Shown here one piece after another: positions 1 through 64,000 of a stretch of 64,000 bases of DNA (positions within the stretch are counted from its first letter, which is position 1; each line of letters starts with the position of its first letter). The notes under the pieces were generated by a model that made no database searches, was not told the DNA's origin, and saw only the letters and a list, made by a program, of their open reading frames with translations. The stretch covers positions 4,588,001 through 4,652,000 of the forward strand of contig NZ_CP067041.1 in NCBI RefSeq assembly GCF_016599855.1, given 5' to 3'. The stretch is from Bradyrhizobium diazoefficiens (GTDB lineage: Bacteria; Pseudomonadota; Alphaproteobacteria; Rhizobiales; Xanthobacteraceae). The position numbers and the translations under genes are program-made.

Positions 1-247
1 TTGCGCGCGCGTCGGTGTGGGCCTTGCGGATCATGGCCTCGACCCGATCGCGGTGCACGGCGGCAGCGCGGCGCTGCGCCTCGATCTCGCGGTCGATGGT
101 TTCCACCGCGGCGGTGTAGTCCGGCTGCAGCAAGCGCGCGGCGCGCTCCTGATCGAGGTCCGCGATCGCTGCCTCGGCCTGCGCCAGGGTGGCCTGCACG
201 GCCTTCAGGTCGGCGCCGGGCGGCCGGAGGAACCAGGGCAGCCTCAT
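1..247 (-). CDS. Partial hypothetical helical protein, 3' end outside window
   Basis: Reading the minus strand from ATG at 247 gives 82 open codons that run off the window start. The protein begins MRLPWFLRPPGADLKAV and continues as an Ala/Glu/Arg-rich, probably helical or coiled-coil chain. Its ATG overlaps the TGA of the upstream gene (ATGA at 244-247), which indicates translational coupling within the leftward phage-like operon. No family recognised. The start is well supported by the coupling; function is unknown. Confidence 0.6.
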   Translation of the reverse strand, partial: MRLPWFLRPPGADLKAVQATLAQAEAAIADLDQERAARLLQPDYTAAVETIDREIEAQRRAAAVHRDRVEAMIRKAHTDARA

Positions 248-492
248 GACGCATTCCGGCGCTTGGCAGCCTTTGCGCGGGCTTTCTTCTCGGCCTCGGG
301 CCCCTCGTATTTCCGGATGGAAGCATAATGATTTTCAGTCTCGCGACCTGGCGCGCCGATGCCCTGCTCGACGGGGCGGCCCTTGATCACGCGGTGGTCG
401 TGGCCGAACACGATCTTGGCCTCTTCCGCCTGGTGCGCGACGCGCTGTTCCGGGGACAGGACTTCCATCTCTTCCAGGGTCAGGGTTACCAT
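244..492 (-). CDS. Small hypothetical protein of the integrated element
   Basis: 82 residues beginning MVTLTLEEMEVLSPEQ. The start at 492 is chosen because AGGAG lies 8 bases upstream on the minus strand; an open frame continues further up but without a ribosome site. The C-terminus is Lys/Ala/Arg rich. It overlaps the next gene by ATGA. Part of the leftward operon of small genes typical of prophages or integrative elements. No family recognised. Confidence 0.6.
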   Translation of the reverse strand: MVTLTLEEMEVLSPEQRVAHQAEEAKIVFGHDHRVIKGRPVEQGIGAPGRETENHYASIRKYEGPEAEKKARAKAAKRRNAS

Positions 493-502
493 CGTCGTGC
501 TC

Positions 503-667
503 CTATGCTGCGCGTTGCGAGTTTGCGGCTGCCTCTTCGGCGGCGACCGCGTCTTCCAGCTTGATCCGGATCCAGTCCGCCACCTTCCGACGAGAGCGCG
601 CGGCCGCCTCGGCGATGCTGCGCTCGAGCTCAGGCCGAGCGCGGAAGCCAATCATCTTTGCCTGCAT
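503..667 (-). CDS. Small ribbon-helix-helix-like protein
   Basis: 54 residues starting MQAKMIGFRARPELERSI. The pattern of a short beta strand (KMIGFRARP) followed by helices (ELERSIAEAAARS, ADWIRIKLEDAV) resembles ribbon-helix-helix DNA-binding proteins. GGAG lies 7 bases before the ATG at 667. The start lies inside the 3' end of the preceding gene on the same strand. Likely a DNA-binding regulator or accessory protein; the assignment rests on pattern only. Confidence 0.5.
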   Translation of the reverse strand: MQAKMIGFRARPELERSIAEAAARSRRKVADWIRIKLEDAVAAEEAAANSQRAA

Positions 668-1016
668 CTGTTTTCTCCGATGGACTTTGCTCGCGGTCAT
701 CAGGCCCGGGCGGCAGTGGATTAGCAACGCACCGTGTAGTTGGCGGGCGCTTACGCTTGGTCCACCGGTCCCGGACCCGCGCGACCGCCGCAGGGTCCTC
801 AATCACGATCACAGCCAAGCCGAGCGCGCCCAGCATGGGGCCGAGCGTCACAGGACCAAGGCCCTTCATCGGATTGGGCGCCAGCAACTTGCTCGCGTAG
901 CCCGACTGCAAGCCGGCAATCTCGCCGATTACCTCGTGCGGAATGTCGAGCTCATCCCGGCGATCGCGCAGCACCTGGATCAGGCCGGCATAGTCGGTGA
1001 TCAGGCGGGAAATCAT
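630..1016 (-). CDS. XRE-like phage-type regulator
   Basis: 128 residues. The N-terminal 75 residues (RDRRDELDIPHEVIGEIAGL, then GYASKLLAP) look like a helix-turn-helix of the kind found in small phage-type proteins that bind DNA with a Cro/XRE fold. The C-terminal 45 residues are charged and low complexity, and overlap the downstream small gene. Leftmost member of the operon before a 680-base gap. Regulation of the element is the likely role, by inference. Confidence 0.5.
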   Translation of the reverse strand: MISRLITDYAGLIQVLRDRRDELDIPHEVIGEIAGLQSGYASKLLAPNPMKGLGPVTLGPMLGALGLAVIVIEDPAAVARVRDRWTKRKRPPTTRCVANPLPPGPDDREQSPSEKTDAGKDDWLPRSA

Positions 1017-1349
1017 TGGGCGCGGATGCTGATCAGTGTTTTCGGATGAGGAGCGGAGTTTTTGGAGAGAGCCGCGAAATTGAGAGGGGATGTCGATAAT
1101 TGCGACGGCTCGGCAGGCGGGGCCCCACCCACCCCACTCCCCCTTGCTTTGACGGAGAACCCATGCATTTCGGCGCGATCATCGGTTTCGCCGGCGGTCG
1201 ACCACCTCGCGCGCGCATGGTCTGCTTCAACAGAGTGAAAGACTGAGTTGGCACCCGCGCGCGCAAACCCTTCCCCGAATGCGCAAACCGGTGTCGCATC
1301 ATCGACAAGCCGTTGATTTCTCTCGCCGCTGCTTGGCTCGGCAATGGCG

Positions 1350-1371
1350 CTGGACCCAATCTTGGACCCAA
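1350..1371. repeat. Paired TTGGACCCAA motif, inverted relative to 5771-5791
   Basis: Two copies lie side by side: cTGGACCCAA (1350-1359, one mismatch) and TTGGACCCAA (1362-1371). The same decamer in opposite orientation, again as a tandem pair, follows the integrase gene at 5771-5791. Such paired short sites near an integrase gene could bind the integrase arm domain or the excisionase. Function is inferred. Confidence 0.45.
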
Positions 1372-1584
1372 GGCCTGTGCTCGACGCCCATGTTAACCGG
1401 TTAGTTGGCCCTTCATCGCCTCGCATAATGCTGGCCGGCTCTGTGCTCGGCTCGGCGTTAGCTGTGTGTGGCCGGTGATGAGGTCCTTTCCGATCTTCTC
1501 CTGTCCTTCCCTTGAGAGCGGCCGGAACGCCTAGCGGCCACCGAGGCCGCGTTGGGCGCTTCCAACGCTCGGGGGGTATGGGGG

Positions 1585-1694
1585 GTTGGAAGCACGCGGT
1601 TGGAAGGGGGGTTGGAAGGTGTTGGCACGTAGTTGGTACTGGCGTTGGTAGTGGCGTTGGAAGGTCGGAATTTGAGTTGGAAGGGCGTTGGAAG
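1585..1694. repeat. Cluster of six GTTGGAAG repeats (iteron-like)
   Basis: GTTGGAAG occurs at 1585, 1599, 1611, 1655, 1676 and 1687, with further GTTGG variants in between and an inverted TTCCAAC at about 1560. The cluster lies directly downstream of the RecA-like ATPase gene (stop at 1696). Spacing is irregular (14, 12, 44, 21 and 11 bases). It may be an origin or protein-binding array; alternatively a neutral simple-sequence expansion. Confidence 0.5.
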
Positions 1695-1695
1695 G

Positions 1696-2925
1696 TCATT
1701 CGGCAGCCCTCGCGAGGTACTGGCGGCGCCGGCTGGATGGTCCTGTCTCGACGACTTCGATCTTGCGGGCGGATAGGAGGCGCTCCATGGCGCAGCGGAA
1801 GCCCTCGGCTTTCACACCTGCGGCCTCAGGGTCGAGTTCAAACTCGGTCGGCGCACTGCCCTTGGCGTTCTTGGCGTGCACGTGACGGCCCTGGGCGATG
1901 CGCTTGTCGAGCAGCCGCAGAAACAGATCCTCGATGTCACGATCGGCCGCGGCGCGGTACGGCGAGGCCTGGCCGGCCATGGCGGTGGTGAAGGTCAGGT
2001 TGTCCCATCGGAGTGTGACCTTCTCGCCGGTGCGGCCGTAGTTCGATTTGGTGACCGAGAGCGTCCGGACGTCCTGGTCGTCCTTGTCCGCGTCTGACAG
2101 GTGGAGCATCGAGCGCACCGAGTTTCGCCAGTCCACCGAGTTGGCAGTTCCGCTGCCGTCGGCCATGCCGCGGACGCTGGGGTGGTCGAGCAGCACGATC
2201 GCGGTGTCATGCTCCCGGGCGATCTTGCGGAGCATGGCGAGGAACGCGCGCACCTGTCGCCGGGCGATGGCGTCGCCGTCGAACACCGCGGCGATGGAAT
2301 CGATCACCACCAGGCGCGGCTTGTGCTTGACGATCCACGCCTCGAGCCAATCCAACAGCGGGGCGCGGGCCAACCGGCCGTCCTTGGTGGCGTGGGCAAG
2401 CCACGTTGCCTCAAGGTCCGGAAAGACCATGTGGAGGTTGGGGAGATCGTACGGCGCAAGGCACCGGTGTTTGCAGATGCGTTCTTCGCGGTCGCGGATG
2501 TTGTGCTCGGGCTCCTCGCAGCTGAGGAACAGCGCCACGCCATTTTCGATCGTGCAGCCGAGCCAATCGCCCAGCCCGGCCGCCACGTAGACAAGCAGCT
2601 GCACCATGATCTCGGTTTTGCCGCTGCCGCCGTTGCCGGCCATGATCGTCAGATCGCCGCTCGGGATGCGCGCGCTCGCCAGCCAGCGCTGCTGCTCCGG
2701 CTCGGTGCCCTTCCAGGCTGCGGGCGTGATCGTGCAAAATCGGCTGGTCGCCGGCGCCATCTCGCCGGGCCTATCGGATTCGCCTTCCGGCAGCCCGAAA
2801 TCTGCTGAACTCTCCGCCGGCGGGAAGTCACCCCGCGGATCCTCATCGTCCTCGGGCTTGACCAGGCGCATCTCTGTGATGAGATTCCGCGCCATTGCGG
2901 CGTAGTTCGGTGCTGCCCCCATCAT
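1696..2925 (-). CDS. RecA/RepA-like AAA ATPase of the element
   Basis: 409 residues. A Walker A motif GNGGSGKTE is at residues 97-105 and a Walker B strand RLVVIDS at 205-211, separated as in RecA-fold ATPases of the AAA_25/RepA type. Residues after 250 (VLLDHPSVRG, then DWRNSVRSMLHLS) match the family pattern in which a strand and a switch segment follow Walker B. These proteins are usually phage or plasmid replicative helicase or helicase-loader homologues. The ATG overlaps the stop of the upstream gene (ATGA), so it is expressed from the leftward operon starting at about 3865. The N-terminal 60 residues are acidic and variable. The family call is solid; the exact replication role is inferred. 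Confidence 0.8.
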   Translation of the reverse strand: MMGAAPNYAAMARNLITEMRLVKPEDDEDPRGDFPPAESSADFGLPEGESDRPGEMAPATSRFCTITPAAWKGTEPEQQRWLASARIPSGDLTIMAGNGGSGKTEIMVQLLVYVAAGLGDWLGCTIENGVALFLSCEEPEHNIRDREERICKHRCLAPYDLPNLHMVFPDLEATWLAHATKDGRLARAPLLDWLEAWIVKHKPRLVVIDSIAAVFDGDAIARRQVRAFLAMLRKIAREHDTAIVLLDHPSVRGMADGSGTANSVDWRNSVRSMLHLSDADKDDQDVRTLSVTKSNYGRTGEKVTLRWDNLTFTTAMAGQASPYRAAADRDIEDLFLRLLDKRIAQGRHVHAKNAKGSAPTEFELDPEAAGVKAEGFRCAMERLLSARKIEVVETGPSSRRRQYLARAAE

Positions 2926-3368
2926 GCGGCCTCGACGAGCTTGAAGAACGACGATAGATCGTTGGCGTGGTTGCGCAGCCAGGTGGCAAGCCGCTCGCGA
3001 TCGCCCGTGTTCATCACGAAGTGAAAGGCGTCGACGGTGGACTGCGGCGTGCGACAGGTGGGCTCGGCGATCTGCGCGGCCTGCTGCACTGGCGGAAGTT
3101 CACCCGTCCACTTCCACCGGTCGCGCGGGTCGTCCAATTCCCACTGCATTACCAGCTGAGCGACGTAATCCGAAGGCAGGTCCTCCGCCGGCATGAACGC
3201 CTCGGCCATGATCCGTTGCACTTCGTCCTGGCCGAGCTCATCGACATAGCCCGCAGATTCCGCAAATAGTTGCAGGATGTCGGCTGCGACCTGAAGTGAG
3301 ACCGATCCATCGTCGACGAACCAACGCTGACGGGCGCAGCTCTCCGCGAATTCTTCGGCGCTGCTCAT
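2922..3368 (-). CDS. Hypothetical acidic protein
   Basis: 148 residues beginning MSSAEEFAESCARQRWFVDD. Acidic, helical, no recognised domain. It overlaps both neighbours by four bases (ATGA at each end), so it belongs to one tightly coupled operon with the PC4-like protein upstream and the ATPase downstream. Confidence 0.6.
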   Translation of the reverse strand: MSSAEEFAESCARQRWFVDDGSVSLQVAADILQLFAESAGYVDELGQDEVQRIMAEAFMPAEDLPSDYVAQLVMQWELDDPRDRWKWTGELPPVQQAAQIAEPTCRTPQSTVDAFHFVMNTGDRERLATWLRNHANDLSSFFKLVEAA

Positions 3369-3640
3369 TCGGCGTCCTCGCCGTTGAGGAGACCGAGCGC
3401 CCTCGCCTGCTCCAATGCCTTGCCGATCGCCTTCGCAAGCTCGGGAAGACGCGTCACCTTCATGGTGATGCCCTTGGTAGTTGGATGAATTTTCCCTTCC
3501 CTGTCGTGGACGTGCTTTCGCAAATCGACGAGGGCATGGCCCTTGAAGGTCTGCAATGTCGTGGTGATCACGTCCTTGCGGCGATTGGAAAAGAAGCGGT
3601 CGACGATGACCGGCTCGACGAGCTCAGGGCGCTTTCCCAT
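3365..3640 (-). CDS. PC4/p15-type single-strand DNA-binding protein
   Basis: 91 residues. The segment ITTTLQTFKGHALVDLRKHV followed by TTKGITMKVTRLPELAKAI has the beta-sheet plus C-terminal helix pattern of the transcriptional coactivator p15 (PC4) family, where short bacterial and phage members bind single-stranded DNA. In this operon, next to a RecA-like ATPase, a role in element replication or recombination is likely. The start ATG at 3640 is close behind the excisionase-like gene (9-base gap). Confidence 0.65.
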   Translation of the reverse strand: MGKRPELVEPVIVDRFFSNRRKDVITTTLQTFKGHALVDLRKHVHDREGKIHPTTKGITMKVTRLPELAKAIGKALEQARALGLLNGEDAE

Positions 3641-3649
3641 GGCTGCACC

Positions 3650-3865
3650 TCAGGCCGCAGCCAGCATGCGCTCGATCACTGAGCGAGGGATCACAATACG
3701 CCGGCCGATGCGGATCGAGCCGATCTCCCCCTTTGCGACCGCCGCATAGGCGCCCGCTCGCGAGATGGGGAAGATTTCCGGCAGTTCGTCGACCGAGAAG
3801 GTTGCGCGACCGTCCCATTTTGGGGGGAGCAGCACGCTCTCCGGGGCCGGATTGGGTCTGTCCAT
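3650..3865 (-). CDS. Excisionase-like MerR/HTH_17 DNA-binding protein
   Basis: 71 residues from ATG at 3865 (MDRPNPAPES); an upstream ATG at 3937 in the same frame would overlap the divergent regulator promoter, so the shorter form is preferred. The region ATFSVDELPEIFPISRAGAY through GRRIVIPRSVIERMLA is a winged HTH of the excisionase/MerR type (helix-turn-helix, then the wing with RIGRRI). Its place beside the integrase supports a recombination directionality factor. Confidence 0.7.
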   Translation of the reverse strand: MDRPNPAPESVLLPPKWDGRATFSVDELPEIFPISRAGAYAAVAKGEIGSIRIGRRIVIPRSVIERMLAAA

Positions 3866-3946
3866 GAAGTCCGCCTTTTTCGATGTTGTGCCGTCGTGTG
3901 ATATTCGGTCCTTGCGTGTTTTGAAATGGCATGCCATAACGTCGCC

Positions 3947-4567
3947 ATGACAAATAAGCCAAGGAAACGACGATCACCTGGGGGCGGCCGCAAGCCGGCC
4001 GGCCCTATTCGCGGCAACGCATCGTGGCTACAGGCCCGGATCACGGAAGATTTGCGGGCGCGCCTTGATGAAGCGGCAAGCGCCAGCGGGAGATCTCTGT
4101 CTCAAGAGGCGCAACTTCGACTTCAGCAGTCGTTCAATCTACCGGCTGAGATGCAGAAGAGATGGGGGACGCCTGAGGTCAAAGCTCTGGCTCAACTCGT
4201 TTCGCGCCTGGCGCGATCAGTCCAGGCAACTGTCGGCGCCAATCCGTTCACCGAGGCGGGTGATCTGGCTTGGCATCGAAATGCCTTTACCCACGCGGCC
4301 GTCGAGGCAGGCATCAGCACCCTGCTCGCGCACTACAAGCCAGCCGGAATCCCCGCTCCCCCGCCGGAGGTGCAAAAACTGGCGGCTCGGGCGCCCGATC
4401 AAGCCGAACCGGAAAATTTGGGGCGTTCCTGCGCAATGGGACTTCTAAGCCAGATAGCGATTATGGGGGCTCCGCCCAAGCAGCCGAGCGCAAACGTTGC
4501 CTACGGTGACGGCCACTACGTTTTTCCAGACATCCGCAGCATATTAGGGGATACCGATGAAGAATAA
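3947..4567 (+). CDS. Arc/ribbon-helix-helix type regulator
   Basis: 206 residues from ATG at 3947 (MTNKPRKRRSPGGG), or seven more from an in-frame ATG at 3926. Residues 28-66 (ASWLQARITEDLRARLDEAA, then SGRSLSQEAQLRLQQSF) are an Arc/MetJ-type RHH domain. The remainder is unrecognised. It is transcribed divergently from the excisionase operon and overlaps the integrase gene by 11 bases, so it probably controls the lysogeny or excision switch of this element. Confidence 0.65.
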   Translation: MTNKPRKRRSPGGGRKPAGPIRGNASWLQARITEDLRARLDEAASASGRSLSQEAQLRLQQSFNLPAEMQKRWGTPEVKALAQLVSRLARSVQATVGANPFTEAGDLAWHRNAFTHAAVEAGISTLLAHYKPAGIPAPPPEVQKLAARAPDQAEPENLGRSCAMGLLSQIAIMGAPPKQPSANVAYGDGHYVFPDIRSILGDTDEE

Positions 4568-5765
4568 GCGGGGCCACGGCGAAGGCGGCATCGACGAGCG
4601 CGGCGAGAACATCTTTCGGCTGCGTTGGCGCGCGAATGGCAAACGTCACACCAAGACGTTTCGCGGAACGAAGGTCGAGGCCCGCAAAGAACTGCGATCG
4701 TTGACCACGAAGGTTGACACCGGCGAGCACGTCGACCCCAACAAGATCACCGTGGGACAGTGGATCGATCAATGGATCGCCGCGGGCGCGCCTGGTCGGA
4801 AGAAGACCAAGGTCGGGCAGCGGACCTTGGAGCGTTATGAGGAATTGTTGCGCCTGCATGTCAAACCCAAGCTGGGCGACAAGGCTCTTCAGAAGCTGAA
4901 GGCCACCGAGATTGACGAGCTTTATGGCGAGCTCGAGCAACGGTTGGCGCCGATGACGGTGCACCACGTCCATACCTGCTTCAACTCGGCCCTATCGACG
5001 GCCGAGCGCAAGGGCATGCTGGCAAGTAATCCGATGACGCGAATCGAGCAGTTGCCGTCGGCCGGCGAGAGTGACCACGGCCTGGCGCTCGACGAGCCCG
5101 ACCTCAGGACCTTGGTGAATGGCTTCAAAACGTCCGCGACGATGTATGCGCCGGTGGCGGTCGACGCGGCGACGGGGGCCCGCCGTAACGAGCTGCTCGC
5201 CTTCCGCTGGACCGACTTCAGCGCCGAACAGAAGACCCTGAGGGTCGAGCGGGCCCTGGAGGTCACGAAGAAGTTCGGGACCCGCTATAAGGCGCCCAAG
5301 ACGTGGCGGGGGAAGCGCACGATCGCGCTGGACGACGGCACTGTCGCCTTGCTGCTCGCCGAGCGGGCGAAGCACCAGCGGCTCTTGGCGGGCATCCCAG
5401 ACGGCGCTGAGGTCGACCTGAGCCTCGTTCGGCTGCCTGATGACGCTTTGATCTTCCCGGGCGCGCCACCTGCCGGGCAGGATTTCTCGTTCAGTAGGCC
5501 GAGAGACCCCAGCGCCTTCTCGAAACGATTCCGAGCCATTGCGGACACACTCGGCTTCGAAGGTTTCGAGCTTCACCACATCCGCGGCACCCACGCCACC
5601 CTGCTCCTGGACAAAGGGGTGCCGGTGCACACGGTTGCTGAACGGATTGGCGACGATCCCGCGGTGCTACTCAAGAACTACGCGAAGCGCAAACGCAAGC
5701 AGACGGCCGACACGTCAGTGGCGACCGTCATCAACGCTATCTCTGCCGGAATTCTTGGGTCTTGA
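4557..5765 (+). CDS. Tyrosine-type site-specific integrase
   Basis: 402 residues. An N-terminal arm-binding region (GIDERGENIFRLRWRANGKR) and a SAM-like core-binding domain (about 65-165) precede the catalytic domain: Arg in ATGARRNELL (near 217), HxxR in HHIRGTHATLLL, then IGDDPAVLLKNY with the nucleophile Tyr at 375. The usual GH of box III is GD here, seen in many actinobacterial- and Bradyrhizobium-type integrases. AGGGG lies 7 bases before the ATG. It ends 74 bases from the 3' end of tRNA-Trp, the expected attachment site. Confidence 0.9.
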   Translation: MKNKRGHGEGGIDERGENIFRLRWRANGKRHTKTFRGTKVEARKELRSLTTKVDTGEHVDPNKITVGQWIDQWIAAGAPGRKKTKVGQRTLERYEELLRLHVKPKLGDKALQKLKATEIDELYGELEQRLAPMTVHHVHTCFNSALSTAERKGMLASNPMTRIEQLPSAGESDHGLALDEPDLRTLVNGFKTSATMYAPVAVDAATGARRNELLAFRWTDFSAEQKTLRVERALEVTKKFGTRYKAPKTWRGKRTIALDDGTVALLLAERAKHQRLLAGIPDGAEVDLSLVRLPDDALIFPGAPPAGQDFSFSRPRDPSAFSKRFRAIADTLGFEGFELHHIRGTHATLLLDKGVPVHTVAERIGDDPAVLLKNYAKRKRKQTADTSVATVINAISAGILGS

Positions 5766-5770
5766 CCCGT

Positions 5771-5791
5771 TTGGGTCCAACTTGGGTCCAA
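5771..5791. repeat. Tandem TTGGGTCCAA pair beside attR
   Basis: TTGGGTCCAA at 5771-5780 and again at 5782-5791, 11-base period, between the integrase stop and tRNA-Trp. The inverted counterpart pair lies at 1350-1371. Candidate arm-type or excisionase sites. Confidence 0.5.
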
Positions 5792-5838
5792 GTTCAGGGT
5801 CTGTTCGGGAAAATAGCCGCTTAAGCCATTGAATTAGC

Positions 5839-5914
5839 TGGCAGGAGTGGCAGGGCTCGAACCTGCGACCCCCGGTTTTGGAGACCGGTGCTCTACCAAT
5901 TGAGCTACACTCCT
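5839..5914 (-). tRNA. trnW: tRNA-Trp (anticodon CCA)
   Basis: 76 bases with an encoded CCA at 5839-5841. On the minus strand it starts AGGAGTG, carries the anticodon loop CTCCAAA, and has a T arm GCAGGTTCGAGCCCTGC. The acceptor stem pairs fully (AGGAGTG with CACTCCT). The 3' end faces the integrase gene, so it is the likely attB with the tRNA restored by the element or left intact. Confidence 0.95.
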
Positions 5915-6065
5915 ACGGACCCTCGCGTCGCCGCCGGATCAGAGGCGCTTTCAAGCACAGGGGGCGGCTGGATTGCAAGGGTGAAGCGCGCTGGCTTCGC
6001 TTGTTTGTACCGCGGCTTCTGGGCCAGAGTTCGTTCCCGATAATCAAGAACAACCGGGAGTGCCC

Positions 6066-7289
6066 ATGACCGCCACCGCCGCCACTCGCCCCTCGACAGC
6101 GCCGAAAACCCCGCCTTTGCCGGAGGCGAAGCCCGAGACACTCGGCCTGTCGCGCCCCCGCCTCCAGGCGATGTCGGATGCGTTCAAGCGCGAGATCGAC
6201 AAGGGAACCGTCCCCGGCGTGACCGTGCTGGTAGCTCGCCGCGGCCAGCTCGGCTGGTTCGAGGCGCTGGGCAGGCAAAGCCCGACGGGCTCGGCGCCGA
6301 TGGCGCGTGATTCGATCTTCCGTATCTTCTCGATGACCAAGCCGATCGTCTCCATCGGCATCATGGCGCTGGTCGAGGACGGCCACGTCCTGCTCGGCGA
6401 TCCCGTCGCCAAATTCATTCCGGAGTTCGCCAATCAGCAGGTTGGCATCGTCAATGGCGGCAAGCTCGAGCTGGTTCCACCGAAGCGGCCAATGACGGTG
6501 CAGGACCTACTCCGCCACACTTCGGGCTTGACCTACGAGCACCAGGGCGAGGGCCCCGTGCACAAGCTCTACCAGGAGTCCCGGGTTCGCAGCCGCAAGA
6601 TCACCAATGCCGAACACGCCGCGCTGGTGGCGAGCTTCCCGCTGGTCTGCCATCCCGGCGACGAGTTCAACTACAGCCGCTCCACCGACATCCTCGGCCG
6701 CATCATCGAAATCGTCAGCGGCAAATCGCTGGGCAGCTTCCTCACTGATCGCATCCTCGCGCCGCTGCAGATGACCGAGACCGGCTTCTCGACCTCCGAG
6801 GCCAATGCCAGCCGGCTTGCCGAACCGTTCGCGGCCGATCCCTGGAGCGGCGACAAGGTCGCGCTCTTCAACATGGTCGAGCAGCCGGTCATGGAATCCG
6901 GCGGCGGCGGTCTGGTCTCGACCACGATGGACTACGCCCGCTTCGCACTGATGCTGCGCAATAGCGGCACGCTCGACGGCAACCGCATCATCGGCCGCAA
7001 GACGCTGGAGCTGATGGCCTCCGATCACCTCGGGCCGCACGTCGTGACCAACGGCACGCTGCTCACGCCCGGCCACGGTTTCGGCCTCGGCTTCGCCGTG
7101 CGCCGGGACGCTGGCATCGCTCCTTTCCCCGGCAGCGTCGGCCAGTATTTCTGGAGCGGCATTGCGGGCACGTTCTTCTGGATCGATCCGAAGGAGGACC
7201 TGTTCACGGTGTTCATGAGCCAGGGCCCGGGCCAGCGCGACTACACGCGAACCTTGGTGCGCGATCTGGTTTACGCGGCGGTGGATTGA
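6066..7289 (+). CDS. Serine hydrolase of the beta-lactamase/EstB family
   Basis: 407 residues. SMTK at about residue 90 is the SxxK nucleophile motif and FNYSRSTDILG around 200 is the YxN-like motif (YSR here) of class C beta-lactamase-type esterases and peptidases; HGFGLGF near 340 resembles the third motif region. No signal peptide, so probably cytoplasmic. The start at 6066 has GGGAG 6 bases upstream. First gene of the undisturbed chromosome after the tRNA. Family is secure, substrate unknown. Confidence 0.8.
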   Translation: MTATAATRPSTAPKTPPLPEAKPETLGLSRPRLQAMSDAFKREIDKGTVPGVTVLVARRGQLGWFEALGRQSPTGSAPMARDSIFRIFSMTKPIVSIGIMALVEDGHVLLGDPVAKFIPEFANQQVGIVNGGKLELVPPKRPMTVQDLLRHTSGLTYEHQGEGPVHKLYQESRVRSRKITNAEHAALVASFPLVCHPGDEFNYSRSTDILGRIIEIVSGKSLGSFLTDRILAPLQMTETGFSTSEANASRLAEPFAADPWSGDKVALFNMVEQPVMESGGGGLVSTTMDYARFALMLRNSGTLDGNRIIGRKTLELMASDHLGPHVVTNGTLLTPGHGFGLGFAVRRDAGIAPFPGSVGQYFWSGIAGTFFWIDPKEDLFTVFMSQGPGQRDYTRTLVRDLVYAAVD

Positions 7290-7296
7290 GCTTGCG

Positions 7297-7427
7297 TGCC
7301 CCGGACGCGCTGCAACGCCCTTCGCGTTGCTGCGCAGAGCCGGGGCCCATGCCTCTGCGATCTCGGCCTTCTGGGTCCCGGCTCTGCGGAGCGGTACTGC
7401 GTGCCGCACCGCGTCCGGGACACGAGA
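7297..7427. repeat. GC-rich palindromic repeat, two units facing each other
   Basis: Two copies in opposite orientation of a roughly 55-bp unit built from CCCGGACGCGCTGCARCGC and CGCAGAGCCGGGRCCCA segments (7297-7350 and 7371-7427). The same unit recurs at 9900-10036, 11560-11725 and 12089-12148. It fills the convergent gap between the hydrolase and the SDR gene and resembles REP/RIME-type intergenic elements of rhizobia. Confidence 0.7.
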
Positions 7428-7430
7428 CTA

Positions 7431-8198
7431 TCAACTAATCGTCGCACCGCCGTCGATCACCATGGTCTGGCCGGTCATGAAGTCGCCGGCCTTTGAACCC
7501 AGGAACACCGCGGCGCCCGCGATCTCATCGGGGATGCCGATGCGCAAGAGCGGCGAGCGCGCGGTCGAGGCTTTCAGGTTCTCGGGATTGTCCCACAGCG
7601 CTTTCGCAAAGTCGGTCTTGATCAGGCCGGGCGCGATGCAGTTTACGCGAATGTTGTGCTTGCCGTATTCGCAGGCGAGATTGCGCGCGAGCTGCATGTC
7701 GGCGGCTTTGGAGATCGCGTAGGCGCCGAGGATGGTCGAGCCCTTGAGGCCGCCGATCGAGGAGACGATGATCACCGAGCCGTCCTTGCGCTCGATCATC
7801 TGCGGCACCACCATCGAGATCAGCCAATTGTTGGCGACGATGTTGTTATCGAGAATTTTTCGGAACTGGTCATCGGAAATGCCGGCGAGCGGGCCGTAAT
7901 ACGGGTTCGACGCGGCGTTGCAGACCAGCACGTCTATCTTGCCGAAGGCGCGATTGCTCTCGTCGACGAGGTTTTGCAGATTTTCCTTCGAGGAGATGTT
8001 GGCGGCGATCGCGACCGCGGTGCCCTTGCCGAACTTGTCGTTGATGCCTTTGGCCACCTCTTCGCAGACGTCCGCCTTGCGCGAGGAGATCACCACCTTG
8101 GCGCCGTGCTCGGCCATGCGTTCGGCGATCGCAAGCCCGATGCCGCGCGTCGAACCGGTGATGACGGCAACTTTGCCCTTCATGTCGAACAAGGTCAT
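7431..8198 (-). CDS. SDR-family dehydrogenase
   Basis: 255 residues. The nucleotide-binding motif TGSTRGIG is near residues 15-22, NAAS around 94 is the NNAG-type structural motif, and the catalytic Ser (SSIGG) and Tyr/Lys (YAISK) follow. A C-terminal GQTMVIDGG segment is typical of classical SDRs. Likely an NAD(P)-dependent 3-hydroxyacyl or alcohol dehydrogenase; given the neighbouring acyl-CoA dehydrogenase a lipid-related role is plausible but inferred. A ribosome site GGGAG lies 7 bases upstream. Its promoter region shares TTTGAATTGCA with the TetR promoter at 14811. Confidence 0.85.
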   Translation of the reverse strand: MTLFDMKGKVAVITGSTRGIGLAIAERMAEHGAKVVISSRKADVCEEVAKGINDKFGKGTAVAIAANISSKENLQNLVDESNRAFGKIDVLVCNAASNPYYGPLAGISDDQFRKILDNNIVANNWLISMVVPQMIERKDGSVIIVSSIGGLKGSTILGAYAISKAADMQLARNLACEYGKHNIRVNCIAPGLIKTDFAKALWDNPENLKASTARSPLLRIGIPDEIAGAAVFLGSKAGDFMTGQTMVIDGGATIS

Positions 8199-8218
8199 GT
8201 TTCTCTCCCAGAGTATGA

Positions 8219-8229
8219 TTTGAATTGCA
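8219..8229. promoter_or_regulatory. TTTGAATTGCA motif upstream of the SDR gene
   Basis: Eleven bases identical to 14811-14821 in front of the tetR gene. It lies about 20 bases upstream of the SDR start. Candidate TetR half-site; shown only by the sequence match. Confidence 0.35.
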
Positions 8230-8267
8230 TGAAGCTTACGCCGCGTCCGCGTCAGCGGACAACGGTC

Positions 8268-8969
8268 TCAGGCGAGCTTCTTGACTTCCGGTCCGGCGGG
8301 CTGATGCATCGCCGCATGCGCATCATCCGCGATCCACGGCTGCTGGTTGACCATCGGCAGGCGCCAGACCGTACGCTCGGGACTGGCGAAATAATCGAGC
8401 CGCGTTACCGACACGTTGTCGATATCGAACGCGAGCCCCTGCTCCGGCAAGTCGCCGAGCGCGAGCCCGACCGCTGCCTTGATGGTGCCGCCATGGGCGA
8501 CCGCGATCACGTCCTGGCCTGCGGCCTCGACATTGATCCGCTCGATGGTGCGGCGCGTGCGGTTGTAGAGGTCCATAAAGCTCTCGCCGCCGGGTGCGGG
8601 CTCGTTGATGTCGGCGAACCAGCTCGTGCCGACGGGGCGGCTTGCGACGAACTCGGCGCGGTTCATGCCCTGCCAGCGGCCGAGATTTTGCTCGGCGAGA
8701 TCCGCTTCCCATTTCATCGATGCAGGCTTCCGGTAGCCCGCCGCCCAGATCGCTTCCGCGGTCTGGTGCGTGCGCATCAGATTGCTCGAATACCAGACTG
8801 CGTTGCGTGGCAGCACCTTGGCAACAGCATTGAAGACGTAAGTGTCGCTCGTATCACAGGCGATATCGCTCTGCCCGTAGATGTTGCCGCCGTCGTTGCG
8901 CACCGGCGCGTGGCGGACCCACCACCAGCGTGTCGTGACCACATTGGGCTTGCCGGACCCGGACATCAT
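8268..8969 (-). CDS. Histidine phosphatase family protein
   Basis: 233 residues from ATG at 8969 (or 232 from the adjacent ATG at 8966); AAGGG lies just upstream. WWWVRHAPV contains the RHG-type motif (RHA) with the catalytic His, and VIAVAHGGTIKAAV carries the second His. This is the phosphoglycerate mutase / alpha-ribazole phosphatase superfamily. Transcribed divergently from the second SDR gene across a 135-bp interval. Substrate unknown. Confidence 0.8.
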   Translation of the reverse strand: MMSGSGKPNVVTTRWWWVRHAPVRNDGGNIYGQSDIACDTSDTYVFNAVAKVLPRNAVWYSSNLMRTHQTAEAIWAAGYRKPASMKWEADLAEQNLGRWQGMNRAEFVASRPVGTSWFADINEPAPGGESFMDLYNRTRRTIERINVEAAGQDVIAVAHGGTIKAAVGLALGDLPEQGLAFDIDNVSVTRLDYFASPERTVWRLPMVNQQPWIADDAHAAMHQPAGPEVKKLA

Positions 8970-9036
8970 CGAAACCCTTCCATCCCGTGTGATGTCGCTG
9001 TACGTCAGGTGCGAACGTGTCTCAAGACACTTTGCC

Positions 9037-9059
9037 GTTTGAAATTCTGTTTGAAATTC
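9037..9059. promoter_or_regulatory. Tandem GTTTGAAATTC repeats in the divergent promoter
   Basis: GTTTGAAATTC at 9037-9047 and again at 9049-9059 (12-base period) between the phosphatase and SDR genes. The motif resembles the TTTGAA half-sites at the tetR promoter. Candidate operator. Confidence 0.4.
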
Positions 9060-9103
9060 CGTCGCACGGCAAGCGTCGCGGAGCAAACCAAAGGGAGAAA
9101 CGC

Positions 9104-9889
9104 ATGGGCCGTCTGCAAGGCAAATCCGTCATCATCACCGGCGCCGGCAGCGGCATCGGCCGCGCGGCTTCGCTGCTGTTCACCAGGGAAGGCGCCAAAC
9201 TGATCGCGGTCGATCGCACCGAGGCGGTGAAGGAAACCGTCGACGAGGTGAAGAAGGCCGGCGGTGTCGCGGAGGCGATGATCGCCGATGCCGGCTCCGA
9301 GAAGGAGGTCATCGCCGTCATCGACAAAGCAGTGAAGACGCACGGCCGGCTCGACGTTATCTGGGCCAATGCGGGCGTTTCCGGCGGTCTCGTTCCGCTC
9401 GGCGAGCAAACCGTGGAACATTGGCAGGAAGTGCTGCGCGTCAATCTGATCGGACCGTTCCTCGCAGTGAAATACGCGATGCCGCACATGGTGAAGCAGC
9501 AGTCCGGCGCGATCGTGCTGACGGCATCGGTCGCCGGCCTCAAGGCCGGCGCCAGCGGACATCCCTATGCAGCGAGCAAGGCCGGCGTGATCTCCCTGGT
9601 GCAGACCACCGCCTATTCGCTCACCGGCACCGGCGTGCGCATCAACGCTGTCTGCCCGGGCTTGATCGAAACAGGCATGACCAAGCCGATCTTCGACCGC
9701 GCCAAGGAACGCGGCACCCAAGACAAGATCGGCCAGCTCAATCCGCTCAAGCGTCCAGGCCAGCCGCACGAGCTCGCGGCGATGGGATTATTTTTGGCGA
9801 GCGACGAAGCGTCGTACGTGAATGGTCAGGCGTTCCCGGTCGATGGCGGCCTGACGGCGTCGATGCCGTATACGGGGAAGCCGGTTTAG
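9104..9889 (+). CDS. SDR-family oxidoreductase
   Basis: 261 residues. TGAGSGIG near residues 13-20, NAGV, Ser in TASVAG and YAASKAG mark a classical SDR; the C-terminal NGQAFPVDGG segment fits. The start at 9104 is preceded by AAGGGAG at 9091-9097; a longer open frame reaches 9017 but without a ribosome site. Oxidation of a hydroxylated substrate with NAD(P) is expected; the substrate is unknown. Confidence 0.85.
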   Translation: MGRLQGKSVIITGAGSGIGRAASLLFTREGAKLIAVDRTEAVKETVDEVKKAGGVAEAMIADAGSEKEVIAVIDKAVKTHGRLDVIWANAGVSGGLVPLGEQTVEHWQEVLRVNLIGPFLAVKYAMPHMVKQQSGAIVLTASVAGLKAGASGHPYAASKAGVISLVQTTAYSLTGTGVRINAVCPGLIETGMTKPIFDRAKERGTQDKIGQLNPLKRPGQPHELAAMGLFLASDEASYVNGQAFPVDGGLTASMPYTGKPV

Positions 9890-9899
9890 CAGCGCTCTC

Positions 9900-10036
9900 T
9901 CGCGTCCCGGACGCGCTGCAGCGCGTAGCGTTGCTGCGCAGAGCCGGGACCCAGCAGGCTGCGCGCTTGCTGATGCATGGGCCCCGGCTCTGCAGCGCGT
10001 CACTTCGTGCTGCACAGCGTCCGGGGCACGAGACCA
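9900..10036. repeat. GC-rich palindromic repeat, second locus
   Basis: Two inverted units of the family described at 7297: GTCCCGGACGCGCTGCAGCG in one direction and its counterpart CGTCCGGGGCACGAGA at the other end. Confidence 0.7.
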
Positions 10037-10347
10037 TTGTTCAAAGAGGACATAAGTGAGCATCCTCGCGACTCCTCGCCCGATGTGCGCGCCCGGTTGG
10101 GCCACATGCATCACCGCAAGACTTGGCGCACAGGCTCCGGGCGCCAGGACCACACGATTTTGCCATACGCCGATCACACCGGTCGTATGCGATTTCCGAA
10201 ATTCGGTAAAGTGGAATATTTTTGGCAGCGCGGATTGATCGAGGGTTTGGGTGTTTCGCCCGCCGGCCAGCGCAAGGTGTTGATTTGCCCGACCCGCTCC
10301 TTCGCTGGTATGGTTCATGCAGGCCCCGCAGAGCCGTCCTCCATCTC
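10037..10347. other. Interval without a supported gene
   Basis: About 310 bases between the repeat and argE. A short open frame on the plus strand encodes an MRFPKFGKVEYFW-like stretch but has no ribosome site and no recognised family. Nothing else seen. Confidence 0.3.
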
Positions 10348-11538
10348 ATGAACGAGACAATGCCAAGCCAAAGACCCGACCGGATTCGCACCCTCCTCGC
10401 CGACCTCGTCAGCTTCGACACGATCAGCGACCGCACCAATCTGCCCCTGATCGCGCATATCGAAAGCTACCTCGCCTCGTTCGGCGTCAAGAGCGAGCAC
10501 ACTATCGACGAGACCGGGCAGAAGGCCTCGCTCTGGGTCACGATTGGGCCGGAGGACCGGCCAGGCCTGGTGCTATCAGGGCATACCGACGTCGTGCCGG
10601 TCGTGGGCCAGGACTGGAGCCATGATCCGTTCAAGCTGATCGAGCGCGACGGCAAGCTCTACGGCCGCGGCACCACCGACATGAAGGGTTTTGTCGCGGT
10701 GTGCCTCGCCATGGTGCCGGAGATGCTGGAGGCGAAGCTCACCACGCCGATCCATCTCGCGATCTCCTATGACGAGGAGATCGGCTGCGTCGGCGTGCGG
10801 CCGATGCTGCGCGAGGTGGCAAAGAAACGGATAAAACCGCTCGGCGCCTTCATCGGCGAGCCGACCGAGATGAAGGTCATCATCGGTCACAAGGGCAAGC
10901 ATGGCGTCCGCGCGACCTTTAGGGGGCTCGCCCGTCATTCCTCGATCGCGCCTGACGGCGTCAATGCGATCGAATATGCCGCCGTGCTGATCGTCGAGAT
11001 CCGCCGCCGTGCCGTGAAGCTCGCAAGCGAAGCCGAGCGCGGCGGTCTCTATGACGTCCCGCACTCGACACTGCTGACTAGCATCGTGCATGGCGGTGCT
11101 GCGCTGAACATCGTGCCGGATAGCTGCACCGTCGATTTCGAGTGCCGGGGTATCGGCATCACCGAATCGCGCGAGGTGACGGATGCGATCATTGCCTGGG
11201 CCAAAGCCGAGATCGAGCCCGCGATGAAGGCAAGGCATCCCGAGTGCGGCATCGATTTCGAGGAAATCCTTGACTATCCCGCGCTCGATACCAAAGCCGA
11301 TGCTGCCATCGTCACGCTCGCCAAGAGCCTTGCGGGACGAAACGACCACGCCAAGGTCGCCTTCGGCACCGAAGCGAGTTTGTTTGCCAGCATGGCCGAC
11401 ATCCCCTCGGTGGTGATCGGCCCCGGATCGATCGCGCAGGCGCATACGCCGGATGAGTTCATCGCGATGGCAGAGTTGGAGAAGTGCGCGGGGTTCGTGG
11501 AGAGGCTGATCGCGCATTGCGCGAAGCCGGAGCCGTAG
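10348..11538 (+). CDS. argE: ArgE-type acetylornithine deacetylase (M20 peptidase)
   Basis: 396 residues from ATG at 10348 (a second ATG four codons in is possible). LSGHTDVVPV holds the first metal His and the assisting Asp, GRGTTDMKGF the bridging Asp, and SYDEEIGCVG the catalytic Glu followed by the metal Glu, as in M20 family deacetylases. FGTEASLF is the ArgE-typical C-terminal motif. It would cleave N-acetylornithine in arginine biosynthesis, or a related acylated amino acid; cytoplasmic. Flanked on both sides by palindromic repeats. Confidence 0.85.
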   Translation: MNETMPSQRPDRIRTLLADLVSFDTISDRTNLPLIAHIESYLASFGVKSEHTIDETGQKASLWVTIGPEDRPGLVLSGHTDVVPVVGQDWSHDPFKLIERDGKLYGRGTTDMKGFVAVCLAMVPEMLEAKLTTPIHLAISYDEEIGCVGVRPMLREVAKKRIKPLGAFIGEPTEMKVIIGHKGKHGVRATFRGLARHSSIAPDGVNAIEYAAVLIVEIRRRAVKLASEAERGGLYDVPHSTLLTSIVHGGAALNIVPDSCTVDFECRGIGITESREVTDAIIAWAKAEIEPAMKARHPECGIDFEEILDYPALDTKADAAIVTLAKSLAGRNDHAKVAFGTEASLFASMADIPSVVIGPGSIAQAHTPDEFIAMAELEKCAGFVERLIAHCAKPEP

Positions 11539-11559
11539 GCCGCGCGCCAGCCAAGTGAT

Positions 11560-11725
11560 TCGGTCCCGGCTCTGCGCAGCAGCGTTGCACGCTGCAGCGC
11601 GTCCGGGCCACGAGAGCATCCTCGTTCCGACCTACGACAAGGCAAATATAGACATCGCAAAATCCCGTCTCGTGTCCCGGACGCGGTGCGGCACGAAGTG
11701 ACGCGCCGCAGAGCCGGGACCCAGA
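11560..11725. repeat. GC-rich palindromic repeat, third locus
   Basis: Two units of the same family (11560-11617 reading GTCCCGGCTCTGCGCAGC, and 11668-11725 reading GTCCCGGACGCGGTGCGGCA) separated by about 50 bases of A/T-richer sequence. Confidence 0.7.
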
Positions 11726-11793
11726 GCGCTTGGCGACACTGCTCAATTGTGCAATCTTAAGTTGAGATGATCGTAAGCGTTGGTTGCACAGCC

Positions 11794-12090
11794 ATGCCCT
11801 TCTTTGTCTACATCCTCGCGAGCAAACGAAATGCCACTCTTTACATCGGGGTGACGAAGGACATCGTTCGCCGGATAAGCGAACACAAAGCGAAGCTCAT
11901 ACCCGGGTTCACGCGGCAATATGACGTGACTCTGCTGGTGTATTTCGAGACCTTCGAGTCCGTTCTGGAGGCGCGCGCTCGCGAGCATTCGCTGAAACGT
12001 TGGCGACGCGCGTGGAAGCTCAAGCTGATCGAGGACCTCAATCCGGGTTGGCGCGATCTTACGGATGAACTAAATACCCTGGCGACATGA
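11794..12090 (+). CDS. GIY-YIG nuclease-domain protein
   Basis: 98 residues from ATG at 11794 (an upstream ATG at 11767 gives nine more). VYILASKRNATLYIGVTKDI contains the paired motif of the small GIY-YIG family (YIL and YIG), with the catalytic Arg in RRISEHK. These 95-100-residue single-domain proteins are common beside repetitive DNA in rhizobia. Set between two copies of the palindromic repeat. Role unknown; nuclease activity is inferred from the family. Confidence 0.8.
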   Translation: MPFFVYILASKRNATLYIGVTKDIVRRISEHKAKLIPGFTRQYDVTLLVYFETFESVLEARAREHSLKRWRRAWKLKLIEDLNPGWRDLTDELNTLAT

Positions 12091-12148
12091 CTGGGTCCCG
12101 GCTCTGCGGAGCATCACTTCGTGCTGCACCGCGTCCGGGACACCAGAG
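12089..12148. repeat. GC-rich palindromic repeat, fourth locus
   Basis: Single unit GGGTCCCGGCTCTGCGGAGC through CCGCGTCCGGGACACCAGAG, starting within the stop of the GIY-YIG gene. Confidence 0.7.
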
Positions 12149-12196
12149 CGGCACGCCAAGAAAAAGCGCAACCCGCCAGCCGCGCCCTTGTCTCTC

Positions 12197-13255
12197 CTAC
12201 ACCGCGCCCGCCTTCTGCGCGTATTCCCACGACGCCTTTGACAGCGGCACGGTGCGCTTGGCGGATTCCAGCGCTTTGGCATTGGCGGCGGTGCCGTCGC
12301 GGACGCGGCCAGCGATGCCTTGGGTGATGCCGGCGAGGCGGAACAGATTGTAGGCAAAATACCAGTTGAGATCAGGCACCGTCATCCTGGTGACGTTGCA
12401 ATAGATCTGCGCAGCCTCCTCCACGCTCGGGATGTTAAGCGCCTTGAGGTCGGCGCCATGCAGGCCCGGCATGACCCACTGCATCAACAGATAGGTGAAG
12501 TCTGCCATGGGATCGCCGAGCGTCGAGAGCTCCCAATCCAGCACGGCCTGCACGCGTGGTTCTGTCGCGTGGAAAATCATGTTGTCGAGGCGGTAGTCGC
12601 CGTGGACGATCGAGACGCGCGCCTGCTCCGGCACCGTCTTCGGCAGCCATTCGGCGACTTTCTCGAACTCCGGAATGTGCTGGGTCTCGGACGCGCGATA
12701 CTGCTTGGTCCAGCGATCGATCTGGCGCGCGAAATAATTGCCCGGCTTGCCGAAATCACTGAGGCCGATCGCGACGGGATCGTACATGTGGAGTTTTGCC
12801 AGCGTCTCGATCTTGCTGGTGAATATCTTTCGGCGCGCGTCGTTGTCCTGGCTCGGCAGGGTCGGATCCCAGAACACGCGGCCCTCCTCCATCGACATGA
12901 TGTAGAAGGCGGCGCCGATGATGCTGTCGTCCTGGCACAGCGCATAGGCATGCGCGACCGGAAAGCCCTGCTTTCCAAGGGCTGCGATGACGCGATATTC
13001 GCGATCGACCGCATGCGCCGACGGCAGCAATTTGCCGAACGGCTTTCTGCGCATCACGTAAGAGCGCTTCGGCGTGTTGAGCCGGTAGGTCGGGTTGGAC
13101 TGGCCGCCCTTGAACTGAAGGACAATGAGCGGGCCTTCAAAGCCTTCGACGTTGTCGCGCATCCAGGCCTCGAGCCGCAGCTCGTCGAAGCGATGCCGCT
13201 CCTCGACCGGCTTGGTGCCCGAGAACTCTTCGTCTTTCCTGACGCCGTCAGCCAC
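12197..13255 (-). CDS. Phosphotransferase family protein (APH/ACAD10-like)
   Basis: 352 residues. The GTG at 13255 is chosen because AGGGAG lies 7 bases upstream. VHGDYRLDNMIFH is the HxDxxxxN catalytic loop of aminoglycoside-phosphotransferase-like kinases and VLDWELSTLGDP the metal-binding D segment. This subgroup (ACAD10/11-like) sits beside acyl-CoA dehydrogenases and phosphorylates 4-hydroxyacyl-CoA in characterised mammalian homologues. The next gene upstream on the same strand is an acyl-CoA dehydrogenase, so joint action on hydroxylated fatty acyl-CoA is likely by inference. Confidence 0.8.
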   Translation of the reverse strand: MADGVRKDEEFSGTKPVEERHRFDELRLEAWMRDNVEGFEGPLIVLQFKGGQSNPTYRLNTPKRSYVMRRKPFGKLLPSAHAVDREYRVIAALGKQGFPVAHAYALCQDDSIIGAAFYIMSMEEGRVFWDPTLPSQDNDARRKIFTSKIETLAKLHMYDPVAIGLSDFGKPGNYFARQIDRWTKQYRASETQHIPEFEKVAEWLPKTVPEQARVSIVHGDYRLDNMIFHATEPRVQAVLDWELSTLGDPMADFTYLLMQWVMPGLHGADLKALNIPSVEEAAQIYCNVTRMTVPDLNWYFAYNLFRLAGITQGIAGRVRDGTAANAKALESAKRTVPLSKASWEYAQKAGAV

Positions 13256-13282
13256 GGTGACGCTCCCTCTTTTCTCATTGCC

Positions 13283-13372
13283 CGTCATTCCGGGGCTCGC
13301 ACAGCGAGAACCCGGAATCTCGAGATTCCGGGTCTGGTCCTTCGGACCATCCCGGAATGACGGCAGTGAGAG
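13283..13372. repeat. Second palindromic repeat family (CGTCATTCCGGG)
   Basis: CCGTCATTCCGGGG at 13284 is matched by CCCGGAATGACGG at about 13352-13364, and an inner hairpin GGAATCTCGAGATTCC is near 13316. The whole 90 bases can fold into a cruciform. Lies between the phosphotransferase and acyl-CoA dehydrogenase genes, which are read in the same direction, so it might attenuate or stabilise the transcript. Confidence 0.6.
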
Positions 13373-13395
13373 CGCTGCAGGCGCTCTCTACCGGT

Positions 13396-14631
13396 TTAAT
13401 GCTTGGGAGAATTGGCATACTTCCGAACTTCGAGCCTTGCAATGGCGCGATTGTGCACCTCGTCTGGACCGTCGGCGAGCCGCAGCGTGCGGATGTGGGC
13501 GTAGTCCTTGGCAAGGCCCGCTTCATCCGAGACACCGGCACCGCCAAAGGCCTGGATCGCCTCGTCGATGATCTTCAGCGCCATGTTGGGCGCTGCGACC
13601 TTGATCATCGCGATCTCGGCCTGCGCGGTCTTGTTGCCGACCTTGTCCATCATGTCGGCGGCCTTGAGACAAAGCAGCCGCGTCATCTCGATGTTGGTGC
13701 GGGCCTCGCCAATGCGCTGCTCCCACACCGAATGTTCGACGATCCTCTTGCCGAAGGCGGTGCGCGAGGAAAGCCGCTTCACCATCTTCTCCAGCGCTTC
13801 CTCCGCCTTGCCGATGGTGCGCATGCAGTGATGGATGCGGCCCGGTCCAAGACGGCCTTGCGCGATCTCGAAGCCGCGGCCTTCGCCGAGCAGGATGTTC
13901 TCCTTCGGCACGCGCACGTTCTCGAGCAGCACCTGGGCGTGGCCGTGCGGCGCGTCGTCGAAGCCGAACACCGGCAGCATCTTCTCCACCTTGACGCCTG
14001 GCGTGTCGAGCGGAACCAGAATCTGCGACTGCTGCTGATGCTTGGCGGCGTTGAAATCGGTCTTGCCCATCAGGATCGCGATCTTGCAGCGGGGATCACC
14101 GACGCCGGACGACCACCATTTGCGGCCGTTGATGACGTAGTGGTCGCCATCCTTCTCGATGCGGGTCTCGATGTTGGTCGCGTCGGAGGAAGCCACCGCC
14201 GGTTCTGTCATCAGGAAGGCGGAGCGGATCTCGCCGTCCATCAGCGGTCGCAGCCATTTGCGCTTCTGCTCCTTGGTGCCGTAGCGGATGAACACTTCCA
14301 TGTTGCCGGTGTCGGGCGCGGAACAGTTGAACACTTCGGAAGCCCAGGTGATACGGCCCATCTCTTCCGAGAGCAGCGCGTATTCGAGATTGGTCAATCC
14401 CGCGCCGCGGAATTCATCGTCCTCATGCTCGCTCGGCGGCATGAACATGTTCCAGAGACCTTCGGCCTTTGCCTTCTTCTTGAGGTCTTCCAGGATCGGG
14501 ATCACTTTCCAGCGTTCGCCGCTGTGATCCTGCTCATTATAGATCGGCACCGCCGGACGCACATGCTTGGCCATGAAGGACTGCACGCGGTCGAGCCATT
14601 CCTTCTGCTTGGGCGACATATCGAAGTCCAT
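13396..14631 (-). CDS. Acyl-CoA dehydrogenase
   Basis: 411 residues starting [16 protein letters not shown] with GAGGAG about 7 bases upstream. [15 protein letters not shown] is the flavin/substrate-binding motif, [10 protein letters not shown] the second signature and the C-terminal [20 protein letters not shown] the FAD-binding end. FAD-dependent alpha,beta-dehydrogenation of an acyl-CoA in the cytoplasm. Divergent from a TetR regulator that probably controls it. Confidence 0.85.
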
Positions 14632-14769
14632 GGGACGCTCCTCGTCTCTCTCTTTGCGATCTCGTTTTGCGCCGGACTGTCCGCCCGCATTCTGCGGCCC
14701 GCAAGCACGAATGCGTCTTAGCGAGCTTTCGGAACCGGTTCGCGCGTTGCGAACGAGTCTCGATTGCGA

Positions 14770-14821
14770 TTGACTTTGTCCGGCCTTCAAACGATAGTTT
14801 CATACAAGTGTTTGAATTGCA
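14770..14821 (+). promoter_or_regulatory. Candidate tetR promoter with overlapping inverted repeat
   Basis: TTGACT (14770-14775), 17 bases, GATAGT (14793-14798) is a fair sigma-70 arrangement. An inverted repeat TTCAAAC (14786-14792) and GTTTGAA (14810-14816), 17 bases apart, brackets the -10 and could be the TetR operator for the divergent genes. Confidence 0.45.
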
Positions 14822-14843
14822 ACTCCCTCCCCTGAGGGCATCC

Positions 14844-15506
14844 ATGGCCAGCGATCATACGAGGTCTGCCATTCTCGCCGCCGCCGAACGGCTTTATGCC
14901 GATCGCGGCTTTGGCGACGTCACGCTGCGCGACATCGTCGCGGCCGCCAATGTCAACCTGGCCGCGGTGAACTATCATTTCGGCTCGAAGGACGAGCTGA
15001 TCGCGGAATTATTCGTCACCCGTTCGATCGCGACCAACCGCGAGCGCCTGCGTGAGTTGAAGGCGGCCGAGGAAGAAGGCGGCGGCAGCGCGCCGATCGA
15101 GGTGATCTTGCGGGCGTTGGTCGGCCCGACCCTGCGCGGCTGCCTGGGCCCCGAGAACCAGCGCTCCACCGCGGCGCGCTTCATGATCCGCGCCTCGATC
15201 GAATCCGTGCCGCCGATCCGCCGCATCAAGAATCGCGAGATCGACCATTTGCGCAAATTCGCCGGCGCCATGCGCCGGGCCCTGCCCGACCGCAGCGATG
15301 TCGATATCTATTGGGGCCTGAATTTCGCGCTCGCCATGGCGCACCACACCATCCGCGAGAGCGAGCGCCTGACAAAGCTGTCGGAAGGCCAATGCGACCT
15401 CGACGACGTCGAGGACGTGGTCGCGCGCGTCGTCAGCGTCGCGACGATGGCGCTGACGGCGGAACGGACGGAGGCGAAGGTGCCGTCAAAGGTTGCAGCG
15501 CGCTAG
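14844..15506 (+). CDS. TetR family transcriptional regulator
   Basis: 220 residues. Residues 5-50 (TRSAILAAAERLYADRGFGD, then TLRDIVAAANVNLAAVNYHF) form the TetR helix-turn-helix ending in the usual YHFGSKDEL. The C-terminal domain is of the type seen in regulators of acyl-CoA metabolism. Divergent from the acyl-CoA dehydrogenase gene. GAGGGCATCC precedes the ATG at 14844. The ligand may be an acyl-CoA; inferred from context. Confidence 0.85.
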   Translation: MASDHTRSAILAAAERLYADRGFGDVTLRDIVAAANVNLAAVNYHFGSKDELIAELFVTRSIATNRERLRELKAAEEEGGGSAPIEVILRALVGPTLRGCLGPENQRSTAARFMIRASIESVPPIRRIKNREIDHLRKFAGAMRRALPDRSDVDIYWGLNFALAMAHHTIRESERLTKLSEGQCDLDDVEDVVARVVSVATMALTAERTEAKVPSKVAAR

Positions 15507-15510
15507 CGCG

Positions 15511-15903
15511 TCACATCATCGCGATGCAGTCGATCTCGACGTCGAACGGGCCGAACCATTCCGGTGTGCAAACGAAAATCCGCGCCGGCGGATCGACAGG
15601 GAAATAGCGGGCGTAGACCGCGTTGAACGCGGCGAAGTGGTTTGTCGAGGTGCAGTAGATGTTGCACTTCATGACATTGTCGAGTGAGGCGCCGGCCGTC
15701 TTCAGGCAGAGCTTCATCTGCTCCATGATGATCTCGCTCTGCCGCTCGATCGGCATCCCGCCAATCTCGCCCGTCTCCGGGTCGAATGGCGGCAAGCCGG
15801 CAACGAAGATCATGTTGCCGGCGCGCGTCACCGGCGAGGTCGGCGCCTTGACGCGGTCGAGAAAGGACGAGATCGGTTCGACGCGGAGCGCTTCGCGTTT
15901 CAT
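15511..15903 (-). CDS. RidA family protein
   Basis: 130 residues. AGNMIFVAGLPPFDPETGEI, then QMKLCLKTAGASLDNVMKCN and the C-terminal FDVEIDCIAMM match the RidA/YjgF fold. RidA proteins deaminate reactive enamine/imine intermediates; some paralogues lack that activity. AAGGTGG precedes the start at 15903. Convergent with tetR, the two stops being only a few bases apart. Confidence 0.85.
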   Translation of the reverse strand: MKREALRVEPISSFLDRVKAPTSPVTRAGNMIFVAGLPPFDPETGEIGGMPIERQSEIIMEQMKLCLKTAGASLDNVMKCNIYCTSTNHFAAFNAVYARYFPVDPPARIFVCTPEWFGPFDVEIDCIAMM

Positions 15904-15993
15904 AGGCCACCTTCGGTTCAAGCAAGATTGAGGCCGGACTACATTATCTTGTAGCCGGCATGTTTCGCTTCTGATCGAAGTGTGGCTGCGAGC

Positions 15994-16209
15994 TTAAGCC
16001 CGCTGCGGCATCTCCTCGGCCTCTTCCTTGGCGAGCAACAGCAGCATCTCGATCCCCATCTCGCCTTCCTGCGGCGAGCGGATGAACTTGATTTCTTCGG
16101 AACTTTGCCGCAACGCGGCAATGATGGCGACAGCCTGATTGGCCGTTGCAGCCTCGGTCGCCAGAACTGCCTTCTGGTTCTTGGCCTGGAACCCGATCGT
16201 GTAGGACAT
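15994..16209 (-). CDS. Small hypothetical protein
   Basis: 71 residues beginning MSYTIGFQAKNQKAVLATEA with GGGAGGG about 7 bases before the ATG at 16209. Sequence alternates a short strand, a helix (ANQAVAIIAALRQSS) and a Glu-rich C-terminal helix. No family recognised, but the ribosome site and codon use support a gene. Confidence 0.6.
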   Translation of the reverse strand: MSYTIGFQAKNQKAVLATEAATANQAVAIIAALRQSSEEIKFIRSPQEGEMGIEMLLLLAKEEAEEMPQRA

Positions 16210-16433
16210 TCGCTTCCCTCCCGAACTCAAGTGGAGAGATCGAATCAGAGTCGCGCGCGAAGCGAAAGCCTGTGCGACTACGGACCGGGATTATCTGGGG
16301 ATTGCGCGCAAGGCCCGCACAAGGCCGCGCGAGCGCCATGCTTCCGTCACCAGCCTATGGGCTGTACGCCGACTGCTCGGGCCTTGTGGGGTGGCCCGCT
16401 TGCGACGCGAGGCGAGACGACGCGACGACCAAG

Positions 16434-17663
16434 CTAGATGATGCCCTGCTTCTTCAGCTCCTCGATCTTCCCCGCATCATAGCCGAGCTTGCCGCCGAGC
16501 ACTTCCTGGGTGTGCTCCCCTAACAGCGGCGGGGCGCGGTAATTCTTGATCGGGGTCTCCGACAGAGTGAGTGCGTTGCGGATCAGCGAGAGTTCTGGCT
16601 CGAAGGGATGGTCGACCTTCACCCGCATGCCGCGCGACTGGACGTGCGGATCGGCAAATACCTGCTCGAAATTGTTGATCGGACCTGAGGGCACGCCGGC
16701 CTCCTCCAGCTTGTCCAGCCAATAGGCTACCGGCTGCTTCAGAAACAAGCCCGCGAAGATCGCCATGATCTCCTTGCCGTGCACGACGCGATCGTTGTTC
16801 TTGATAAAGCGCGGATCGTTCGCCAGCTCAGGCTCGCCGAGCACGGCGCAGGTGCGCTGAAACTGGCCGTCATTGCCGACCACCAGCATCAGCTCACCGT
16901 CGGTGCAGCGGAACACGCCGGCCGGCATGCCGCCATTGCCCCAGGTGCCGCGGCGCGGCGGGGTCTTGCCGTCGACGAGGTAGATCTGGAGCCAGTGCGA
17001 CAGCGAAGCGATGACGGTGTCCAACAGGCAGACGTCGATGTGTTGTCCTTGCCCATCATTGGCGTCGCGATGGTAGAGCGCCGAGAGAATCCCGATGGAG
17101 GTGTTCATGCCGGTCATGTAGTCGACAATCGACGGGCCGACCTTCATCGGTCCCTCGCCCGGCTCGCCGTCCATATGGCCGGTGACGCTCATCAGGCCGC
17201 CCATCGCCTGCAGGATGGCGTCATAGCCGGCGCGCGCCGCGTAGGGTCCGGTCTGGCCGAAGCCGGTGACCGAGCAATAGATGATGCCGGGATTGATCGC
17301 CTTGATCGTCTCGTAGTCGAGGCCGTAGCGCTTGAGATCGCCGACCTTGTAATTCTCCATGAAGACGTCGGCATCCTTGGCGAGCTCGCGGATGATCGCC
17401 TGCCCTTCGGGCTTGGCGATGTTGACGGTGACGGACTTCTTGTTGCGGTTGGCGCAGAGATAGAACGAATTGTTGTTGTTCGCCTTGCCCTCAGGGTCGG
17501 TCAGATAGGGCGGGCCGAAGGCGCGCGCGTCATCGCCAGTGCCGGGCCGCTCGATCTTGATCACCTCCGCGCCGAGATCGCCCAGCATCTGGGCCGACAA
17601 GGGACCTGCGAGCACACGCGTGAGGTCAAGGATCTTGATGCCTGAGAGCGGCAGGGCCGACAT
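16434..17663 (-). CDS. CaiB/BaiF family CoA transferase
   Basis: 409 residues from ATG at 17663 with GGAGGA 8 bases upstream. GIKILDLTRVLAGP at the N-terminus, KSVTVNIAKPEG, YCSVTGFGQTGPYA and AGYDAILQAMGGLMSVTG carry the family signatures; the Asp in GYD matches the catalytic Asp that forms the acyl-CoA anhydride. Class III CoA transfer between carboxylic acids, cytoplasmic. Followed upstream on the same strand by an MFS carrier and a 3-keto-acid cleavage enzyme, so it may activate the imported acid. Confidence 0.85.
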   Translation of the reverse strand: MSALPLSGIKILDLTRVLAGPLSAQMLGDLGAEVIKIERPGTGDDARAFGPPYLTDPEGKANNNNSFYLCANRNKKSVTVNIAKPEGQAIIRELAKDADVFMENYKVGDLKRYGLDYETIKAINPGIIYCSVTGFGQTGPYAARAGYDAILQAMGGLMSVTGHMDGEPGEGPMKVGPSIVDYMTGMNTSIGILSALYHRDANDGQGQHIDVCLLDTVIASLSHWLQIYLVDGKTPPRRGTWGNGGMPAGVFRCTDGELMLVVGNDGQFQRTCAVLGEPELANDPRFIKNNDRVVHGKEIMAIFAGLFLKQPVAYWLDKLEEAGVPSGPINNFEQVFADPHVQSRGMRVKVDHPFEPELSLIRNALTLSETPIKNYRAPPLLGEHTQEVLGGKLGYDAGKIEELKKQGII

Positions 17664-17811
17664 GTCGATTTCCTCCGGGGAACTGGATCTTGGCGCGGCG
17701 GCGAGATCGCGGGCCGCGCTCCCTGCGGATACACCATTTTGAAGTCCCGAGCACTGCGCGCTGGGCATACGGCCATCTCTCAGCGGCCCTATTTCCGCGT
17801 CGCGAATAACT

Positions 17812-19017
17812 CTACGCCGCGCCGACCGCCACGGCGCCCGGACGACGCCGTCCCAGCAGGATCAGGATCAGCACCGTCGCGCAGGAAAAGGCCAGGGTGA
17901 GCCCCAGCGCGCCGCGGCTGCCGAACTGGGTGAGCAGGCCGGCAAGGAGCGGCGGCGAGATCGCGGAGGCCAGATTGAGCGGCAGCGCGATCATCGACAT
18001 GGCCTTGGCGAACTCGGCCTGGTCGTAGAACACGAGCGGGATCGTCGCCCGCGCCACCGCCATCGCGCCGCTGCCGGCGCCGTAGAGCAGGATGAAGACC
18101 GCCACCGCCCAGGTCGCGCCCTCGCTCAGCATCAGCAGCACCATGGCGACGGGAAGCGCGGTGCCGGCGACGAGCCCGGTCGTGATGCCGTCCCACCGCG
18201 CGCCGCCGAGGAAGTCGAGGCCGCGCGCGCTGACCTGGATCACGCCCAGCACCGAGCCGAAGGCAAGGGCCTGCGCCGGCGCGAGGCCCTCCGCCCGCAA
18301 CAACTCGATCAGAATGGCGCTGATGCCGAAATTGACGAAGGCGTTCATCGTGATCACGCAGACGACGAGGCCGAAGGTGCTTCTTGGAATAGCAGGCAGC
18401 GGCGCGGCCTTGACGGCCTCGCCACGATCGTCCGTCGCAATTTTTCGGCGCGGCGCGAGAAACGCATAGAGCGGAAGATTGATGGCGAGCATCATGGCCG
18501 CATAGACGAGACAGGTGTCGCGCCAGCCGAACAGACCGCTCAGAAGCGATGTGGTCGGCCAGAAGATGCTGCTAGAGAGACCCGTCACCAGCATCAATCC
18601 GCCGATGGCATTTTTGGCGCCGCGTCCGGCGATTTCGTTCAGCATGATATAGGCGCCAGTCGACAGCGTGGCGCTGCCGCCCATGCCGAGAATGACCCAG
18701 CCGGCGAAATAGAGCATCGGCTCGCGCGCGAAAAACAGCACAACGTAGCCCGGCGCGGAGACAACAGTGCCCATCATCATCACTCTGCGCGCGCCGTGCC
18801 GTGCAAAGGCCTTGGCGAGCCAGGGCGCGCACAGACCCATGGTGACATAGAGGACCGAGCTGCCCGCAAACACCGCCGGCAGGCTCATGCCGAGATCGGC
18901 CCCGAGGTCGCGGCCAACCACGGCCGGAAGGCCGATCGTCCCCCATCCGATGAGCTGGGTGATCGCGAGCACCAGCAGGACCCCGATGAGCCTGCTGTCA
19001 GATTTCAAGAACCGCAT
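17812..19017 (-). CDS. MFS transporter
   Basis: 401 residues with about twelve hydrophobic segments (for example VLLVLAITQLIGWGTIGLPA and the TLAFSCATVLILILLGRR end). The start at 19017 (MRFLKSDSRL) is preferred because it gives a normal cytoplasmic N-terminus, but its ribosome site is weak; ATG at 19044 is an alternative. A major-facilitator carrier of the organic-anion or oxalate/formate-like type is plausible. Same strand as the CoA transferase (148-base gap). Confidence 0.75.
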   Translation of the reverse strand: MRFLKSDSRLIGVLLVLAITQLIGWGTIGLPAVVGRDLGADLGMSLPAVFAGSSVLYVTMGLCAPWLAKAFARHGARRVMMMGTVVSAPGYVVLFFAREPMLYFAGWVILGMGGSATLSTGAYIMLNEIAGRGAKNAIGGLMLVTGLSSSIFWPTTSLLSGLFGWRDTCLVYAAMMLAINLPLYAFLAPRRKIATDDRGEAVKAAPLPAIPRSTFGLVVCVITMNAFVNFGISAILIELLRAEGLAPAQALAFGSVLGVIQVSARGLDFLGGARWDGITTGLVAGTALPVAMVLLMLSEGATWAVAVFILLYGAGSGAMAVARATIPLVFYDQAEFAKAMSMIALPLNLASAISPPLLAGLLTQFGSRGALGLTLAFSCATVLILILLGRRRPGAVAVGAA

Positions 19018-19149
19018 TCCAGTCGTCGCCTGCCCCAGCGGCATACCCGCAAACAGACACGTCATAGCGGGAGTCCTGGCAGAGCGGAATGCCGGCCGCC
19101 GAATGGCAGAAGGCGGCTCGGAGCATGTCAGGCCGAAGACGGTGCGCCC

Positions 19150-19977
19150 CTATCCCGCGATCCCGAGCGCGGATCGCGCTTCGGCGGCGGTGGCGACGCG
19201 CCGGCCGTGGCGCGCGACAGCCTCGCAGGCGATGGTCACGAGCTCCGCGTTGCTGCCGGCAAGGTGCGTCTTGTCGATCCTGATATTGTCCTCGAGGCCG
19301 GTGCGAACCGCGTCGGCGCCGCGCGCCAGCGCCCAGTCCATGACCTCGGCTTGATGGCGTCCGATCCCGGCCGCGGTCCATATCGCAGCCGGGATTAGCC
19401 GCCTGAGCTCTGCCAGCAGGATGTCGAGCACATGCTCATCGGCCGGCATCGCGTTCTTGACGCCCATGACGAATTGCACGTGTGGACGAGCGTCGATCAG
19501 CCCTGCCTCGATCAAGCGGCGGGCGCCATGCAGATGCGACAGATCGAAGATCTCGATTTCCGGACGGATGCCATTTGCCTTCATGCCGGTGGCGAGAGTC
19601 TCGACCAGAGCGGCGCTGTTCTCGTAGACAATGGTCGGAAAGTTCACCGACCCGGTGGACAGCGAGGCCATGTCCGGCTTCAGGTAGAGCGACGATCCAC
19701 GCGCCGAGGGATCGCGGCCGCGCCCGCCGGTCGAGAACTGAACGATCATGTCAGGACAATGCTTCCTGATGCCCTGCTGCACCAGGGCAAAGCGTTCCGG
19801 GTCGGATGATGGCGTCTCGTCGTCGTTTCGCACATGGATGTGCGCAAGCGTCGCGCCGGCCTCAAAGGCCTCGTGCGTCGACTCGATCTGCTCGGCCGGC
19901 AATATGGGGACCGCGGGATTGTCCTTCTTGCGCGGAACGGAGCCGGTGATGGCGACAGCAACAACAGCGGGATTCAT
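19150..19977 (-). CDS. BKACE / 3-keto-5-aminohexanoate cleavage family enzyme (DUF849)
   Basis: 275 residues. AVAITGSVPRKKDNPAVP at the N-terminus, then THEAFEAGATLAHIHVRNDD with the Zn-binding HxH pair, and VQFSTGGRGRDPSARG and PDMASLSTGSVNFP match beta-keto acid cleavage enzymes, which condense a beta-keto acid with acetyl-CoA to give acetoacetate and a CoA ester. The product fits the adjacent CoA transferase. Substrate not predictable from sequence alone. Confidence 0.85.
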   Translation of the reverse strand: MNPAVVAVAITGSVPRKKDNPAVPILPAEQIESTHEAFEAGATLAHIHVRNDDETPSSDPERFALVQQGIRKHCPDMIVQFSTGGRGRDPSARGSSLYLKPDMASLSTGSVNFPTIVYENSAALVETLATGMKANGIRPEIEIFDLSHLHGARRLIEAGLIDARPHVQFVMGVKNAMPADEHVLDILLAELRRLIPAAIWTAAGIGRHQAEVMDWALARGADAVRTGLEDNIRIDKTHLAGSNAELVTIACEAVARHGRRVATAAEARSALGIAG

Positions 19978-20261
19978 CCTGCAACCTCATCATGATGGCG
20001 CTCGCGCGCACAAAGTTCGAGTAGACAGCACGTAACGCTTGAAGCCCTGCCGCTGCAAAATTGATCGATCACAGCGGCATCGCCTTCCTTTGCGCTCCCG
20101 TCAACTCCGAACTGCGGCAGCACCGCTCGCCGCTCCCGCACGCTGACGTTCATAGTTAGCCGGCGCATCGGGATGGCCTTGGGAAGAGAACGGCGTCATC
20201 TTCAGCGACGGCGTCGAGGCCGACTGCCTCGATTTCAACGCGGGCGCCATGGCGCTTTCCT
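19978..20261. other. Intergenic interval with a possible gene remnant
   Basis: About 280 bases. On the plus strand 20185-20270 reads as a coding-like stretch (GVIFSDGVEADCLDFNAGAM) with no start, ending in a frame that runs into the VOC gene tail; it may be a fragment of a lost gene. No recognised family. Confidence 0.25.
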
Positions 20262-20696
20262 TCAAACCTGTCCCTCGGTGTCGCGATAGACGGCTTCTAT
20301 GTTGTTTCCATCGGGGTCGAGGAGAAAGGCGGCGTAGTAGCCCGGAGGGTAGCCGCCGGATCGGAGACCGGGGGAGCCATTGTCTGTTCCACCGGCGGCT
20401 AGGCCTGCTCGATGAAAAGCATCGACAGCTTCCCGCGAGGTAGCACGAAACGCCATGTGTTGTTTGACACCGCTAGGATGAAAGATGTCGATCCAGAATG
20501 AAGGGTAATCGGCTCCGAAAGCGACGCCGGCGGTGCCTGGACTTTCCCCTTCGATCGCATTCCTGTCCCTGTCGATGCGCACCAAGACTTTACAGCCAAG
20601 TGGCCGCAATGTTGCCTCATAGAAATGGGCCGAGCGAGCGATGTTCGAAACGCCGATGCCGGTGTGGTCGATGAGCCAGTTGCCACTCTTCGGCAT
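20262..20696 (-). CDS. VOC/glyoxalase superfamily protein
   Basis: 144 residues. IDHTGIGVSNIARSAHFYEA at the start carries the first metal His, KQHMAFRATSREAVDAFHRA the second, and YYAAFLLDPDGNNIEAVYRD the Glu-containing third motif. Vicinal-oxygen-chelate fold; could be a lyase, dioxygenase or resistance protein. Substrate unknown. Confidence 0.85.
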   Translation of the reverse strand: MPKSGNWLIDHTGIGVSNIARSAHFYEATLRPLGCKVLVRIDRDRNAIEGESPGTAGVAFGADYPSFWIDIFHPSGVKQHMAFRATSREAVDAFHRAGLAAGGTDNGSPGLRSGGYPPGYYAAFLLDPDGNNIEAVYRDTEGQV

Positions 20697-20780
20697 CAGC
20701 GCCTCTCCATCCTCTCTTCCGGCAACCGTACCTGATTATCGCCCGACAACTGACCACAGGATCTCGGAGCGGTTATGGGC

Positions 20781-20990
20781 TCACGGCTGGCTTCCCAGCG
20801 CGGCCTCGCCCGCTTCGCGGCCGGGCACACTGACATGAATCTCGTGTCCCTGGCGGAGTGCCAGCGAGGCAGCGGCCACCGCGGATTCAAATGCTGCTTC
20901 CTTGGTGGCGTATTTGCTTTTGACGTCACCGTCATGGAGCACGCCCCATTCGCCCTCGACCGGCACGATCGCGTATTGAGCAAGGCCCAT
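20781..20990 (-). CDS. DUF2188-like small protein
   Basis: 69 residues. YAIVPVEGEWGVLHDGDVKS, then YATKEAAFESAVAAASLALR and HEIHVSVPG resemble the short beta-beta-alpha DUF2188 domain. AGGAGAGGG lies 4-12 bases before the ATG. Common in Bradyrhizobium; function unknown. Confidence 0.6.
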   Translation of the reverse strand: MGLAQYAIVPVEGEWGVLHDGDVKSKYATKEAAFESAVAAASLALRQGHEIHVSVPGREAGEAALGSQP

Positions 20991-21000
20991 TATCCCTCTC

Positions 21001-22335
21001 CTATTGCTGCGTGACTTGCGGATGCGCCGCCGTCACCCGCCACACCGTGTTGCCGCTGTCGTCGGCGACCAGCAGCGCGCCTGATTTGTCGATGGCAACG
21101 CCGACAGGACGGCCGCGCGCCTGGTTGTCGCTGTTGAGGAAACCGGTGACGACGTCCTGTGCCGGCCCGCTCGGCTTGCCGTCCGTGAACGGCACATACA
21201 CGACCTTGTAGCCGTTCAGCACCTGCCGGTTCCAACTGCCGTGCTCGCCAACGAAGGCGCCATTGCGATAGGCGTCCGGCAGGCTGCTGCCGGTAGAGAA
21301 AGCGAGCCCGAGTGCCGCGACATGCGAGCTCAGCGCATAGTCGGGCACGATCGCCTTGGCGACCAGGTCCGGCCGCTGCGGCTTGACGCGGGGATCGACA
21401 TGCTGGCCGAAATAGCTGTAGGGCCAGCCGTAGAAGGCTCCGTCCTTCACCGAGGTCATGTAGTCGGGCACGAGGTCGGGACCGAGCTCGTCGCGCTCGT
21501 TCACCACCGTCCACAGCGCCCCGGTCTGCGGCTCGAAGCTGAGGCCGTTGGGATTGCGCAGGCCGCTGGCAAAAATGCGCCAGCGGCCGCTGGCGCGATC
21601 CACTTCGAGGATGTCGGCGCGATTATGCTCCGCCTCCATACCGTTCTCGGTGATGTTGCTGTTGGAGCCGACGCCGGCATAGAGCTTTGAGCCATCCCGG
21701 CTTGCGACCAGACTCTTGGTCCAATGGTGGTCGATCGGGCCGCCCGGCAGCGGGGTCAGCACCGTGCCGGGCGCGGTGATCTTCGTATCGCCTTCCGTGT
21801 AGGGATATTTCATGATCGCGTCGGTGTTGGCGACATAAAGATCGTTGCCGACCAGTGCGACGCCGAACGGCGAGTTGAGGTGGTCGAGGAAGACGCTTTG
21901 CGTGTCCGGCACGCCGTCACCATTGTTGTCGCGCAAGAGCGTGATGCGGTTGCTCTCGCCGGTGTCGCCGCCGGAGGTCGCCCAGGACTCGATGTAGCCC
22001 ATCACGATCTCCTTGGGCCGCTTGATCGGGGCGGCCTTCGGCGACTTGGATTCCACCACCAGCACGTCCCCATTGGGCAGAACGTAGAGCGAGCGCGGAT
22101 GCTGCAATCCGGTGGCGAACGCCTTGGCCTGCAGGCCCTGCGCGACGGTCGGCGTCTCGTCCTTCTTCCAGCCGACGATCCGGGCGATGTGCACCGGCGG
22201 CAGCAGATATTGCTGGATATCGGGCAGCACCGGATTAGCGCCGATCTGGGCCTTGGGGTCGCCGCTGCCGTCGTTGCAGCCGACGAGGCTGAGCAGCGAA
22301 ACGCACAACAAGGAGCGGGTAAGCAGAGACGTCAT
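21001..22335 (-). CDS. PQQ-dependent sugar dehydrogenase-like lipoprotein
   Basis: 444 residues from ATG at 22335. The N-terminus MTSLLTRSLLCVSLLSLVGC is a lipoprotein signal with lipobox LVGC. The body has the six-bladed propeller pattern of soluble glucose/sorbosone dehydrogenases: LQHPRSLYVLPNGDVLVVE, SPFGVALVGNDLYVANTD, GLRNPNGLSFEPQTGALWTV and FVGEHGSWNR. It would oxidise a sugar or other alcohol in the periplasm, feeding electrons to the respiratory chain. The start overlaps the stop of the DUF2231 gene (ATGA), so the two are co-translated. Pairing with a membrane protein suggests membrane-linked electron transfer. Confidence 0.85.
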   Translation of the reverse strand: MTSLLTRSLLCVSLLSLVGCNDGSGDPKAQIGANPVLPDIQQYLLPPVHIARIVGWKKDETPTVAQGLQAKAFATGLQHPRSLYVLPNGDVLVVESKSPKAAPIKRPKEIVMGYIESWATSGGDTGESNRITLLRDNNGDGVPDTQSVFLDHLNSPFGVALVGNDLYVANTDAIMKYPYTEGDTKITAPGTVLTPLPGGPIDHHWTKSLVASRDGSKLYAGVGSNSNITENGMEAEHNRADILEVDRASGRWRIFASGLRNPNGLSFEPQTGALWTVVNERDELGPDLVPDYMTSVKDGAFYGWPYSYFGQHVDPRVKPQRPDLVAKAIVPDYALSSHVAALGLAFSTGSSLPDAYRNGAFVGEHGSWNRQVLNGYKVVYVPFTDGKPSGPAQDVVTGFLNSDNQARGRPVGVAIDKSGALLVADDSGNTVWRVTAAHPQVTQQ

Positions 22336-22784
22336 CGCGCAACTCCTACACCGTGTCGGTACACCATGGCCCAGCCGAGCCAGCCGGTGACAGGCAGGAT
22401 CAGCACAGTGAGCACCGAAAGCACGAGGCCGAGCGGCCACACCGAAGTCCAGGCATCACGGGTGTGAATGAGCGCATTGAAGATCGCGAGGAGCAGCGCC
22501 ACGGCGTTGCCGATCAGATGCGGCCAGGCCGGAGACTGCGCACGCACCAGGCGGTTGCCGAGGAAATCGGTCAGGCCGGCGATCGCGGCCAGCACGCCGA
22601 AGATGACGCCGACGAGCAGAAGCCAAGCAGAGAAATCCGCCCACATGATCTCGGCGGAGACGACATAGGTGATGTCGGTCAGTAGCGCGCCGATGAAGCA
22701 CACGATCGGAATCGGCACGAGCATCGGATGAATCGGATGGCCCGCGATTTGCGCGGTCGAGCGCACGCGCACGATGTCTTGCAC
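22332..22784 (-). CDS. DUF2231 membrane protein
   Basis: 150 residues. IAGHPIHPMLVPIPIVCFIG is the DUF2231 signature, followed by four hydrophobic segments. Related proteins often accompany periplasmic PQQ or cytochrome-type oxidation enzymes. Overlaps the dehydrogenase start by four bases, so a shared complex or shared regulation is likely. Confidence 0.8.
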   Translation of the reverse strand: MQDIVRVRSTAQIAGHPIHPMLVPIPIVCFIGALLTDITYVVSAEIMWADFSAWLLLVGVIFGVLAAIAGLTDFLGNRLVRAQSPAWPHLIGNAVALLLAIFNALIHTRDAWTSVWPLGLVLSVLTVLILPVTGWLGWAMVYRHGVGVAR

Positions 22785-22847
22785 GATTGGCCTCGTGTGG
22801 CATGTTGCCCTGCCCGAGCGGCCAACTCATGCTCGCGGGGATGGTTC

Positions 22848-23816
22848 CTAGGATTGCGCCGGAACCGGTGCGGTCGCCAGATACGCATCGTAAGCGCGCT
22901 TCAAGCCGTCGTAAAGCGACGTCGTCGCGCGCCAGCCGAGCTTGTCGAGACGGCTGATGTCGAGCAGCTTGCGCGGCGTGCCGTCGGGGCGCGAGGTGTC
23001 GAAACTGATTTCGCCGCGATAGCCGACGATCTCGGCCACCACGCGGGCGAACTCGGCGATGGCGATGTCCTCGCCGGTGCCGATGTTGATCAGCTCCGCA
23101 CCCGAGTAGGTCTTCATCAAATGCACGCAGGCGTCCGCCATGTCGTCGACATAGAGGAACTCGCGCCGCGGCGTGCCGGTGCCCCAGACCGCGACGGTCT
23201 TGGCGCCCGTGACCTTCGCCTCGTGGAAGCGGCGGATCAGCGCCGCGACGACGTGGCTCAATTCAGGGTGATAATTGTCGCCGGGGCCGTAGAGATTGGT
23301 CGGCATCACGCTGATGAAGTCGCTGCCATACTGGCTGCGATAGGCTTCCGCCATCTTGATGCCGGCGATCTTGGCAATCGCATACGGTTCGTTGGTCGGC
23401 TCCAGCGGGCCTGATAGCACCGAGTCCTCTCGCAGCGGCTGCGGCGCCAGCTTCGGATAGATGCAGGAGGAGCCCAGGAACATCAGCTTCTCGGCGCCGT
23501 TTTGATGCGCGGCATGGATCACATTGGCTGCGATCGCGATGTTGTCGTAGATGAACTCGGCGCGCAGCGTGTTGTTGGCGACGATGCCTCCGACCTTGGC
23601 CGCGGCGAGGAAGATCACCTGCGGCCGCACCCGCGCGAACCAGTCGAATACCGCGGCCTGGTCGCAGAGATCGACCTCGCGCCGATCCACGGTGACGAGG
23701 TTCACGTCCTCCCGCGCCAGCCGGCGCAGAAGCGCGCTGCCGACCATGCCGCGATGGCCGGCGACGTAGACGCTTTTGCCTTTCAGCTCAAACGGTACGC
23801 TTGCCATTTGCGACAT
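22848..23816 (-). CDS. fcl: GDP-L-fucose synthase
   Basis: 322 residues. [14 protein letters not shown] is the Rossmann motif, and GSSCIYP with YAIAK gives the Ser-Tyr-Lys catalytic set of extended SDRs; [15 protein letters not shown] is characteristic of GDP-4-keto-6-deoxymannose epimerase/reductase. It makes GDP-L-fucose with NADPH. Overlaps the end of gmd by about 29 bases, so the two form one unit for cell-surface polysaccharide or LPS sugars. Confidence 0.9.
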
Positions 23817-24858
23817 CCCGTTTGGCCTCCGCCAGATCGCTCGCCATCATCTCTTCGACGAGCTGCGCAAACGTCCGCTTCGGCTTCCAGCCGAGCACCC
23901 GGCGCGCCTTGCTGGCATCACCGACGAGCAGATCGACCTCGGTCGGGCGAAAATAGGTCGGATCGATCCGGACCACGGTCTTGCCGCTCTTCGTGTCGAC
24001 GCCGGTCTCGTCGGCGCCGGCGCCGCGCCATTCGACACGGCGGCCTACTTGTGCAAATGCAAGCTCGACCATCTCTCGCACCGAGCGCATCTCGCCGGTG
24101 GCGAGCACGAAATCGTCGGGCTTGTCCGCCTGGAGGATCATGTGCATGCCCTCGACGTAGTCGCGCGCATGGCCCCAGTCGCGCTTGGCCTCGAGATTGC
24201 CGAGATAAAGCGTATGTTCCAATCCGACTTCGATGCGGGCGACGCCGCGGGTGATCTTGCGGGTGACGAAGGTCTCGCCGCGGATCGGACTCTCATGATT
24301 GAACAGGATGCCGTTGGAAGCAAACATGCCGTAGGCTTCGCGGTAGTTCACCGTGATCCAGTAGCCATAGAGCTTTGCGATGCCGTAAGGCGAACGCGGA
24401 TAGAACGGCGTTGTCTCCTTCTGCGGGATGTCCTGCACCAGGCCGTAGAGCTCGGAGGTCGAGGCCTGATAAAACCGCGTCTCCTTCTCGATGCCGAGAA
24501 TGCGGATCGCTTCCAGCAGGCGCAGCACGCCGACGGCATCGGCGTTGGCGGTGTATTCCGGGCTCTCGAAGCTGACGGCGACGTGACTTTGCGCCGCAAG
24601 ATTGTAGATCTCGGTCGGCCGGATCTGCTGCACCAGGCGGATCAGATTGGTCGAATCCGTCATGTCGCCGTAGTGCATCAGGAACGGCACGTTGCCGACA
24701 TGCGGATCCTGGTAGAGATGATCGACACGCGCCGTGTTGAACGAGGACGAGCGCCGCTTGATCCCGTGCACGACATAGCCGAGCGACAGCAAATGCTCGG
24801 CCAGATAGGCCCCATCCTGACCCGTCACACCGGTGATGAGAGCGATCCGCTCAGCCAT
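23788..24858 (-). CDS. gmd: GDP-mannose 4,6-dehydratase
   Basis: 356 residues. [19 protein letters not shown] is the NADP-binding motif; [10 protein letters not shown] and [15 protein letters not shown] carry the catalytic Thr/Ser, Tyr and Lys; [17 protein letters not shown] is diagnostic for GMD. It converts GDP-mannose to GDP-4-keto-6-deoxymannose, the substrate of the next gene. Standard length. Confidence 0.93.
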
Positions 24859-25025
24859 GTCCGAAAATGCTCCCGAAATGCCTCAGGGGAGCCGGCTTCC
24901 AGCTCCGGCCGAACCCCGTTCTTCTTTGACATATCGGGCGCTGGGGTCAACCTTGCAGGCGCGCCCGGACGGATTTCCGGGACGCTGCTCTCGTATGGGC
25001 CCTACCCAGCAATAGCTGCGAGGTG

Positions 25026-25973
25026 TTACTGCGAGCGGTCCGAGGTCCAGCCCTTGTAATCCTTGATATTGTCTCGGGTCACGAGCTTCGACGGCAGCAG
25101 CTCGACGGTCGAGGCCGGCTTCTGCCCATTGAGAATGCCGACGCCAATCTGCACGGCGCGTCGCGCCATGAAGAACGGATCCTGCGACGCGGATGCCTGG
25201 ATCTGCTTCGATGCCGGATCCTTGAGCGCGGCCTCGATATCCGGCGCACCGTCCACCGACGTGATGATCATGCCGCTGCGGTTCTGCTGACGCGCCGCAA
25301 GGTCGGTGCCGATCGCCTGCGGATCGTTGATGGCGAAGATGGCGTCGATCTTGGGGAAGCGCGTCAGATAGCCTTGCGCGACGGTGAGGCCGCCTTCGCG
25401 CGAGCCCTTGCCGTCCTGATCGCTGGACAGCACCTTGATGCCGGGATTCTTGCCGAACACGTTCTTGCAACCGGTGACGCGGTCGATCACCGCGGAGACT
25501 TGCGGTCCGTTCTCGATGATGACGTCGCCCTTGCCGCTGAGCTTGTCGACGATGTACTGGCAGGAGATCTCGCCGGCCTGGACGTTGTTGGTGGTCACGG
25601 TGGCATCGGCGCCTTCGGCCGCGGTGTCGACCGCGACGACGACGATGCCCGCGGTCTGAGCCTTCTTGATCGCGGGGCCGATCGCCTTGGGATCGCCGGG
25701 GTTCAGCAGGATCAAATCGACGCCCGCGGCGATGAAATTGTCGATCTGGGTAACCTGCTTGCCGAGGTCGTATTCGAAGCCGACGGTGGTGATCTTCACG
25801 TTGGGATTGGTCTTCTTGGCCTCGAACTCGGCGCCCTTGGATAGCGCGACGAAGAACGGGTTGCCCATCGACCCCAGCGAGACGCCGATCGACTTGAGCT
25901 CTTTGGCAGATGACGGTGCGATGGTCAGAGTGAGCGCCATCGCGGCGCCGGCAAGCGAGATCGTCTTCAACAT
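25026..25973 (-). CDS. Sugar ABC transporter substrate-binding protein
   Basis: 315 residues from ATG at 25973, chosen because AGGGAGG lies 8 bases upstream. The first 24 residues are a signal peptide (LAGAAMALTLTIAPSSA). Periplasmic-binding-protein type 1 fold: IGVSLGSMGNPFFVALSKGA, VDLILLNPGDPKAIGPAIKK and AIFAINDPQAIGTDLAA. Like ribose/xylose-type receptors (RbsB/XylF). Downstream partner of the permease and ATPase genes; ligand probably a pentose or polyol, given xylB. Confidence 0.85.
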   Translation of the reverse strand: MLKTISLAGAAMALTLTIAPSSAKELKSIGVSLGSMGNPFFVALSKGAEFEAKKTNPNVKITTVGFEYDLGKQVTQIDNFIAAGVDLILLNPGDPKAIGPAIKKAQTAGIVVVAVDTAAEGADATVTTNNVQAGEISCQYIVDKLSGKGDVIIENGPQVSAVIDRVTGCKNVFGKNPGIKVLSSDQDGKGSREGGLTVAQGYLTRFPKIDAIFAINDPQAIGTDLAARQQNRSGMIITSVDGAPDIEAALKDPASKQIQASASQDPFFMARRAVQIGVGILNGQKPASTVELLPSKLVTRDNIKDYKGWTSDRSQ

Positions 25974-26069
25974 TGGCTTCCTCCCTGGTCTGTCTTCATC
26001 CCCGGACACGGCAGACCAGTTGCCGTAACCGAATCTCACGTCGCACGCGTTCACGTGCGAGCCGAACCG

Positions 26070-27110
26070 TCAGGTTCTGGCGGAACCTTGCAGCCGATAG
26101 CGATCCAGCGCAACGGCGCCGATGATCACGAGGCCCTTGATCACATATTGCCAGATATCGGAGACGCCGACGAGGATCAGGCCGTTCGAGAGAACGGCGA
26201 TGATCAGCGCGCCGACCAGAGTGCCCCAGATCGAGCCGATGCCGCCAACGAAGGACGTGCCGCCGAGGATCACCGCAGTGATGGCGTCGAGCTCGTAGCT
26301 TTGTCCGAGCTGGAGGCCGTTGGCCGCGTAGAGCCGCGCCGCCTGCATCCCGCCCCCGAGCCCGGCCAGCATGCCCGACACGCCATAGACGAAGATCAGG
26401 ACCGCCCATACCTTGATGCCGGCAAGCCGCGCCGCGCTCTCATTGCCGCCCACCGCATAGATGTGCACGCCGAGTACGGTCCGGCGCAGCACGAGCCACG
26501 AGACCAGGATGACAAGCAGAGCGATCACCGAGAGCCACGGGATCGACGCGACACCGGGCACGAGCGTCAGCGAGCCGTTGCCGATGAAGGCATAGGGAAT
26601 CGATGGATTGAACACCGTGGTGTCGGCGCCGAGCAGCCGCGCCAGGCCGCGCACGGCAGTGAGCGAGCCCAGCGTGACGATGAAGGGCGGCAGGCGCAAC
26701 AGCGCGATCAGCGCACCATTGACGACGCCGAAGCCGAGGCCGGTCAGAACCGCGGCCGGCAGCCACAGCGCACCTAACTCGGGCAACTTGGACATCGTCA
26801 GGCCGGCCATTGCGGACGCCGCCAGGATCGAGCCGACCGAGAGATCGATGCCGCCGGTCAGGATGACGAAGGTCATGCCCGCGGCGAGCACGGTATTGAC
26901 GGCGGCCTGCTGCAAGACAATGCCGAGATTCTGTCCGGTGAAGAAACGGCCGTCCGACAGATAGTGAAAGCCGACGCAGAGCAGCAGCAGCACGGGCAGC
27001 ATGCCGGCCGCGCGGATCAGGAGCCTGATGCGCTGGCGCTTTGTTGCTTGCGCGGCGGCAAGGCCGCTTGCCGTCGCAGCCTTCGCCTGCGTCGATCCGT
27101 TGTCAGGCAT
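26070..27110 (-). CDS. Sugar ABC transporter permease (RbsC-type)
   Basis: 346 residues with eight to ten membrane segments; the EAA-like cytoplasmic loop is [20 protein letters not shown] and the C-terminal segment [20 protein letters not shown] matches BPD_transp_2 permeases. Overlaps the ATPase gene stop by eight bases, so it is translated from the same mRNA. Confidence 0.88.
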
Positions 27111-28626
27111 CGAGATTCTCCGTCCCCGTGGCGAGCGCCATGATGTCCTCCTGAGTGAGCGGCGCCGTCTCGGTGCGCCTGACCTCGCCCGCGATAAGCC
27201 CCGACCGCATCACGATGACGCGGTCGCAGATGCCGATGATCTCAGGCAAATCGGATGAGATGACAAGGATCGCAGTGCCGGCTTTGGCGAGATTGTCGAT
27301 GATCGAATAGATCTCCGACTTGGCGCCGACGTCGACGCCGCGCGTCGGCTCGTCGAGGATCAAGACCTTTGGCGCAATGGCGAGCAGCCGTGACAACAGC
27401 ACCTTCTGCTGGTTGCCGCCGGACAGCCCACCTGCGGGGACGCTGATATTGGCGGCGCGGATGCTGAGGCCTGCGAAGGCCCTGTCGGCGCGCTCGCGCG
27501 CCTTGTCGCGATCCAGGAACCAGCCGAGCTTGGCATCGCGTCCGAGCACGGCGAGATTGATGTTGTCCAGGCACGACATGTCGAGAAACAGGCCGAGCGC
27601 CTTCCTGTCCTCGGTCAGGTAAGCGATGCCGGCCTCGAGCGCTTCGCCGGGGGTGCGGATGTCGATTGGCTGACCTTCAAGTTCGAGACCGCCCGACGTT
27701 CGCGCCGCCGCCCCGATGATGAGATGCGCAAGCTCGGTGCGACCGGCACCGATCAGGCCTGCAAGCCCCACCACCTCACCCGCATGCACCGTGAGCGAGC
27801 AGCCCTTGACGCGCAGCCCGTCGGCCATGTCGATGGCGCTGAGCACGGGGTGCCCCTTGCCGGCTTCGGGATCATGATCCTTCTTGTAGAAGGAGGAAAC
27901 GTCGCGCCCGACCATCATGCGGACGATGGCATCGGCGCGGATATCCTGCTTGTCGAGCGAACCGACCAGGCGGCCGTCGCGCAGCACGGTGACGCGGTCA
28001 CCGAGCGCATAGACCTCGTCCATACGATGCGAGATATAGATGATGGCGAGCCCCTCGGCGCGAAGCTGCCGGATCAGCGCAAAAAGCCGCTCGCTCTCGC
28101 CGGCCGACAGTGCGGTGGTCGGCTCGTCCATGATCAGGATTTTCGAGCGCGCGTGCAGCGCACGCGCGATCTCGACGAGCTGGCGCTGGCCCATGGAGAG
28201 ATGTGCCACCAGGGTTGATGGCAGGAAGTCGGCGCCCAGTCGCGCCAGGATCGGGCCAACGCCCTCGCGCATGGTGCCGCGCGCCAGCAAACCTGAATGC
28301 GAAAGCTCGCGGCCGAGATAAATATTCTCCGCGACGCTCAGATTGGGGGCCAAAGACAGTTCCTGATAGATGATCGAGATGCCTGCGGCGCGGCCGCCGA
28401 GCGGGCCTTCGATCCGCGCCGGCTTGCCCTCGATGCGAATTTCACCCCCGGGATCGGGCCGGTAAGCCCCCGAGAGGATCTTCATCAGGGTCGATTTGCC
28501 CGCGCCGTTCTCGCCCATCAAGGCATGGATCTCACCGGCATACACCGTCAGGTCAACCGCGCGTAGCGCCTTGATACCGAAGAAGGATTTCGAAACTCCT
28601 CGCATCTCGAGGATCGGATCGTCCAT
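27103..28626 (-). CDS. Sugar ABC transporter ATP-binding protein (RbsA-type)
   Basis: 507 residues from ATG at 28626 (GGGAG 7 bases upstream); longer frames reach 28911 without a ribosome site. Two ATP-binding domains: the first has GENGAGKST and [13 protein letters not shown], the second a degenerate Walker A (GAGRTEL) and [13 protein letters not shown], the pattern of RbsA/XylG-type CUT2 importers. Drives pentose or related sugar import. Transcribed after xylB. Confidence 0.9.
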
Positions 28627-28747
28627 CGTGTCTCCCGGTGCACAAAGCGTTTCCAGTCCGCGTCTCCATGGCGCGGTTCGCGCATTAAACAAAAGGCCGC
28701 GGCGCAGGGCAACAGCGAACCGACAGAAATACGGGCGCAAAGCAATG

Positions 28748-30193
28748 CTAGTGGCGCGGCCGATACAGTTCGCGCCAGGCGGGAAGCCGCGCGGCATAGG
28801 CGTCCACCAGCTCGCGGTCAGGTTCGAACGTCTCGATGTGGCGCGGGGGCGTGCAGACGGCTTCGGTCGCCTCGCCCGTGACAGCAAGCCGCCCCAATCT
28901 AGCCGCCCCAAATGCCGCTCCGGTTTCTCCGTCAGCGAAGCGATGGATCGGAATGTTCAGAACGTTTGCGAGCACCGACAGCCAGAACCGGGATCGCGAC
29001 CCCCCGCCGATGACGTCGGCTTCTGTCACCGCGATGCCGGCATCGTCAAGCGCGTCCCGGCAATCGGCAAGCGCGAAGGCAACGCCCTCGAGCACGGCCT
29101 GCACCAGCGCCGCGCGGTCGGTACCGTGGCTCAGACCGTCGAACATGCCGCGTACGACAGGATCATCGTGCGGCGTCCGCTCGCCTGCGAGATAAGGCAG
29201 GAAGCTCACCGCAGACGGCGCCTGCGGACGCGACCCGAGCGGTGCCAGCAGTTCGGCCTCGGCGACGCCGAACAGGCGCGCGGCCCAAGCAAGGCACGAT
29301 GCCGCCGAGAGAATCGCCCCGGCCTGAATCCACATGCCGGGAATCGCGTGGCAGAAGGTGTGGACCACGTGGTCCGGATTGGCGGCAATGTGGCTCGTCG
29401 GCGCCAGCAAGGCGCCTGACGTTCCCAGCGAGATGAACGCGGTTCCGGGCCTGATTGCGCCGATGCCGATGGCACCGGCCGGATTGTCACCGGCGCCGCC
29501 CGCGATCATCGGGCACCTCGCCATGCCCCAGCGCTGCGCGAGCTCGCTGCGCAATGTGGCCGCGGGCGCACACCCCTCGACCAGGCGGGGCATGTGCGCG
29601 CGCGACAGGCCGGTTGCGGCCAATGCGGCATCCGACCAGTCCCGGCGCGCGGCGTCGAGCCACAGCGACCCCGATGCATCCGAGACATCCTCGATCGCCT
29701 CGCCCGATAGCACCAGGCGCAGATACGCCTTCGGCATCAGCACCCGTTTGGTAGCCGCAAAGATCTCAGGCTCGTGCGTCGCGATCCACAGCAGCTTCGG
29801 CGCCGTGAAGCCGGGCATTGCCTTGTTGCCCGTCGTTGCGCGCAACGCAGGCCAGCGCTGCTCCAGGATGCGGCACTCCGCGGCGGAGCGCCCGTCATTC
29901 CAGAGGATGCAGGGCCGCAATGGCCTGTCGCTCGCATCGAGCAACGTGGCGCCATGCATCTGGCCGGACAGTCCGATTCCTTCGACCGCCGCCAGCTCTT
30001 GTCCGTGCGTGGCCTTCAACGCGTCCAGCGTGGCAAAGGTCGCCTCGATCCATTGCGCCGGATCCTGCTCGAAATAGCCAGGTAGCGGCGAGGCAATGGT
30101 CAAGGCCCGGCTCTCGCTCGCAATCACGCGCTGGGTGCCATCGACGAGTACGGTCTTGACTGCTGAGGTGCCGAGATCGATGCCGAGATACAT
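28748..30193 (-). CDS. xylB: Xylulokinase
   Basis: 481 residues. [15 protein letters not shown] is the phosphate-1 motif; [34 protein letters not shown] and [20 protein letters not shown] match FGGY kinases of the xylulokinase group. Phosphorylates D-xylulose (or a related ketose) in the cytoplasm. First gene of the leftward cluster xylB, ATPase, permease, binding protein, so the imported sugar is probably converted to a ketose and phosphorylated; a xylitol/polyol dehydrogenase is not seen here. Confidence 0.88.
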
Positions 30194-30322
30194 GCCGGAT
30201 ATAGTTCCCGAGGTTTAGCGGCGACTGCGGACACTTGTTATTGAACATGTCGCGCACATTTCCTTTGCGTCGCGCTTTTGCGCGAGGATGTCACACAAAC
30301 GCAGCACTTTGAAGGTTGTCAG

Positions 30323-30343
30323 TTGTGGTTGATTGAACCACAA
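30323..30343. promoter_or_regulatory. Perfect palindrome TTGTGGTT-N5-AACCACAA upstream of the PQQ dehydrogenase
   Basis: Arms TTGTGGTT (30323-30330) and AACCACAA (30336-30343) around GATTG, 73 bases before the dehydrogenase ATG and 130 bases from the xylB start. A 21-base symmetric operator for a dimeric regulator is the simplest reading. Confidence 0.55.
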
Positions 30344-30415
30344 TCCTTGGAAGTGGAGGTCGTCTGTTGCGCTTGCACTGCACAGGCGCGACTCCTTTTC
30401 CACGCCGGAGCAGCC

Positions 30416-32791
30416 ATGCAGCGATCCAGAGCAGTCTTTATCACGGGTGTCGTCTACGCTCTGATCGGCCTGGTGCTCGCGGGCGGCGGCCTCTGGCTCG
30501 CCGCATTGGGTGGATCGATCTTTTATATCATCCTCGGCATCGGCATTTTCGCCACCGGCGCATTGTTGCTGGCGCAGCGCCGTTCGGCGCTGTGGCTGTT
30601 TGCGATCGTGCTGGTCGGCACGCTGGGATGGGCCATCTCCGAGGTGCAATTCGACTGGTGGCCACTCGCATCGCGCGGCGACATCGTCTTCCCCATGGCG
30701 CTCTGGCTGCTCACGCCGGTGATCGTTCGCGGGCTAGTACGCGACGAGCCGGTGTCCTACCGAAGCGCGACCCTGCCGCTCTGGCTCGGCGTTGCGGCTT
30801 CTTCCGGCGTCCTCATCATCGCGCTTCTGTCCAGCTATCACGACATCAACGGCACGATCGCCGAGCAGGCGTCGAGCGTGCCGCAAAGCGAAGCCGACCC
30901 CCAGCCGGATGGCGATTGGCGGGCATATGGGCGCACGCAGTTCGGACAGCGCTATTCGCCGCTGAAGCAGATCACGCCCGACAATGTCGGCAAGCTCAAG
31001 GTCGCCTGGACCTTCCGCACCGGCGACATGCCGACCCCAAACGATTCCGGCGAGACGACGTTCGAGGTGACGCCGATCAAGGTCCGCGACACACTCTATC
31101 TCTGCTCGCAGCACCAGGTGCTGTTTGCGCTCGACGCCAAGACCGGCAAGGAACGCTGGCGATACGATCCCAAGCTGGTGTTCAACAAGACCTTCCAGCA
31201 CATGACCTGCCGCGGGGTCTCCTACCACGAAACTGCGGCGGGTGCCGTCGATAGCAGCGGCGCTCCCGCACCCGCCGAATGCCCGCGGCGAATCTTCTTG
31301 CCCGTCAACGACGGGCGCATGATTGCTCTCGATGCCGACAGCGGCAAGCTCTGTGAGAGTTTTGGCGATCATGGCAGCCTCGACCTCCAGCAAGGCATGG
31401 GGGTCAAGACGGCGGGCTTCTTCGAGCCGACGTCACCGCCGGTTGTCAGCGACAAGATTCTCGTCGTCGCCGCCGCGGTGATCGACAATTATGCGGTCGA
31501 CGTGCCGTCGGGTGTCATCCGCGGATTCGACGTCTACACCGGCAAGCTGGTTTGGGCCTGGGACTCCGGCGCGGCGGACGAAAACGAGCTGCCGTCGCCG
31601 ACGCGGCACTACACCAACGGTTCGCCGAATTCGTGGATCACGGCCTCGTTCGATCCGAAATTGAACCTGGTCTACATCCCCACCGGCAACAACGGGCCCG
31701 ACATCTGGGGCGGCAATCGCAATGCGCTGGTGGAGCGCTATTCCAGCTCGATCGTTGCACTGGATGTCGACACCGGCAAGCGGGCCTGGTCGTACCAGAC
31801 GGTGCATCACGACCTCTGGGACATGGACGTTTCCTCGCAACCGAGCTTGGTCGACGTGACAACGCCCAAGGGTATCGTTCCCGCGATCATCCAGCCGACC
31901 AAGGTGGGCAACATCTTCGTGCTCGATCGAAGGACCGGCGAGCTGATCGTTCCAGCCCCGGAACGCCCCGTGCCGCAGGGGGCTGCACCTGGCGACCGCA
32001 CCGCGCCGACCCAGCCGTTTTCCGAGTTGACCTTCCGCCCCGAAGCAAAACTGACCGGCGCGGACATGTGGGGCGGCACGATCTTCGACCAGCTCTTGTG
32101 CCGGATCATGTTCCACCGGCTGCGCTACGAGGGCACGTTCACACCGCCCTCTTTGCAGGGCACGCTGGTCTTCCCGGGCAATCTCGGCATGTTCGAATGG
32201 GGCGGCATCGCGGTCGATCCCGTGCGACAGATCGCCATCGCCAACCCGATGTCGTTGCCCTTCGCCTCCAAGCTCATTCCGCGCGGCCCGCAGAATCCTC
32301 CGGCGCCGACGGCCGAGAAGCCGGTCGGCAGCGAGGTCGGGGTGCAGCCGATGTATGGCACGCCGTTCGGCGTGGATCTCCAGAGCTTCCTCTCGCCGCT
32401 ATCCGTGCCGTGCTATCGGCCGCCATGGGGCTCGATGGCCGCGATCGACCTGAAGACGATGAAGATCGTCTGGCAGCATCCCAATGGCACCATCCGGGAC
32501 ACCACACCGCTGCCGCTACCGTTCAAGATGGGCGTCCCGATGCTGGGAGGACCGATCACGACCGCCGGCGGCGTCGCGTTCTATACCGGGACCTACGAGT
32601 ACACGATCCGGGCTTACGACGTGCGCGACGGCAAGGTGCTCTGGGAAGACCGCTTGCCGGCCGGCGCCCAATCAACGCCGATGAGCTACGAGGCGGGCGG
32701 CAAGCAGTATATCGTCACCGCAGCCGGCGGCCACGGCTCGTTCGGCACCAAGCGCGGCGACTACGTCATCGCCTATGCATTGAAGGATTGA
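30416..32791 (+). CDS. gcd: Membrane-bound PQQ-dependent dehydrogenase (glucose/quinate/shikimate family)
   Basis: 791 residues from ATG at 30416 (CCGGAG upstream). About five hydrophobic segments in residues 8-135 (for example AVFITGVVYALIGLVLAGGG) precede the periplasmic eight-bladed propeller, with repeated tryptophan-docking strands such as DWRAYGRTQFGQRYSPL, GSPNSWITASFDPKLNLVYI and KRAWSYQTVHHDLWDMD. Oxidises glucose or another polyol to a lactone in the periplasm and passes electrons to ubiquinone. Convergent with the broken nucleotidyltransferase gene. Confidence 0.88.
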   Translation: MQRSRAVFITGVVYALIGLVLAGGGLWLAALGGSIFYIILGIGIFATGALLLAQRRSALWLFAIVLVGTLGWAISEVQFDWWPLASRGDIVFPMALWLLTPVIVRGLVRDEPVSYRSATLPLWLGVAASSGVLIIALLSSYHDINGTIAEQASSVPQSEADPQPDGDWRAYGRTQFGQRYSPLKQITPDNVGKLKVAWTFRTGDMPTPNDSGETTFEVTPIKVRDTLYLCSQHQVLFALDAKTGKERWRYDPKLVFNKTFQHMTCRGVSYHETAAGAVDSSGAPAPAECPRRIFLPVNDGRMIALDADSGKLCESFGDHGSLDLQQGMGVKTAGFFEPTSPPVVSDKILVVAAAVIDNYAVDVPSGVIRGFDVYTGKLVWAWDSGAADENELPSPTRHYTNGSPNSWITASFDPKLNLVYIPTGNNGPDIWGGNRNALVERYSSSIVALDVDTGKRAWSYQTVHHDLWDMDVSSQPSLVDVTTPKGIVPAIIQPTKVGNIFVLDRRTGELIVPAPERPVPQGAAPGDRTAPTQPFSELTFRPEAKLTGADMWGGTIFDQLLCRIMFHRLRYEGTFTPPSLQGTLVFPGNLGMFEWGGIAVDPVRQIAIANPMSLPFASKLIPRGPQNPPAPTAEKPVGSEVGVQPMYGTPFGVDLQSFLSPLSVPCYRPPWGSMAAIDLKTMKIVWQHPNGTIRDTTPLPLPFKMGVPMLGGPITTAGGVAFYTGTYEYTIRAYDVRDGKVLWEDRLPAGAQSTPMSYEAGGKQYIVTAAGGHGSFGTKRGDYVIAYALKD

Positions 32792-33115
32792 AGAATCGCT
32801 GGGAAGCTTTCATCGGCAGCGGGCGTCAAAATCTCCATATCGAAAAGTAGCTGCTTAAGGCAACTGCTTTTTCGGTCCCGCTAAATCCGTCGGCCCGATC
32901 CACAATTGCATTCCCGCCGCCGAGAGCACGGCTAACACGCGCTGCGCATTGTCGATTGAGGGATCAATCAAGATGTCTAGTTCGGGCACATGCAGATCAG
33001 CCCGGCAACCGTAGGCTGCCACGGCTCCGCCACCCAGCACAAACGAGACGCCGCCTTCGCTGATTCGGCGTAGCAGATCGGCATTATTGAAGTCCGTCGA
33101 TATTGGGTTCGGCAT
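32773..33115 (-). pseudogene. Frameshifted nucleotidyltransferase-like gene
   Basis: The first 86 residues (33115-32855) contain SFVLGGGAVAAYGCRADLHV and ELDILID, the GG and DxD-like motifs of MNT/AbiEii-type nucleotidyltransferases. The frame stops at TAA (32855), but one base later the -1/+2 frame continues as KQLLFDMEILTPAADESFPA to a TAG at 32773. One lost T in CCTTAAG explains the break. Beside a tRNA attachment site, so it is probably decaying chromosome-edge DNA. Confidence 0.6.
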
Positions 33116-33209
33116 GCGGACTAGGGGCGTGTTCTATCTGACAATGAATCTTCAGATAGAATAGTTGCCGCCAAAGAAAATCTACCTTTAGCTAAGTGGC
33201 TGAAAGCAT

Positions 33210-33252
33210 TGGAGCGGGTGAAGGGAATCGAACCCTCGTATTCAGCTTGGAA
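33210..33252 (-). other. 3' fragment of tRNA-Gly(UCC), island attachment site
   Basis: On the minus strand the sequence ends with CCA (33210-33212), acceptor CACCCGC, T arm GAGGGTTCGATTCCCTT and anticodon loop CTTCCAA (anticodon UCC). The 5' half is absent: beyond 33252 no stem partner is found. This is the crossover copy left by integration into a tRNA-Gly gene; the intact tRNA must lie at the other end of the element, outside the window. The integrase gene starts 115 bases away. Confidence 0.8.
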
Positions 33253-33367
33253 GGACGAATCTTACGCCTTCCAGCGCCGCTTTCCTGCGGTTAATAACTT
33301 ATTGATATTGCTGTATATACTGCCATAGTAGCATCTGCGAACGCGCCAAGAACGCGGGGTGACTTTT

Positions 33368-34984
33368 ATGGCTGTTTTGTATGAACGTTGTACAAGGTTG
33401 ACCCTCCCGACGCCGACCCCGAAGTTCTTGCGCAAATCGGTCCGGTTGACTGAAGAACATCTCGCCGATGCGGTCGCGATGAGCGAAGATGAGCGACTGG
33501 CTCACACGGTCATGGAGCTCGGAGACCAAAAGGCCAAAGGCCTCACGATCCGCATCACCCCGCACAAGCCGATCTGGTACATCCGCAGAAAAGAGAAGAC
33601 ACTTCGCCTCAGGGATGTTCGCGAACTTTCGCTGAAGGACGCGCGCTATGTCGCGGAGCAAATCGCTCTTGGCGCCAAGCGTAACCGAAACTTGAACGAC
33701 CTGGCACACGTTCTCCTCGAGTACATGCCCCTCCCCAGCGAGGGCAGCATTAGGGATCGTGACGTTGAGGCCAAGTTGGACCATATGCTGGCTTCCCGGG
33801 ATAAGGCGAAGGCTATACCTGCGCCGCAGTTCTGGACCTGGAAGCAGTTGACCGACGAGTTCCTGAAGGAGAAGCAGCTGGACCTGAAAGCCTCTTATCG
33901 CAAGGCGTACGAGCGCTACCTGAGGCTCGAGGAATTCGGACCGATCAACAACAAGATGGTGCGCGAGATCGAGCTCCGCGATCTGGAAGAGGTCCGAAAT
34001 GCAATCCACATCAATCACGCCCCATCCGCCGTGAAGCGCGCGCTTCAGCAATCCAAAGAGATGTTGACATGGGCCTGGAAGAACCATGCGACCGTTTCCG
34101 GGTTGGACAAGGTGCAATACCAGTGGTGGGACCGATGGTCTTACCAATACAAGCCTAAGAAGCGGCCGCCCCGTAGACCCACCGTCGAGGAAATTGCCCG
34201 CACCCTTGTCATCGCCGAGCGCTATAGACATTTGGCCGATGGCGAAAACGACATCTATCCGGGAACGCTCGGCGCGCTCTGGGCCGTGGCTTTGACCGGG
34301 CAGCGAACCGGCGCGTTAACAAAACTTGGGACGGACCGGCTCTTCCCAACTGACAAGCAGTACCGCAAGCTCACGGGATGGAAGATCGCGAATTGGAAAA
34401 TGGAAGAAATGAAGGGAGGTCGAGACGGTGGCCGGCCCCATTCACTTCCAATTCCACCCGAAGCGCTCAAGATCATCTACCGGTACCACAAAAAAGCTGG
34501 CGGAGAATCCCCGTGGATGTTCCCTGCACGCTTCCCCGACAAACATGTCGGCAAGTCTTCGCTTGATCAATTGATCTACCGGCTCCAGGGGCAGGTCTAC
34601 GACCACACAGTGAGGCAGAAACCCCATCGCAAGGGAAAGCCCGGGCCAATGCCGCGTCCGTTGAAGGCTAGGCCAAACCTGTTCGAACAATTCGGCATCC
34701 GTCCGTGGACTCCGCACGACTGCCGGGACACGATCACGACGTTCCTGGAAGACCGCAGACTGGGTGGCGCTGCGAGCGCAATCCTCGGCCACAAACAGCC
34801 CAACTCGGACCCGAGCCGGGAGGAGCGCGAGAGACTCGCTCGGGTAACGGAGCAACACTACAATCATTCGCAACGCATTCGATTGAAAGCCGAAGGCATG
34901 GCTCTGTGGGTCAAAGCCCTGCTGAGTGCCTACAATCGGGAGCTGAGGCGCTTCCAGACAAGCTTGCAACGTGTCGCCGCGTAG
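33368..34984 (+). CDS. Tyrosine-type integrase of the island
   Basis: 538 residues from ATG at 33368 (a GTG at 33359 in frame is an alternative). Catalytic residues: Arg in TGQRTGALTKLG, a basic segment GRPHSLPIPP, HDCRDTITTFLED (HxxR type), GHKQP, and the nucleophile Tyr in TEQHYNHSQR. The N-terminal 100 residues resemble the arm-binding domain of phage integrases (LTIRITPHKPIWYIRRKEKT). Set beside the tRNA-Gly fragment, it should be the integrase that uses that site. Confidence 0.85.
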   Translation: MAVLYERCTRLTLPTPTPKFLRKSVRLTEEHLADAVAMSEDERLAHTVMELGDQKAKGLTIRITPHKPIWYIRRKEKTLRLRDVRELSLKDARYVAEQIALGAKRNRNLNDLAHVLLEYMPLPSEGSIRDRDVEAKLDHMLASRDKAKAIPAPQFWTWKQLTDEFLKEKQLDLKASYRKAYERYLRLEEFGPINNKMVREIELRDLEEVRNAIHINHAPSAVKRALQQSKEMLTWAWKNHATVSGLDKVQYQWWDRWSYQYKPKKRPPRRPTVEEIARTLVIAERYRHLADGENDIYPGTLGALWAVALTGQRTGALTKLGTDRLFPTDKQYRKLTGWKIANWKMEEMKGGRDGGRPHSLPIPPEALKIIYRYHKKAGGESPWMFPARFPDKHVGKSSLDQLIYRLQGQVYDHTVRQKPHRKGKPGPMPRPLKARPNLFEQFGIRPWTPHDCRDTITTFLEDRRLGGAASAILGHKQPNSDPSREERERLARVTEQHYNHSQRIRLKAEGMALWVKALLSAYNRELRRFQTSLQRVAA

Positions 34985-35519
34985 CGAGGTAGGCTCCGAG
35001 CACCTCGACCGACTTTTCGAGATTCTTCTTCGCCAAAGATTGGAATGGAATGGAAACTATCTGCGCGAGGCATGGGCCGCCTTGTTCGAACGCGCTGATC
35101 CGGCCATCATAAGCGCCTGGCTCGACCGCATCGATCAACTGGCAGCCTACATGCTCGATGATCTCGAAGAGATCGACAGATTCCTGCCCGATCAACAGAG
35201 CGAGGCGCTCTTTGAGCGACTCAGCGCAGATGTAACACCCCTTCGACTGCTCGGCAGACTAGACGACCTGCTCGACGGACCGTCCTCCCTGAGAGAGGGT
35301 GCAATCGCTGCCCTGAAAGGGCTGTTGAAATCATCACCGCCCCGGCTCTATGGGACATATGATCGCATCGTTCGGGAATGCGAGAGCCTTGGGCTCAAGG
35401 ACGCCGAACTCGCGTCCTTGCTGGAGCAGGAACGTTCCAAAATCTTTGACGCGCGCAGAAGACGCGACGACGAGGAGCGCGACGACGAGCCGCTACCTGA
35501 CGGTTGGGTCGCGCCCTAG
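34971..35519 (+). CDS. Hypothetical helical protein
   Basis: 182 residues from a GTG at 34971, overlapping the integrase 3' end by 14 bases. Leu/Asp/Arg-rich, strongly helical (HLDRLFEILLRQRLEWN, AYMLDDLEEIDRFLP), ending in an acidic DDEERDDEPL tail. No recognised family. The overlap suggests coupled expression with the integrase. Confidence 0.55.
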   Translation: MSPRSEVGSEHLDRLFEILLRQRLEWNGNYLREAWAALFERADPAIISAWLDRIDQLAAYMLDDLEEIDRFLPDQQSEALFERLSADVTPLRLLGRLDDLLDGPSSLREGAIAALKGLLKSSPPRLYGTYDRIVRECESLGLKDAELASLLEQERSKIFDARRRRDDEERDDEPLPDGWVAP

Positions 35520-35551
35520 CTTGACAATCGCTCGTTGTGGCGTCTTTGGTC

Positions 35552-36037
35552 CTACAAGGTGATGGCCGCATGCCGATGCCTTGACGGCTCGCTGAGCAAT
35601 CCGGCCAGCCTGAGGCCCTCGAGGATGCCCTCGAGCCGTTGTTCGCGAATCGTCGCCGCAAGCAGCTTGACGGCCTCGGTAAGATCGAGCGTGAATTGAA
35701 CCTCACGGGATCATTGCATGAGAACGTCCGCGAGGCTCGCGACATCCACCTCGTGATGGCGCAGGGACGACACAGTTTCACCCGCAAGATAGGTCGCCAT
35801 ATCCGCATTCGGTGCCGGCCCGTGACAGGCCTCACCTTCGACGCGCGACCTGACAGCGCGACGAATCAGCTCACCTTGCTGCTGGGTTTCCATCCAGAGC
35901 ATGAACACCGCGTCCGCAAGCTTCTCGCGCGGCAGGGACCTGAGTGCGGCAATCCGAGCCTGGAGGTCTTCCGAGTTACTAATGTCTTGCGAGCGCGGCG
36001 GGTTCTTCCCCAATCCACTCTTTTGCTTTCGAACCAT
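35552..36037 (-). pseudogene. Hypothetical gene with an in-frame TGA
   Basis: Reading frame from ATG at 36037 encodes 108 residues (MVRKQKSGLGKNPPRSQDIS) to a TGA at 35711-35713. The same frame then continues for 53 codons to TAG at 35552 with protein-like sequence (VQFTLDLTEAVKLLAATIRE). A nonsense mutation in a 162-residue protein, or readthrough. Family unknown. Confidence 0.45.
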
Positions 36038-36154
36038 CGTCTACTCCCCGGCGGGGCGATATAGCCGCCGGGCGGTCGGAACAAAAGCGCAAACTGACGG
36101 GCGTGGGAGCGGGATCCTCAAACAGATAACCGCAAGCTCCGTCAGCCATGTTTT

Positions 36155-36346
36155 TCAAAAGACGGTGACCTCATGGTCTGTGCGTGCCTGCGCGTCATAG
36201 ACGCGGACCTGCAACATCGGAAATCGCCGCTTCAGATCCCGCGCGCCATGTTCGACGCCATCTTTCGTCTCGAACTCCGTCTTGACGCAGCCGTCGACCA
36301 CGATCGCATAACCCCTCGTCGGCAATTCTCGCGTAGAGTTTCGCAT
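36155..36346 (-). CDS. Small conserved-type protein
   Basis: 63 residues: MRNSTRELPTRGYAIVVDGC, then a beta-strand pattern (VKTEFETKDGVEHG, LQVRVYDA). Looks like a short Bradyrhizobium beta-alpha protein of unknown role. No strong ribosome site is evident. Confidence 0.45.
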   Translation of the reverse strand: MRNSTRELPTRGYAIVVDGCVKTEFETKDGVEHGARDLKRRFPMLQVRVYDAQARTDHEVTVF

Positions 36347-36439
36347 CTTTGACCCAGATATTGGAAATGAGCTTCGTCTGACGGCTTACGGTGAGTCTCG
36401 CGGCACCGACAAGTCGGACTCCGTCTTGCAGCAAACTTA

Positions 36440-36580
36440 TCAGCCGCAGTTTTGAAACAAGGTAGGCACTGCCCGGAAGAGTAGAACCGCCATACTCACC
36501 AGCGTTGAACCCGCGACAACAAAATAGGCGATGAGCCTTCCGCCGGCTGAGCAGGCCTCATTTGCATTGCCGCGTGACAT
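36440..36580 (-). CDS. Small single-pass membrane protein
   Basis: 46 residues, MSRGNANEACSAGGRLIAYF followed by the hydrophobic stretch VVAGSTLVSMAVLLFRAV. One transmembrane segment. Shorter than usual annotation limits. Supported only by the clean frame and membrane-like composition; it lies in the gap before the hxs remnant. Confidence 0.4.
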   Translation of the reverse strand: MSRGNANEACSAGGRLIAYFVVAGSTLVSMAVLLFRAVPTLFQNCG

Positions 36581-36820
36581 CGCGACCCATCCTCTGTTTC
36601 AACAGCGGAACGAGACATAACCTGAGTCGCAAAATCGCAAGCGGAGCAAATCTTTCGCCCGATTTACCTCTGGTTAACGACTCGGGAACGGTGCCTTGGC
36701 GACCAAGTTGAGGAGGTCATTCGCAGGCCGATTTCGTACGGTTCAGGCAAGCCGGTTGAATCGGGAGTGGCCTTGATGAGGCAATCAGATCGGTTCGACT
36801 TCGACGTCGCCGGGCGGGCC

Positions 36821-37562
36821 TCAGTAGATGAGGCCGAGTTTGGCCAGTGTGAGATTGTCCATGGTGCCCGTCTCTGGCAATCGTTGGAGGATCTGAAACG
36901 CCCCTGAGTGCGTCGCGCAGCTCCTGGGTGATGCGCCCGTCGATCGGACCCGCATACAGACTGCGAGCCTTGAGCTCGAGTTGAACTCGCATCACCACGA
37001 TCTCGGGCTTTTCTGGCCTCGGCGGCAGTGCTGACGGCATGGTGGGTGTTGGCGCGCGTCGCACCGGCGCTGCCGGCATCCCGTTGGGCCCGACCAGCTG
37101 CATCGGAGCCCCTGGGATCTGTTGTGCTGGCACGGCTGGCTTCGGGGCATCCTGCTCCTTGGTTGTGCTTGCGGACGCAGGATTGCTGGTTGTCGGTGCC
37201 GCTGTCGTCGTTGTGGAGCCGCTCGGGGCGGCGGACGGTGCGGCTGGCGCTGGCGCGATAGCAGGGCTCGTTGCAACGCCCGGCGCTGGCGCAGGATAGG
37301 CGTACGAGCCGCCGCTACCCGAATAATGACTGCGGTGGCTCGAATGACTACGGTGCCCCGCATAAAGATTCGGTCCATCTATGTAGTTGGGGCGCTCGAA
37401 GGTCAGCGGCGCCCTGTACGGCCCCCGTTCAGTGACAAGTTGGCCGGCCGCCCCGTCGCCCGGCACGGCAGCTGCCACCGGTGACCACACCGTCGCGGTC
37501 GCGGCCGCGGGCGTTGTCCACACAAGGACGCTTTTGACGAATTCGCGCCAGTTCCGCCTCAT
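36821..37562 (-). pseudogene. hxsA: hxsA-like His-Xaa-Ser repeat protein, frameshifted near the end
   Basis: The N-terminus has an Ala-rich export-type segment, then four tandem HxS triplets (HRSHSSHRSHYS, residues 70-81), a Pro/Ala/Thr linker, and a C-terminal peptidoglycan-binding-like helix (VQLELKARSLYAGPIDGRIT). The open frame runs on past the usual end into a basic tail, but one base shift near 36900 restores FQILQRLPETGTMDNLTLAK and a stop at 36821, the normal end of HxsA. The ATG at 37562 overlaps the stop of the hxsC fragment. HxsA is the presumed substrate of the radical-SAM HxsB/HxsC proteins. Confidence 0.7.
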
Positions 37563-37837
37563 GCCGCGATCCCGCCGATCGGTCGCGCCACCGCATCACG
37601 CCGTATCGTCGGCGCGGACTTGAAAAAGCCGCAGCAATCTGGCTTGGCCGCGCACCTTTCGCAAGCTTGCGCGTACTCGTTCTTCCAGTCCGAGATGCTC
37701 TTGCGGGCGAACGGTCGCAGCGCCGGCGCCAGCAAGCAGAGTGGGACGTTGTAGATGGAAACATTCATCCCGACCTGACGCAGCAGGCTGACCGCCGGCG
37801 CTATGCGTCCCGACAGCTGGGAAAGATCGCTTTCCAG
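37559..37837 (-). pseudogene. hxsC: C-terminal fragment of HxsC radical-SAM maturase
   Basis: About 92 residues (VGMNVSIYNVPLC, FARKSISDWKNEYAQACERC, then PDCCGFF) match the SPASM-like C-terminal end of HxsC, with its Cys-rich cluster. The radical-SAM domain (CxxxCxxC) and most of the protein are missing. The remaining piece is fused in frame to part of a broken MazF-type toxin upstream. hxsB and hxsD are absent from the window, so the system cannot work as seen. Confidence 0.65.
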
Positions 37838-37849
37838 CAACGCCATATT

Positions 37850-38142
37850 CTTGCGCGCCAGCATGCGACCGAGTCGTTCCGCGTGGCGGGCCTCCATCGT
37901 CGCGATCTTACAACGTCGAATGATGAAGGGAGCAGGCAGACCGGCCTCTTCGTAGCAACCGATTGTAAGATCCCCGGGCCATGTTCTGTTTCCAGCACTC
38001 GTGATCCTCACCACCCAAAGAAGGATTCCATTTCTCCGATGCCTCTTGTTGATACAACGAGTGCCGGGCGATGCTGACGAGTTGATCGATCAGTGTACGG
38101 GAAAGGAAGCCTAAATACGTCACCCTGCTTAAAGCCCAGCAT
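37850..38142 (-). pseudogene. Frameshifted MazF/PemK-type toxin
   Basis: ATG at 38142 overlaps the antitoxin stop. The first 44 residues (MLGFKQGDVFRLPFPYTDRS, then RPALVVS) are the MazF/PemK N-terminus; the frame then stops. One base shift resumes at VRITSAGNRTWPGDLTI, then EAGLPAPFIIRRCKIATMEA, the C-terminal half of the family. A single missing T in TTCTTT explains it (near 38018). Toxin almost certainly inactive. The 3' end runs into the hxsC fragment. Confidence 0.7.
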
Positions 38143-38350
38143 AGGCTTTCCGATCCGCCTCGCTGTCCCATTCGCTGAAGGTAACGAAGAGATCATTGAC
38201 CACAGCAGGTTTAGCCTTTGTCAGCACGACCTTATCACCAGTGATCGTATAAGCGATCTCATCACCCTCCTTCAGACGCAGAGCCGTTCGGACTGCCTGG
38301 GGGATCGTGGTTTGAGCTTTGGTAGTCAGTTTACTCTTAATCATGCGCAC
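38129..38350 (-). CDS. AbrB/MazE/SpoVT-type antitoxin
   Basis: 73 residues from ATG at 38350 (or 71 from the next ATG). KSKLTTKAQTTIPQAVRTAL is the swapped-hairpin AbrB DNA-binding motif, and the C-terminal NDLFVTFSEWDSEADRKAYA would bind the toxin. Intact while its partner is broken. Probably still autoregulatory. Confidence 0.8.
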   Translation of the reverse strand: MRMIKSKLTTKAQTTIPQAVRTALRLKEGDEIAYTITGDKVVLTKAKPAVVNDLFVTFSEWDSEADRKAYAGL

Positions 38351-38914
38351 CTAGAATACCATCCATCGTCTACCCCTCATCAAAGCTGCCACGGGCGAAT
38401 AAGGCGCGCACTAGGGAAGCCGCCGCAGCGCGGTGGTCCGCTGCTCGCGTGACCGCATCCGGCCTTGCACCTTCCCTGATTCTCCGCAACACCTTGCGCG
38501 TCGACGTCGTCCGTTCCAGAAACGACGCACCAACGCCACGGGTTTTCGTAGAAGAACGTCTCGAGTGGGAAAATTTCGGTATCGAGGAAATGGCCCGCGC
38601 GCCTTCTTTCCACTCTGGCGGCATCTGCATCTCGTCCATCACCGGTTCCGTGGAGCGATCGAGCAACGTCATCGTAGGAGGACTTGCCGATTGCCGCAAA
38701 TCCATCTGCTGCGGCGCCCGACTGCATTGCCGTTCGTCTCGCACGGCTCTTGCCTGGCCCGCTTCTCGCAAGTCGGCCCTCCGCCGCAGCCGCCGCCCTT
38801 GAAGTCCTGACGACGAATCCTTGAAGCCGCGGTGGTATCCGCCCACGTCAAGTGGCAGAGTAGGCGCTATGCTGCCCATTGCTTGAGCTATTGCGCAGAT
38901 ATTCGGAGCTCACG
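38351..38914. other. Decayed coding DNA
   Basis: About 560 bases. On the minus strand alternate frames carry protein-like pieces (EMQMPPEWKEGAR in one; FLDTEIFPLETFFYENPWRW and SGTDDVDAQGVAENQG in another), consistent with one gene broken by frameshifts. No family recognised. Confidence 0.35.
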
Positions 38915-39208
38915 GTGGCGTCATCTGAATCCTTCCTTGAGAACCAATCCTTGCTCCGGGACAGCCTGGCCCGCAGGATCAGAAAGCTGCGCCTTTCCTT
39001 GCGGCTGAGTCAGCGTGATCTGGCTGACCGGGCCGGGGTGCGGCAGGCACTGATCAGCCAAATCGAGGCTGGTGAAGCGAACCTCACGCTGGACTCGCTG
39101 CTGAAGATCGCCATCGCCCTCGAAGTCGACTTCGACGCCCTATTCGCAGCGGACGCTGGGGCAAGCTCGGACGGGGGGTCCCAGGTGCAGCGCCGCCTTT
39201 TACCATGA
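38915..39208 (+). CDS. XRE-family regulator 1 of the island
   Basis: 97 residues from GTG at 38915 (GGAG 7-8 bases upstream); a TTG at 38879 would add 12. The segment LRLSQRDLADRAGVRQALIS followed by QIEAGEANLTLDSLLKIAIA is a complete XRE helix-turn-helix. Related to the second XRE gene at 51202 (shared RQAL.S.IEAG.AN.TL.SL.KIA.AL). Probably regulates island genes. Confidence 0.75.
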   Translation: MASSESFLENQSLLRDSLARRIRKLRLSLRLSQRDLADRAGVRQALISQIEAGEANLTLDSLLKIAIALEVDFDALFAADAGASSDGGSQVQRRLLP

Positions 39209-39234
39209 CCGTCCCTTTCTGGTCAAAACTATTA

Positions 39235-39250
39235 ATACGTTATACCGTAT
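39235..39250. promoter_or_regulatory. Regulatory motif copy A (ATACG-N6-CGTAT)
   Basis: ATACGTTATACCGTAT, an inverted repeat. On the minus strand it reads GATACGGTATAACGTAT (39235-39251), matching copy B and, more loosely, copy C at the second XRE gene. Just after the stop of XRE gene 1. Confidence 0.5.
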
Positions 39251-39856
39251 CAATAGATTTGCATGATGCGAGGCAATGGGAACCGAATGCGGCTCGGCTT
39301 CTCGAAGAGGGTCCGTCAGCCCCCCGGAGAACGCCGAGGTTGAAGTTGCCATCAGCGAAGGCGGCCACGTGATCGACCAGTTGCAGTTCGACGCCGACAC
39401 CCTGGCGTCGAAAACGAGCGAGGCCGTCCCCATGCACCGCGCTGTGAAGCGCGCGGTCGAGCCTTCCGACGATCTCTGACAGCGCGTCGCCCACGCGGTG
39501 GGATATATGGTCATGAGCCGCGCCTTCAGAAATGCGTCCCAGGCGATTGGAAAGCTTCGCTTTTGCGCGGCGCCTCCATGCCGCCTCCTCCCCGAGCCGG
39601 GTAGTCCGAGCGGGGCAACCGAGGCCGTCGATCTAGATCGAAGACGACGATCTCTACCGCCTTCAGCGCGACCGGAATGAATCCGAAGCCGACTTCCGCG
39701 CTCGATGCGAGACGCTCGCTTGCGATGAAAAGGGCTTTGTCTGGCTGCCCCGCCGACTTAGACGGGACGGACTTGCCCGCGCCAATCGAGGGATGCCGCC
39801 GCATTCTTTTTTGCGACGCTTGGCCCGTTCGCCATATCTTTGTCCAATTTTTTTCC

Positions 39857-39874
39857 GATACTATATAACGTATC
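39857..39874. promoter_or_regulatory. Regulatory motif copy B (GATAC-N8-GTATC)
   Basis: GATACTATATAACGTATC on the plus strand; arms GATAC and GTATC, with the shared core TATAACGTAT at 39864-39873. Confidence 0.5.
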
Positions 39875-40155
39875 TTATTACTTCGCTCTCGGTTCACGCC
39901 TTCCGAAGTTCGTCGTCCTACTACAAACCGGCGAGCAGACAGACCTTTCGCCAGAACTAACGTCATCAACCGCCTTTGCCTTTACCACTCTGGCCGCGGC
40001 GCTCTTCGAGCGATCGCGGCACGTTTCGTCTTCTATCCATAGCTGCCGCCTTCGCCCGTTCACTCCAACGAACAGCAGGAGCGCCCCATGTTCATCGATC
40101 ATCACCGTCCCGAACCCAGCTGCTACTTCCCGAAACGTGTTCAGGACACCGCGTC

Positions 40156-40758
40156 ATGCATGGCCATGCTCTCCACAAGCAGTTTGTTTACAACGCGACC
40201 CCACCCCTGTTTCTCGGTCCGAAATGCACCGTCGCCATTCCCCTCGAAAGCTTCCTGCAGCGTGACGCGCTCAGGGAGGCGAGCCTTGATCCGGCGGTTT
40301 GCGCGATCCACTATCGGACGGCTCCGAACCCTTATGGCACGCCGCCCACGCTGAAGGGCGTGGTGCTGGGACGACTCGACGGCGACTTCCTGCTCGACGT
40401 TCGCCAGGTTCGGCCGCGCAGATCTGAAGCTGCAAACGCGCGCCTTGCCGAGCAACTGGCGGCAACGGGGCTCCGGCTGCTGGAACGGGATGCGGCCGAT
40501 ATAAGGCGCGAGCCAATATATTCCAACGTGCACGAGGTCTGGTCCCACCAGCATTATCTGGTCCCGATTGTTGATCGATTGCGGATCGGGGCGGCCCTTT
40601 GTGAAAAGGGCCCGCAAACTGTTCGCGAGCTGCATCTGCGTGCGCGTCCAGACTGCCATCCCCTGTCGGCCGTCTGCGCCTTGAGTTGTGAAGGTCTCCT
40701 GTCCGTCGACGTTCGCGAAGGTCGCCTCGGGGAGCAAACCATGGTGCGACCGATCTAG
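40156..40758 (+). CDS. Hypothetical protein, possibly TnsA-like endonuclease
   Basis: 200 residues from ATG at 40156. A segment LDGDFLLDVRQVRP followed by AEQLAATGLRLLERDAADIR and REPIYSNVHEVWSHQHYL resembles the D...QxK-type fold and the following helix-rich segment of TnsA-N endonucleases, though the QxK is QVRP here. The C-terminal CEKGPQTVRELHLRARPDC could be a winged helix. No tnsB or tnsC is present. Family call weak; the gene itself is well formed. Confidence 0.45.
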   Translation: MHGHALHKQFVYNATPPLFLGPKCTVAIPLESFLQRDALREASLDPAVCAIHYRTAPNPYGTPPTLKGVVLGRLDGDFLLDVRQVRPRRSEAANARLAEQLAATGLRLLERDAADIRREPIYSNVHEVWSHQHYLVPIVDRLRIGAALCEKGPQTVRELHLRARPDCHPLSAVCALSCEGLLSVDVREGRLGEQTMVRPI

Positions 40759-40884
40759 GACGGGCCAATCCATCACCGAACGTTTCGAACATGGCGGGCC
40801 ATGGCGGTCTGCCACGAAACTATTGTACCCCGCGATGGCCGCCGCGCCCGGGACGCTCATCCATTCGAGAAACTGGAGCGATCG

Positions 40885-42969
40885 ATGAACCTACATCTAC
40901 AGCATCCATGCGACCTGCTCGGTCGTGCGTACCTGGACATGTTGGCCACGGAAGCTGGCGCTGTGTCGCGGCCGCTTCTGCGCAGCGGCGACCCCGACGA
41001 CCCGATCGAGCGGCTGATCGACGAACTCGCGGCCAAACCGGCCTCGGACGCGCGGTCGTCGATCCGGGCCGATCTGGCGGCCGCTGCCATCCTTGTCGCG
41101 CGCGCCATCGAGCCGATCCAGGAGCTGACCCGGGACCTGCGGCGCGGTTCGCCGGTCGTATCGCTGGCGGTTCTGGGAGCTGAAACTGTTGCGCTAGTGC
41201 AGCGGGTCTTGGAAACCTGTGCGTTTGGAACAAGCGCTAGTGTGCTGGACGAGCGGACTTTCAACGACCGTCATACGCGTCCGGTCCTGCTGATCGCCAG
41301 AGACGGCACGGCAAACGATCACAAGGCCGAACGCGGCAACGACATCGTCGCCGACGCCCTGCACGCGCGCGTTCCTGTGTTCGGAGTAGCTCCCGACCCG
41401 CGCCGCCACCTGCCGCGCGATCTGCTTCGTGCGTCCGACCATCATCTCTGTCTGGCGGCGCTTGACGCTTCCGCCATCGCGCTCGTGATCGAGGCCGTGA
41501 CCGGACGTCCTCCCACCGCGCCCATTGACGAGCAACTCGTACGAGCCCTCGAGTTCTCGGACCTCACACTTGCGATCCGTGCCGACCGTGATCCGGACGA
41601 GTGCATCGAGCGGCTGAAGAGGACCATCGCCACCAAGTCCTTTTTCGACCACCGAGGCCCGAGCCTGGAGGAATTGTCTGGCTACGGCGCGGCGCGGCAA
41701 TGGGGCCTTAATCTGGCGGCCGACTTGCGCGAATATCGCGCCGGACGCCTCGCCTGGGAAAGCATCGAAAAAAGTCTGCTGCTGGTCGGTCCGCCCGGCG
41801 TTGGCAAAACGCAGTTCGCACGCGCGGTCGCAAAAAGTGCGAACGTACCGCTCGTGTCAACCTCTGTGGCTGATTGGAACTCAGCCCCCTATTTGTCAGG
41901 CACGCTCTCGGCACTCAAGGATTCTTTTTCACAGGCGCGCCGGCTCAGCCCCTGCGTGCTCCTGATCGATGAGCTTGACGGAATTTCGGATAGAGCAAAG
42001 CTCGGATCGGAGTACCGCGAATACTGGTTGCAGATTGTCAATTTGCTACTAGAGATGTTATCGGAGGAAAGGCCCGGTGTCGCGCTGATCTCGACCACCA
42101 ATCATCCCGACCAAATCGACCAAGCCGTGAAGCGCGCAGGCCGCTTCGATCAGACGATTGAAATTGAGCTCCCCGACGTCGAAGCCCTGGTCGAGATCTT
42201 CCGCTTTCACATCGGACCCGACTTGCTCATCGGGATCGATTTGACGCCCGCGACCCTGTTGGCGTTGGGCAAGACCGGGGCGGACGTCGAGGCCTGGGTC
42301 CGGCGTGCGAAGTCACGCGCGCGACGCGCCGCACGCGATCTAACGCTCGATGACTTGATGCTCGAGATCCGGTCGGGACGCGATGTCATGCCTGACACCA
42401 CGCGGCTCGTTTGTGCGGTTCACGAGGCTGGCCATTTCGTGGTGGGACATGCGCTTTCCGTGTTTGAAGCTAGGATGCTGGCAATCCTCGATCACGGCGG
42501 CACCACCGGCATCAAAATCTTGCGGCGCAACGCGGCGACCGAAGCCGGAATTGAGAACTACATCACCGCATTGCTGGCGGGGCGCGCCGCCGAGGAGATC
42601 GTTTTGGGGCCGACCGCCGTCACAGCCGGCAGTGGCATCGGCGAGGATTCCGATTTTGCGTGCGCAACACAAGCTGCGATCGACCTTGAGCTACGTTTCG
42701 GGTTCGGCGCACTCGGTGTGGTGCATTTTCCAAACAGCGTGACTGAGATTCTTCCGCACGATGTCGCCATGACCCGCTTGATCCGGCAGCGGCTCGATCG
42801 CTGCATGGCGCGGGCCCGCGACCTGATCACGGAGAATCGCAATACCGTGCAAGCCGTGGCGGATCGGCTCCGCACTACCGGATATCTCAATCGCGCGGCA
42901 ATCGATGAGCTTCTGACAGCCCATCCGATCCGAACGACCGTCGCCGCGAGCAGCAGTACCGAGCGCTAA
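40885..42969 (+). CDS. Soluble FtsH-like AAA+ metalloprotease
   Basis: 694 residues from ATG at 40885 (TGGAGCG upstream). Walker A GPPGVGKT at 302-309, Walker B CVLLIDELDG at 357-366, the second-region-of-homology Arg in KRAGRFDQTIEIELPD, then the M41 zinc motif HEAGH at 513-517 and a downstream SGIGEDSDFACATQAAI segment with the third metal ligand Asp. Unlike FtsH, no clear pair of transmembrane segments is seen; residues 130-210 instead look like an alpha/beta domain (VLLIARDGTANDHKAERGND). An ATP-driven soluble protease in a phage-like operon. Probably degrades a specific regulator or host protein; the target is unknown. Confidence 0.8.
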   Translation: MNLHLQHPCDLLGRAYLDMLATEAGAVSRPLLRSGDPDDPIERLIDELAAKPASDARSSIRADLAAAAILVARAIEPIQELTRDLRRGSPVVSLAVLGAETVALVQRVLETCAFGTSASVLDERTFNDRHTRPVLLIARDGTANDHKAERGNDIVADALHARVPVFGVAPDPRRHLPRDLLRASDHHLCLAALDASAIALVIEAVTGRPPTAPIDEQLVRALEFSDLTLAIRADRDPDECIERLKRTIATKSFFDHRGPSLEELSGYGAARQWGLNLAADLREYRAGRLAWESIEKSLLLVGPPGVGKTQFARAVAKSANVPLVSTSVADWNSAPYLSGTLSALKDSFSQARRLSPCVLLIDELDGISDRAKLGSEYREYWLQIVNLLLEMLSEERPGVALISTTNHPDQIDQAVKRAGRFDQTIEIELPDVEALVEIFRFHIGPDLLIGIDLTPATLLALGKTGADVEAWVRRAKSRARRAARDLTLDDLMLEIRSGRDVMPDTTRLVCAVHEAGHFVVGHALSVFEARMLAILDHGGTTGIKILRRNAATEAGIENYITALLAGRAAEEIVLGPTAVTAGSGIGEDSDFACATQAAIDLELRFGFGALGVVHFPNSVTEILPHDVAMTRLIRQRLDRCMARARDLITENRNTVQAVADRLRTTGYLNRAAIDELLTAHPIRTTVAASSSTER

Positions 42970-42977
42970 GCCGTTCA

Positions 42978-43298
42978 ATGGACTATGTCGCCTACATCAC
43001 GAGCGCCGCGTGGCGCAACAATCCAGCTCGCTTGCGCGAACTGGCGGCGGCAAACTTCGCCTGCCGTCTGTGTCCGAATGCGGCGGCGACCGGAGCGCGG
43101 ATCGAGGTGCATCACCGCACCTATGAGCGACTCGGCCATGAGCTCGACGGCGACCTCATCGCGCTCTGCAGCGAATGCCATCTCGTTGTGACCTCGATGC
43201 TGCGGGCGCGCCGTTACGCGGCCAGCTCAATGCCCGAGTTGAGCGAATCCTGGGTGCAGCTCGCAGTACCTCTCTTTGATGAAGGAGATAGTGTATGA
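42978..43298 (+). CDS. HNH-type nuclease-domain protein
   Basis: 106 residues, 8 bases after the protease stop. ANFACRLCPNAAATGARIEV, then HHRTYERLGHELDGDLIALC, then SECH: two CxxC pairs and HH/H give the zinc-stapled HNH (beta-beta-alpha metal) motif. Overlaps the next gene by ATGA. Nuclease activity expected from the family. Confidence 0.75.
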   Translation: MDYVAYITSAAWRNNPARLRELAAANFACRLCPNAAATGARIEVHHRTYERLGHELDGDLIALCSECHLVVTSMLRARRYAASSMPELSESWVQLAVPLFDEGDSV

Positions 43299-43870
43299 GC
43301 GCCGAACACATCTCATTGAAGCTTGTCGGGGTCGGTCCCATGCTGATGCACTCGGCAAGGCTCGCCGATCCCCTCGATCCGATGACGAAGGCACTTGCCG
43401 CGGTCACCTCCAAGCGGGTGAAAACCGATGCCGACTACGACCGCATTGCGGAACTGGAATGGCGCGGCGGCTTGTGGCTAGCTGAAGGCCGGCCATGCCT
43501 GCCGCCACATTGCCTCAAGGCCGTGCTGGTCGAGGGGGCAAGACGGCGTAAGAAGGGGACGATCGCGAAGGCGGCCTTTCTGGCGGATGGTCCGGCCCTG
43601 CTCGAATATGGCGGCCCGACAACGCTGAGCGAGCTTTGGGCTGACGCCCGGTTTCGTCATCGCGAGATGGTCCGCGTGCGCGACGCACTCACAGCGCGGA
43701 CGCGCCCGTGCTTCCCGGAATGGAGCGCGCGTGTTGATGGCACCTACCTGCCCTCCATGATCAACCGGAGCGAGTTGCTCGAGTTTTTCAGACTCGCTGG
43801 CCCGCACGGACTAGGCGACCGCCGTCCCGACTACGGGCGCTTCCGCGTCGAAGAGATTGCGGCAAGCTAG
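43295..43870 (+). CDS. Phage-type hypothetical protein
   Basis: 191 residues. ISLKLVGVGPMLMHSARLAD, then DPMTKALAAVTSKRVKTDAD and ELEWRGGLWLAEGRPCLPPH follow the pattern of a conserved tailed-phage protein of unknown function that I know only from phage genomes. Co-translated with the HNH gene (ATGA). Role unknown. Confidence 0.6.
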   Translation: MSAEHISLKLVGVGPMLMHSARLADPLDPMTKALAAVTSKRVKTDADYDRIAELEWRGGLWLAEGRPCLPPHCLKAVLVEGARRRKKGTIAKAAFLADGPALLEYGGPTTLSELWADARFRHREMVRVRDALTARTRPCFPEWSARVDGTYLPSMINRSELLEFFRLAGPHGLGDRRPDYGRFRVEEIAAS

Positions 43871-43887
43871 CCCTTATGGACCGCACG

Positions 43888-43932
43888 TGGCGGGGCGTGG
43901 CCTGGCCTGGCATGGCATGGCCCGACGTGGCT
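43888..43932. repeat. Short TGGCC/TGGCA tandem stretch
   Basis: GTGGCCTGGCCTGGCATGGC and the following CATGGCCCGACGTGGC form an imperfect 5-base tandem in the gap between two genes. Minor feature. Confidence 0.4.
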
Positions 43933-43961
43933 TGTTTCTCCGTTGCAAGGAGCTTCATTCG

Positions 43962-44501
43962 ATGAAGGCCGGCAAAAGACGGCGCACGCGCCGACAAGTT
44001 CCCTCAGCGCTTCATGAAACGCTTGTCAATCCTCTCAGCTATTGGCGGCGCTTTCCTGCTAGCGCGTTTGATGCTTCGTTGCGCAATTCTCTGCAACGAA
44101 CTATCAGGAGGATCGGATCGACGCTTCCGGAATGGGAGGCGGCGATCGCAGGCGATGCGGGAGCCGCGGTAGGCGTCGTTCTCCGCCTACGGCCCCCTTT
44201 CCGTATCTCGGCGCGCACGGATCTGGCGATGAGCCTGCTGCTGAACTGCGCATTCAAGAGTGCGGGCGCAGCGCTTGTTCTGTCACATGCATTGCGTCGA
44301 GCACAGTTCTCACGAGCCGAGCGAAGGATGCTCGCGGACTCCTGGCTCGTTCATCACACCCGACTTGCGAGACCTGGCAGGACCACACGAGCGAAACGTA
44401 TGTGTCGTCCGCACGCCAGCATCTCAACCAAGGGAGTTTCGATGCACGAAGATGTTCAGGACGCAGACGATTCTTGGCGGGGACCAGATGACGCAGCGTA
44501 A
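43962..44501 (+). CDS. Hypothetical basic protein
   Basis: 179 residues from ATG at 43962 (AGGAG 11 bases upstream). Basic N-terminus MKAGKRRRTRRQVPSALHET, then helices (NSLQRTIRRIGSTLPEWEAA). No family recognised. Same strand as the protease operon. Confidence 0.45.
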   Translation: MKAGKRRRTRRQVPSALHETLVNPLSYWRRFPASAFDASLRNSLQRTIRRIGSTLPEWEAAIAGDAGAAVGVVLRLRPPFRISARTDLAMSLLLNCAFKSAGAALVLSHALRRAQFSRAERRMLADSWLVHHTRLARPGRTTRAKRMCRPHASISTKGVSMHEDVQDADDSWRGPDDAA

Positions 44502-44952
44502 GACCCCCACTCCATAGCGATCTGCGCACCACCGGCCATCGGTTTTTGGCCATCCCGGATGGTGGAGTTGAAGCGACACGGCGTTCTTCCGGCGCCCACG
44601 AGCTCCCTTTGCGCGCGAAGCCGGCGTCGGCGCTTAGTTCGGAAGGTTGGGACCAGTCGCGCGAAGGTTGAAATGCAAAGGATATTGCCACAAGGATTCG
44701 CAGTTCGAGCAGCCGCTGCGGGGGCCACGATAAATGCCCTTAGACGCGCCTAGTCGACGGTTGTCCTCCCCGCGAACGAATCGTTCCCTGCTTGCACGCT
44801 GCCAATCCAAGGATTCGAAATCGACCAAAACAGAAGAAGAACCGAACCCGGCAATCGCCACCAATCGCTGTCGAGCGATGCAATTGAAACAACCGGCGAC
44901 GAGTTTCTCACATTTGAGGGAGCCCCACGCATGCGTCCGTGAAGATCACTCA

Positions 44953-45075
44953 ATGCTCAACCGTAATGCGCTGGGCATCATCCCGACTACGCCAACGCTC
45001 GACGGCTCGGCGTCGGCTTCAGCGGAGCAACCACACACGACAGGAGTCGCTGAGACAGCGGCAATGCCGGCTTGA
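44953..45075 (+). CDS. Small frame 1 of an overlapping pair
   Basis: 40 residues, MLNRNALGIIPTTPTLDGSA, then SASAEQPHTTGVAETAAMPA. Ends in TGA overlapping a TTG start of the next small frame (TTGA). No ribosome site that convinces. Leader-peptide-like or decayed. Confidence 0.3.
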   Translation: MLNRNALGIIPTTPTLDGSASASAEQPHTTGVAETAAMPA

Positions 45076-45092
45076 CAGCCGGCCAGCATCCG

Positions 45093-45227
45093 ATGCGGGA
45101 TGAAGCAAGTGAAGATGCCGACGCAGGTCGGCCCAATCTTCGGGAGTTGATTGATGTCGTGCGTTTTGCGGTCGAGGCCGACACGAATTCGGTCCTATCA
45201 TTACAGAATTCCACTCTCGACATTTGA
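45093..45227 (+). CDS. Small frame 2 of an overlapping pair
   Basis: 44 residues from ATG at 45093 (or from TTG at 45072, in frame). MRDEASEDADAGRPNLRELI, then VVRFAVEADTNSVLSLQNS: charged, helical, well-behaved protein-like sequence. Start uncertain. Unknown role. Confidence 0.35.
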   Translation: MRDEASEDADAGRPNLRELIDVVRFAVEADTNSVLSLQNSTLDI

Positions 45228-45834
45228 TCTGCCGCCCTTTGGTTGCTGCGAGGCGGTCGCGCCTCCCAACGATGGGATCCGATTGCACGCGGCGGCCCCA
45301 GGGCTGGGCGAGCGCCGGGCGACAGAGGCTGATAATCAAGAAATCCGTCAGCTCGGCACTCTGACGCCAACGCTGCAGGTCTTGGTAAAGGCGCTCAATC
45401 AGTTTTCGTGGCCTTCGCCGACGCAGAGATGCAACAAAACACCCAACCGACGACCAAGCGAACCAAAAGCGGTGAGGCCGGAAAGTAGCGGCTGCCAATC
45501 GCAGCTGGCAAGGAACCGCCCCTACCGGATCTGGTGTTTGTCCGGCCAACCTCCGTGACGGTGAGGCGAGCAGATATCCCACGAAAATCGGAATGCTAGT
45601 CAAGGGCTGACCGCGCACTTTGCACGGCCACGGGCGGAGCATAGCCCCGTTTTCTGTCCTGATCGCTAGCCTTCGCTACGTAGCAGGCCGGATAACGACG
45701 CGCCGTGGCCGTCGCACGCCCACTAGCGCCGCAACAAGTCGGCCGACCGGATGATCGGGCGGGCGTCTTCTTACGTCATCGTATCAATCACAGCCGCAGC
45801 ACCAGCGGCAATTATCAACGATGGGAGCATTAAC

Positions 45835-48294
45835 ATGGCAAAACCGAGTTGGCTTGCGAAGTACCAAAGTGGTGACACCACACAGGCTCACGCGATGAAC
45901 ATCGCAAAAATAAATGATTACATCAAGGCGGCCAAACAGACTGGGGGATTTCCAGCCGATCCGTCTCGACCCAATAAGATCGACTGGAAAGCGGTTTCCG
46001 AGGAGTCCGGCGTTAAGCTTGTATCGCTCAACCGGAGGCGCTCTCGGTGCCGCAAGCTGATCCTCGATGCGAACGCCGCAGGCATTCCGACGAGGGTTCG
46101 CATCAAGCCAAGGGTCAGACCCGAATATAGCCTCGCGGAAGCAATCAATATCGCAGTCGCCGTCGTCCAGGCAAACTGTGAGTTGGCTCGGGAAAGCCAT
46201 CGCCCGAGATGCAAGAAGGTCGACGACCTGCTCCGCACAATCGCACGAGGCTGTCCGAAGGGTCTTCTCGATGACAGTATCGAAGCGATCTCCACGGCTT
46301 TGCATCAGCAGATCTATGCTGAAGAAGACGTCACCATACTTGTTGAGATCAAGAACATTTTGGTCCGCGCGACCCGGGGCGAACTCGAATTATACACGTT
46401 TCATGGTCGGCTCAAACTGGAATCGGCCCTGGCCGGCTTCTCGCTTTCCGCGGTGGCCAAAGTCACGAAAGCCGCGTTCCAGACTGTCATCAACTGGGCG
46501 TCCGGCCTCAAGGCGCCGACGCTCAGCTTCAAGAGCGAAATAGCAAAGATCGAACGGGCTCTTCAACTACCCGAAGGATATCTAACGAGCGTTCATCTCT
46601 CAAAACGGAGCGGGCCTTCGAACGTCAAGCAATTCTACCTCCCGGAGGAGATCAAGGCGTTGTCGCCCGCAAAGCAGAAGCGGTTCCGGCGTCTGTTTCC
46701 TGCCGATCTTAACCTCGGCCAGCTCAGCGAACAGACATTGCAACAGCTGATGGCTGAGAAGCTGGTCCTATTCCACGCCGAAGCAGACAGCATCGATCAA
46801 AAGCGTTCGGCGCTGCGCTCCAAGGAAATGCGGTATGGCCTCAAGAAATTGCCGCCGCATCTGCAGCAGGAATTCGATGAGCTCGTCGCCGCACGAACCA
46901 ACGTCAAGGGCTACGACAACGTCAAGATCAAGAAAAGGGGATGGGACCCAAATACAATAGTCATCTACGAGCGCAGATTTTGCTTGTTCTTTGGCTGGAT
47001 GCACCATGAGTTGGGGGTCGCGATGGAAAACCTGTCGATCGCCTATCTGGGGTTTAGTCAAATTCTTCACGAGTATGACTTGTTCTTGCTGGCCAGAAAG
47101 GAGGATGTCGGCCTGGAGCGGCGCTGGGCCGGGGCCACAAAGGAGAGGTACGTGTTCGCATCGAGCTTGACCAGGAGAAAGCTGGGGACCATCTCTGAGG
47201 CGAAGGATTGCGGTGGCGATGCAGGCTGGTTGCGCGGCCAGCGCGCGCTCCTCGAGAGGGTGGCGCCGATCATTCGCCCTCGTGTCGCGGACCAGATCGA
47301 AGTCGAGAATGGAGAGCGGAACACTGTACGCTCGATTCTAACTGCTGCTGAGATCTCGCAAGCCCGCCGCAATTGGGCGCAGCGACTGGATGACACCACG
47401 GCTCAATACCGCAATCTCCGATTAAGGATGCAAGACGAAACCACACCCCCCGATAGCATAAGGCGGGTTCTTCCGATGCTTTGCTTCGAAAATCCATTGA
47501 GGGCCATCGAGCATGGCGTTTGGCAGCTGAAGCAGAAGATCTCAGAGTTGAAGCCCGGCTCCTCCCACTGGTGTACCGCGATCCGCGAGTCGGTCGCCGT
47601 CAAAGTCCTTTCACAGGTTCCACTGCGCCGACAAACGTTTTGCGGGCTGACATACTATCGTGACAATAGTGGAATGGTCTATCAGAGCGATGGAAAATGG
47701 TGGCTGAAGATACCGGCCGAGCTGTTCAAAAACGAGAAGAGCCAAGCCTTCCAGAATTTGACCCGTGGTGGATTCTATGTGGTCACCCTTGAAGACGAGT
47801 GGGGCCTCTACACCGATCTTGATACATACATCCATGCAGCGCGGGACGGCGTCCTCGACGGCGTAAAAAGTGACGCCTTCTATGTGACGCGTCACAACAG
47901 AGGCCATGTTAGTCCCGCGACGTTTTCGATCTTATTTCGCGCCTTTACGGAAAACTGCATCGCAGAAAACCCCGGCCGTCAGACCGGATTGCAGGGTGTG
48001 AAGCCGTTCGGTTCGCAGGCGATGCGCCACCTCGTCGCAAGTGCAGTTTTCAATCTCACTGATAGCATCGCAGCCGCGGCGGTCGCGATCCATGACAGCG
48101 AGTTGACCACCTGGAAGCACTACAGAAAATATTTTCTCGATCCCGAGCGGAGAGCCAAGATCATGCGAACGGTGTTGGGTCCGGAACCGGACTCCCCGAC
48201 CTGGCCCAAGTTCGGCGAGATTTTGCCGCGGATCAGCAGTCCGCCGACGGCGCCGCAGATGGCCTTCCCTCATCGAGGACGGCGTGTAGGGTAG
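45835..48294 (+). CDS. Very large tyrosine-recombinase-like protein
   Basis: 819 residues from ATG at 45835 (GGGAG about 7 bases upstream). The C-terminal third has VPLRRQTFCGLTYYRDN (box I-like Arg), GSQAMRHLVASAVFNLTDSI (box II-like, RHLVAS) and WKHYRKYF (Tyr motif), suggesting a tyrosine recombinase. The long N-terminal part (KPSWLAKYQSGDTTQAHAMN, and GRLKLESALAGFSLSAVAKV which may be an HTH) has no recognised domain. Twice the usual integrase length. It may act on the island's own ends. Confidence 0.6.
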   Translation: MAKPSWLAKYQSGDTTQAHAMNIAKINDYIKAAKQTGGFPADPSRPNKIDWKAVSEESGVKLVSLNRRRSRCRKLILDANAAGIPTRVRIKPRVRPEYSLAEAINIAVAVVQANCELARESHRPRCKKVDDLLRTIARGCPKGLLDDSIEAISTALHQQIYAEEDVTILVEIKNILVRATRGELELYTFHGRLKLESALAGFSLSAVAKVTKAAFQTVINWASGLKAPTLSFKSEIAKIERALQLPEGYLTSVHLSKRSGPSNVKQFYLPEEIKALSPAKQKRFRRLFPADLNLGQLSEQTLQQLMAEKLVLFHAEADSIDQKRSALRSKEMRYGLKKLPPHLQQEFDELVAARTNVKGYDNVKIKKRGWDPNTIVIYERRFCLFFGWMHHELGVAMENLSIAYLGFSQILHEYDLFLLARKEDVGLERRWAGATKERYVFASSLTRRKLGTISEAKDCGGDAGWLRGQRALLERVAPIIRPRVADQIEVENGERNTVRSILTAAEISQARRNWAQRLDDTTAQYRNLRLRMQDETTPPDSIRRVLPMLCFENPLRAIEHGVWQLKQKISELKPGSSHWCTAIRESVAVKVLSQVPLRRQTFCGLTYYRDNSGMVYQSDGKWWLKIPAELFKNEKSQAFQNLTRGGFYVVTLEDEWGLYTDLDTYIHAARDGVLDGVKSDAFYVTRHNRGHVSPATFSILFRAFTENCIAENPGRQTGLQGVKPFGSQAMRHLVASAVFNLTDSIAAAAVAIHDSELTTWKHYRKYFLDPERRAKIMRTVLGPEPDSPTWPKFGEILPRISSPPTAPQMAFPHRGRRVG

Positions 48295-48336
48295 TCAACC
48301 GTGCATACTGTCTCAAAGGCGGACGGGCGGAGCAAA

Positions 48337-48466
48337 CTACGTCCGTCCGCCGACGCACGCGCGTGCCAGTTCACGGGCTATCTTATCCTTCTCGGCCCAG
48401 GCACGTCCGGTGGCTGTCTGCAGCGTCTCGACCTCGTCTGAAGTGAAGCGACTCCGGTTGCCCAAG
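48337..48466 (-). pseudogene. C-terminal fragment of an unknown gene at a junction
   Basis: On the minus strand, from about 48466 to a TAG at 48337-48339, the frame reads RSRFTSDEVETLQTATGRAW, then AEKDKIARELARACVGGRT, clearly protein-like. It has no start: its upstream part is replaced at the junction by the coupling-protein fragment that reads the other way. Confidence 0.45.
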
Positions 48467-50060
48467 TATCCTTGACGAGGCCGGCTATTACACCGTCGAG
48501 GGCATGGCGGTGATGATGGCGCAGGCGCGCTCGCTCGGATTCAGCATCACCATCGGCACCCAGGATATTCCGTCGCTGATGCGCATCGTCGAGAAAGAGG
48601 CAAAGTCGATGATCGCCAACGCCACCACGTTCTTGTGGATGCGCGTCGCCGAAACCGAGGAGACCGGCGGGCTCGCGGTCAAGCAGGGCGGCGAAGCCAC
48701 CTTCGCCCAGGCCGCCGGCTACGCCGCCAAGTCCGGCGAGTTCTCGACCCCGTATCTGGACAACATGGAGGCGCGGTTCGAGAAGCAGAACCGGATCTCG
48801 GTGCGGGCGCTGCGCGCGCTCGAGCCGGGCGATGCCTATGTCACCTTCCGCGACACCGTCGTGAAGATGAAGACCTTTTTCGCCAATCCGGAAGGCGAGT
48901 ACGGCGCGACGCTCGACGAGCTCGAGCTGCAGGTCAACCATTTCCTGGCCTTCGCCAAGCCGACCAAGGAGGAGGTCAAGAAGACCGGCGTGCTGGTCGA
49001 GGTCGCCGAGCGGCTTGCGGATTCGCATTTTACCAAGATCGTCGAACAGCGCGCCAAGGACGAGCGTGCCGCGATCGTCAAGCTCGCCAACGACAAGAAG
49101 GACCCGACGTCCTTGCGCAACGAGATCTCGGCCGGCAGCGTGGCGTTCCTGCGGGCCGCCTATGGCTCCGGCAAGAAGGCGACGCCGACCGACCTGATCA
49201 CCGCCGGCGCCGCCTCGGTCGCCGCCATCCTACAGGCGATGGCCAAGCAAGGCGACAAGTTCGCCCGCGACGTTCGCGCCATGGAAGGGCTGCCGGACCA
49301 TCTCGCCCGCTCGGGCCGGGTCCGCGCGCCGTCCCAGATGCCGGGCCTGGTCGACCCGACGTCGCTCGCCCCTGTGGCCCCAGTGCGGCCGCTGCGCCCC
49401 ACCCCGCCGGCCTCCCCACTCGCGGATGCCACCCGCCCGGCTGAGCCCTCCCGCGCCGCGTTGCCACCGTCGCTGGAGGCCCTGCGCGCCAGGGCGCCGG
49501 TGGCGCCGCCACGCGACACCTTCATGGAGGAGGAGTTCGACGACGCCCCGCCCGGGCCGGATGACGATGACGCGCAGAACCAGACCGCGAGCCTCGCCGC
49601 GGCGCTGGACTCCCTCGGCTCGCCGGAGGCCCGGCGCGAGGCCGCCGCCTCACCGGCGCCGTCGCGCATGAAGGCGGTCGAGCACGGGGTCACCGTCGAC
49701 AACGTCGCCTACGAGATGGCCAAGAAGATGCAGAGCAACGAGACCACCCTGCACTTCCTGGCCGCACTGGATTTCGACGGCGAGCCGGGCGAAGAAGCGG
49801 TCGATGCCGCCCTCGACGAGGCCGCCACCGGCTCCGCCGAGGCGATTGCGCCCGAGACCAGGCCGACGGCGCCCGTCACCCCGGCCGATCTGGAGCGCGC
49901 CGACGTCGCCTCCGCGCGGGCCGCGCAATGGGTCGCGCGCGCCGAGGGACAGAAGCCGAAGCCGGCAGCAGCCGCTCCGGAGGAGTTCGAGAAGCACGTG
50001 GAGGCCGGCAACGTCGATGCGATGACGCAGGCGTTTCTGGCTGACCTTCTCGAAGGCTAA
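48447..50060 (+). pseudogene. C-terminal half of a DotL/TrbC-type T4SS coupling protein
   Basis: Protein-like sequence starts at ILDEAGYYTVEGMAVMMAQA (from about 48468) and RSLGFSITIGTQDIPSLMRI, the C-terminal NTPase motif region of IcmO/DotL/TrbC-like coupling ATPases (Walker B-like ILDEAG). No start codon in context: an in-frame stop is at 48444 and the N-terminal Walker A domain is missing. The last ~200 residues are an Ala/Pro-rich tail (PAPPSRAALPPSLEALRARA-like) ending at a TAA at 50058. The more GC-rich composition than its neighbours suggests a separate source. Confidence 0.7.
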
Positions 50061-50257
50061 TTGGATTCATCACTGCTCCAAGCCTTTGTCTGCGCTCCCG
50101 GGAAAGCCGCCCCCTTGCTCGTCGCCGGCAATAAAGGGTGCGACATTTTGACGCGCTCGATACGCAAACCCGAAAATTCCGGTCCTCTCGAAGTGCGGTC
50201 GACGGCGATGTCATGGCGGCCCTTGACCACCTTCCAAGCTAATTGCAGAGCCGATGC
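50057..50257 (-). pseudogene. Possible gene remnant, tail to tail with the coupling protein
   Basis: Open frame of 66 codons between TAA at 50258 and TAG at 50057, reading LAWKVVKGRHDIAVDRTSRG, then PEFSGLRIERVKM. Protein-like, no ATG at a useful place. Its stop overlaps the coupling protein stop by two bases. Confidence 0.3.
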
Positions 50258-51201
50258 TTATTCGACTTCGTAACAATCGCTCAGCTCAACTTCCACGGGG
50301 CCGCCAATCGCTCGCAACGGTGTCGCCGCCAAATGGCATGGAGCGCGTACGGGTTGGGCGCGGCCAAGCTAATCCTTGCGGTGTGGCGGTCGAGAAAGGG
50401 GTCGAGCGTGCCTGCCGGGGCGTGCCAGTTTGCAAGGATTCGGTCCGTTGGCGTCGCGCTAGCCGCATCGCTTTGCCGAGCTGCATACGGTGAAACGATC
50501 CCAGATGTTGAATGATCTCATCTGCAAGGATTCAATTCTATCATGTAGATACCTGAAATCAGAATACTACTTAAGATAGGAAGCGGCAGACAGTCGGTGT
50601 TCGGTAAAAGGCATAGCATGACTTTACATGCAATTCCTTGGCCGCGTTACGCCAGCGCCGCCCTGAGATATCCCCTATCGCCTCTCCTACAACTGCAATG
50701 CGCATTGAAAAACCGCTGGGCCGCCCTGAAGGACGAGGACGAGATGAGATTTCAGACGGCGAGATCGGCGCTCCTTAGCCATACCGCTGACGTGGCCGCC
50801 AACCAGCCCGAAGGACGGTTGAACTCTGTCTCGCGGTACTCACCAGTAGATGCACGTCAGTGACGCTCCCCAGCATCTCTCCTTCGCGACCATCGCCCCG
50901 TGCCGGACGTCACCTCCACTTCGCGCCACACTCCCAATGTCGTGCCAAACGTGTGAACAGACCCGCACCTTGCTGGCTAGCACAGCATCCCTCCCGGGCA
51001 AGCCGTGCCGACGACACGAACGAGGACGTTGGTCGGCAAAGGAAAGCATCTCCAAAATTTGCAGAAAGGATCAAAATCACGAGCTGATCACAGCGATGTC
51101 CTATGACGACAGGCGTATGTCTCGTCAGTCAACATCTGGAATATCAATTGCGACACCGCCCACAACGTAACCGACGACGGGATCGACGCGTTCCCGCTCG
51201 G
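50258..51201. other. Interval without a supported gene
   Basis: About 940 bases with short overlapping open frames on both strands, none with a ribosome site and coherent sequence. The region 50610-50860 on the plus strand could be a small basic protein (LRYPLSPLLQLQCALKNRWA) but is unsupported. Confidence 0.35.
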
Positions 51202-51528
51202 TCAGCGCGACGGTGACTTTAGGGGCCGTCCGCGCTTTTTGTCGCCGGACTTTGCGCAGCCGCGCGCGGCCAGCTTCGTTCCCTGCGCGAGCACCGTGCC
51301 TTGTGGCAGCATCAGTTCAGCAACCTGGATGCCGAGCGCTGACGCAATCTTGTGCAGCGACAACAGGGTGGGATTCGCCTTCCCGGCCTCTATCTCGCTG
51401 ACCAGCGCCTGGCGCAAGCCGGTTTCATCGGCCAGGTCATACTGCGTCCATGATTTCAGCAGCCGGCATTCCCGCACGTTCCGCGCAAGCAATCGCTGGG
51501 TATCTGCTGGATTCCGGGACCTCATCCG
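51202..51528 (-). CDS. XRE-family regulator 2 of the island
   Basis: 108 residues from ATG at 51528. LLKSWTQYDLADETGLRQAL followed by VSEIEAGKANPTLLSLHKIA is a full XRE helix-turn-helix, similar to regulator 1. C-terminal tail basic (KKRGRPLKSPSR). The motif copy C sits upstream of its start, in promoter position, so autoregulation is plausible. Confidence 0.75.
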   Translation of the reverse strand, partial: RMRSRNPADTQRLLARNVRECRLLKSWTQYDLADETGLRQALVSEIEAGKANPTLLSLHKIASALGIQVAELMLPQGTVLAQGTKLAARGCAKSGDKKRGRPLKSPSR

Positions 51529-51559
51529 ACAGGATGAGGCATTTCGGAAGCTCAGACAA

Positions 51560-51576
51560 AACACGCTATAACGTAT
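51560..51576. promoter_or_regulatory. Regulatory motif copy C upstream of XRE gene 2
   Basis: AACACGCTATAACGTAT on the plus strand, sharing TATAACGTAT and part of the left arm (xAxACG) with copies A and B. 32-48 bases upstream of the XRE2 start codon. A further CGTAT/ATACG symmetry lies at 51572-51584. Confidence 0.5.
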
Positions 51577-51824
51577 GAAATACGCTTTGACGTGTCCTGT
51601 GCACCGGTTTCCGCCCCATCTTCGGATCGACGTCCGGCGACGCGAAGCCTGGCTCAGGCCTGGAGAGGCAGCTCGGCCCGGGTTTACCGGCTGCCGCGCC
51701 CAGTTTCAGGCATAAATGCTCATCTGTCAGACCAACCAAGGCTTGCCCCCCGCAAGGTAGCAGCCGAGTCGGATATGCTTCGCCCAAATCTAATATTTTA
51801 GCGACAGCAGCGCGTGGCGAGTGA

Positions 51825-51900
51825 ATGCCTGTAGCTGAATGGTTAGAGGCAGCCGCTCATAACGGTCTGGTTGCAGGTTCGAGTCCTGCCGGGCCCACCA
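51825..51900 (+). other. Degenerate tRNA-Met(CAU)-like gene, island attachment remnant
   Basis: The 3' half is perfect: anticodon loop CTCATAA, T arm GCAGGTTCGAGTCCTGC, acceptor CGGGCCC and CCA ending at 51900. The 5' half is off: acceptor starts ATGCCTG with two mismatches, the D arm is TAGCTGAATGGTTAGAGGC and the upper anticodon stem is mispaired. This is the 3' crossover copy of a tRNA used as an attachment site with a different sequence joined on the left. Possibly still transcribed but probably not a functional tRNA. Confidence 0.65.
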
Positions 51901-51930
51901 GCCTTTTGTTGTCTATGGAGCCACTTTGAG

Positions 51931-51988
51931 AACGACTCGATTTCCCTTTTGAAACGACTCGATTTCGTTTTTGAAACGACTCGATTTC
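51931..51988. repeat. Three 22-bp direct repeats
   Basis: AACGACTCGATTTC at 51931, 51953 and 51975, each followed by a T-rich spacer, period 22. Just after the tRNA-like sequence and ahead of the ABC-type operon. Could be att-arm sites, protein-binding repeats or a repeat-containing RNA. Confidence 0.65.
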
Positions 51989-52018
51989 CCATCTCACTGA
52001 CGTATCTAACGAATTTCG

Positions 52019-52060
52019 CCTCGGTTTTTTCGCCGATTTTTGAGCACGAAAAAACCGAGG
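52019..52060. other. Long perfect hairpin
   Basis: Arms CCTCGGTTTTTTCG (52019-52032) and CGAAAAAACCGAGG (52047-52060) with a 14-base loop. The T run sits inside the stem, not after it, so it is not a textbook intrinsic terminator. Position suits a regulator or terminator of a transcript running through the 22-bp repeats. Confidence 0.6.
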
Positions 52061-52216
52061 GGGGTCTTTTGCGCTTCGCAAGGACCTGTAGGTCGGCGTT
52101 CATCGCCGCCGCAAGGCCAGTTGCACGATCACCGCTGCGCTGCAATTCCCGAAAAGGCGGGGAATCAAGCGACGGACCGCCCGCGGCAGTTGAACTTCAC
52201 ACCCGTCGCTCGGATA

Positions 52217-52882
52217 GTGGCGCGACTAACCATCTCGACTGGCGGACAGGACGTGGAAACCGGCTTCCGATATCGCGACGCGCTACGGCTGCTCTTCATA
52301 CTGCAGATGGGGGCTCGCGCGCCCGATCCGTCCGAGGCCCCGCCCGGCGTGATCGGGATCTTCGAGGGTGAAAAGCGGCTGATGGCGATCGATTTCTGGG
52401 TGCGATACCCGGACTACTTGGCGGATCAATTGTTGAACTTGTACGAAAAGTCGAAGGATGCCGGGCTGCTTTCGGAGATCCAGATGATCTTCGATCGGGA
52501 CGAACCCGATGTCCGCACAATCAAAGTGCTTCGCTGGAGATACGGCGCTTTTGACCGGATCGAGGACGCGCTCGCCATCCTGTCAGCTCGAAATCTCGTC
52601 AAGCCGATGAAGAAGAGCATCCCGACAGGAATTCAACACGACTTCCTCATCTACGAACGGGCTGCCGGATTTCTGCGGGACGCAGTCCAAGAGCAGCCGA
52701 CTATCAAATGGTACGAAGATCGGACTCGCCTCGCACTGTCCGTCGCCGGCGACAAAAGCGGTTCCGCGCTGAAGGACATGCAATACGAAGTGCCAGAGTA
52801 TGATGGCACGCAATGGAGTGCGGAGATCCCCAGCATCAAGGATCGGGTGCTCCGGCGGCTCAAGGATTTGACGGGGGCATGA
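52217..52882 (+). CDS. ABC-3C/Lamassu-type middle component
   Basis: 221 residues from GTG at 52217 (MARLTISTGGQDVETGFRYR if GTG is read as Met); the frame is open further up but no better start is seen. YRDALRLLFILQMGARAPDP, then GIFEGEKRLMAIDFWVRYPD and DRIEDALAILSARNLVKPMK look like winged-helix-containing small subunits placed before SMC-like ATPases in three-component defence operons. Its TGA overlaps the ATG of the ATPase gene. Probable adaptor linking the ATPase to the effector; family placement is inferred from context and size. Confidence 0.6.
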   Translation: MARLTISTGGQDVETGFRYRDALRLLFILQMGARAPDPSEAPPGVIGIFEGEKRLMAIDFWVRYPDYLADQLLNLYEKSKDAGLLSEIQMIFDRDEPDVRTIKVLRWRYGAFDRIEDALAILSARNLVKPMKKSIPTGIQHDFLIYERAAGFLRDAVQEQPTIKWYEDRTRLALSVAGDKSGSALKDMQYEVPEYDGTQWSAEIPSIKDRVLRRLKDLTGA

Positions 52883-54873
52883 TGAATAAGGACATCGAGA
52901 TCCCGCAGACCACGGTCGCGGAATGGCGCAGTCTGATCGCAGATAAGTCAGGTTGCGATGAACAGACTATAGACGACGTCCTCGAGCGCCATGGGGTCGA
53001 GGTCAATTCGATCGTCCCGCGCCGAAAGACCATATTGCTCCGGTCGGCACGATTGAGCGGCGTGAAGTCAGGACTGAAGGACCAGCACCAAGCGGATCTG
53101 CCGGATTCTGCGTTCGATTACACCTGGAAGGATCTCGACCGAGGCCTTTGGATCATCACCTCAGACAAGAACTCCAAAGGTAAAAGCTCGGTTCTCAACG
53201 CCTTCAAAGCTGCCATAAAGGGCAAATTCCCAGGCTCGATGAAGCCCGACGTTTGGAATTGGCTGTCTACACTGCAGGTGGAGTTCTCCGTAGACGGCGT
53301 TCTTCATCGCGTCACTTCAAAGAAGGGCGACGGCAAAGGGGAAGACAACATCGCATTCTTGGCATCTCTCGAACGCCAGGAATCGGGGGAATGGCTCATC
53401 CTTTCGACGAAGCAAGATCCCGACTCATTCGAAGAGGTCATGTCGGACTTCTTCATGCAGGAGCTGGGATTCGAAAAATTTCGAGCCTTCCAGAAGAGGA
53501 CCGAAGGTTTCAAGCACCATGGTTGGCCGTCAATGGGATCCGCCCTGTTCCTCACCGGGGCCAGCGACGCCCTTTTCGGCGAAGAGACCGTTGACGGCTT
53601 GGCCATGCGGCTGCTGCAACTCTTTATCGGCTTGCCGTGGATTTCAACCTATACCGAACTGCAGGCATCGTTGAAGAAGGTGGAAGCCGACACGGCGCGC
53701 ATCGGCGAGGCGGCAAAAGCACCGAGGGCAAAGCTACTTACACGTATCGCACAGCTCGAGACCGAACGCACCTCTGCGATTGCGGACAAAAAGGCTCTTC
53801 CCGACCGCGATCTTGCGTTGATTGAGAAGAAGGCCGCCGACGAAGAGATAGCAGCGGCACTCGAGGAAAAGGTCCGGTGCGAACGAGAGCTAATAGAGCT
53901 TCGCGGTCAGATTTTGGAGGCGAAAAGCGCCTCTGCTGAAGCCAAAAATTTGCTCCAGCAGGTCAAAGACGAGGTGGGCGCCGGTCATCTGTTTAGAAGC
54001 CTGCGTCCGAGGAGCTGCCCTAGCTGCGATGCGGCCGTTCGGGTGAACGAGGCGGCTACTGAACAGCACCATTGTAGCCTCTGTGGACAGGAACCAGTCG
54101 TACCCGAAGATGACTCGGCGGAAAGGATCGCAGCTCTCAAGCGAGAGGTCGCAGGCGCCGCGGCGGCCCTGAGTTCGCTCGAGCAGATCCGCGCAACAAA
54201 CGAAAGCGCTTTGACGGCAGCAAAGGCGCGTCTGCACGCAGCCGAAGAAAGGCAGCAGAAGGCATCAGACATTCTTCGGGCGGACGACCGCGGTCATGAG
54301 GTGGCAACTCGACTGATCGGTCTCGATGCGAGAATCCAGGAATTGCAGGAGCAGTTGCCGGAAGAGCCAAAATTTGTCGCTTCTACCGACGCACGGGTAC
54401 TAAAGAGCGCGTTCGAGGTCACCAAGGAGTGCTTCGAGGGCATGCAGACGAGCATGCTGCGGCACTTTTCCGAACGGCTCTATAGCATCGCTGCCGCCCT
54501 CGGCGTCGAAAACCTGCAGAGCGTGGACGTGAAGCTCAACAAGATCGGCATTCGACAGGGTAACGCTGAGACGACTTTCACGAAATTGAACGAGGGTGAG
54601 AAGCTTCGGTTCCGAACTGCAGCGGCGTTAGCCGCCATCGAGACCGCAAAGTGGACGGGCGTCGGACGTCATCCTGGCTTCGTCGTTCTCGACTCCCCTG
54701 CCGCCCAGGAGATGTCTGAGGACGATTTCGGCTCGCTACTCGCGAACCTCACAAGCGTACTGGAGGCCAATCCGGATATGCAGATCATCGTTGGAGCGGT
54801 GATGCGACCGAATATCCAGGATGTCCCTTGCAGGGGAATGGAGTATGCCAAGGGCGACGACCACCTGTTCTAA
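52879..54873 (+). CDS. SMC/Rad50-like ATPase of a defence system
   Basis: 664 residues. Walker A SDKNSKGKSS at 95-104 (first Gly replaced by Ser), long central coiled coil (about 220-580) interrupted by a double CxxC zinc hinge: CPSC at 379-382 and CSLC at 399-402. The C-terminus has an ABC signature-like LNEGEKLRFRT and Walker B FVVLDSP near 600. This is the arrangement of LmuB-like (Lamassu) or ABC-3C ATPases that sense foreign DNA ends or structures. Starts in ATGA overlap with the middle component; 14 bases before the effector gene. Confidence 0.8.
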   Translation: MMNKDIEIPQTTVAEWRSLIADKSGCDEQTIDDVLERHGVEVNSIVPRRKTILLRSARLSGVKSGLKDQHQADLPDSAFDYTWKDLDRGLWIITSDKNSKGKSSVLNAFKAAIKGKFPGSMKPDVWNWLSTLQVEFSVDGVLHRVTSKKGDGKGEDNIAFLASLERQESGEWLILSTKQDPDSFEEVMSDFFMQELGFEKFRAFQKRTEGFKHHGWPSMGSALFLTGASDALFGEETVDGLAMRLLQLFIGLPWISTYTELQASLKKVEADTARIGEAAKAPRAKLLTRIAQLETERTSAIADKKALPDRDLALIEKKAADEEIAAALEEKVRCERELIELRGQILEAKSASAEAKNLLQQVKDEVGAGHLFRSLRPRSCPSCDAAVRVNEAATEQHHCSLCGQEPVVPEDDSAERIAALKREVAGAAAALSSLEQIRATNESALTAAKARLHAAEERQQKASDILRADDRGHEVATRLIGLDARIQELQEQLPEEPKFVASTDARVLKSAFEVTKECFEGMQTSMLRHFSERLYSIAAALGVENLQSVDVKLNKIGIRQGNAETTFTKLNEGEKLRFRTAAALAAIETAKWTGVGRHPGFVVLDSPAAQEMSEDDFGSLLANLTSVLEANPDMQIIVGAVMRPNIQDVPCRGMEYAKGDDHLF

Positions 54874-54887
54874 CTGGAGAGACGCGC

Positions 54888-56834
54888 GTGAGTACGCCGA
54901 ACACCCGCGCGTTGGTTGACGCTCTCCGGATCGGAAAGTCTCCGGTCGTCTCCGGAGACGAAGCAATTGACTGGAAATACGTCGTCGACGAGCTTGGAGA
55001 CGGTCCACTAGCCGCTGATCTTTTTCAGTGCATTTGCGCTCTTCCCATGCCGGGCGCGGCCTCAAAGGCGGCAGAGATTCTAATTGATAGTCTCCATGAT
55101 CCCGGCGCCACGCAAGAGATCGTCGCCTTAGTCTGCGGCGGCTTGGCCATTCCAGAAGCCGTCGCCGAGACCACGTTTTCAACGTTTCGCCGTTTAGCCT
55201 TCACGACCCAGAAGCACTACGGAACCCGGGCCTCGGCACTTAAGGGGGCGCTCTACTTAGCGCAGGGACATGCCGCCCGGGTCCATTGGCTGCAGGGAGA
55301 CTTGCTTGCCGTCTCCCTCGCCGATGATCCGCACTTCTTGCGCCATGCGGCAGCGGTGGCCGGCGTGGTGGCTTCTCAACGTCCGGATCAGGCGTTCGTC
55401 GACCTGCTGCAGACGTTCTACTCAGTGCACGAGGCCGCCGATGAGGCGGCGTTCGGGCTAGGGCTGGTGCTCCTCGCGCAGGCTCTTGGATCACGGGAGC
55501 GAAGCGAGGCTCTTGCACTGTTCCAGGACAGCCGACATTGGTTCCGAAACGCCTCGATCAATAGCGAGGATCGCGCAGATGCCGGCCTGTTCTTCGCGAC
55601 AGTCGGGGTCCTGGTGGATTTTGCGAACGGCACCGCCATTGCCGAAGTGCAAGACGGACTCAAAGCGGTCGAACGGCAACTGATCGACTACCTGTCCATC
55701 CACCTGGTGGAGGATCATCGGCCGCCCGACCAATCGTGGATGGGTCTTCGCACAACAGAAGCGGCGCATTGGGCGGCGCTTGCATTCAAGCTGACGGAAC
55801 TGGCAGGAAGTCTGGCTCGCGACGCCTGGCTCGAAGGCATCCGTGTGATCGAAGAGCAGCTTTTCCATATCTTGTCGGCGAGCAGGACAATTTTTCGACG
55901 GGCGACTGATGGAGGCATCGAGGCGGTAACCGGTCCCACGATCCAAACGGCTTTCATCAAGGAAAAAGCCAAGCTGGCTATGCTTGACGAATGGCTGGCC
56001 AGCAAGGCGCGGTCGCCATGGCACGAACAAGCTAAGGGCTTCCGCAGCCAAGTGCAGATGCAGCTTGAGGGCGCCATAAAGCGGCAGGCTTTTGACGCGG
56101 CGGGTGCGCCCTCCACACTCGCCGCGAGCGCAACATTGGAGGGACCTTCAGCCACCGAGAGGCTGGAATTACATGAAGCCATCGCTGGCGTGGAGCGCGA
56201 ATTCAGCCTCCATGATACGGATCCTATCATCGAAGAACTTTTGCATTCGATGATAGCGAAGCTTTCGAAGAACGAAGATTTCCACGCGCAACGACCTGCG
56301 AAGAATCTGTTCATACAAATTCTGCTCATCACGTTGAAATTTGTGGCCAAATGCGACAACGCGCAATCCGGCGAGGCGAAGTATCTCTTCACCAAACCAA
56401 CCGACAAGCCGCTCGAGGCTGCTATCGAGACGGATTACATGACCGCTATCCGTCTTTCGAATCTGAGCAGGCTGTGCACCCGCCAGCCTCAGGAAGTCGG
56501 CGGCGGGCGCGCTGACATACAATTCGCCTATAAGGGCTACACTCTGGTCACCGAATGCAAGCGCAGCTTCGACGACCTAACGCATGCGCAGGCACTCGTT
56601 CAATTCGGGGGACAATTGGTGGCGTATCAGGTTTCGAGCGTCACATTCTCTGCGCTCCTGATCCTTGATCTCTTTCCCAGAGGCGGATCGATGCAGCAGT
56701 TCAGGGATCGAGTGAGCGTTGAGGAAGCCGCCCCCTTCGGCAAGCTTCACTCATTCGCTGTTTTCAGAGTCCAAGGTCATCGCAGGTCGCCATCAGACCT
56801 CAAGCTAAAGGACACGATGATAGTGCCATCATAG
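54888..56834 (+). CDS. Helical protein with C-terminal PD-(D/E)XK nuclease domain
   Basis: 648 residues from GTG at 54888 with CTGGAGAG upstream. Residues 1-480 are helical and unrecognised; residues 535-565 read GGGRADIQFAYKGYTLVTEC followed by KRSF, where Asp543, Glu556 and Lys558 form the PD-(D/E)XK nuclease signature (D...ExK), and QFGGQLVAYQ resembles the following helix with the conserved Q/Y. As the third gene of the operon it is the likely nuclease effector, but the nuclease sits at the C-terminus, whereas in Lamassu LmuA it is N-terminal. This layout may be new or rare. Confidence 0.75.
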   Translation: MSTPNTRALVDALRIGKSPVVSGDEAIDWKYVVDELGDGPLAADLFQCICALPMPGAASKAAEILIDSLHDPGATQEIVALVCGGLAIPEAVAETTFSTFRRLAFTTQKHYGTRASALKGALYLAQGHAARVHWLQGDLLAVSLADDPHFLRHAAAVAGVVASQRPDQAFVDLLQTFYSVHEAADEAAFGLGLVLLAQALGSRERSEALALFQDSRHWFRNASINSEDRADAGLFFATVGVLVDFANGTAIAEVQDGLKAVERQLIDYLSIHLVEDHRPPDQSWMGLRTTEAAHWAALAFKLTELAGSLARDAWLEGIRVIEEQLFHILSASRTIFRRATDGGIEAVTGPTIQTAFIKEKAKLAMLDEWLASKARSPWHEQAKGFRSQVQMQLEGAIKRQAFDAAGAPSTLAASATLEGPSATERLELHEAIAGVEREFSLHDTDPIIEELLHSMIAKLSKNEDFHAQRPAKNLFIQILLITLKFVAKCDNAQSGEAKYLFTKPTDKPLEAAIETDYMTAIRLSNLSRLCTRQPQEVGGGRADIQFAYKGYTLVTECKRSFDDLTHAQALVQFGGQLVAYQVSSVTFSALLILDLFPRGGSMQQFRDRVSVEEAAPFGKLHSFAVFRVQGHRRSPSDLKLKDTMIVPS

Positions 56835-56913
56835 CTCCCTGCGGCGACCGCTAGGCACGCTGATCCTATTCTGACCCTGAGGCAACGGCTCTGGCCTAGA
56901 TCGAGAGACGAAC

Positions 56914-57207
56914 ATGGGCTACCAGGTCCTGATCGATGACAACTTCCACTACCAGGACGAATCCGAGCGCGTGAAGCACGGCGTCTTCGCGACCTCCGAG
57001 GAGGCGGTCGCCGCCTGCCGATCAATCGTGGACGGGTACCTGACCGACGCCTTCAAGCCTGGCATGACGGCCGAGGCACTGTTCGAGAGCTACACGTTGT
57101 TCGGCGAGGACCCCTTCGTCGCTGCGGACGGGACTGAGGAAGCCCCTGTGAAGTTTTCGGCTTGGGACTACGCTCGCCAGCGCTGCTCAGAAATCGCTGC
57201 TGGCTGA
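56914..57207 (+). CDS. Small hypothetical protein
   Basis: 97 residues, MGYQVLIDDNFHYQDESERV, then KHGVFATSEEAVAACRSIVD. The first half is a beta-alpha pattern; common-looking Bradyrhizobium type with unknown role. GAGAG about 8 bases upstream of the ATG. Between the nuclease operon and the second nuclease gene. Confidence 0.55.
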   Translation: MGYQVLIDDNFHYQDESERVKHGVFATSEEAVAACRSIVDGYLTDAFKPGMTAEALFESYTLFGEDPFVAADGTEEAPVKFSAWDYARQRCSEIAAG

Positions 57208-57755
57208 TTTGGCGCTGGCCGCTTCAGCGCTTAGATCTCGGCTTGTTGGACTTGATCTTGCGGAATCGCCTGGGCGATCCCGCCTCGCCCTTCCGGATCA
57301 GCCGGCTGCCGGATTCACGCTGCTCCCTGACAGCGAGGTCGCCCGCGAGCTCCTGGATCGCCGTCGGGCTCCTGGGTCAAGAGCGCGCCGGCGGCGCAGC
57401 CCAAAGATGAGGCCGGCACCGCAAAAGATCCGGGCCGCTGGAACGAGAACCGGCCGTCGTCAGCCGAGGCTTAGCCGCCGGGCACACATGGCGGGCAGCG
57501 AGCGCCGCTCGGCGGGTCCGACGTCGTGTTCCGACGGCCTCGCTGCCCCGAGGCGCGTTTCCGCCGACGACAGGCCCATCGGCCGGTCCCTCGGAGTCGC
57601 TTGAACGATCAGTGGGGTATCCTCATTTGTATGGCCCGGGCGGTGATCATCACCGCCCGCTGCGGGGCAATTCGTTGTACGGCCGAAAAACCATACCGAT
57701 CGAGGAGCTTTTCTGGCGCTTCAGGTTCGAGGACCTATTCCCGTTGGGTGTCAGC
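57208..57755. other. Interval with doubtful frames and a coupled upstream peptide
   Basis: About 550 bases. Open frames are arginine-rich and unconvincing, except that the frame ending TGA at 57756-57758 closes with IPIEELFWRFRFEDLFPLGV, protein-like, and its stop overlaps the next ATG (TGATG). This may be a small upstream gene without a clear start. A minus-strand piece at 57230-57370 (LIRKGEAGSPRRFRKIKS) may be another remnant. Confidence 0.35.
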
Positions 57756-57757
57756 TG

Positions 57758-59460
57758 ATGGGTTACGTCAATGCGCGCGACGTCAGCTCGTTCGCCGACA
57801 TAGCCCACGTCTACGGGCTGCCATCCACCGAAGGGTATGCCGCAAATCTGCTGGCCTCTCTCCCTCTCCAGGAGACCGTGATCCTCTGCGCGCGGCTCAA
57901 CGCTATCGTCTCCGGCATCGGGATCGCATCCATGGAGCGTCGCAACCGGGCGGCGATGTCGCTCATCGCGTTGCCGAAGGAGGAACAAAGGATTCTGAGC
58001 TTCACGGGACCACGCGGCGGATACCGAACGCATGCGGTCTTCTTCCGGGGGCAGCTTCTGCACCTGATGCGTCTCGCCGTCAGGCACTGCTCTCCGGAAT
58101 CCCGCCCCGGTTTCTACGAAGCCCCCAAGAATCGGGTGCAGTTTCTCAAGGTGGCGCTCGTCGCGAGCGCGCTGTGGACCGAGCGCACGATGGCGTCCCG
58201 CAACTTGGCGCAACTGACCGAGGAGACCGTCGAAGATCACGTCGGCTATCTGCGGAAAATCATCGAGGAGACCAATCCGGCGCCGAACGCGATCAACACG
58301 ATCGGACGCGGATGGCTGCTGTTCGCCGAGCATTTCCCGAAGCATTACCCGGCGTTCGAGGACGAATTCCGAGAGACGACCAGGATGACGTTCGACCAAT
58401 ACTCGACCTGTGTCTCCGGCCTCATGACCTACATCGTGGTCGGAAACGAACTCGAGGGTCGGGTCTTCAAGATCAACGCGGTCGGGGCCGCGACCACGTA
58501 CAGAGGCGTGTTTCCGGAATATCTCGCCCTGGATAGCCAGACGCCGGAGCAGTTCGCGCACGCCAGCCAGGGGAGCCAGGCCGAGTTCGAAAAAGCGATG
58601 TGGGAAAGGCCGATCATTCTCTTTCCCGACGGGTCCTCGGTCATCATCGACCCCGTCTTCTTTTCCGCGAAGCTCTCGGTCGGGCCTCTGTTCTTCCTGC
58701 TGCGCGATCACCCGGAGCGCGGAAGGGCGGTCTTCCACGCGTTCGGCCTGGCGTTCGAGGACTATGCGAACGCCATCGTCCGCCGCATGTTCGGCAACGC
58801 CAGGCTCAATCTCAAGAAGGCCAACGGCAAAAAGACGGACTTCGAGGTCGATGCCGTTGCGGGCGAGGGGCCGCCACCCTCGTGTTCGAGGCCAAAGCCA
58901 AGTTTCTCAAGGAGGAGCTCGTCTCCGGCAACGAGTACGCCGACTTCGTCGGCCATCTGCGAGAGAAGTACATCAGCAAGGGAAACGCCGTCTGGCAGCT
59001 CGCGAAGAGCACCAGCGCGATCTCGAAGCGCGGTTGGCCGGAGCTTCCGGACGAATTCGCCACCCCCGCCGAGATCTATCCGATCGTGGTGGCCCACGAC
59101 CTGCGCCTGGATAGCCCCGGCACCGGGGTGTTGTTCCGCAAGGAGATGAGAAAGCTGCTGGACGGCGAGGTCGGCGAGAACATTCGGCCGCTGATCGTCA
59201 TGACCATCCAGGACCTCGAAAATCTGGAAGGCGGCGTGGCGGCCGGCGCCATTTCGCTTGCACGGTTGTTGTCCGACTATGTGAAGGAAATCCGGGACGT
59301 GGACCCACTGTGTTCGCTTCACAATTTCATCGCGCACTCGCAATACGCGAGCCGGATGAAGCCGAGCCCAGTCGTATTGGCGAAGTCGCTCGAAACGGTG
59401 GATCGAGCCAAGGCAGTTCTGTTTCCGAAAGAAGGCGCGGGATCCGGGGCGCCGTCGTGA
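57758..59460 (+). pseudogene. PD-(D/E)XK-like protein with a -1 frameshift in the catalytic motif
   Basis: Frame 1 from ATG at 57758 (MGYVNARDVSSFADIAHVYG) runs 370 residues to KKTDFEVDAVAGEG; the sequence then continues one frame back as AATLVFEAKAKFLKEELVSG to a stop at 59460. Joined, the two pieces give D-x(n)-ExK (FEVDAV ... VFEAK), a PD-(D/E)XK nuclease motif, in a protein of about 567 residues. The break is at the G run GAGGGG (58866-58871): slipping back one base on GGG restores the frame exactly. It can be a sequencing error, a real mutation, a phase-variable switch or programmed frameshifting. N-terminal 350 residues are unrecognised. Confidence 0.6.
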
Positions 59461-59615
59461 CGGAACGCAGCCAGGCGAATTCCGGCACCAGCGCGCACGA
59501 GCTCAGGGCCGCGGACGACCTCTAGGCGCCCCTACCTATCGGTACTCAGAGATTCGGCGTCCGGAGCCGCTTTTCCGCCTCCGGCGGCTGTAGGTTGAGT
59601 CGAATGTCCGTGGAT

Positions 59616-59695
59616 CCAGCATAAAGCATCTTTATAATTGACAACGGGAAGACAGCACCCTATGTCTCATCCATCGTAAAGATGCTTTATGCTGG
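59616..59695 (+). promoter_or_regulatory. Promoter bracketed by two identical operators
   Basis: CCAGCATAAAGCATCTTTA (59616-59634) and its exact reverse complement TAAAGATGCTTTATGCTGG (59677-59695) flank TTGACA (59638-59643), 17 bases, TATGTC (59661-59666). The core TAAAG-CAT-CTTTA is itself symmetric. Strong sigma-70 promoter under operator control of the gene at 59704. Confidence 0.75.
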
Positions 59696-59703
59696 AGAGC
59701 CAC

Positions 59704-60213
59704 ATGCAAGACAACCTGGTGCCCATGACCATCCGCCTCGACCCTGCCGTCAGCGAAGCGCTCGCGCGGGCCGCGCTCGCTGCGGGCCAGGAGACCGCCG
59801 ACTATGCGGGCGACATCATCGCCCACAACGTGCTCGACGAGATCCGCAAGACCGAACCCGACGCGGCGCAACGCCTCCAGGCCGAGATCGAGATCAAGGC
59901 GGAGGCAATCGCGTACGCGCGCCGGTTCGTCCACGATAATCCCGACGTCGACAATTCCGACATCACGCTGAAGGTCTTCCGCCACATCCGACAGGACGAG
60001 CGTCTGAACCCAAAGTACAGCCGCGCCATCGGCGGCCGGCCCGCCGACGAGCGGGGCAATCACACGAAGGCGCGGATCAATCGCTCCCTCGGCGCCGCGA
60101 TCAAGACCGCGCTCCGAGCGACCCCGCGCATGGAGCGCGGTAAACCCGCGAAGGTCCAGGTGACCGGCGAATTCATCTTCTCGTACACGCCGCTGAACCT
60201 GCCCACGCGGTAG
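59704..60213 (+). CDS. Ribbon-helix-helix-type autoregulator (inferred)
   Basis: 169 residues from ATG at 59704 (GGAGAG 4-9 bases upstream); an ATG at 59689 in frame lies inside the operator and is not used. VPMTIRLDPAVSEALARAAL followed by AGQETADYAGDIIAHNVLDE fits an RHH N-terminus. The rest is helical, with a C-terminal basic stretch. The flanking operators suggest it represses its own promoter. No recognised toxin partner adjacent. Confidence 0.6.
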   Translation: MQDNLVPMTIRLDPAVSEALARAALAAGQETADYAGDIIAHNVLDEIRKTEPDAAQRLQAEIEIKAEAIAYARRFVHDNPDVDNSDITLKVFRHIRQDERLNPKYSRAIGGRPADERGNHTKARINRSLGAAIKTALRATPRMERGKPAKVQVTGEFIFSYTPLNLPTR

Positions 60214-60295
60214 CCGTCCATCCGAAGTTCTTGTGCGGCTGCCGCCTTCCTTGTCGACGTCAGGCCTGCCGGCGTGACGTCACGGGGGCCGGCGA

Positions 60296-61240
60296 TCACG
60301 GCACTTGCGTCGGATTGATTCCAGAGAAGCCAGACCCAGCCACGATGCTGCGAATTTCGGCTATGTTTGCGTTCGGTCCGGCCTCGATGCCGAGCAGCGT
60401 CACGGAGGCGATGTCGTTGTCCCGGTTGAGCGGAAGCCTCCAGTATTCGAACTTGCCGCTGTCCTCTCGGAGGTCTCTCGGGTCCCTCTGGGCATGGCGC
60501 ACCACATCCTGGTGGAATTTGTACAGCAGCCGGACCTCGTATTCGCCGCCGTAAATAGCTTCCGGCAGACAGAACGCTCCGATCTTGGAAGTCGTCCAGG
60601 GCAGGAAGTCAGGGAAGCCGGCGGCGTTCAGATCGTCATTGATCAGATTCAGGAGCGTCTTCTCGCCGGGGACGAGATACCGGATCTTGCGCAATTCGCT
60701 ATGCTGCCGATCCCGATCGACCTCGATGCGCAGACGAAGTCGGACGCCGGTGCCGCCCTCGGCGAAAGCAGCCCACATTGGCCCGTCGTTGGTCGCGCCG
60801 ATCGGCGTCACGGAGGTGTAGAAAAGGTCCTTGGCCAGGGTCTTCACGTAGGCCGCCTTCTTCGCCTCGTCGGTGAATCCCGTATAGCCGTGCTGCTCGG
60901 CATGCGTCGAAATTTCGTGCTCCTTGATCCGCTTGAGCAGGTGCGCCAGCCAGAATACGCCATGCGCCGCGATGCCCTTGAATGCATCCGGTCCGGTGTA
61001 GTGGAAGAATTCGCCCCCGGGTTCGTGGGGATACATGACGTCGCATACATGTTCCGACAGGGCCCGGCTGTCGGAGGTCTCGTGGATGCAGTCCGAGGAG
61101 ACCGTGAGTTTTTCGGGGTCGACAGCGATAGCGTGGCCGGCATCACGGGCGGCGGCCTCGATGATGACGGCGGCCCGTCGCGGACGTTCGATGCTTTGGC
61201 GGATCTGCATGATCCGGTCGGCGGCAGAAGTGGTGGGCAA
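60296..61240 (-). CDS. DUF2971-type protein
   Basis: 314 residues. GGEFFHYTGPDAFKGIAAHG at the N-terminal third, DGPMWAAFAEGGTGVRLRLR in the middle and KFEYWRLPLN near the end match the DUF2971 pattern (hYT...GI, W..FA....GV.L...). These proteins are frequent in defence islands and resemble ADP-ribosyltransferase-like folds. Read against the neighbours. Function not established. Confidence 0.65.
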   Translation of the reverse strand: MPTTSAADRIMQIRQSIERPRRAAVIIEAAARDAGHAIAVDPEKLTVSSDCIHETSDSRALSEHVCDVMYPHEPGGEFFHYTGPDAFKGIAAHGVFWLAHLLKRIKEHEISTHAEQHGYTGFTDEAKKAAYVKTLAKDLFYTSVTPIGATNDGPMWAAFAEGGTGVRLRLRIEVDRDRQHSELRKIRYLVPGEKTLLNLINDDLNAAGFPDFLPWTTSKIGAFCLPEAIYGGEYEVRLLYKFHQDVVRHAQRDPRDLREDSGKFEYWRLPLNRDNDIASVTLLGIEAGPNANIAEIRSIVAGSGFSGINPTQVP

Positions 61241-61676
61241 GTAATCCTCCTTGGACCGGTTATCGGTTTCAACCCAGGCCCGGTCCGGCCCACGGAAGGA
61301 GTCTCCCCGAGATCAGGGGCTCGAATTATTTATGGTCGAGAGCATCTCTTCCGGGGCCGAAGTGAAAATAAATCTGGCATGCCATCCGACCAGCCAAGTG
61401 ATGAGGGTCCTTTACCTATTAAAGGAATTCGCAATGTTGAGTCCGGGCACCCCAACAGCAGTCCGGCACCTCGTGCCAACGCCTGCTTATTGAGGGATTC
61501 CAAGATCTTGACCGTCCGTCGGCGAACCGACGAGCCATCCCGCGGGTGGTCGCGTTCTGCAAAATGCATCATCCTCGTTCTGCAAAATATGATATCCATG
61601 ATTTAGCAGAACAGAATGCGCGTCCGCGGGTTTCACGGTAGCCGTCGCTCATCCCGACCACGCACAGGAGATGAGC
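61241..61676. other. Intergenic region with repeated GTTCTGC sites
   Basis: About 430 bases between the DUF2971 gene and the interrupted gene. A 75-codon frame at 61379-61606 is not convincing. The last 120 bases hold the three GTTCTGC repeats, probably the promoter of the next gene. Confidence 0.45.
61554..61612 (+). promoter_or_regulatory. Three GTTCTGCwAAAT sites
   Basis: GTTCTGCAAAATGCAT (61554-61569), GTTCTGCAAAATATG (61577-61591) and inverted CATGATTTAGCAGAAC (61597-61612). The last two form an imperfect inverted repeat. 65-120 bases before the start codon at 61677. Candidate operator. Confidence 0.6.
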
Positions 61677-62360
61677 ATGAGCACCGACACCCCGTTGAGC
61701 AGATTGATGAACGACGCTCTCGCCGCCGTCGCCCACCCCGGACAGACCCTGACCAAGGTCTGCGACATGTTGCGACCCAAGTCAGGCTACAAGCTTCCGA
61801 CCGGCCGCAAACTGGCCGCCGAACAGGCCGCTGCGGCGGCCTTGGCAGTGACGCGGATCGCGGAACGGCTTGACCTCTCCTGCTCCGCAATTTGCCGGAC
61901 GGCCAACGTCGCGTCTGATCCGAAGAACTACTACCGTTTCCACCTGACGCGCGAAGAGCGCGAGTCGGGACAGACGCGCTTCGCCGCAAAGCGCTTCAGC
62001 AAGACTCTCGCCCGCTATAGGGACCTGGTCGTCGCTGCAGCGGCGCTTGCGGAATGCGATCAGCTTCCGCTCCTCGACGAACTTGCCGACGCCGTCCAAG
62101 ATTTCCTCGAGCCGTTCGCGCCTTTGGCGCGGCGCGACGAGTTCGAGGAGCTCGCCGAAGGCCTGGGCGAGATCGGCCGGTATCTTTCGAAGCCAAGGAA
62201 AGCCGCCGACGGAACGACCGTCGATCTGAACCGACTCTGGACCACTTGCGAGCAGCGCCGTCTGGAGTTCGACGAAACGACGGACCGGCTCGAGTACCGC
62301 GGAGAAGACCCCGAATTCAGTTGGTATCTCACTTGGCCGCGCGTTTTCCTGTTTCCGCGG
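61677..62360 (+). pseudogene. Gene interrupted by an insertion sequence
   Basis: 228 residues remain from ATG at 61677 (ACAGGAG upstream): MSTDTPLSRLMNDALAAVAH, KSGYKLPTGRKLAAEQAAAA, then helices and a mid segment DPEFSWYLTWPRVFLF. The sequence changes character at 62361 where the IS begins. Unknown family; the regulatory repeats upstream suggest it was a controlled gene. Confidence 0.6.
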
Positions 62361-64000
62361 TGTCAATCGGCTTGCAAATTTGACCCCCGCATTGCCGCAT
62401 TCAAAATGTTACTGGAAAACTGCTCGCCGATGATTGGGTCGGTGCCACCGAATTGGTTCGGTGGCCACTATGGCGAGAAAGATCAGCATGGGCGCGCGGC
62501 GCGAAGTGGTGTCAGCGGTGACGGAGCAATACCAGTCGGCCAAGCGGGCAGAAAAGGGACGGATCCTCGACGCGCTATGCGCGACGACGGGCTGGCATCG
62601 CAAGCATGCGGTGCGCGCACTTCGGCCACGCGAGACGGTTGGGCCGGTCGAGGCACCGCAAGAGCGCAAGCGTAGATATGGCGCGACGGTCAAGGACGCG
62701 ATGACGGCGCTGTGGGAGGCGTCGGATCGGGTGTGCGGCAAGCGGCTCAAGGTGATGATCCCGACCTTGCTGCCTGCTCTCGAGCAACATGGCCGATTGC
62801 AGCTCGGCCAGTCGGACCGTGATCGTGTTCTGGCCATCAGCGCCGCCACCATCGATCGCCTGCTCGTCGATGTGAAGATTGCGGCGAGCGGCGGCAGGCG
62901 GCGCCGTGCCGGATTCTATTCGGCGATCCGGCGCGAGGTCCCGATCCGCACGTTCAATGACTGGAACAGCCCGGTGCCCGGCTTCTGTGAGGTCGACATG
63001 GTCGCCCATGGCGGCACGTCGGTGGCCGGCTCGTTCATCCAAACCCTGACCATGGTCGATGTCGCCACCGGTTGGACGGAGTGCCTGCCGTTGCTGACGC
63101 GGGAAGGTTCGCTGGTCGTCGAGGCGATCAACCGCGCACACAGCCTGTTCCCCTGGCTGTTGCGCGGCGTGGATTTCGACAACGACAGCGCCTTCATGAA
63201 TGATGTCGTCGTGCCATGGTGTCGCGAACAGAAGCTCGAAGTCACACGATCGCGCGCCTATAAGAAGAACGATCAGGCGTTCGTCGAGCAGAAGAATGGT
63301 GCGGTCGTCCGCCGCCTCATGGGCTATGGCCGCTTCGATGGCGTCGAGACGGCGCGTATGATGGGCTGCCTCTATGCGGCGGCGCGGCTCTACGTCAACT
63401 TCTTCCAGCCGTCGTTCAAGCTGAAGGAGAAGCGTCGCGAAGGGGCTAAAGTGATCAAGCGCTATCATCTCCCATCGACGCCCTATGAGCGTGCATTGGC
63501 GCATCCCAAGGTCACCGCGGCCGTGAAGAAACGGCTCCGCGATCAGTATCGCTCGCTCGATCCGGTCGCGCTGTTGGCGGAGATTCGCGCAACCCAAAAG
63601 GAACTAGGAAATCGCGTCGATCGTCGTGCAGGACAGACGCGCGGCCTGCAACCCGCTCACATTAGCGCCGTGCCAGCGACCGCGGCGACGTTCGCGAAGA
63701 CGCTCGGCAAGACGGTGACGGTGGGCGAGCCGCGTGCCACGCATCGGCGAACCCGTCGGCCCTATAAGACCAGAGTTCGCATGCCGTCCAAGCTCGACCC
63801 GCATATTGCTGCGATCGAAGACTGGCTCGCGGAGCAGCCGCAGCTGACGGCGCTCGCAATTGTTGGCCGGCTGAGCGAGAAAATACCCCGAGGAGTTCGG
63901 GAAGAGACAGCATTCGATTGTGCAACGTCTGTTGAAGGCGCTCAGGCGGAGGGCTGCCGAACAGTTGGTCGCCCAGGGCCCGCTCGGCGACGCCACAACC
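62361..64000 (+). mobile_element. Insertion sequence with DDE transposase, right end outside window
   Basis: Left end inferred at TGTCAATCGGCTTGCAAATT, the sequence where the upstream gene frame loses coherence. It carries one transposase gene. The right end and any target duplication lie beyond 64000, so the IS size is unknown. Confidence 0.7.
62470..64000 (+). CDS. rve-type DDE transposase, with a frameshift near the C-terminus
   Basis: Open from ATG at 62470 (MARKISMGARREVVSAVTEQ). DDE residues: Asp in FCEVDMVAHGG, Asp in GVDFDNDSAFMND, Glu in VEQKNGAVVRRLMGYGRFDG. Integrase-catalytic-domain transposase of the ISNCY-like type. At the A run at 63880-63883 one extra A breaks the frame; removing it gives YPEEFGKRQHSIVQRLLKAL as the expected C-terminal continuation. 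So this copy is probably inactive or uses slippage. Runs off the window. Confidence 0.7.
   Translation, partial: MARKISMGARREVVSAVTEQYQSAKRAEKGRILDALCATTGWHRKHAVRALRPRETVGPVEAPQERKRRYGATVKDAMTALWEASDRVCGKRLKVMIPTLLPALEQHGRLQLGQSDRDRVLAISAATIDRLLVDVKIAASGGRRRRAGFYSAIRREVPIRTFNDWNSPVPGFCEVDMVAHGGTSVAGSFIQTLTMVDVATGWTECLPLLTREGSLVVEAINRAHSLFPWLLRGVDFDNDSAFMNDVVVPWCREQKLEVTRSRAYKKNDQAFVEQKNGAVVRRLMGYGRFDGVETARMMGCLYAAARLYVNFFQPSFKLKEKRREGAKVIKRYHLPSTPYERALAHPKVTAAVKKRLRDQYRSLDPVALLAEIRATQKELGNRVDRRAGQTRGLQPAHISAVPATAATFAKTLGKTVTVGEPRATHRRTRRPYKTRVRMPSKLDPHIAAIEDWLAEQPQLTALAIVGRLSEKIPRGVREETAFDCATSVEGAQAEGCRTVGRPGPARRRHN

Follow-up and report, generated by a model that had tools for sequence, protein, structure and literature searches.

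A Lamassu operon of Bradyrhizobium diazoefficiens with a predicted nuclease domain at the C-terminus of its LmuA effector

The closest described relatives of the locus presented here are the Lamassu systems. Lamassu type II, or DdmABC, has three components, namely a Cap4 effector (LmuA), an SMC/Rad50-like LmuB and a small middle protein, an arrangement that our locus resembles; phage protection was reported for one type II system in the excerpted text of PMC8565338. In the excerpts of PMC10586767, a zinc hook is described in LmuB, an abortive action is proposed, the N-terminal domain of LmuA is the likely effector and its C-terminal part is possibly a docking station. Published descriptions put the enzyme at the N-terminus of LmuA and the small gene between the other two (excerpts of PMC10586767 and PMC12409362), whereas our locus has the order C-B-A and a putative C-terminal enzyme. 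According to the excerpted PMC12409362, LmuA is freed and forms a homotetramer, which activates its nuclease. The ABC-3C systems, which resemble our locus in joining an ABC ATPase, a small middle component and an effector, are listed inside the Lamassu superfamily in an excerpt of PMC10586767. The activation models for Lamassu rest on LmuA with an N-terminal enzyme; a clade whose LmuA has its predicted enzyme at the opposite end, and which at every site examined has LmuB and LmuC of that same kind as partners, tests which features of the mechanism hold in general.

The window, that is, the whole stretch of 64,000 nucleotides analysed here, from whose first letter all positions are counted, carries one three-gene operon on the + strand (52217-52882, 52879-54873 and 54888-56834) in the order lmuC, lmuB, lmuA. 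The lmuC/lmuB junction is an ATGA overlap at 52879-52882, and a 14-base gap (54874-54887) separates lmuB from lmuA. A sequence-only reading of the window had placed these genes and junctions, the double CxxC of the ATPase, and D543, E556 and K558 of the third protein exactly where we found them. The start of lmuC is the GTG at 52217 or perhaps the in-frame GTG at 52253, after which conservation among homologues begins. The features are as follows; alignments of 22 rows comprise the window protein and 21 family members.

51924-51989, + strand: array of three direct repeats of 22 bases, with a counterpart upstream of lmuC in the Bradyrhizobium forestalis locus (L009)
52217-52882, + strand: lmuC, small middle subunit, 221 aa (PADLOC LmuC PDLC03872, E 3e-73 over residues 12-219; 21-row alignment)
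52879-54873, + strand: lmuB, SMC/Rad50-like ATPase, 664 aa (PADLOC LmuB PDLC03864, E 1.3e-158 over residues 11-664)
53170-53190, + strand: Walker A of LmuB, residues 98-104 (N98, G101 and K102 invariant in 22/22 rows)
54016-54084, + strand: double CxxC of LmuB (C380-C402), zinc-hook-like apex (C383, C399 and C402 invariant in 22/22 rows, C380 nearly so)
54679-54711, + strand: Walker B of LmuB, residues 601-611 (D605, S606 and E611 invariant in 22/22 rows)
54888-56834, + strand: lmuA, effector, 648 aa (PADLOC LmuA PDLC03853, E 9.5e-124 over residues 33-639; without a Pfam match)
56370-56807, + strand: PD-(D/E)XK-like C-terminal domain predicted in LmuA, residues 495-640 (hhalign to PDDEXK_9)
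56514-56561, + strand: D543 codon to K558 codon of lmuA, E556 included (invariant in 22/22 rows)

All three proteins match PADLOC Lamassu models over nearly their whole length, and the operon has an SMC/Rad50-like LmuB with Walker motifs, an LmuA beside it and a small LmuC. The window trio is of the same family as the PADLOC set PDLC03853/PDLC03864/PDLC03872, with no difference in sequence; the three proteins of the Streptomyces plasmid pFRL5 also match this set nearly whole-length. LmuB matches further PADLOC LmuB models as well (PDLC00254, E 1.6e-5; PDLC03859, E 4.7e-18; PDLC03863, E 1.6e-18). We infer that PDLC00254 represents the originally described LmuB because its number is low and a Cap4 LmuA adjoins its matches, and by these profile matches the window LmuB is related to that protein. 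The operon is a variant architecture within the known Lamassu class, ordinary in its class and unusual in its layout. The assignment to a Lamassu/ABC-3C class had been made from sequence alone and is borne out by the PADLOC matches; the accompanying claim that the system is undescribed is not, because a PADLOC model exists for each of its proteins and the system is thus already catalogued.

The libraries are less informative about what LmuA and LmuC do. Neither protein has a match in Pfam, NCBIfam or PHROGs, none of 20 LmuA family members matches Pfam at E 0.1, and the effector activity of this LmuA is named by none of Pfam, NCBIfam, PHROGs and PADLOC. PADLOC gives no domain description for PDLC03853, whereas it labels the Cap4-type LmuA models 'DUF4297 domain'; the window LmuA matches none of the latter, PDLC03853 being its sole PADLOC LmuA match up to E 1. 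A housekeeping nuclease was considered for LmuA and set aside, since nothing fitting was found in Pfam, NCBIfam, PHROGs or solved structures; a housekeeping-family profile match for the third protein, which the sequence-only reading had chosen as one of its refutations, did not appear. The small protein had been called wHTH-like, a description we did not confirm: neither LmuC nor any of 21 family members has a Pfam helix-turn-helix match. Across the 21 rows, Pfam gave nothing credible for LmuC, two members having stray matches (E 0.011 and 0.058), and a sequence comparison with solved structures likewise gave nothing credible. Pfam contains models of the ABC-3C middle component, and the lack of a credible Pfam match to LmuC may be a difference between the operon and ABC-3C. 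By the same kind of comparison with solved structures, LmuB has only weak matches to Rad50 (E 0.005), Wadjet JetA and coiled-coil proteins, and a weak match to a solved Lamassu LmuB (9ux7, E 0.097).

The C-terminus of LmuA probably carries a PD-(D/E)XK-like predicted nuclease domain. Eight residues (E510, G540, R541, D543, E556, K558, Q576 and Y580) are invariant in 22/22 rows and D516 is kept in 21/22, at an identity to the window protein of 19-33% for most members (93% for B. forestalis); invariance of D543, E556 and K558 in every row is more than chance. The residues follow one another as in PD-(D/E)XK nucleases, E ... GRxD ... ExK ... QxxxY, and the D ... E-x-K, the helix glutamate and the Q-x3-Y of this superfamily are present in LmuA throughout the 22 rows. 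In 16 further LmuA rows, nine new loci keep all eight residues and five rows repeat counted loci or look identical (L016, L017, L045, L048, L051), the last three by the length of their contigs or by matching scores; the two exceptions are disrupted copies, L012 with K at position 510 and L031 lacking the region. All eight are also kept at each of the five opened plasmid loci that were found through LmuB.

Profile comparison by hhalign adds a distant similarity. Residues 495-640 align to PDDEXK_9 (PF08011) with a probability of 75 and P 2.5e-5, a score reached by 0/60 column shuffles, PDDEXK_9 being the fourth family tried, picked for the similarity of its motif, and represented by 8 rows, from 10 matches, that closely resemble one another. 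In this alignment GRxD and ExK are in register with LmuA 540-558, a likeness between the two families, and residues 495-640 score 33 whereas five other LmuA segments score 7-10. Matches to Mrr (P 0.005) and Shedu (P 0.009) are weak, each with 0/60 shuffles reaching the score, and PDDEXK_1 (P 0.055, reached by 1/60 shuffles) is unseparated from controls: LmuA segment 350-494 scores 19.9 against it and the domain only 18.1. The second hhalign run used 37 LmuA rows, a set from which L012, L016, L017 and L031 had been removed and in which some duplicate loci remained, against 8/10 PDDEXK_9, 11/28 Mrr, 3/3 Shedu and 14 PDDEXK_1 matches; the first, on a smaller set of rows, gave borderline values (Shedu P 0.006, Mrr 0.012, PDDEXK_1 0.11, two other LmuA segments 0.03-0.54). 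With the Pfam PDDEXK_9 model itself, no LmuA member reaches even E 0.1. The literature search found no activity assay of this LmuA clade, and an earlier description of a nuclease at this C-terminus may exist.

The sequence-only reading had put the nuclease at the C-terminus rather than the N-terminus, which the invariant residues and the PDDEXK_9 similarity make probable. With its putative enzyme at residues 510-580 of 648, this clade appears to reverse the published polarity of LmuA; an N-terminal effector is a published generalisation and no strict criterion, and PADLOC files this LmuA as Lamassu anyway. Two type I loci, L111 and L112, follow the published arrangement, an N-terminal enzyme and lmuA as the leading gene: in the LmuA of L111 the Pfam Cap4_nuclease domain spans residues 17-219 of 360 and in that of L112 residues 24-238 of 383, and both proteins match PADLOC LmuA models other than PDLC03853. 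They resemble the window operon in having a nuclease effector, predicted in the window, and an LmuB with CxxC and a Walker B, which reads IDTPNQ or IDSPNQ in these two loci, and they differ from it in the order LmuA then LmuB and in having one CxxC only.

LmuB has two cysteine pairs, C380-x2-C383 and C399-x2-C402. Where an active ABC ATPase has D-E in Walker B, LmuB has D605-S606 in 22/22 rows, and this serine agrees with a loss of the glutamate. A glutamate-to-glutamine change in Walker B is general in LmuB according to excerpts of PMC10586767, where low ATP turnover is proposed; type II and the window are thus alike in having the glutamate replaced, by Q in the former and S in the latter. 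Five extra plasmid LmuBs have both Cys pairs, and a pattern search for their Walker B gave D-S-P in two, D-A-P in one and none clear in two; the D-S pair is thus not shared by the whole clade.

The three genes are inherited together. A scan of genome contigs with LmuA yielded 25 loci; LmuB adjoins LmuA in 21 of them, always in the order B then A, and LmuC precedes in 20 of these 21 (it was not found in L020). Of the remaining four, L027 and L030 run into contig ends, and L012 and L031 are disrupted. At L012 (2925-6155) the disrupted LmuA continues a P-type-ATPase-like frame, and beyond it lies a transposase-like frame, both as judged by eye; at L031 (6545-7987) LmuA is cut short before the nuclease domain and no LmuB was found. 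Hosts include Alphaproteobacteria, Planctomycetota and Actinomycetota. In the LmuA and LmuB trees (20 rows) the groups are the same and without conflict, one deep fork being unresolved in the LmuA tree. Starting from LmuB, strong matches occur in 2/98 genomes of the genus, the window's own counted (4/98 at E 1e-3), and in 7/398 of the phylum at E 1e-10, the window's genome included; this LmuA stands next door in 8/8 distinct genomes with a strong LmuB, again counting the window's own. One weak genus match (G346, E 4e-8) has no LmuA or LmuC of this clade within 11 kb, and another is G308 (E 3e-4). With the LmuA model, 7/297 genomes of the order match, four strongly (window's own counted) and three at E 4e-4 to 7e-4; in one of these three, L006, the frame appears unlike a full LmuA. 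The same model, PDLC03853, also matched 1/14 control genomes, that of Methanosarcina acetivorans. The operon is therefore sporadic in distribution, and no effector swapping was seen in the opened loci (eight strong genomes and five LmuB-found plasmids). Values of dN/dS against B. forestalis, whose LmuA is 93% identical to that of the window, are 0.22 for LmuC, 0.16 for LmuB and 0.22 for LmuA, which places all three genes under purifying selection.

The operon is also mobile. Methylopila and Altericroceibacterium, which belong to different families, have nearly identical operons, indicating that it moves as a unit. Plasmid records were matched by LmuA in 13 cases (E 1e-5) and by LmuB in 32 (E 1e-8); five opened LmuB-found plasmids outside the 13 also carry this LmuA, and two of the opened plasmids with the operon are conjugative and one is mobilizable. 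In most of nine opened plasmid records the proteins are called 'hypothetical', one LmuB being labelled 'large ATP-binding protein' and another lacking annotation, and our reading of the clade proposes a function for them. Phage records gave no match; among viral contigs, none was matched with a single protein and one (L051) with an alignment. This IMG/VR contig apparently carries the Paracoccus sanguinis operon (equal lengths and scores), possibly as prophage cargo.

Of 19 Streptomyces plasmids, 15 have LmuB no more than 30 kb from an end of the record, against 4.6 expected under uniform placement, and none of 200,000 simulations was as high; the 19 are the 20 listed of 22 matched plasmids less one near-duplicate, with two S. 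goshikiensis records, probably the same sequence, both kept. Four of the 19 were opened and all carry this LmuA. Five opened Streptomyces records are linear, and on pFRL3, outside the 19-plasmid table, the distance to an end is about 69 kb. Linear replicons generally have accessory arms. An end bias is reported for Lamassu as a whole in the excerpted PMC10482375, so the placement in Streptomyces is a lead only.

We propose, as the likely reading of these data, a three-gene Lamassu defence system with LmuB-LmuC as sensor and LmuA as effector with a C-terminal PD-(D/E)XK nuclease. LmuB, Rad50-like with a Cys4 apex and a Walker B without the catalytic glutamate, would sense abnormal DNA together with LmuC, such as ends, hairpins, or replicating plasmid or phage DNA, and the two would keep LmuA inactive until then. 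Upon sensing, LmuA would be released and self-assemble through its long N-terminal region, and its nuclease (D543, E556, K558) would degrade DNA, so that the infection ends or the plasmid is lost, probably along with the cell. Sensing, release, oligomerisation and killing are inferred from other Lamassu as described in excerpts of PMC10586767, PMC12409362 and PMC12904381. A more specific proposal, which we hold tentatively and would sooner doubt than accept, is that the clade forms a separate subtype of inverted polarity, with the order C-B-A, N-terminal docking or oligomerisation, a C-terminal PDDEXK_9-like nuclease, a Cys4 apex, an unswapped effector and a sensor tuned to DNA ends or palindromes; such tuning to ends or palindromic termini, if true, would explain the placement near the ends of linear Streptomyces plasmids.

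Other readings were weighed against the three-gene defence system. It is unlikely, in our view, that the system is Lamassu but with a second effector or target-binding activity in the N-terminal 490 residues of LmuA, beside the C-terminal nuclease. That region is long, unnamed by any library searched, and has positions invariant in 22/22 rows (L118, G159, L174, F219, R229, A232, F245, L298, W314, P350 and L366); however, these are mostly glycine, hydrophobic or aromatic, with no polar cluster like the C-terminal one. The weak LmuB profile match to the Rad50 structure, with coiled-coil proteins scoring similarly, and the excess of LmuB near Streptomyces record ends would suit an SbcCD/Rad50-like complex for repair of DNA ends or replication forks, with LmuA as the processing nuclease, perhaps acting at linear replicon ends in Streptomyces. 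Yet LmuB is sporadic in genus and phylum, has spread horizontally and lacks the Walker B glutamate, and we think this reading quite unlikely; an end bias is moreover reported for Lamassu as a whole, and replicon arms are generally accessory. As for the C-terminal domain itself, the modest profile scores of a fold and activity that are both predicted would allow a domain of the PD-(D/E)XK fold that binds DNA or has a regulatory role and does not cut, but the invariance of all eight motif positions, acids and lysine included, despite 19-33% identity for most members makes this highly improbable.

The sequence around the operon provides several further observations. At E 1e-10, the sole stretch of the window matching L009, which extends some 4 kb ahead of the operon and 6.6 kb past it, is 51827-57207 (93% identical), a block that starts at a tRNA-Met gene and ends after a 97-codon ORF, as expected of a mobile block. 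The tRNA-Met gene (51825-51900) differs from that of L009 in its 5' part and is identical in its 3' part, a pattern that suggests an integration site whose 3' end has been rebuilt. Between this gene and lmuC, the core AACGACTCGATTTC of the three 22-base repeats has no exact copy elsewhere in the genome, and L009 has a comparable array in the corresponding position; the repeats may be control or attachment sites. At 52019-52060, upstream of lmuC, the perfectly matched 14-base arms of an inverted repeat enclose a loop of 14 bases; this feature, read by eye, also has a similar counterpart in L009. Downstream, a single interrupted gene seems to account for two overlapping frames, 57758-59149 and 58600-59460; neither matches PADLOC, and the former has no Pfam match. 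Other genes of the island encode weak phage-integrase domains (33359-34984), an AAA and M41 peptidase protein (40801-42969) and a protein with a weak TraG/TraD-like match (48504-50060).
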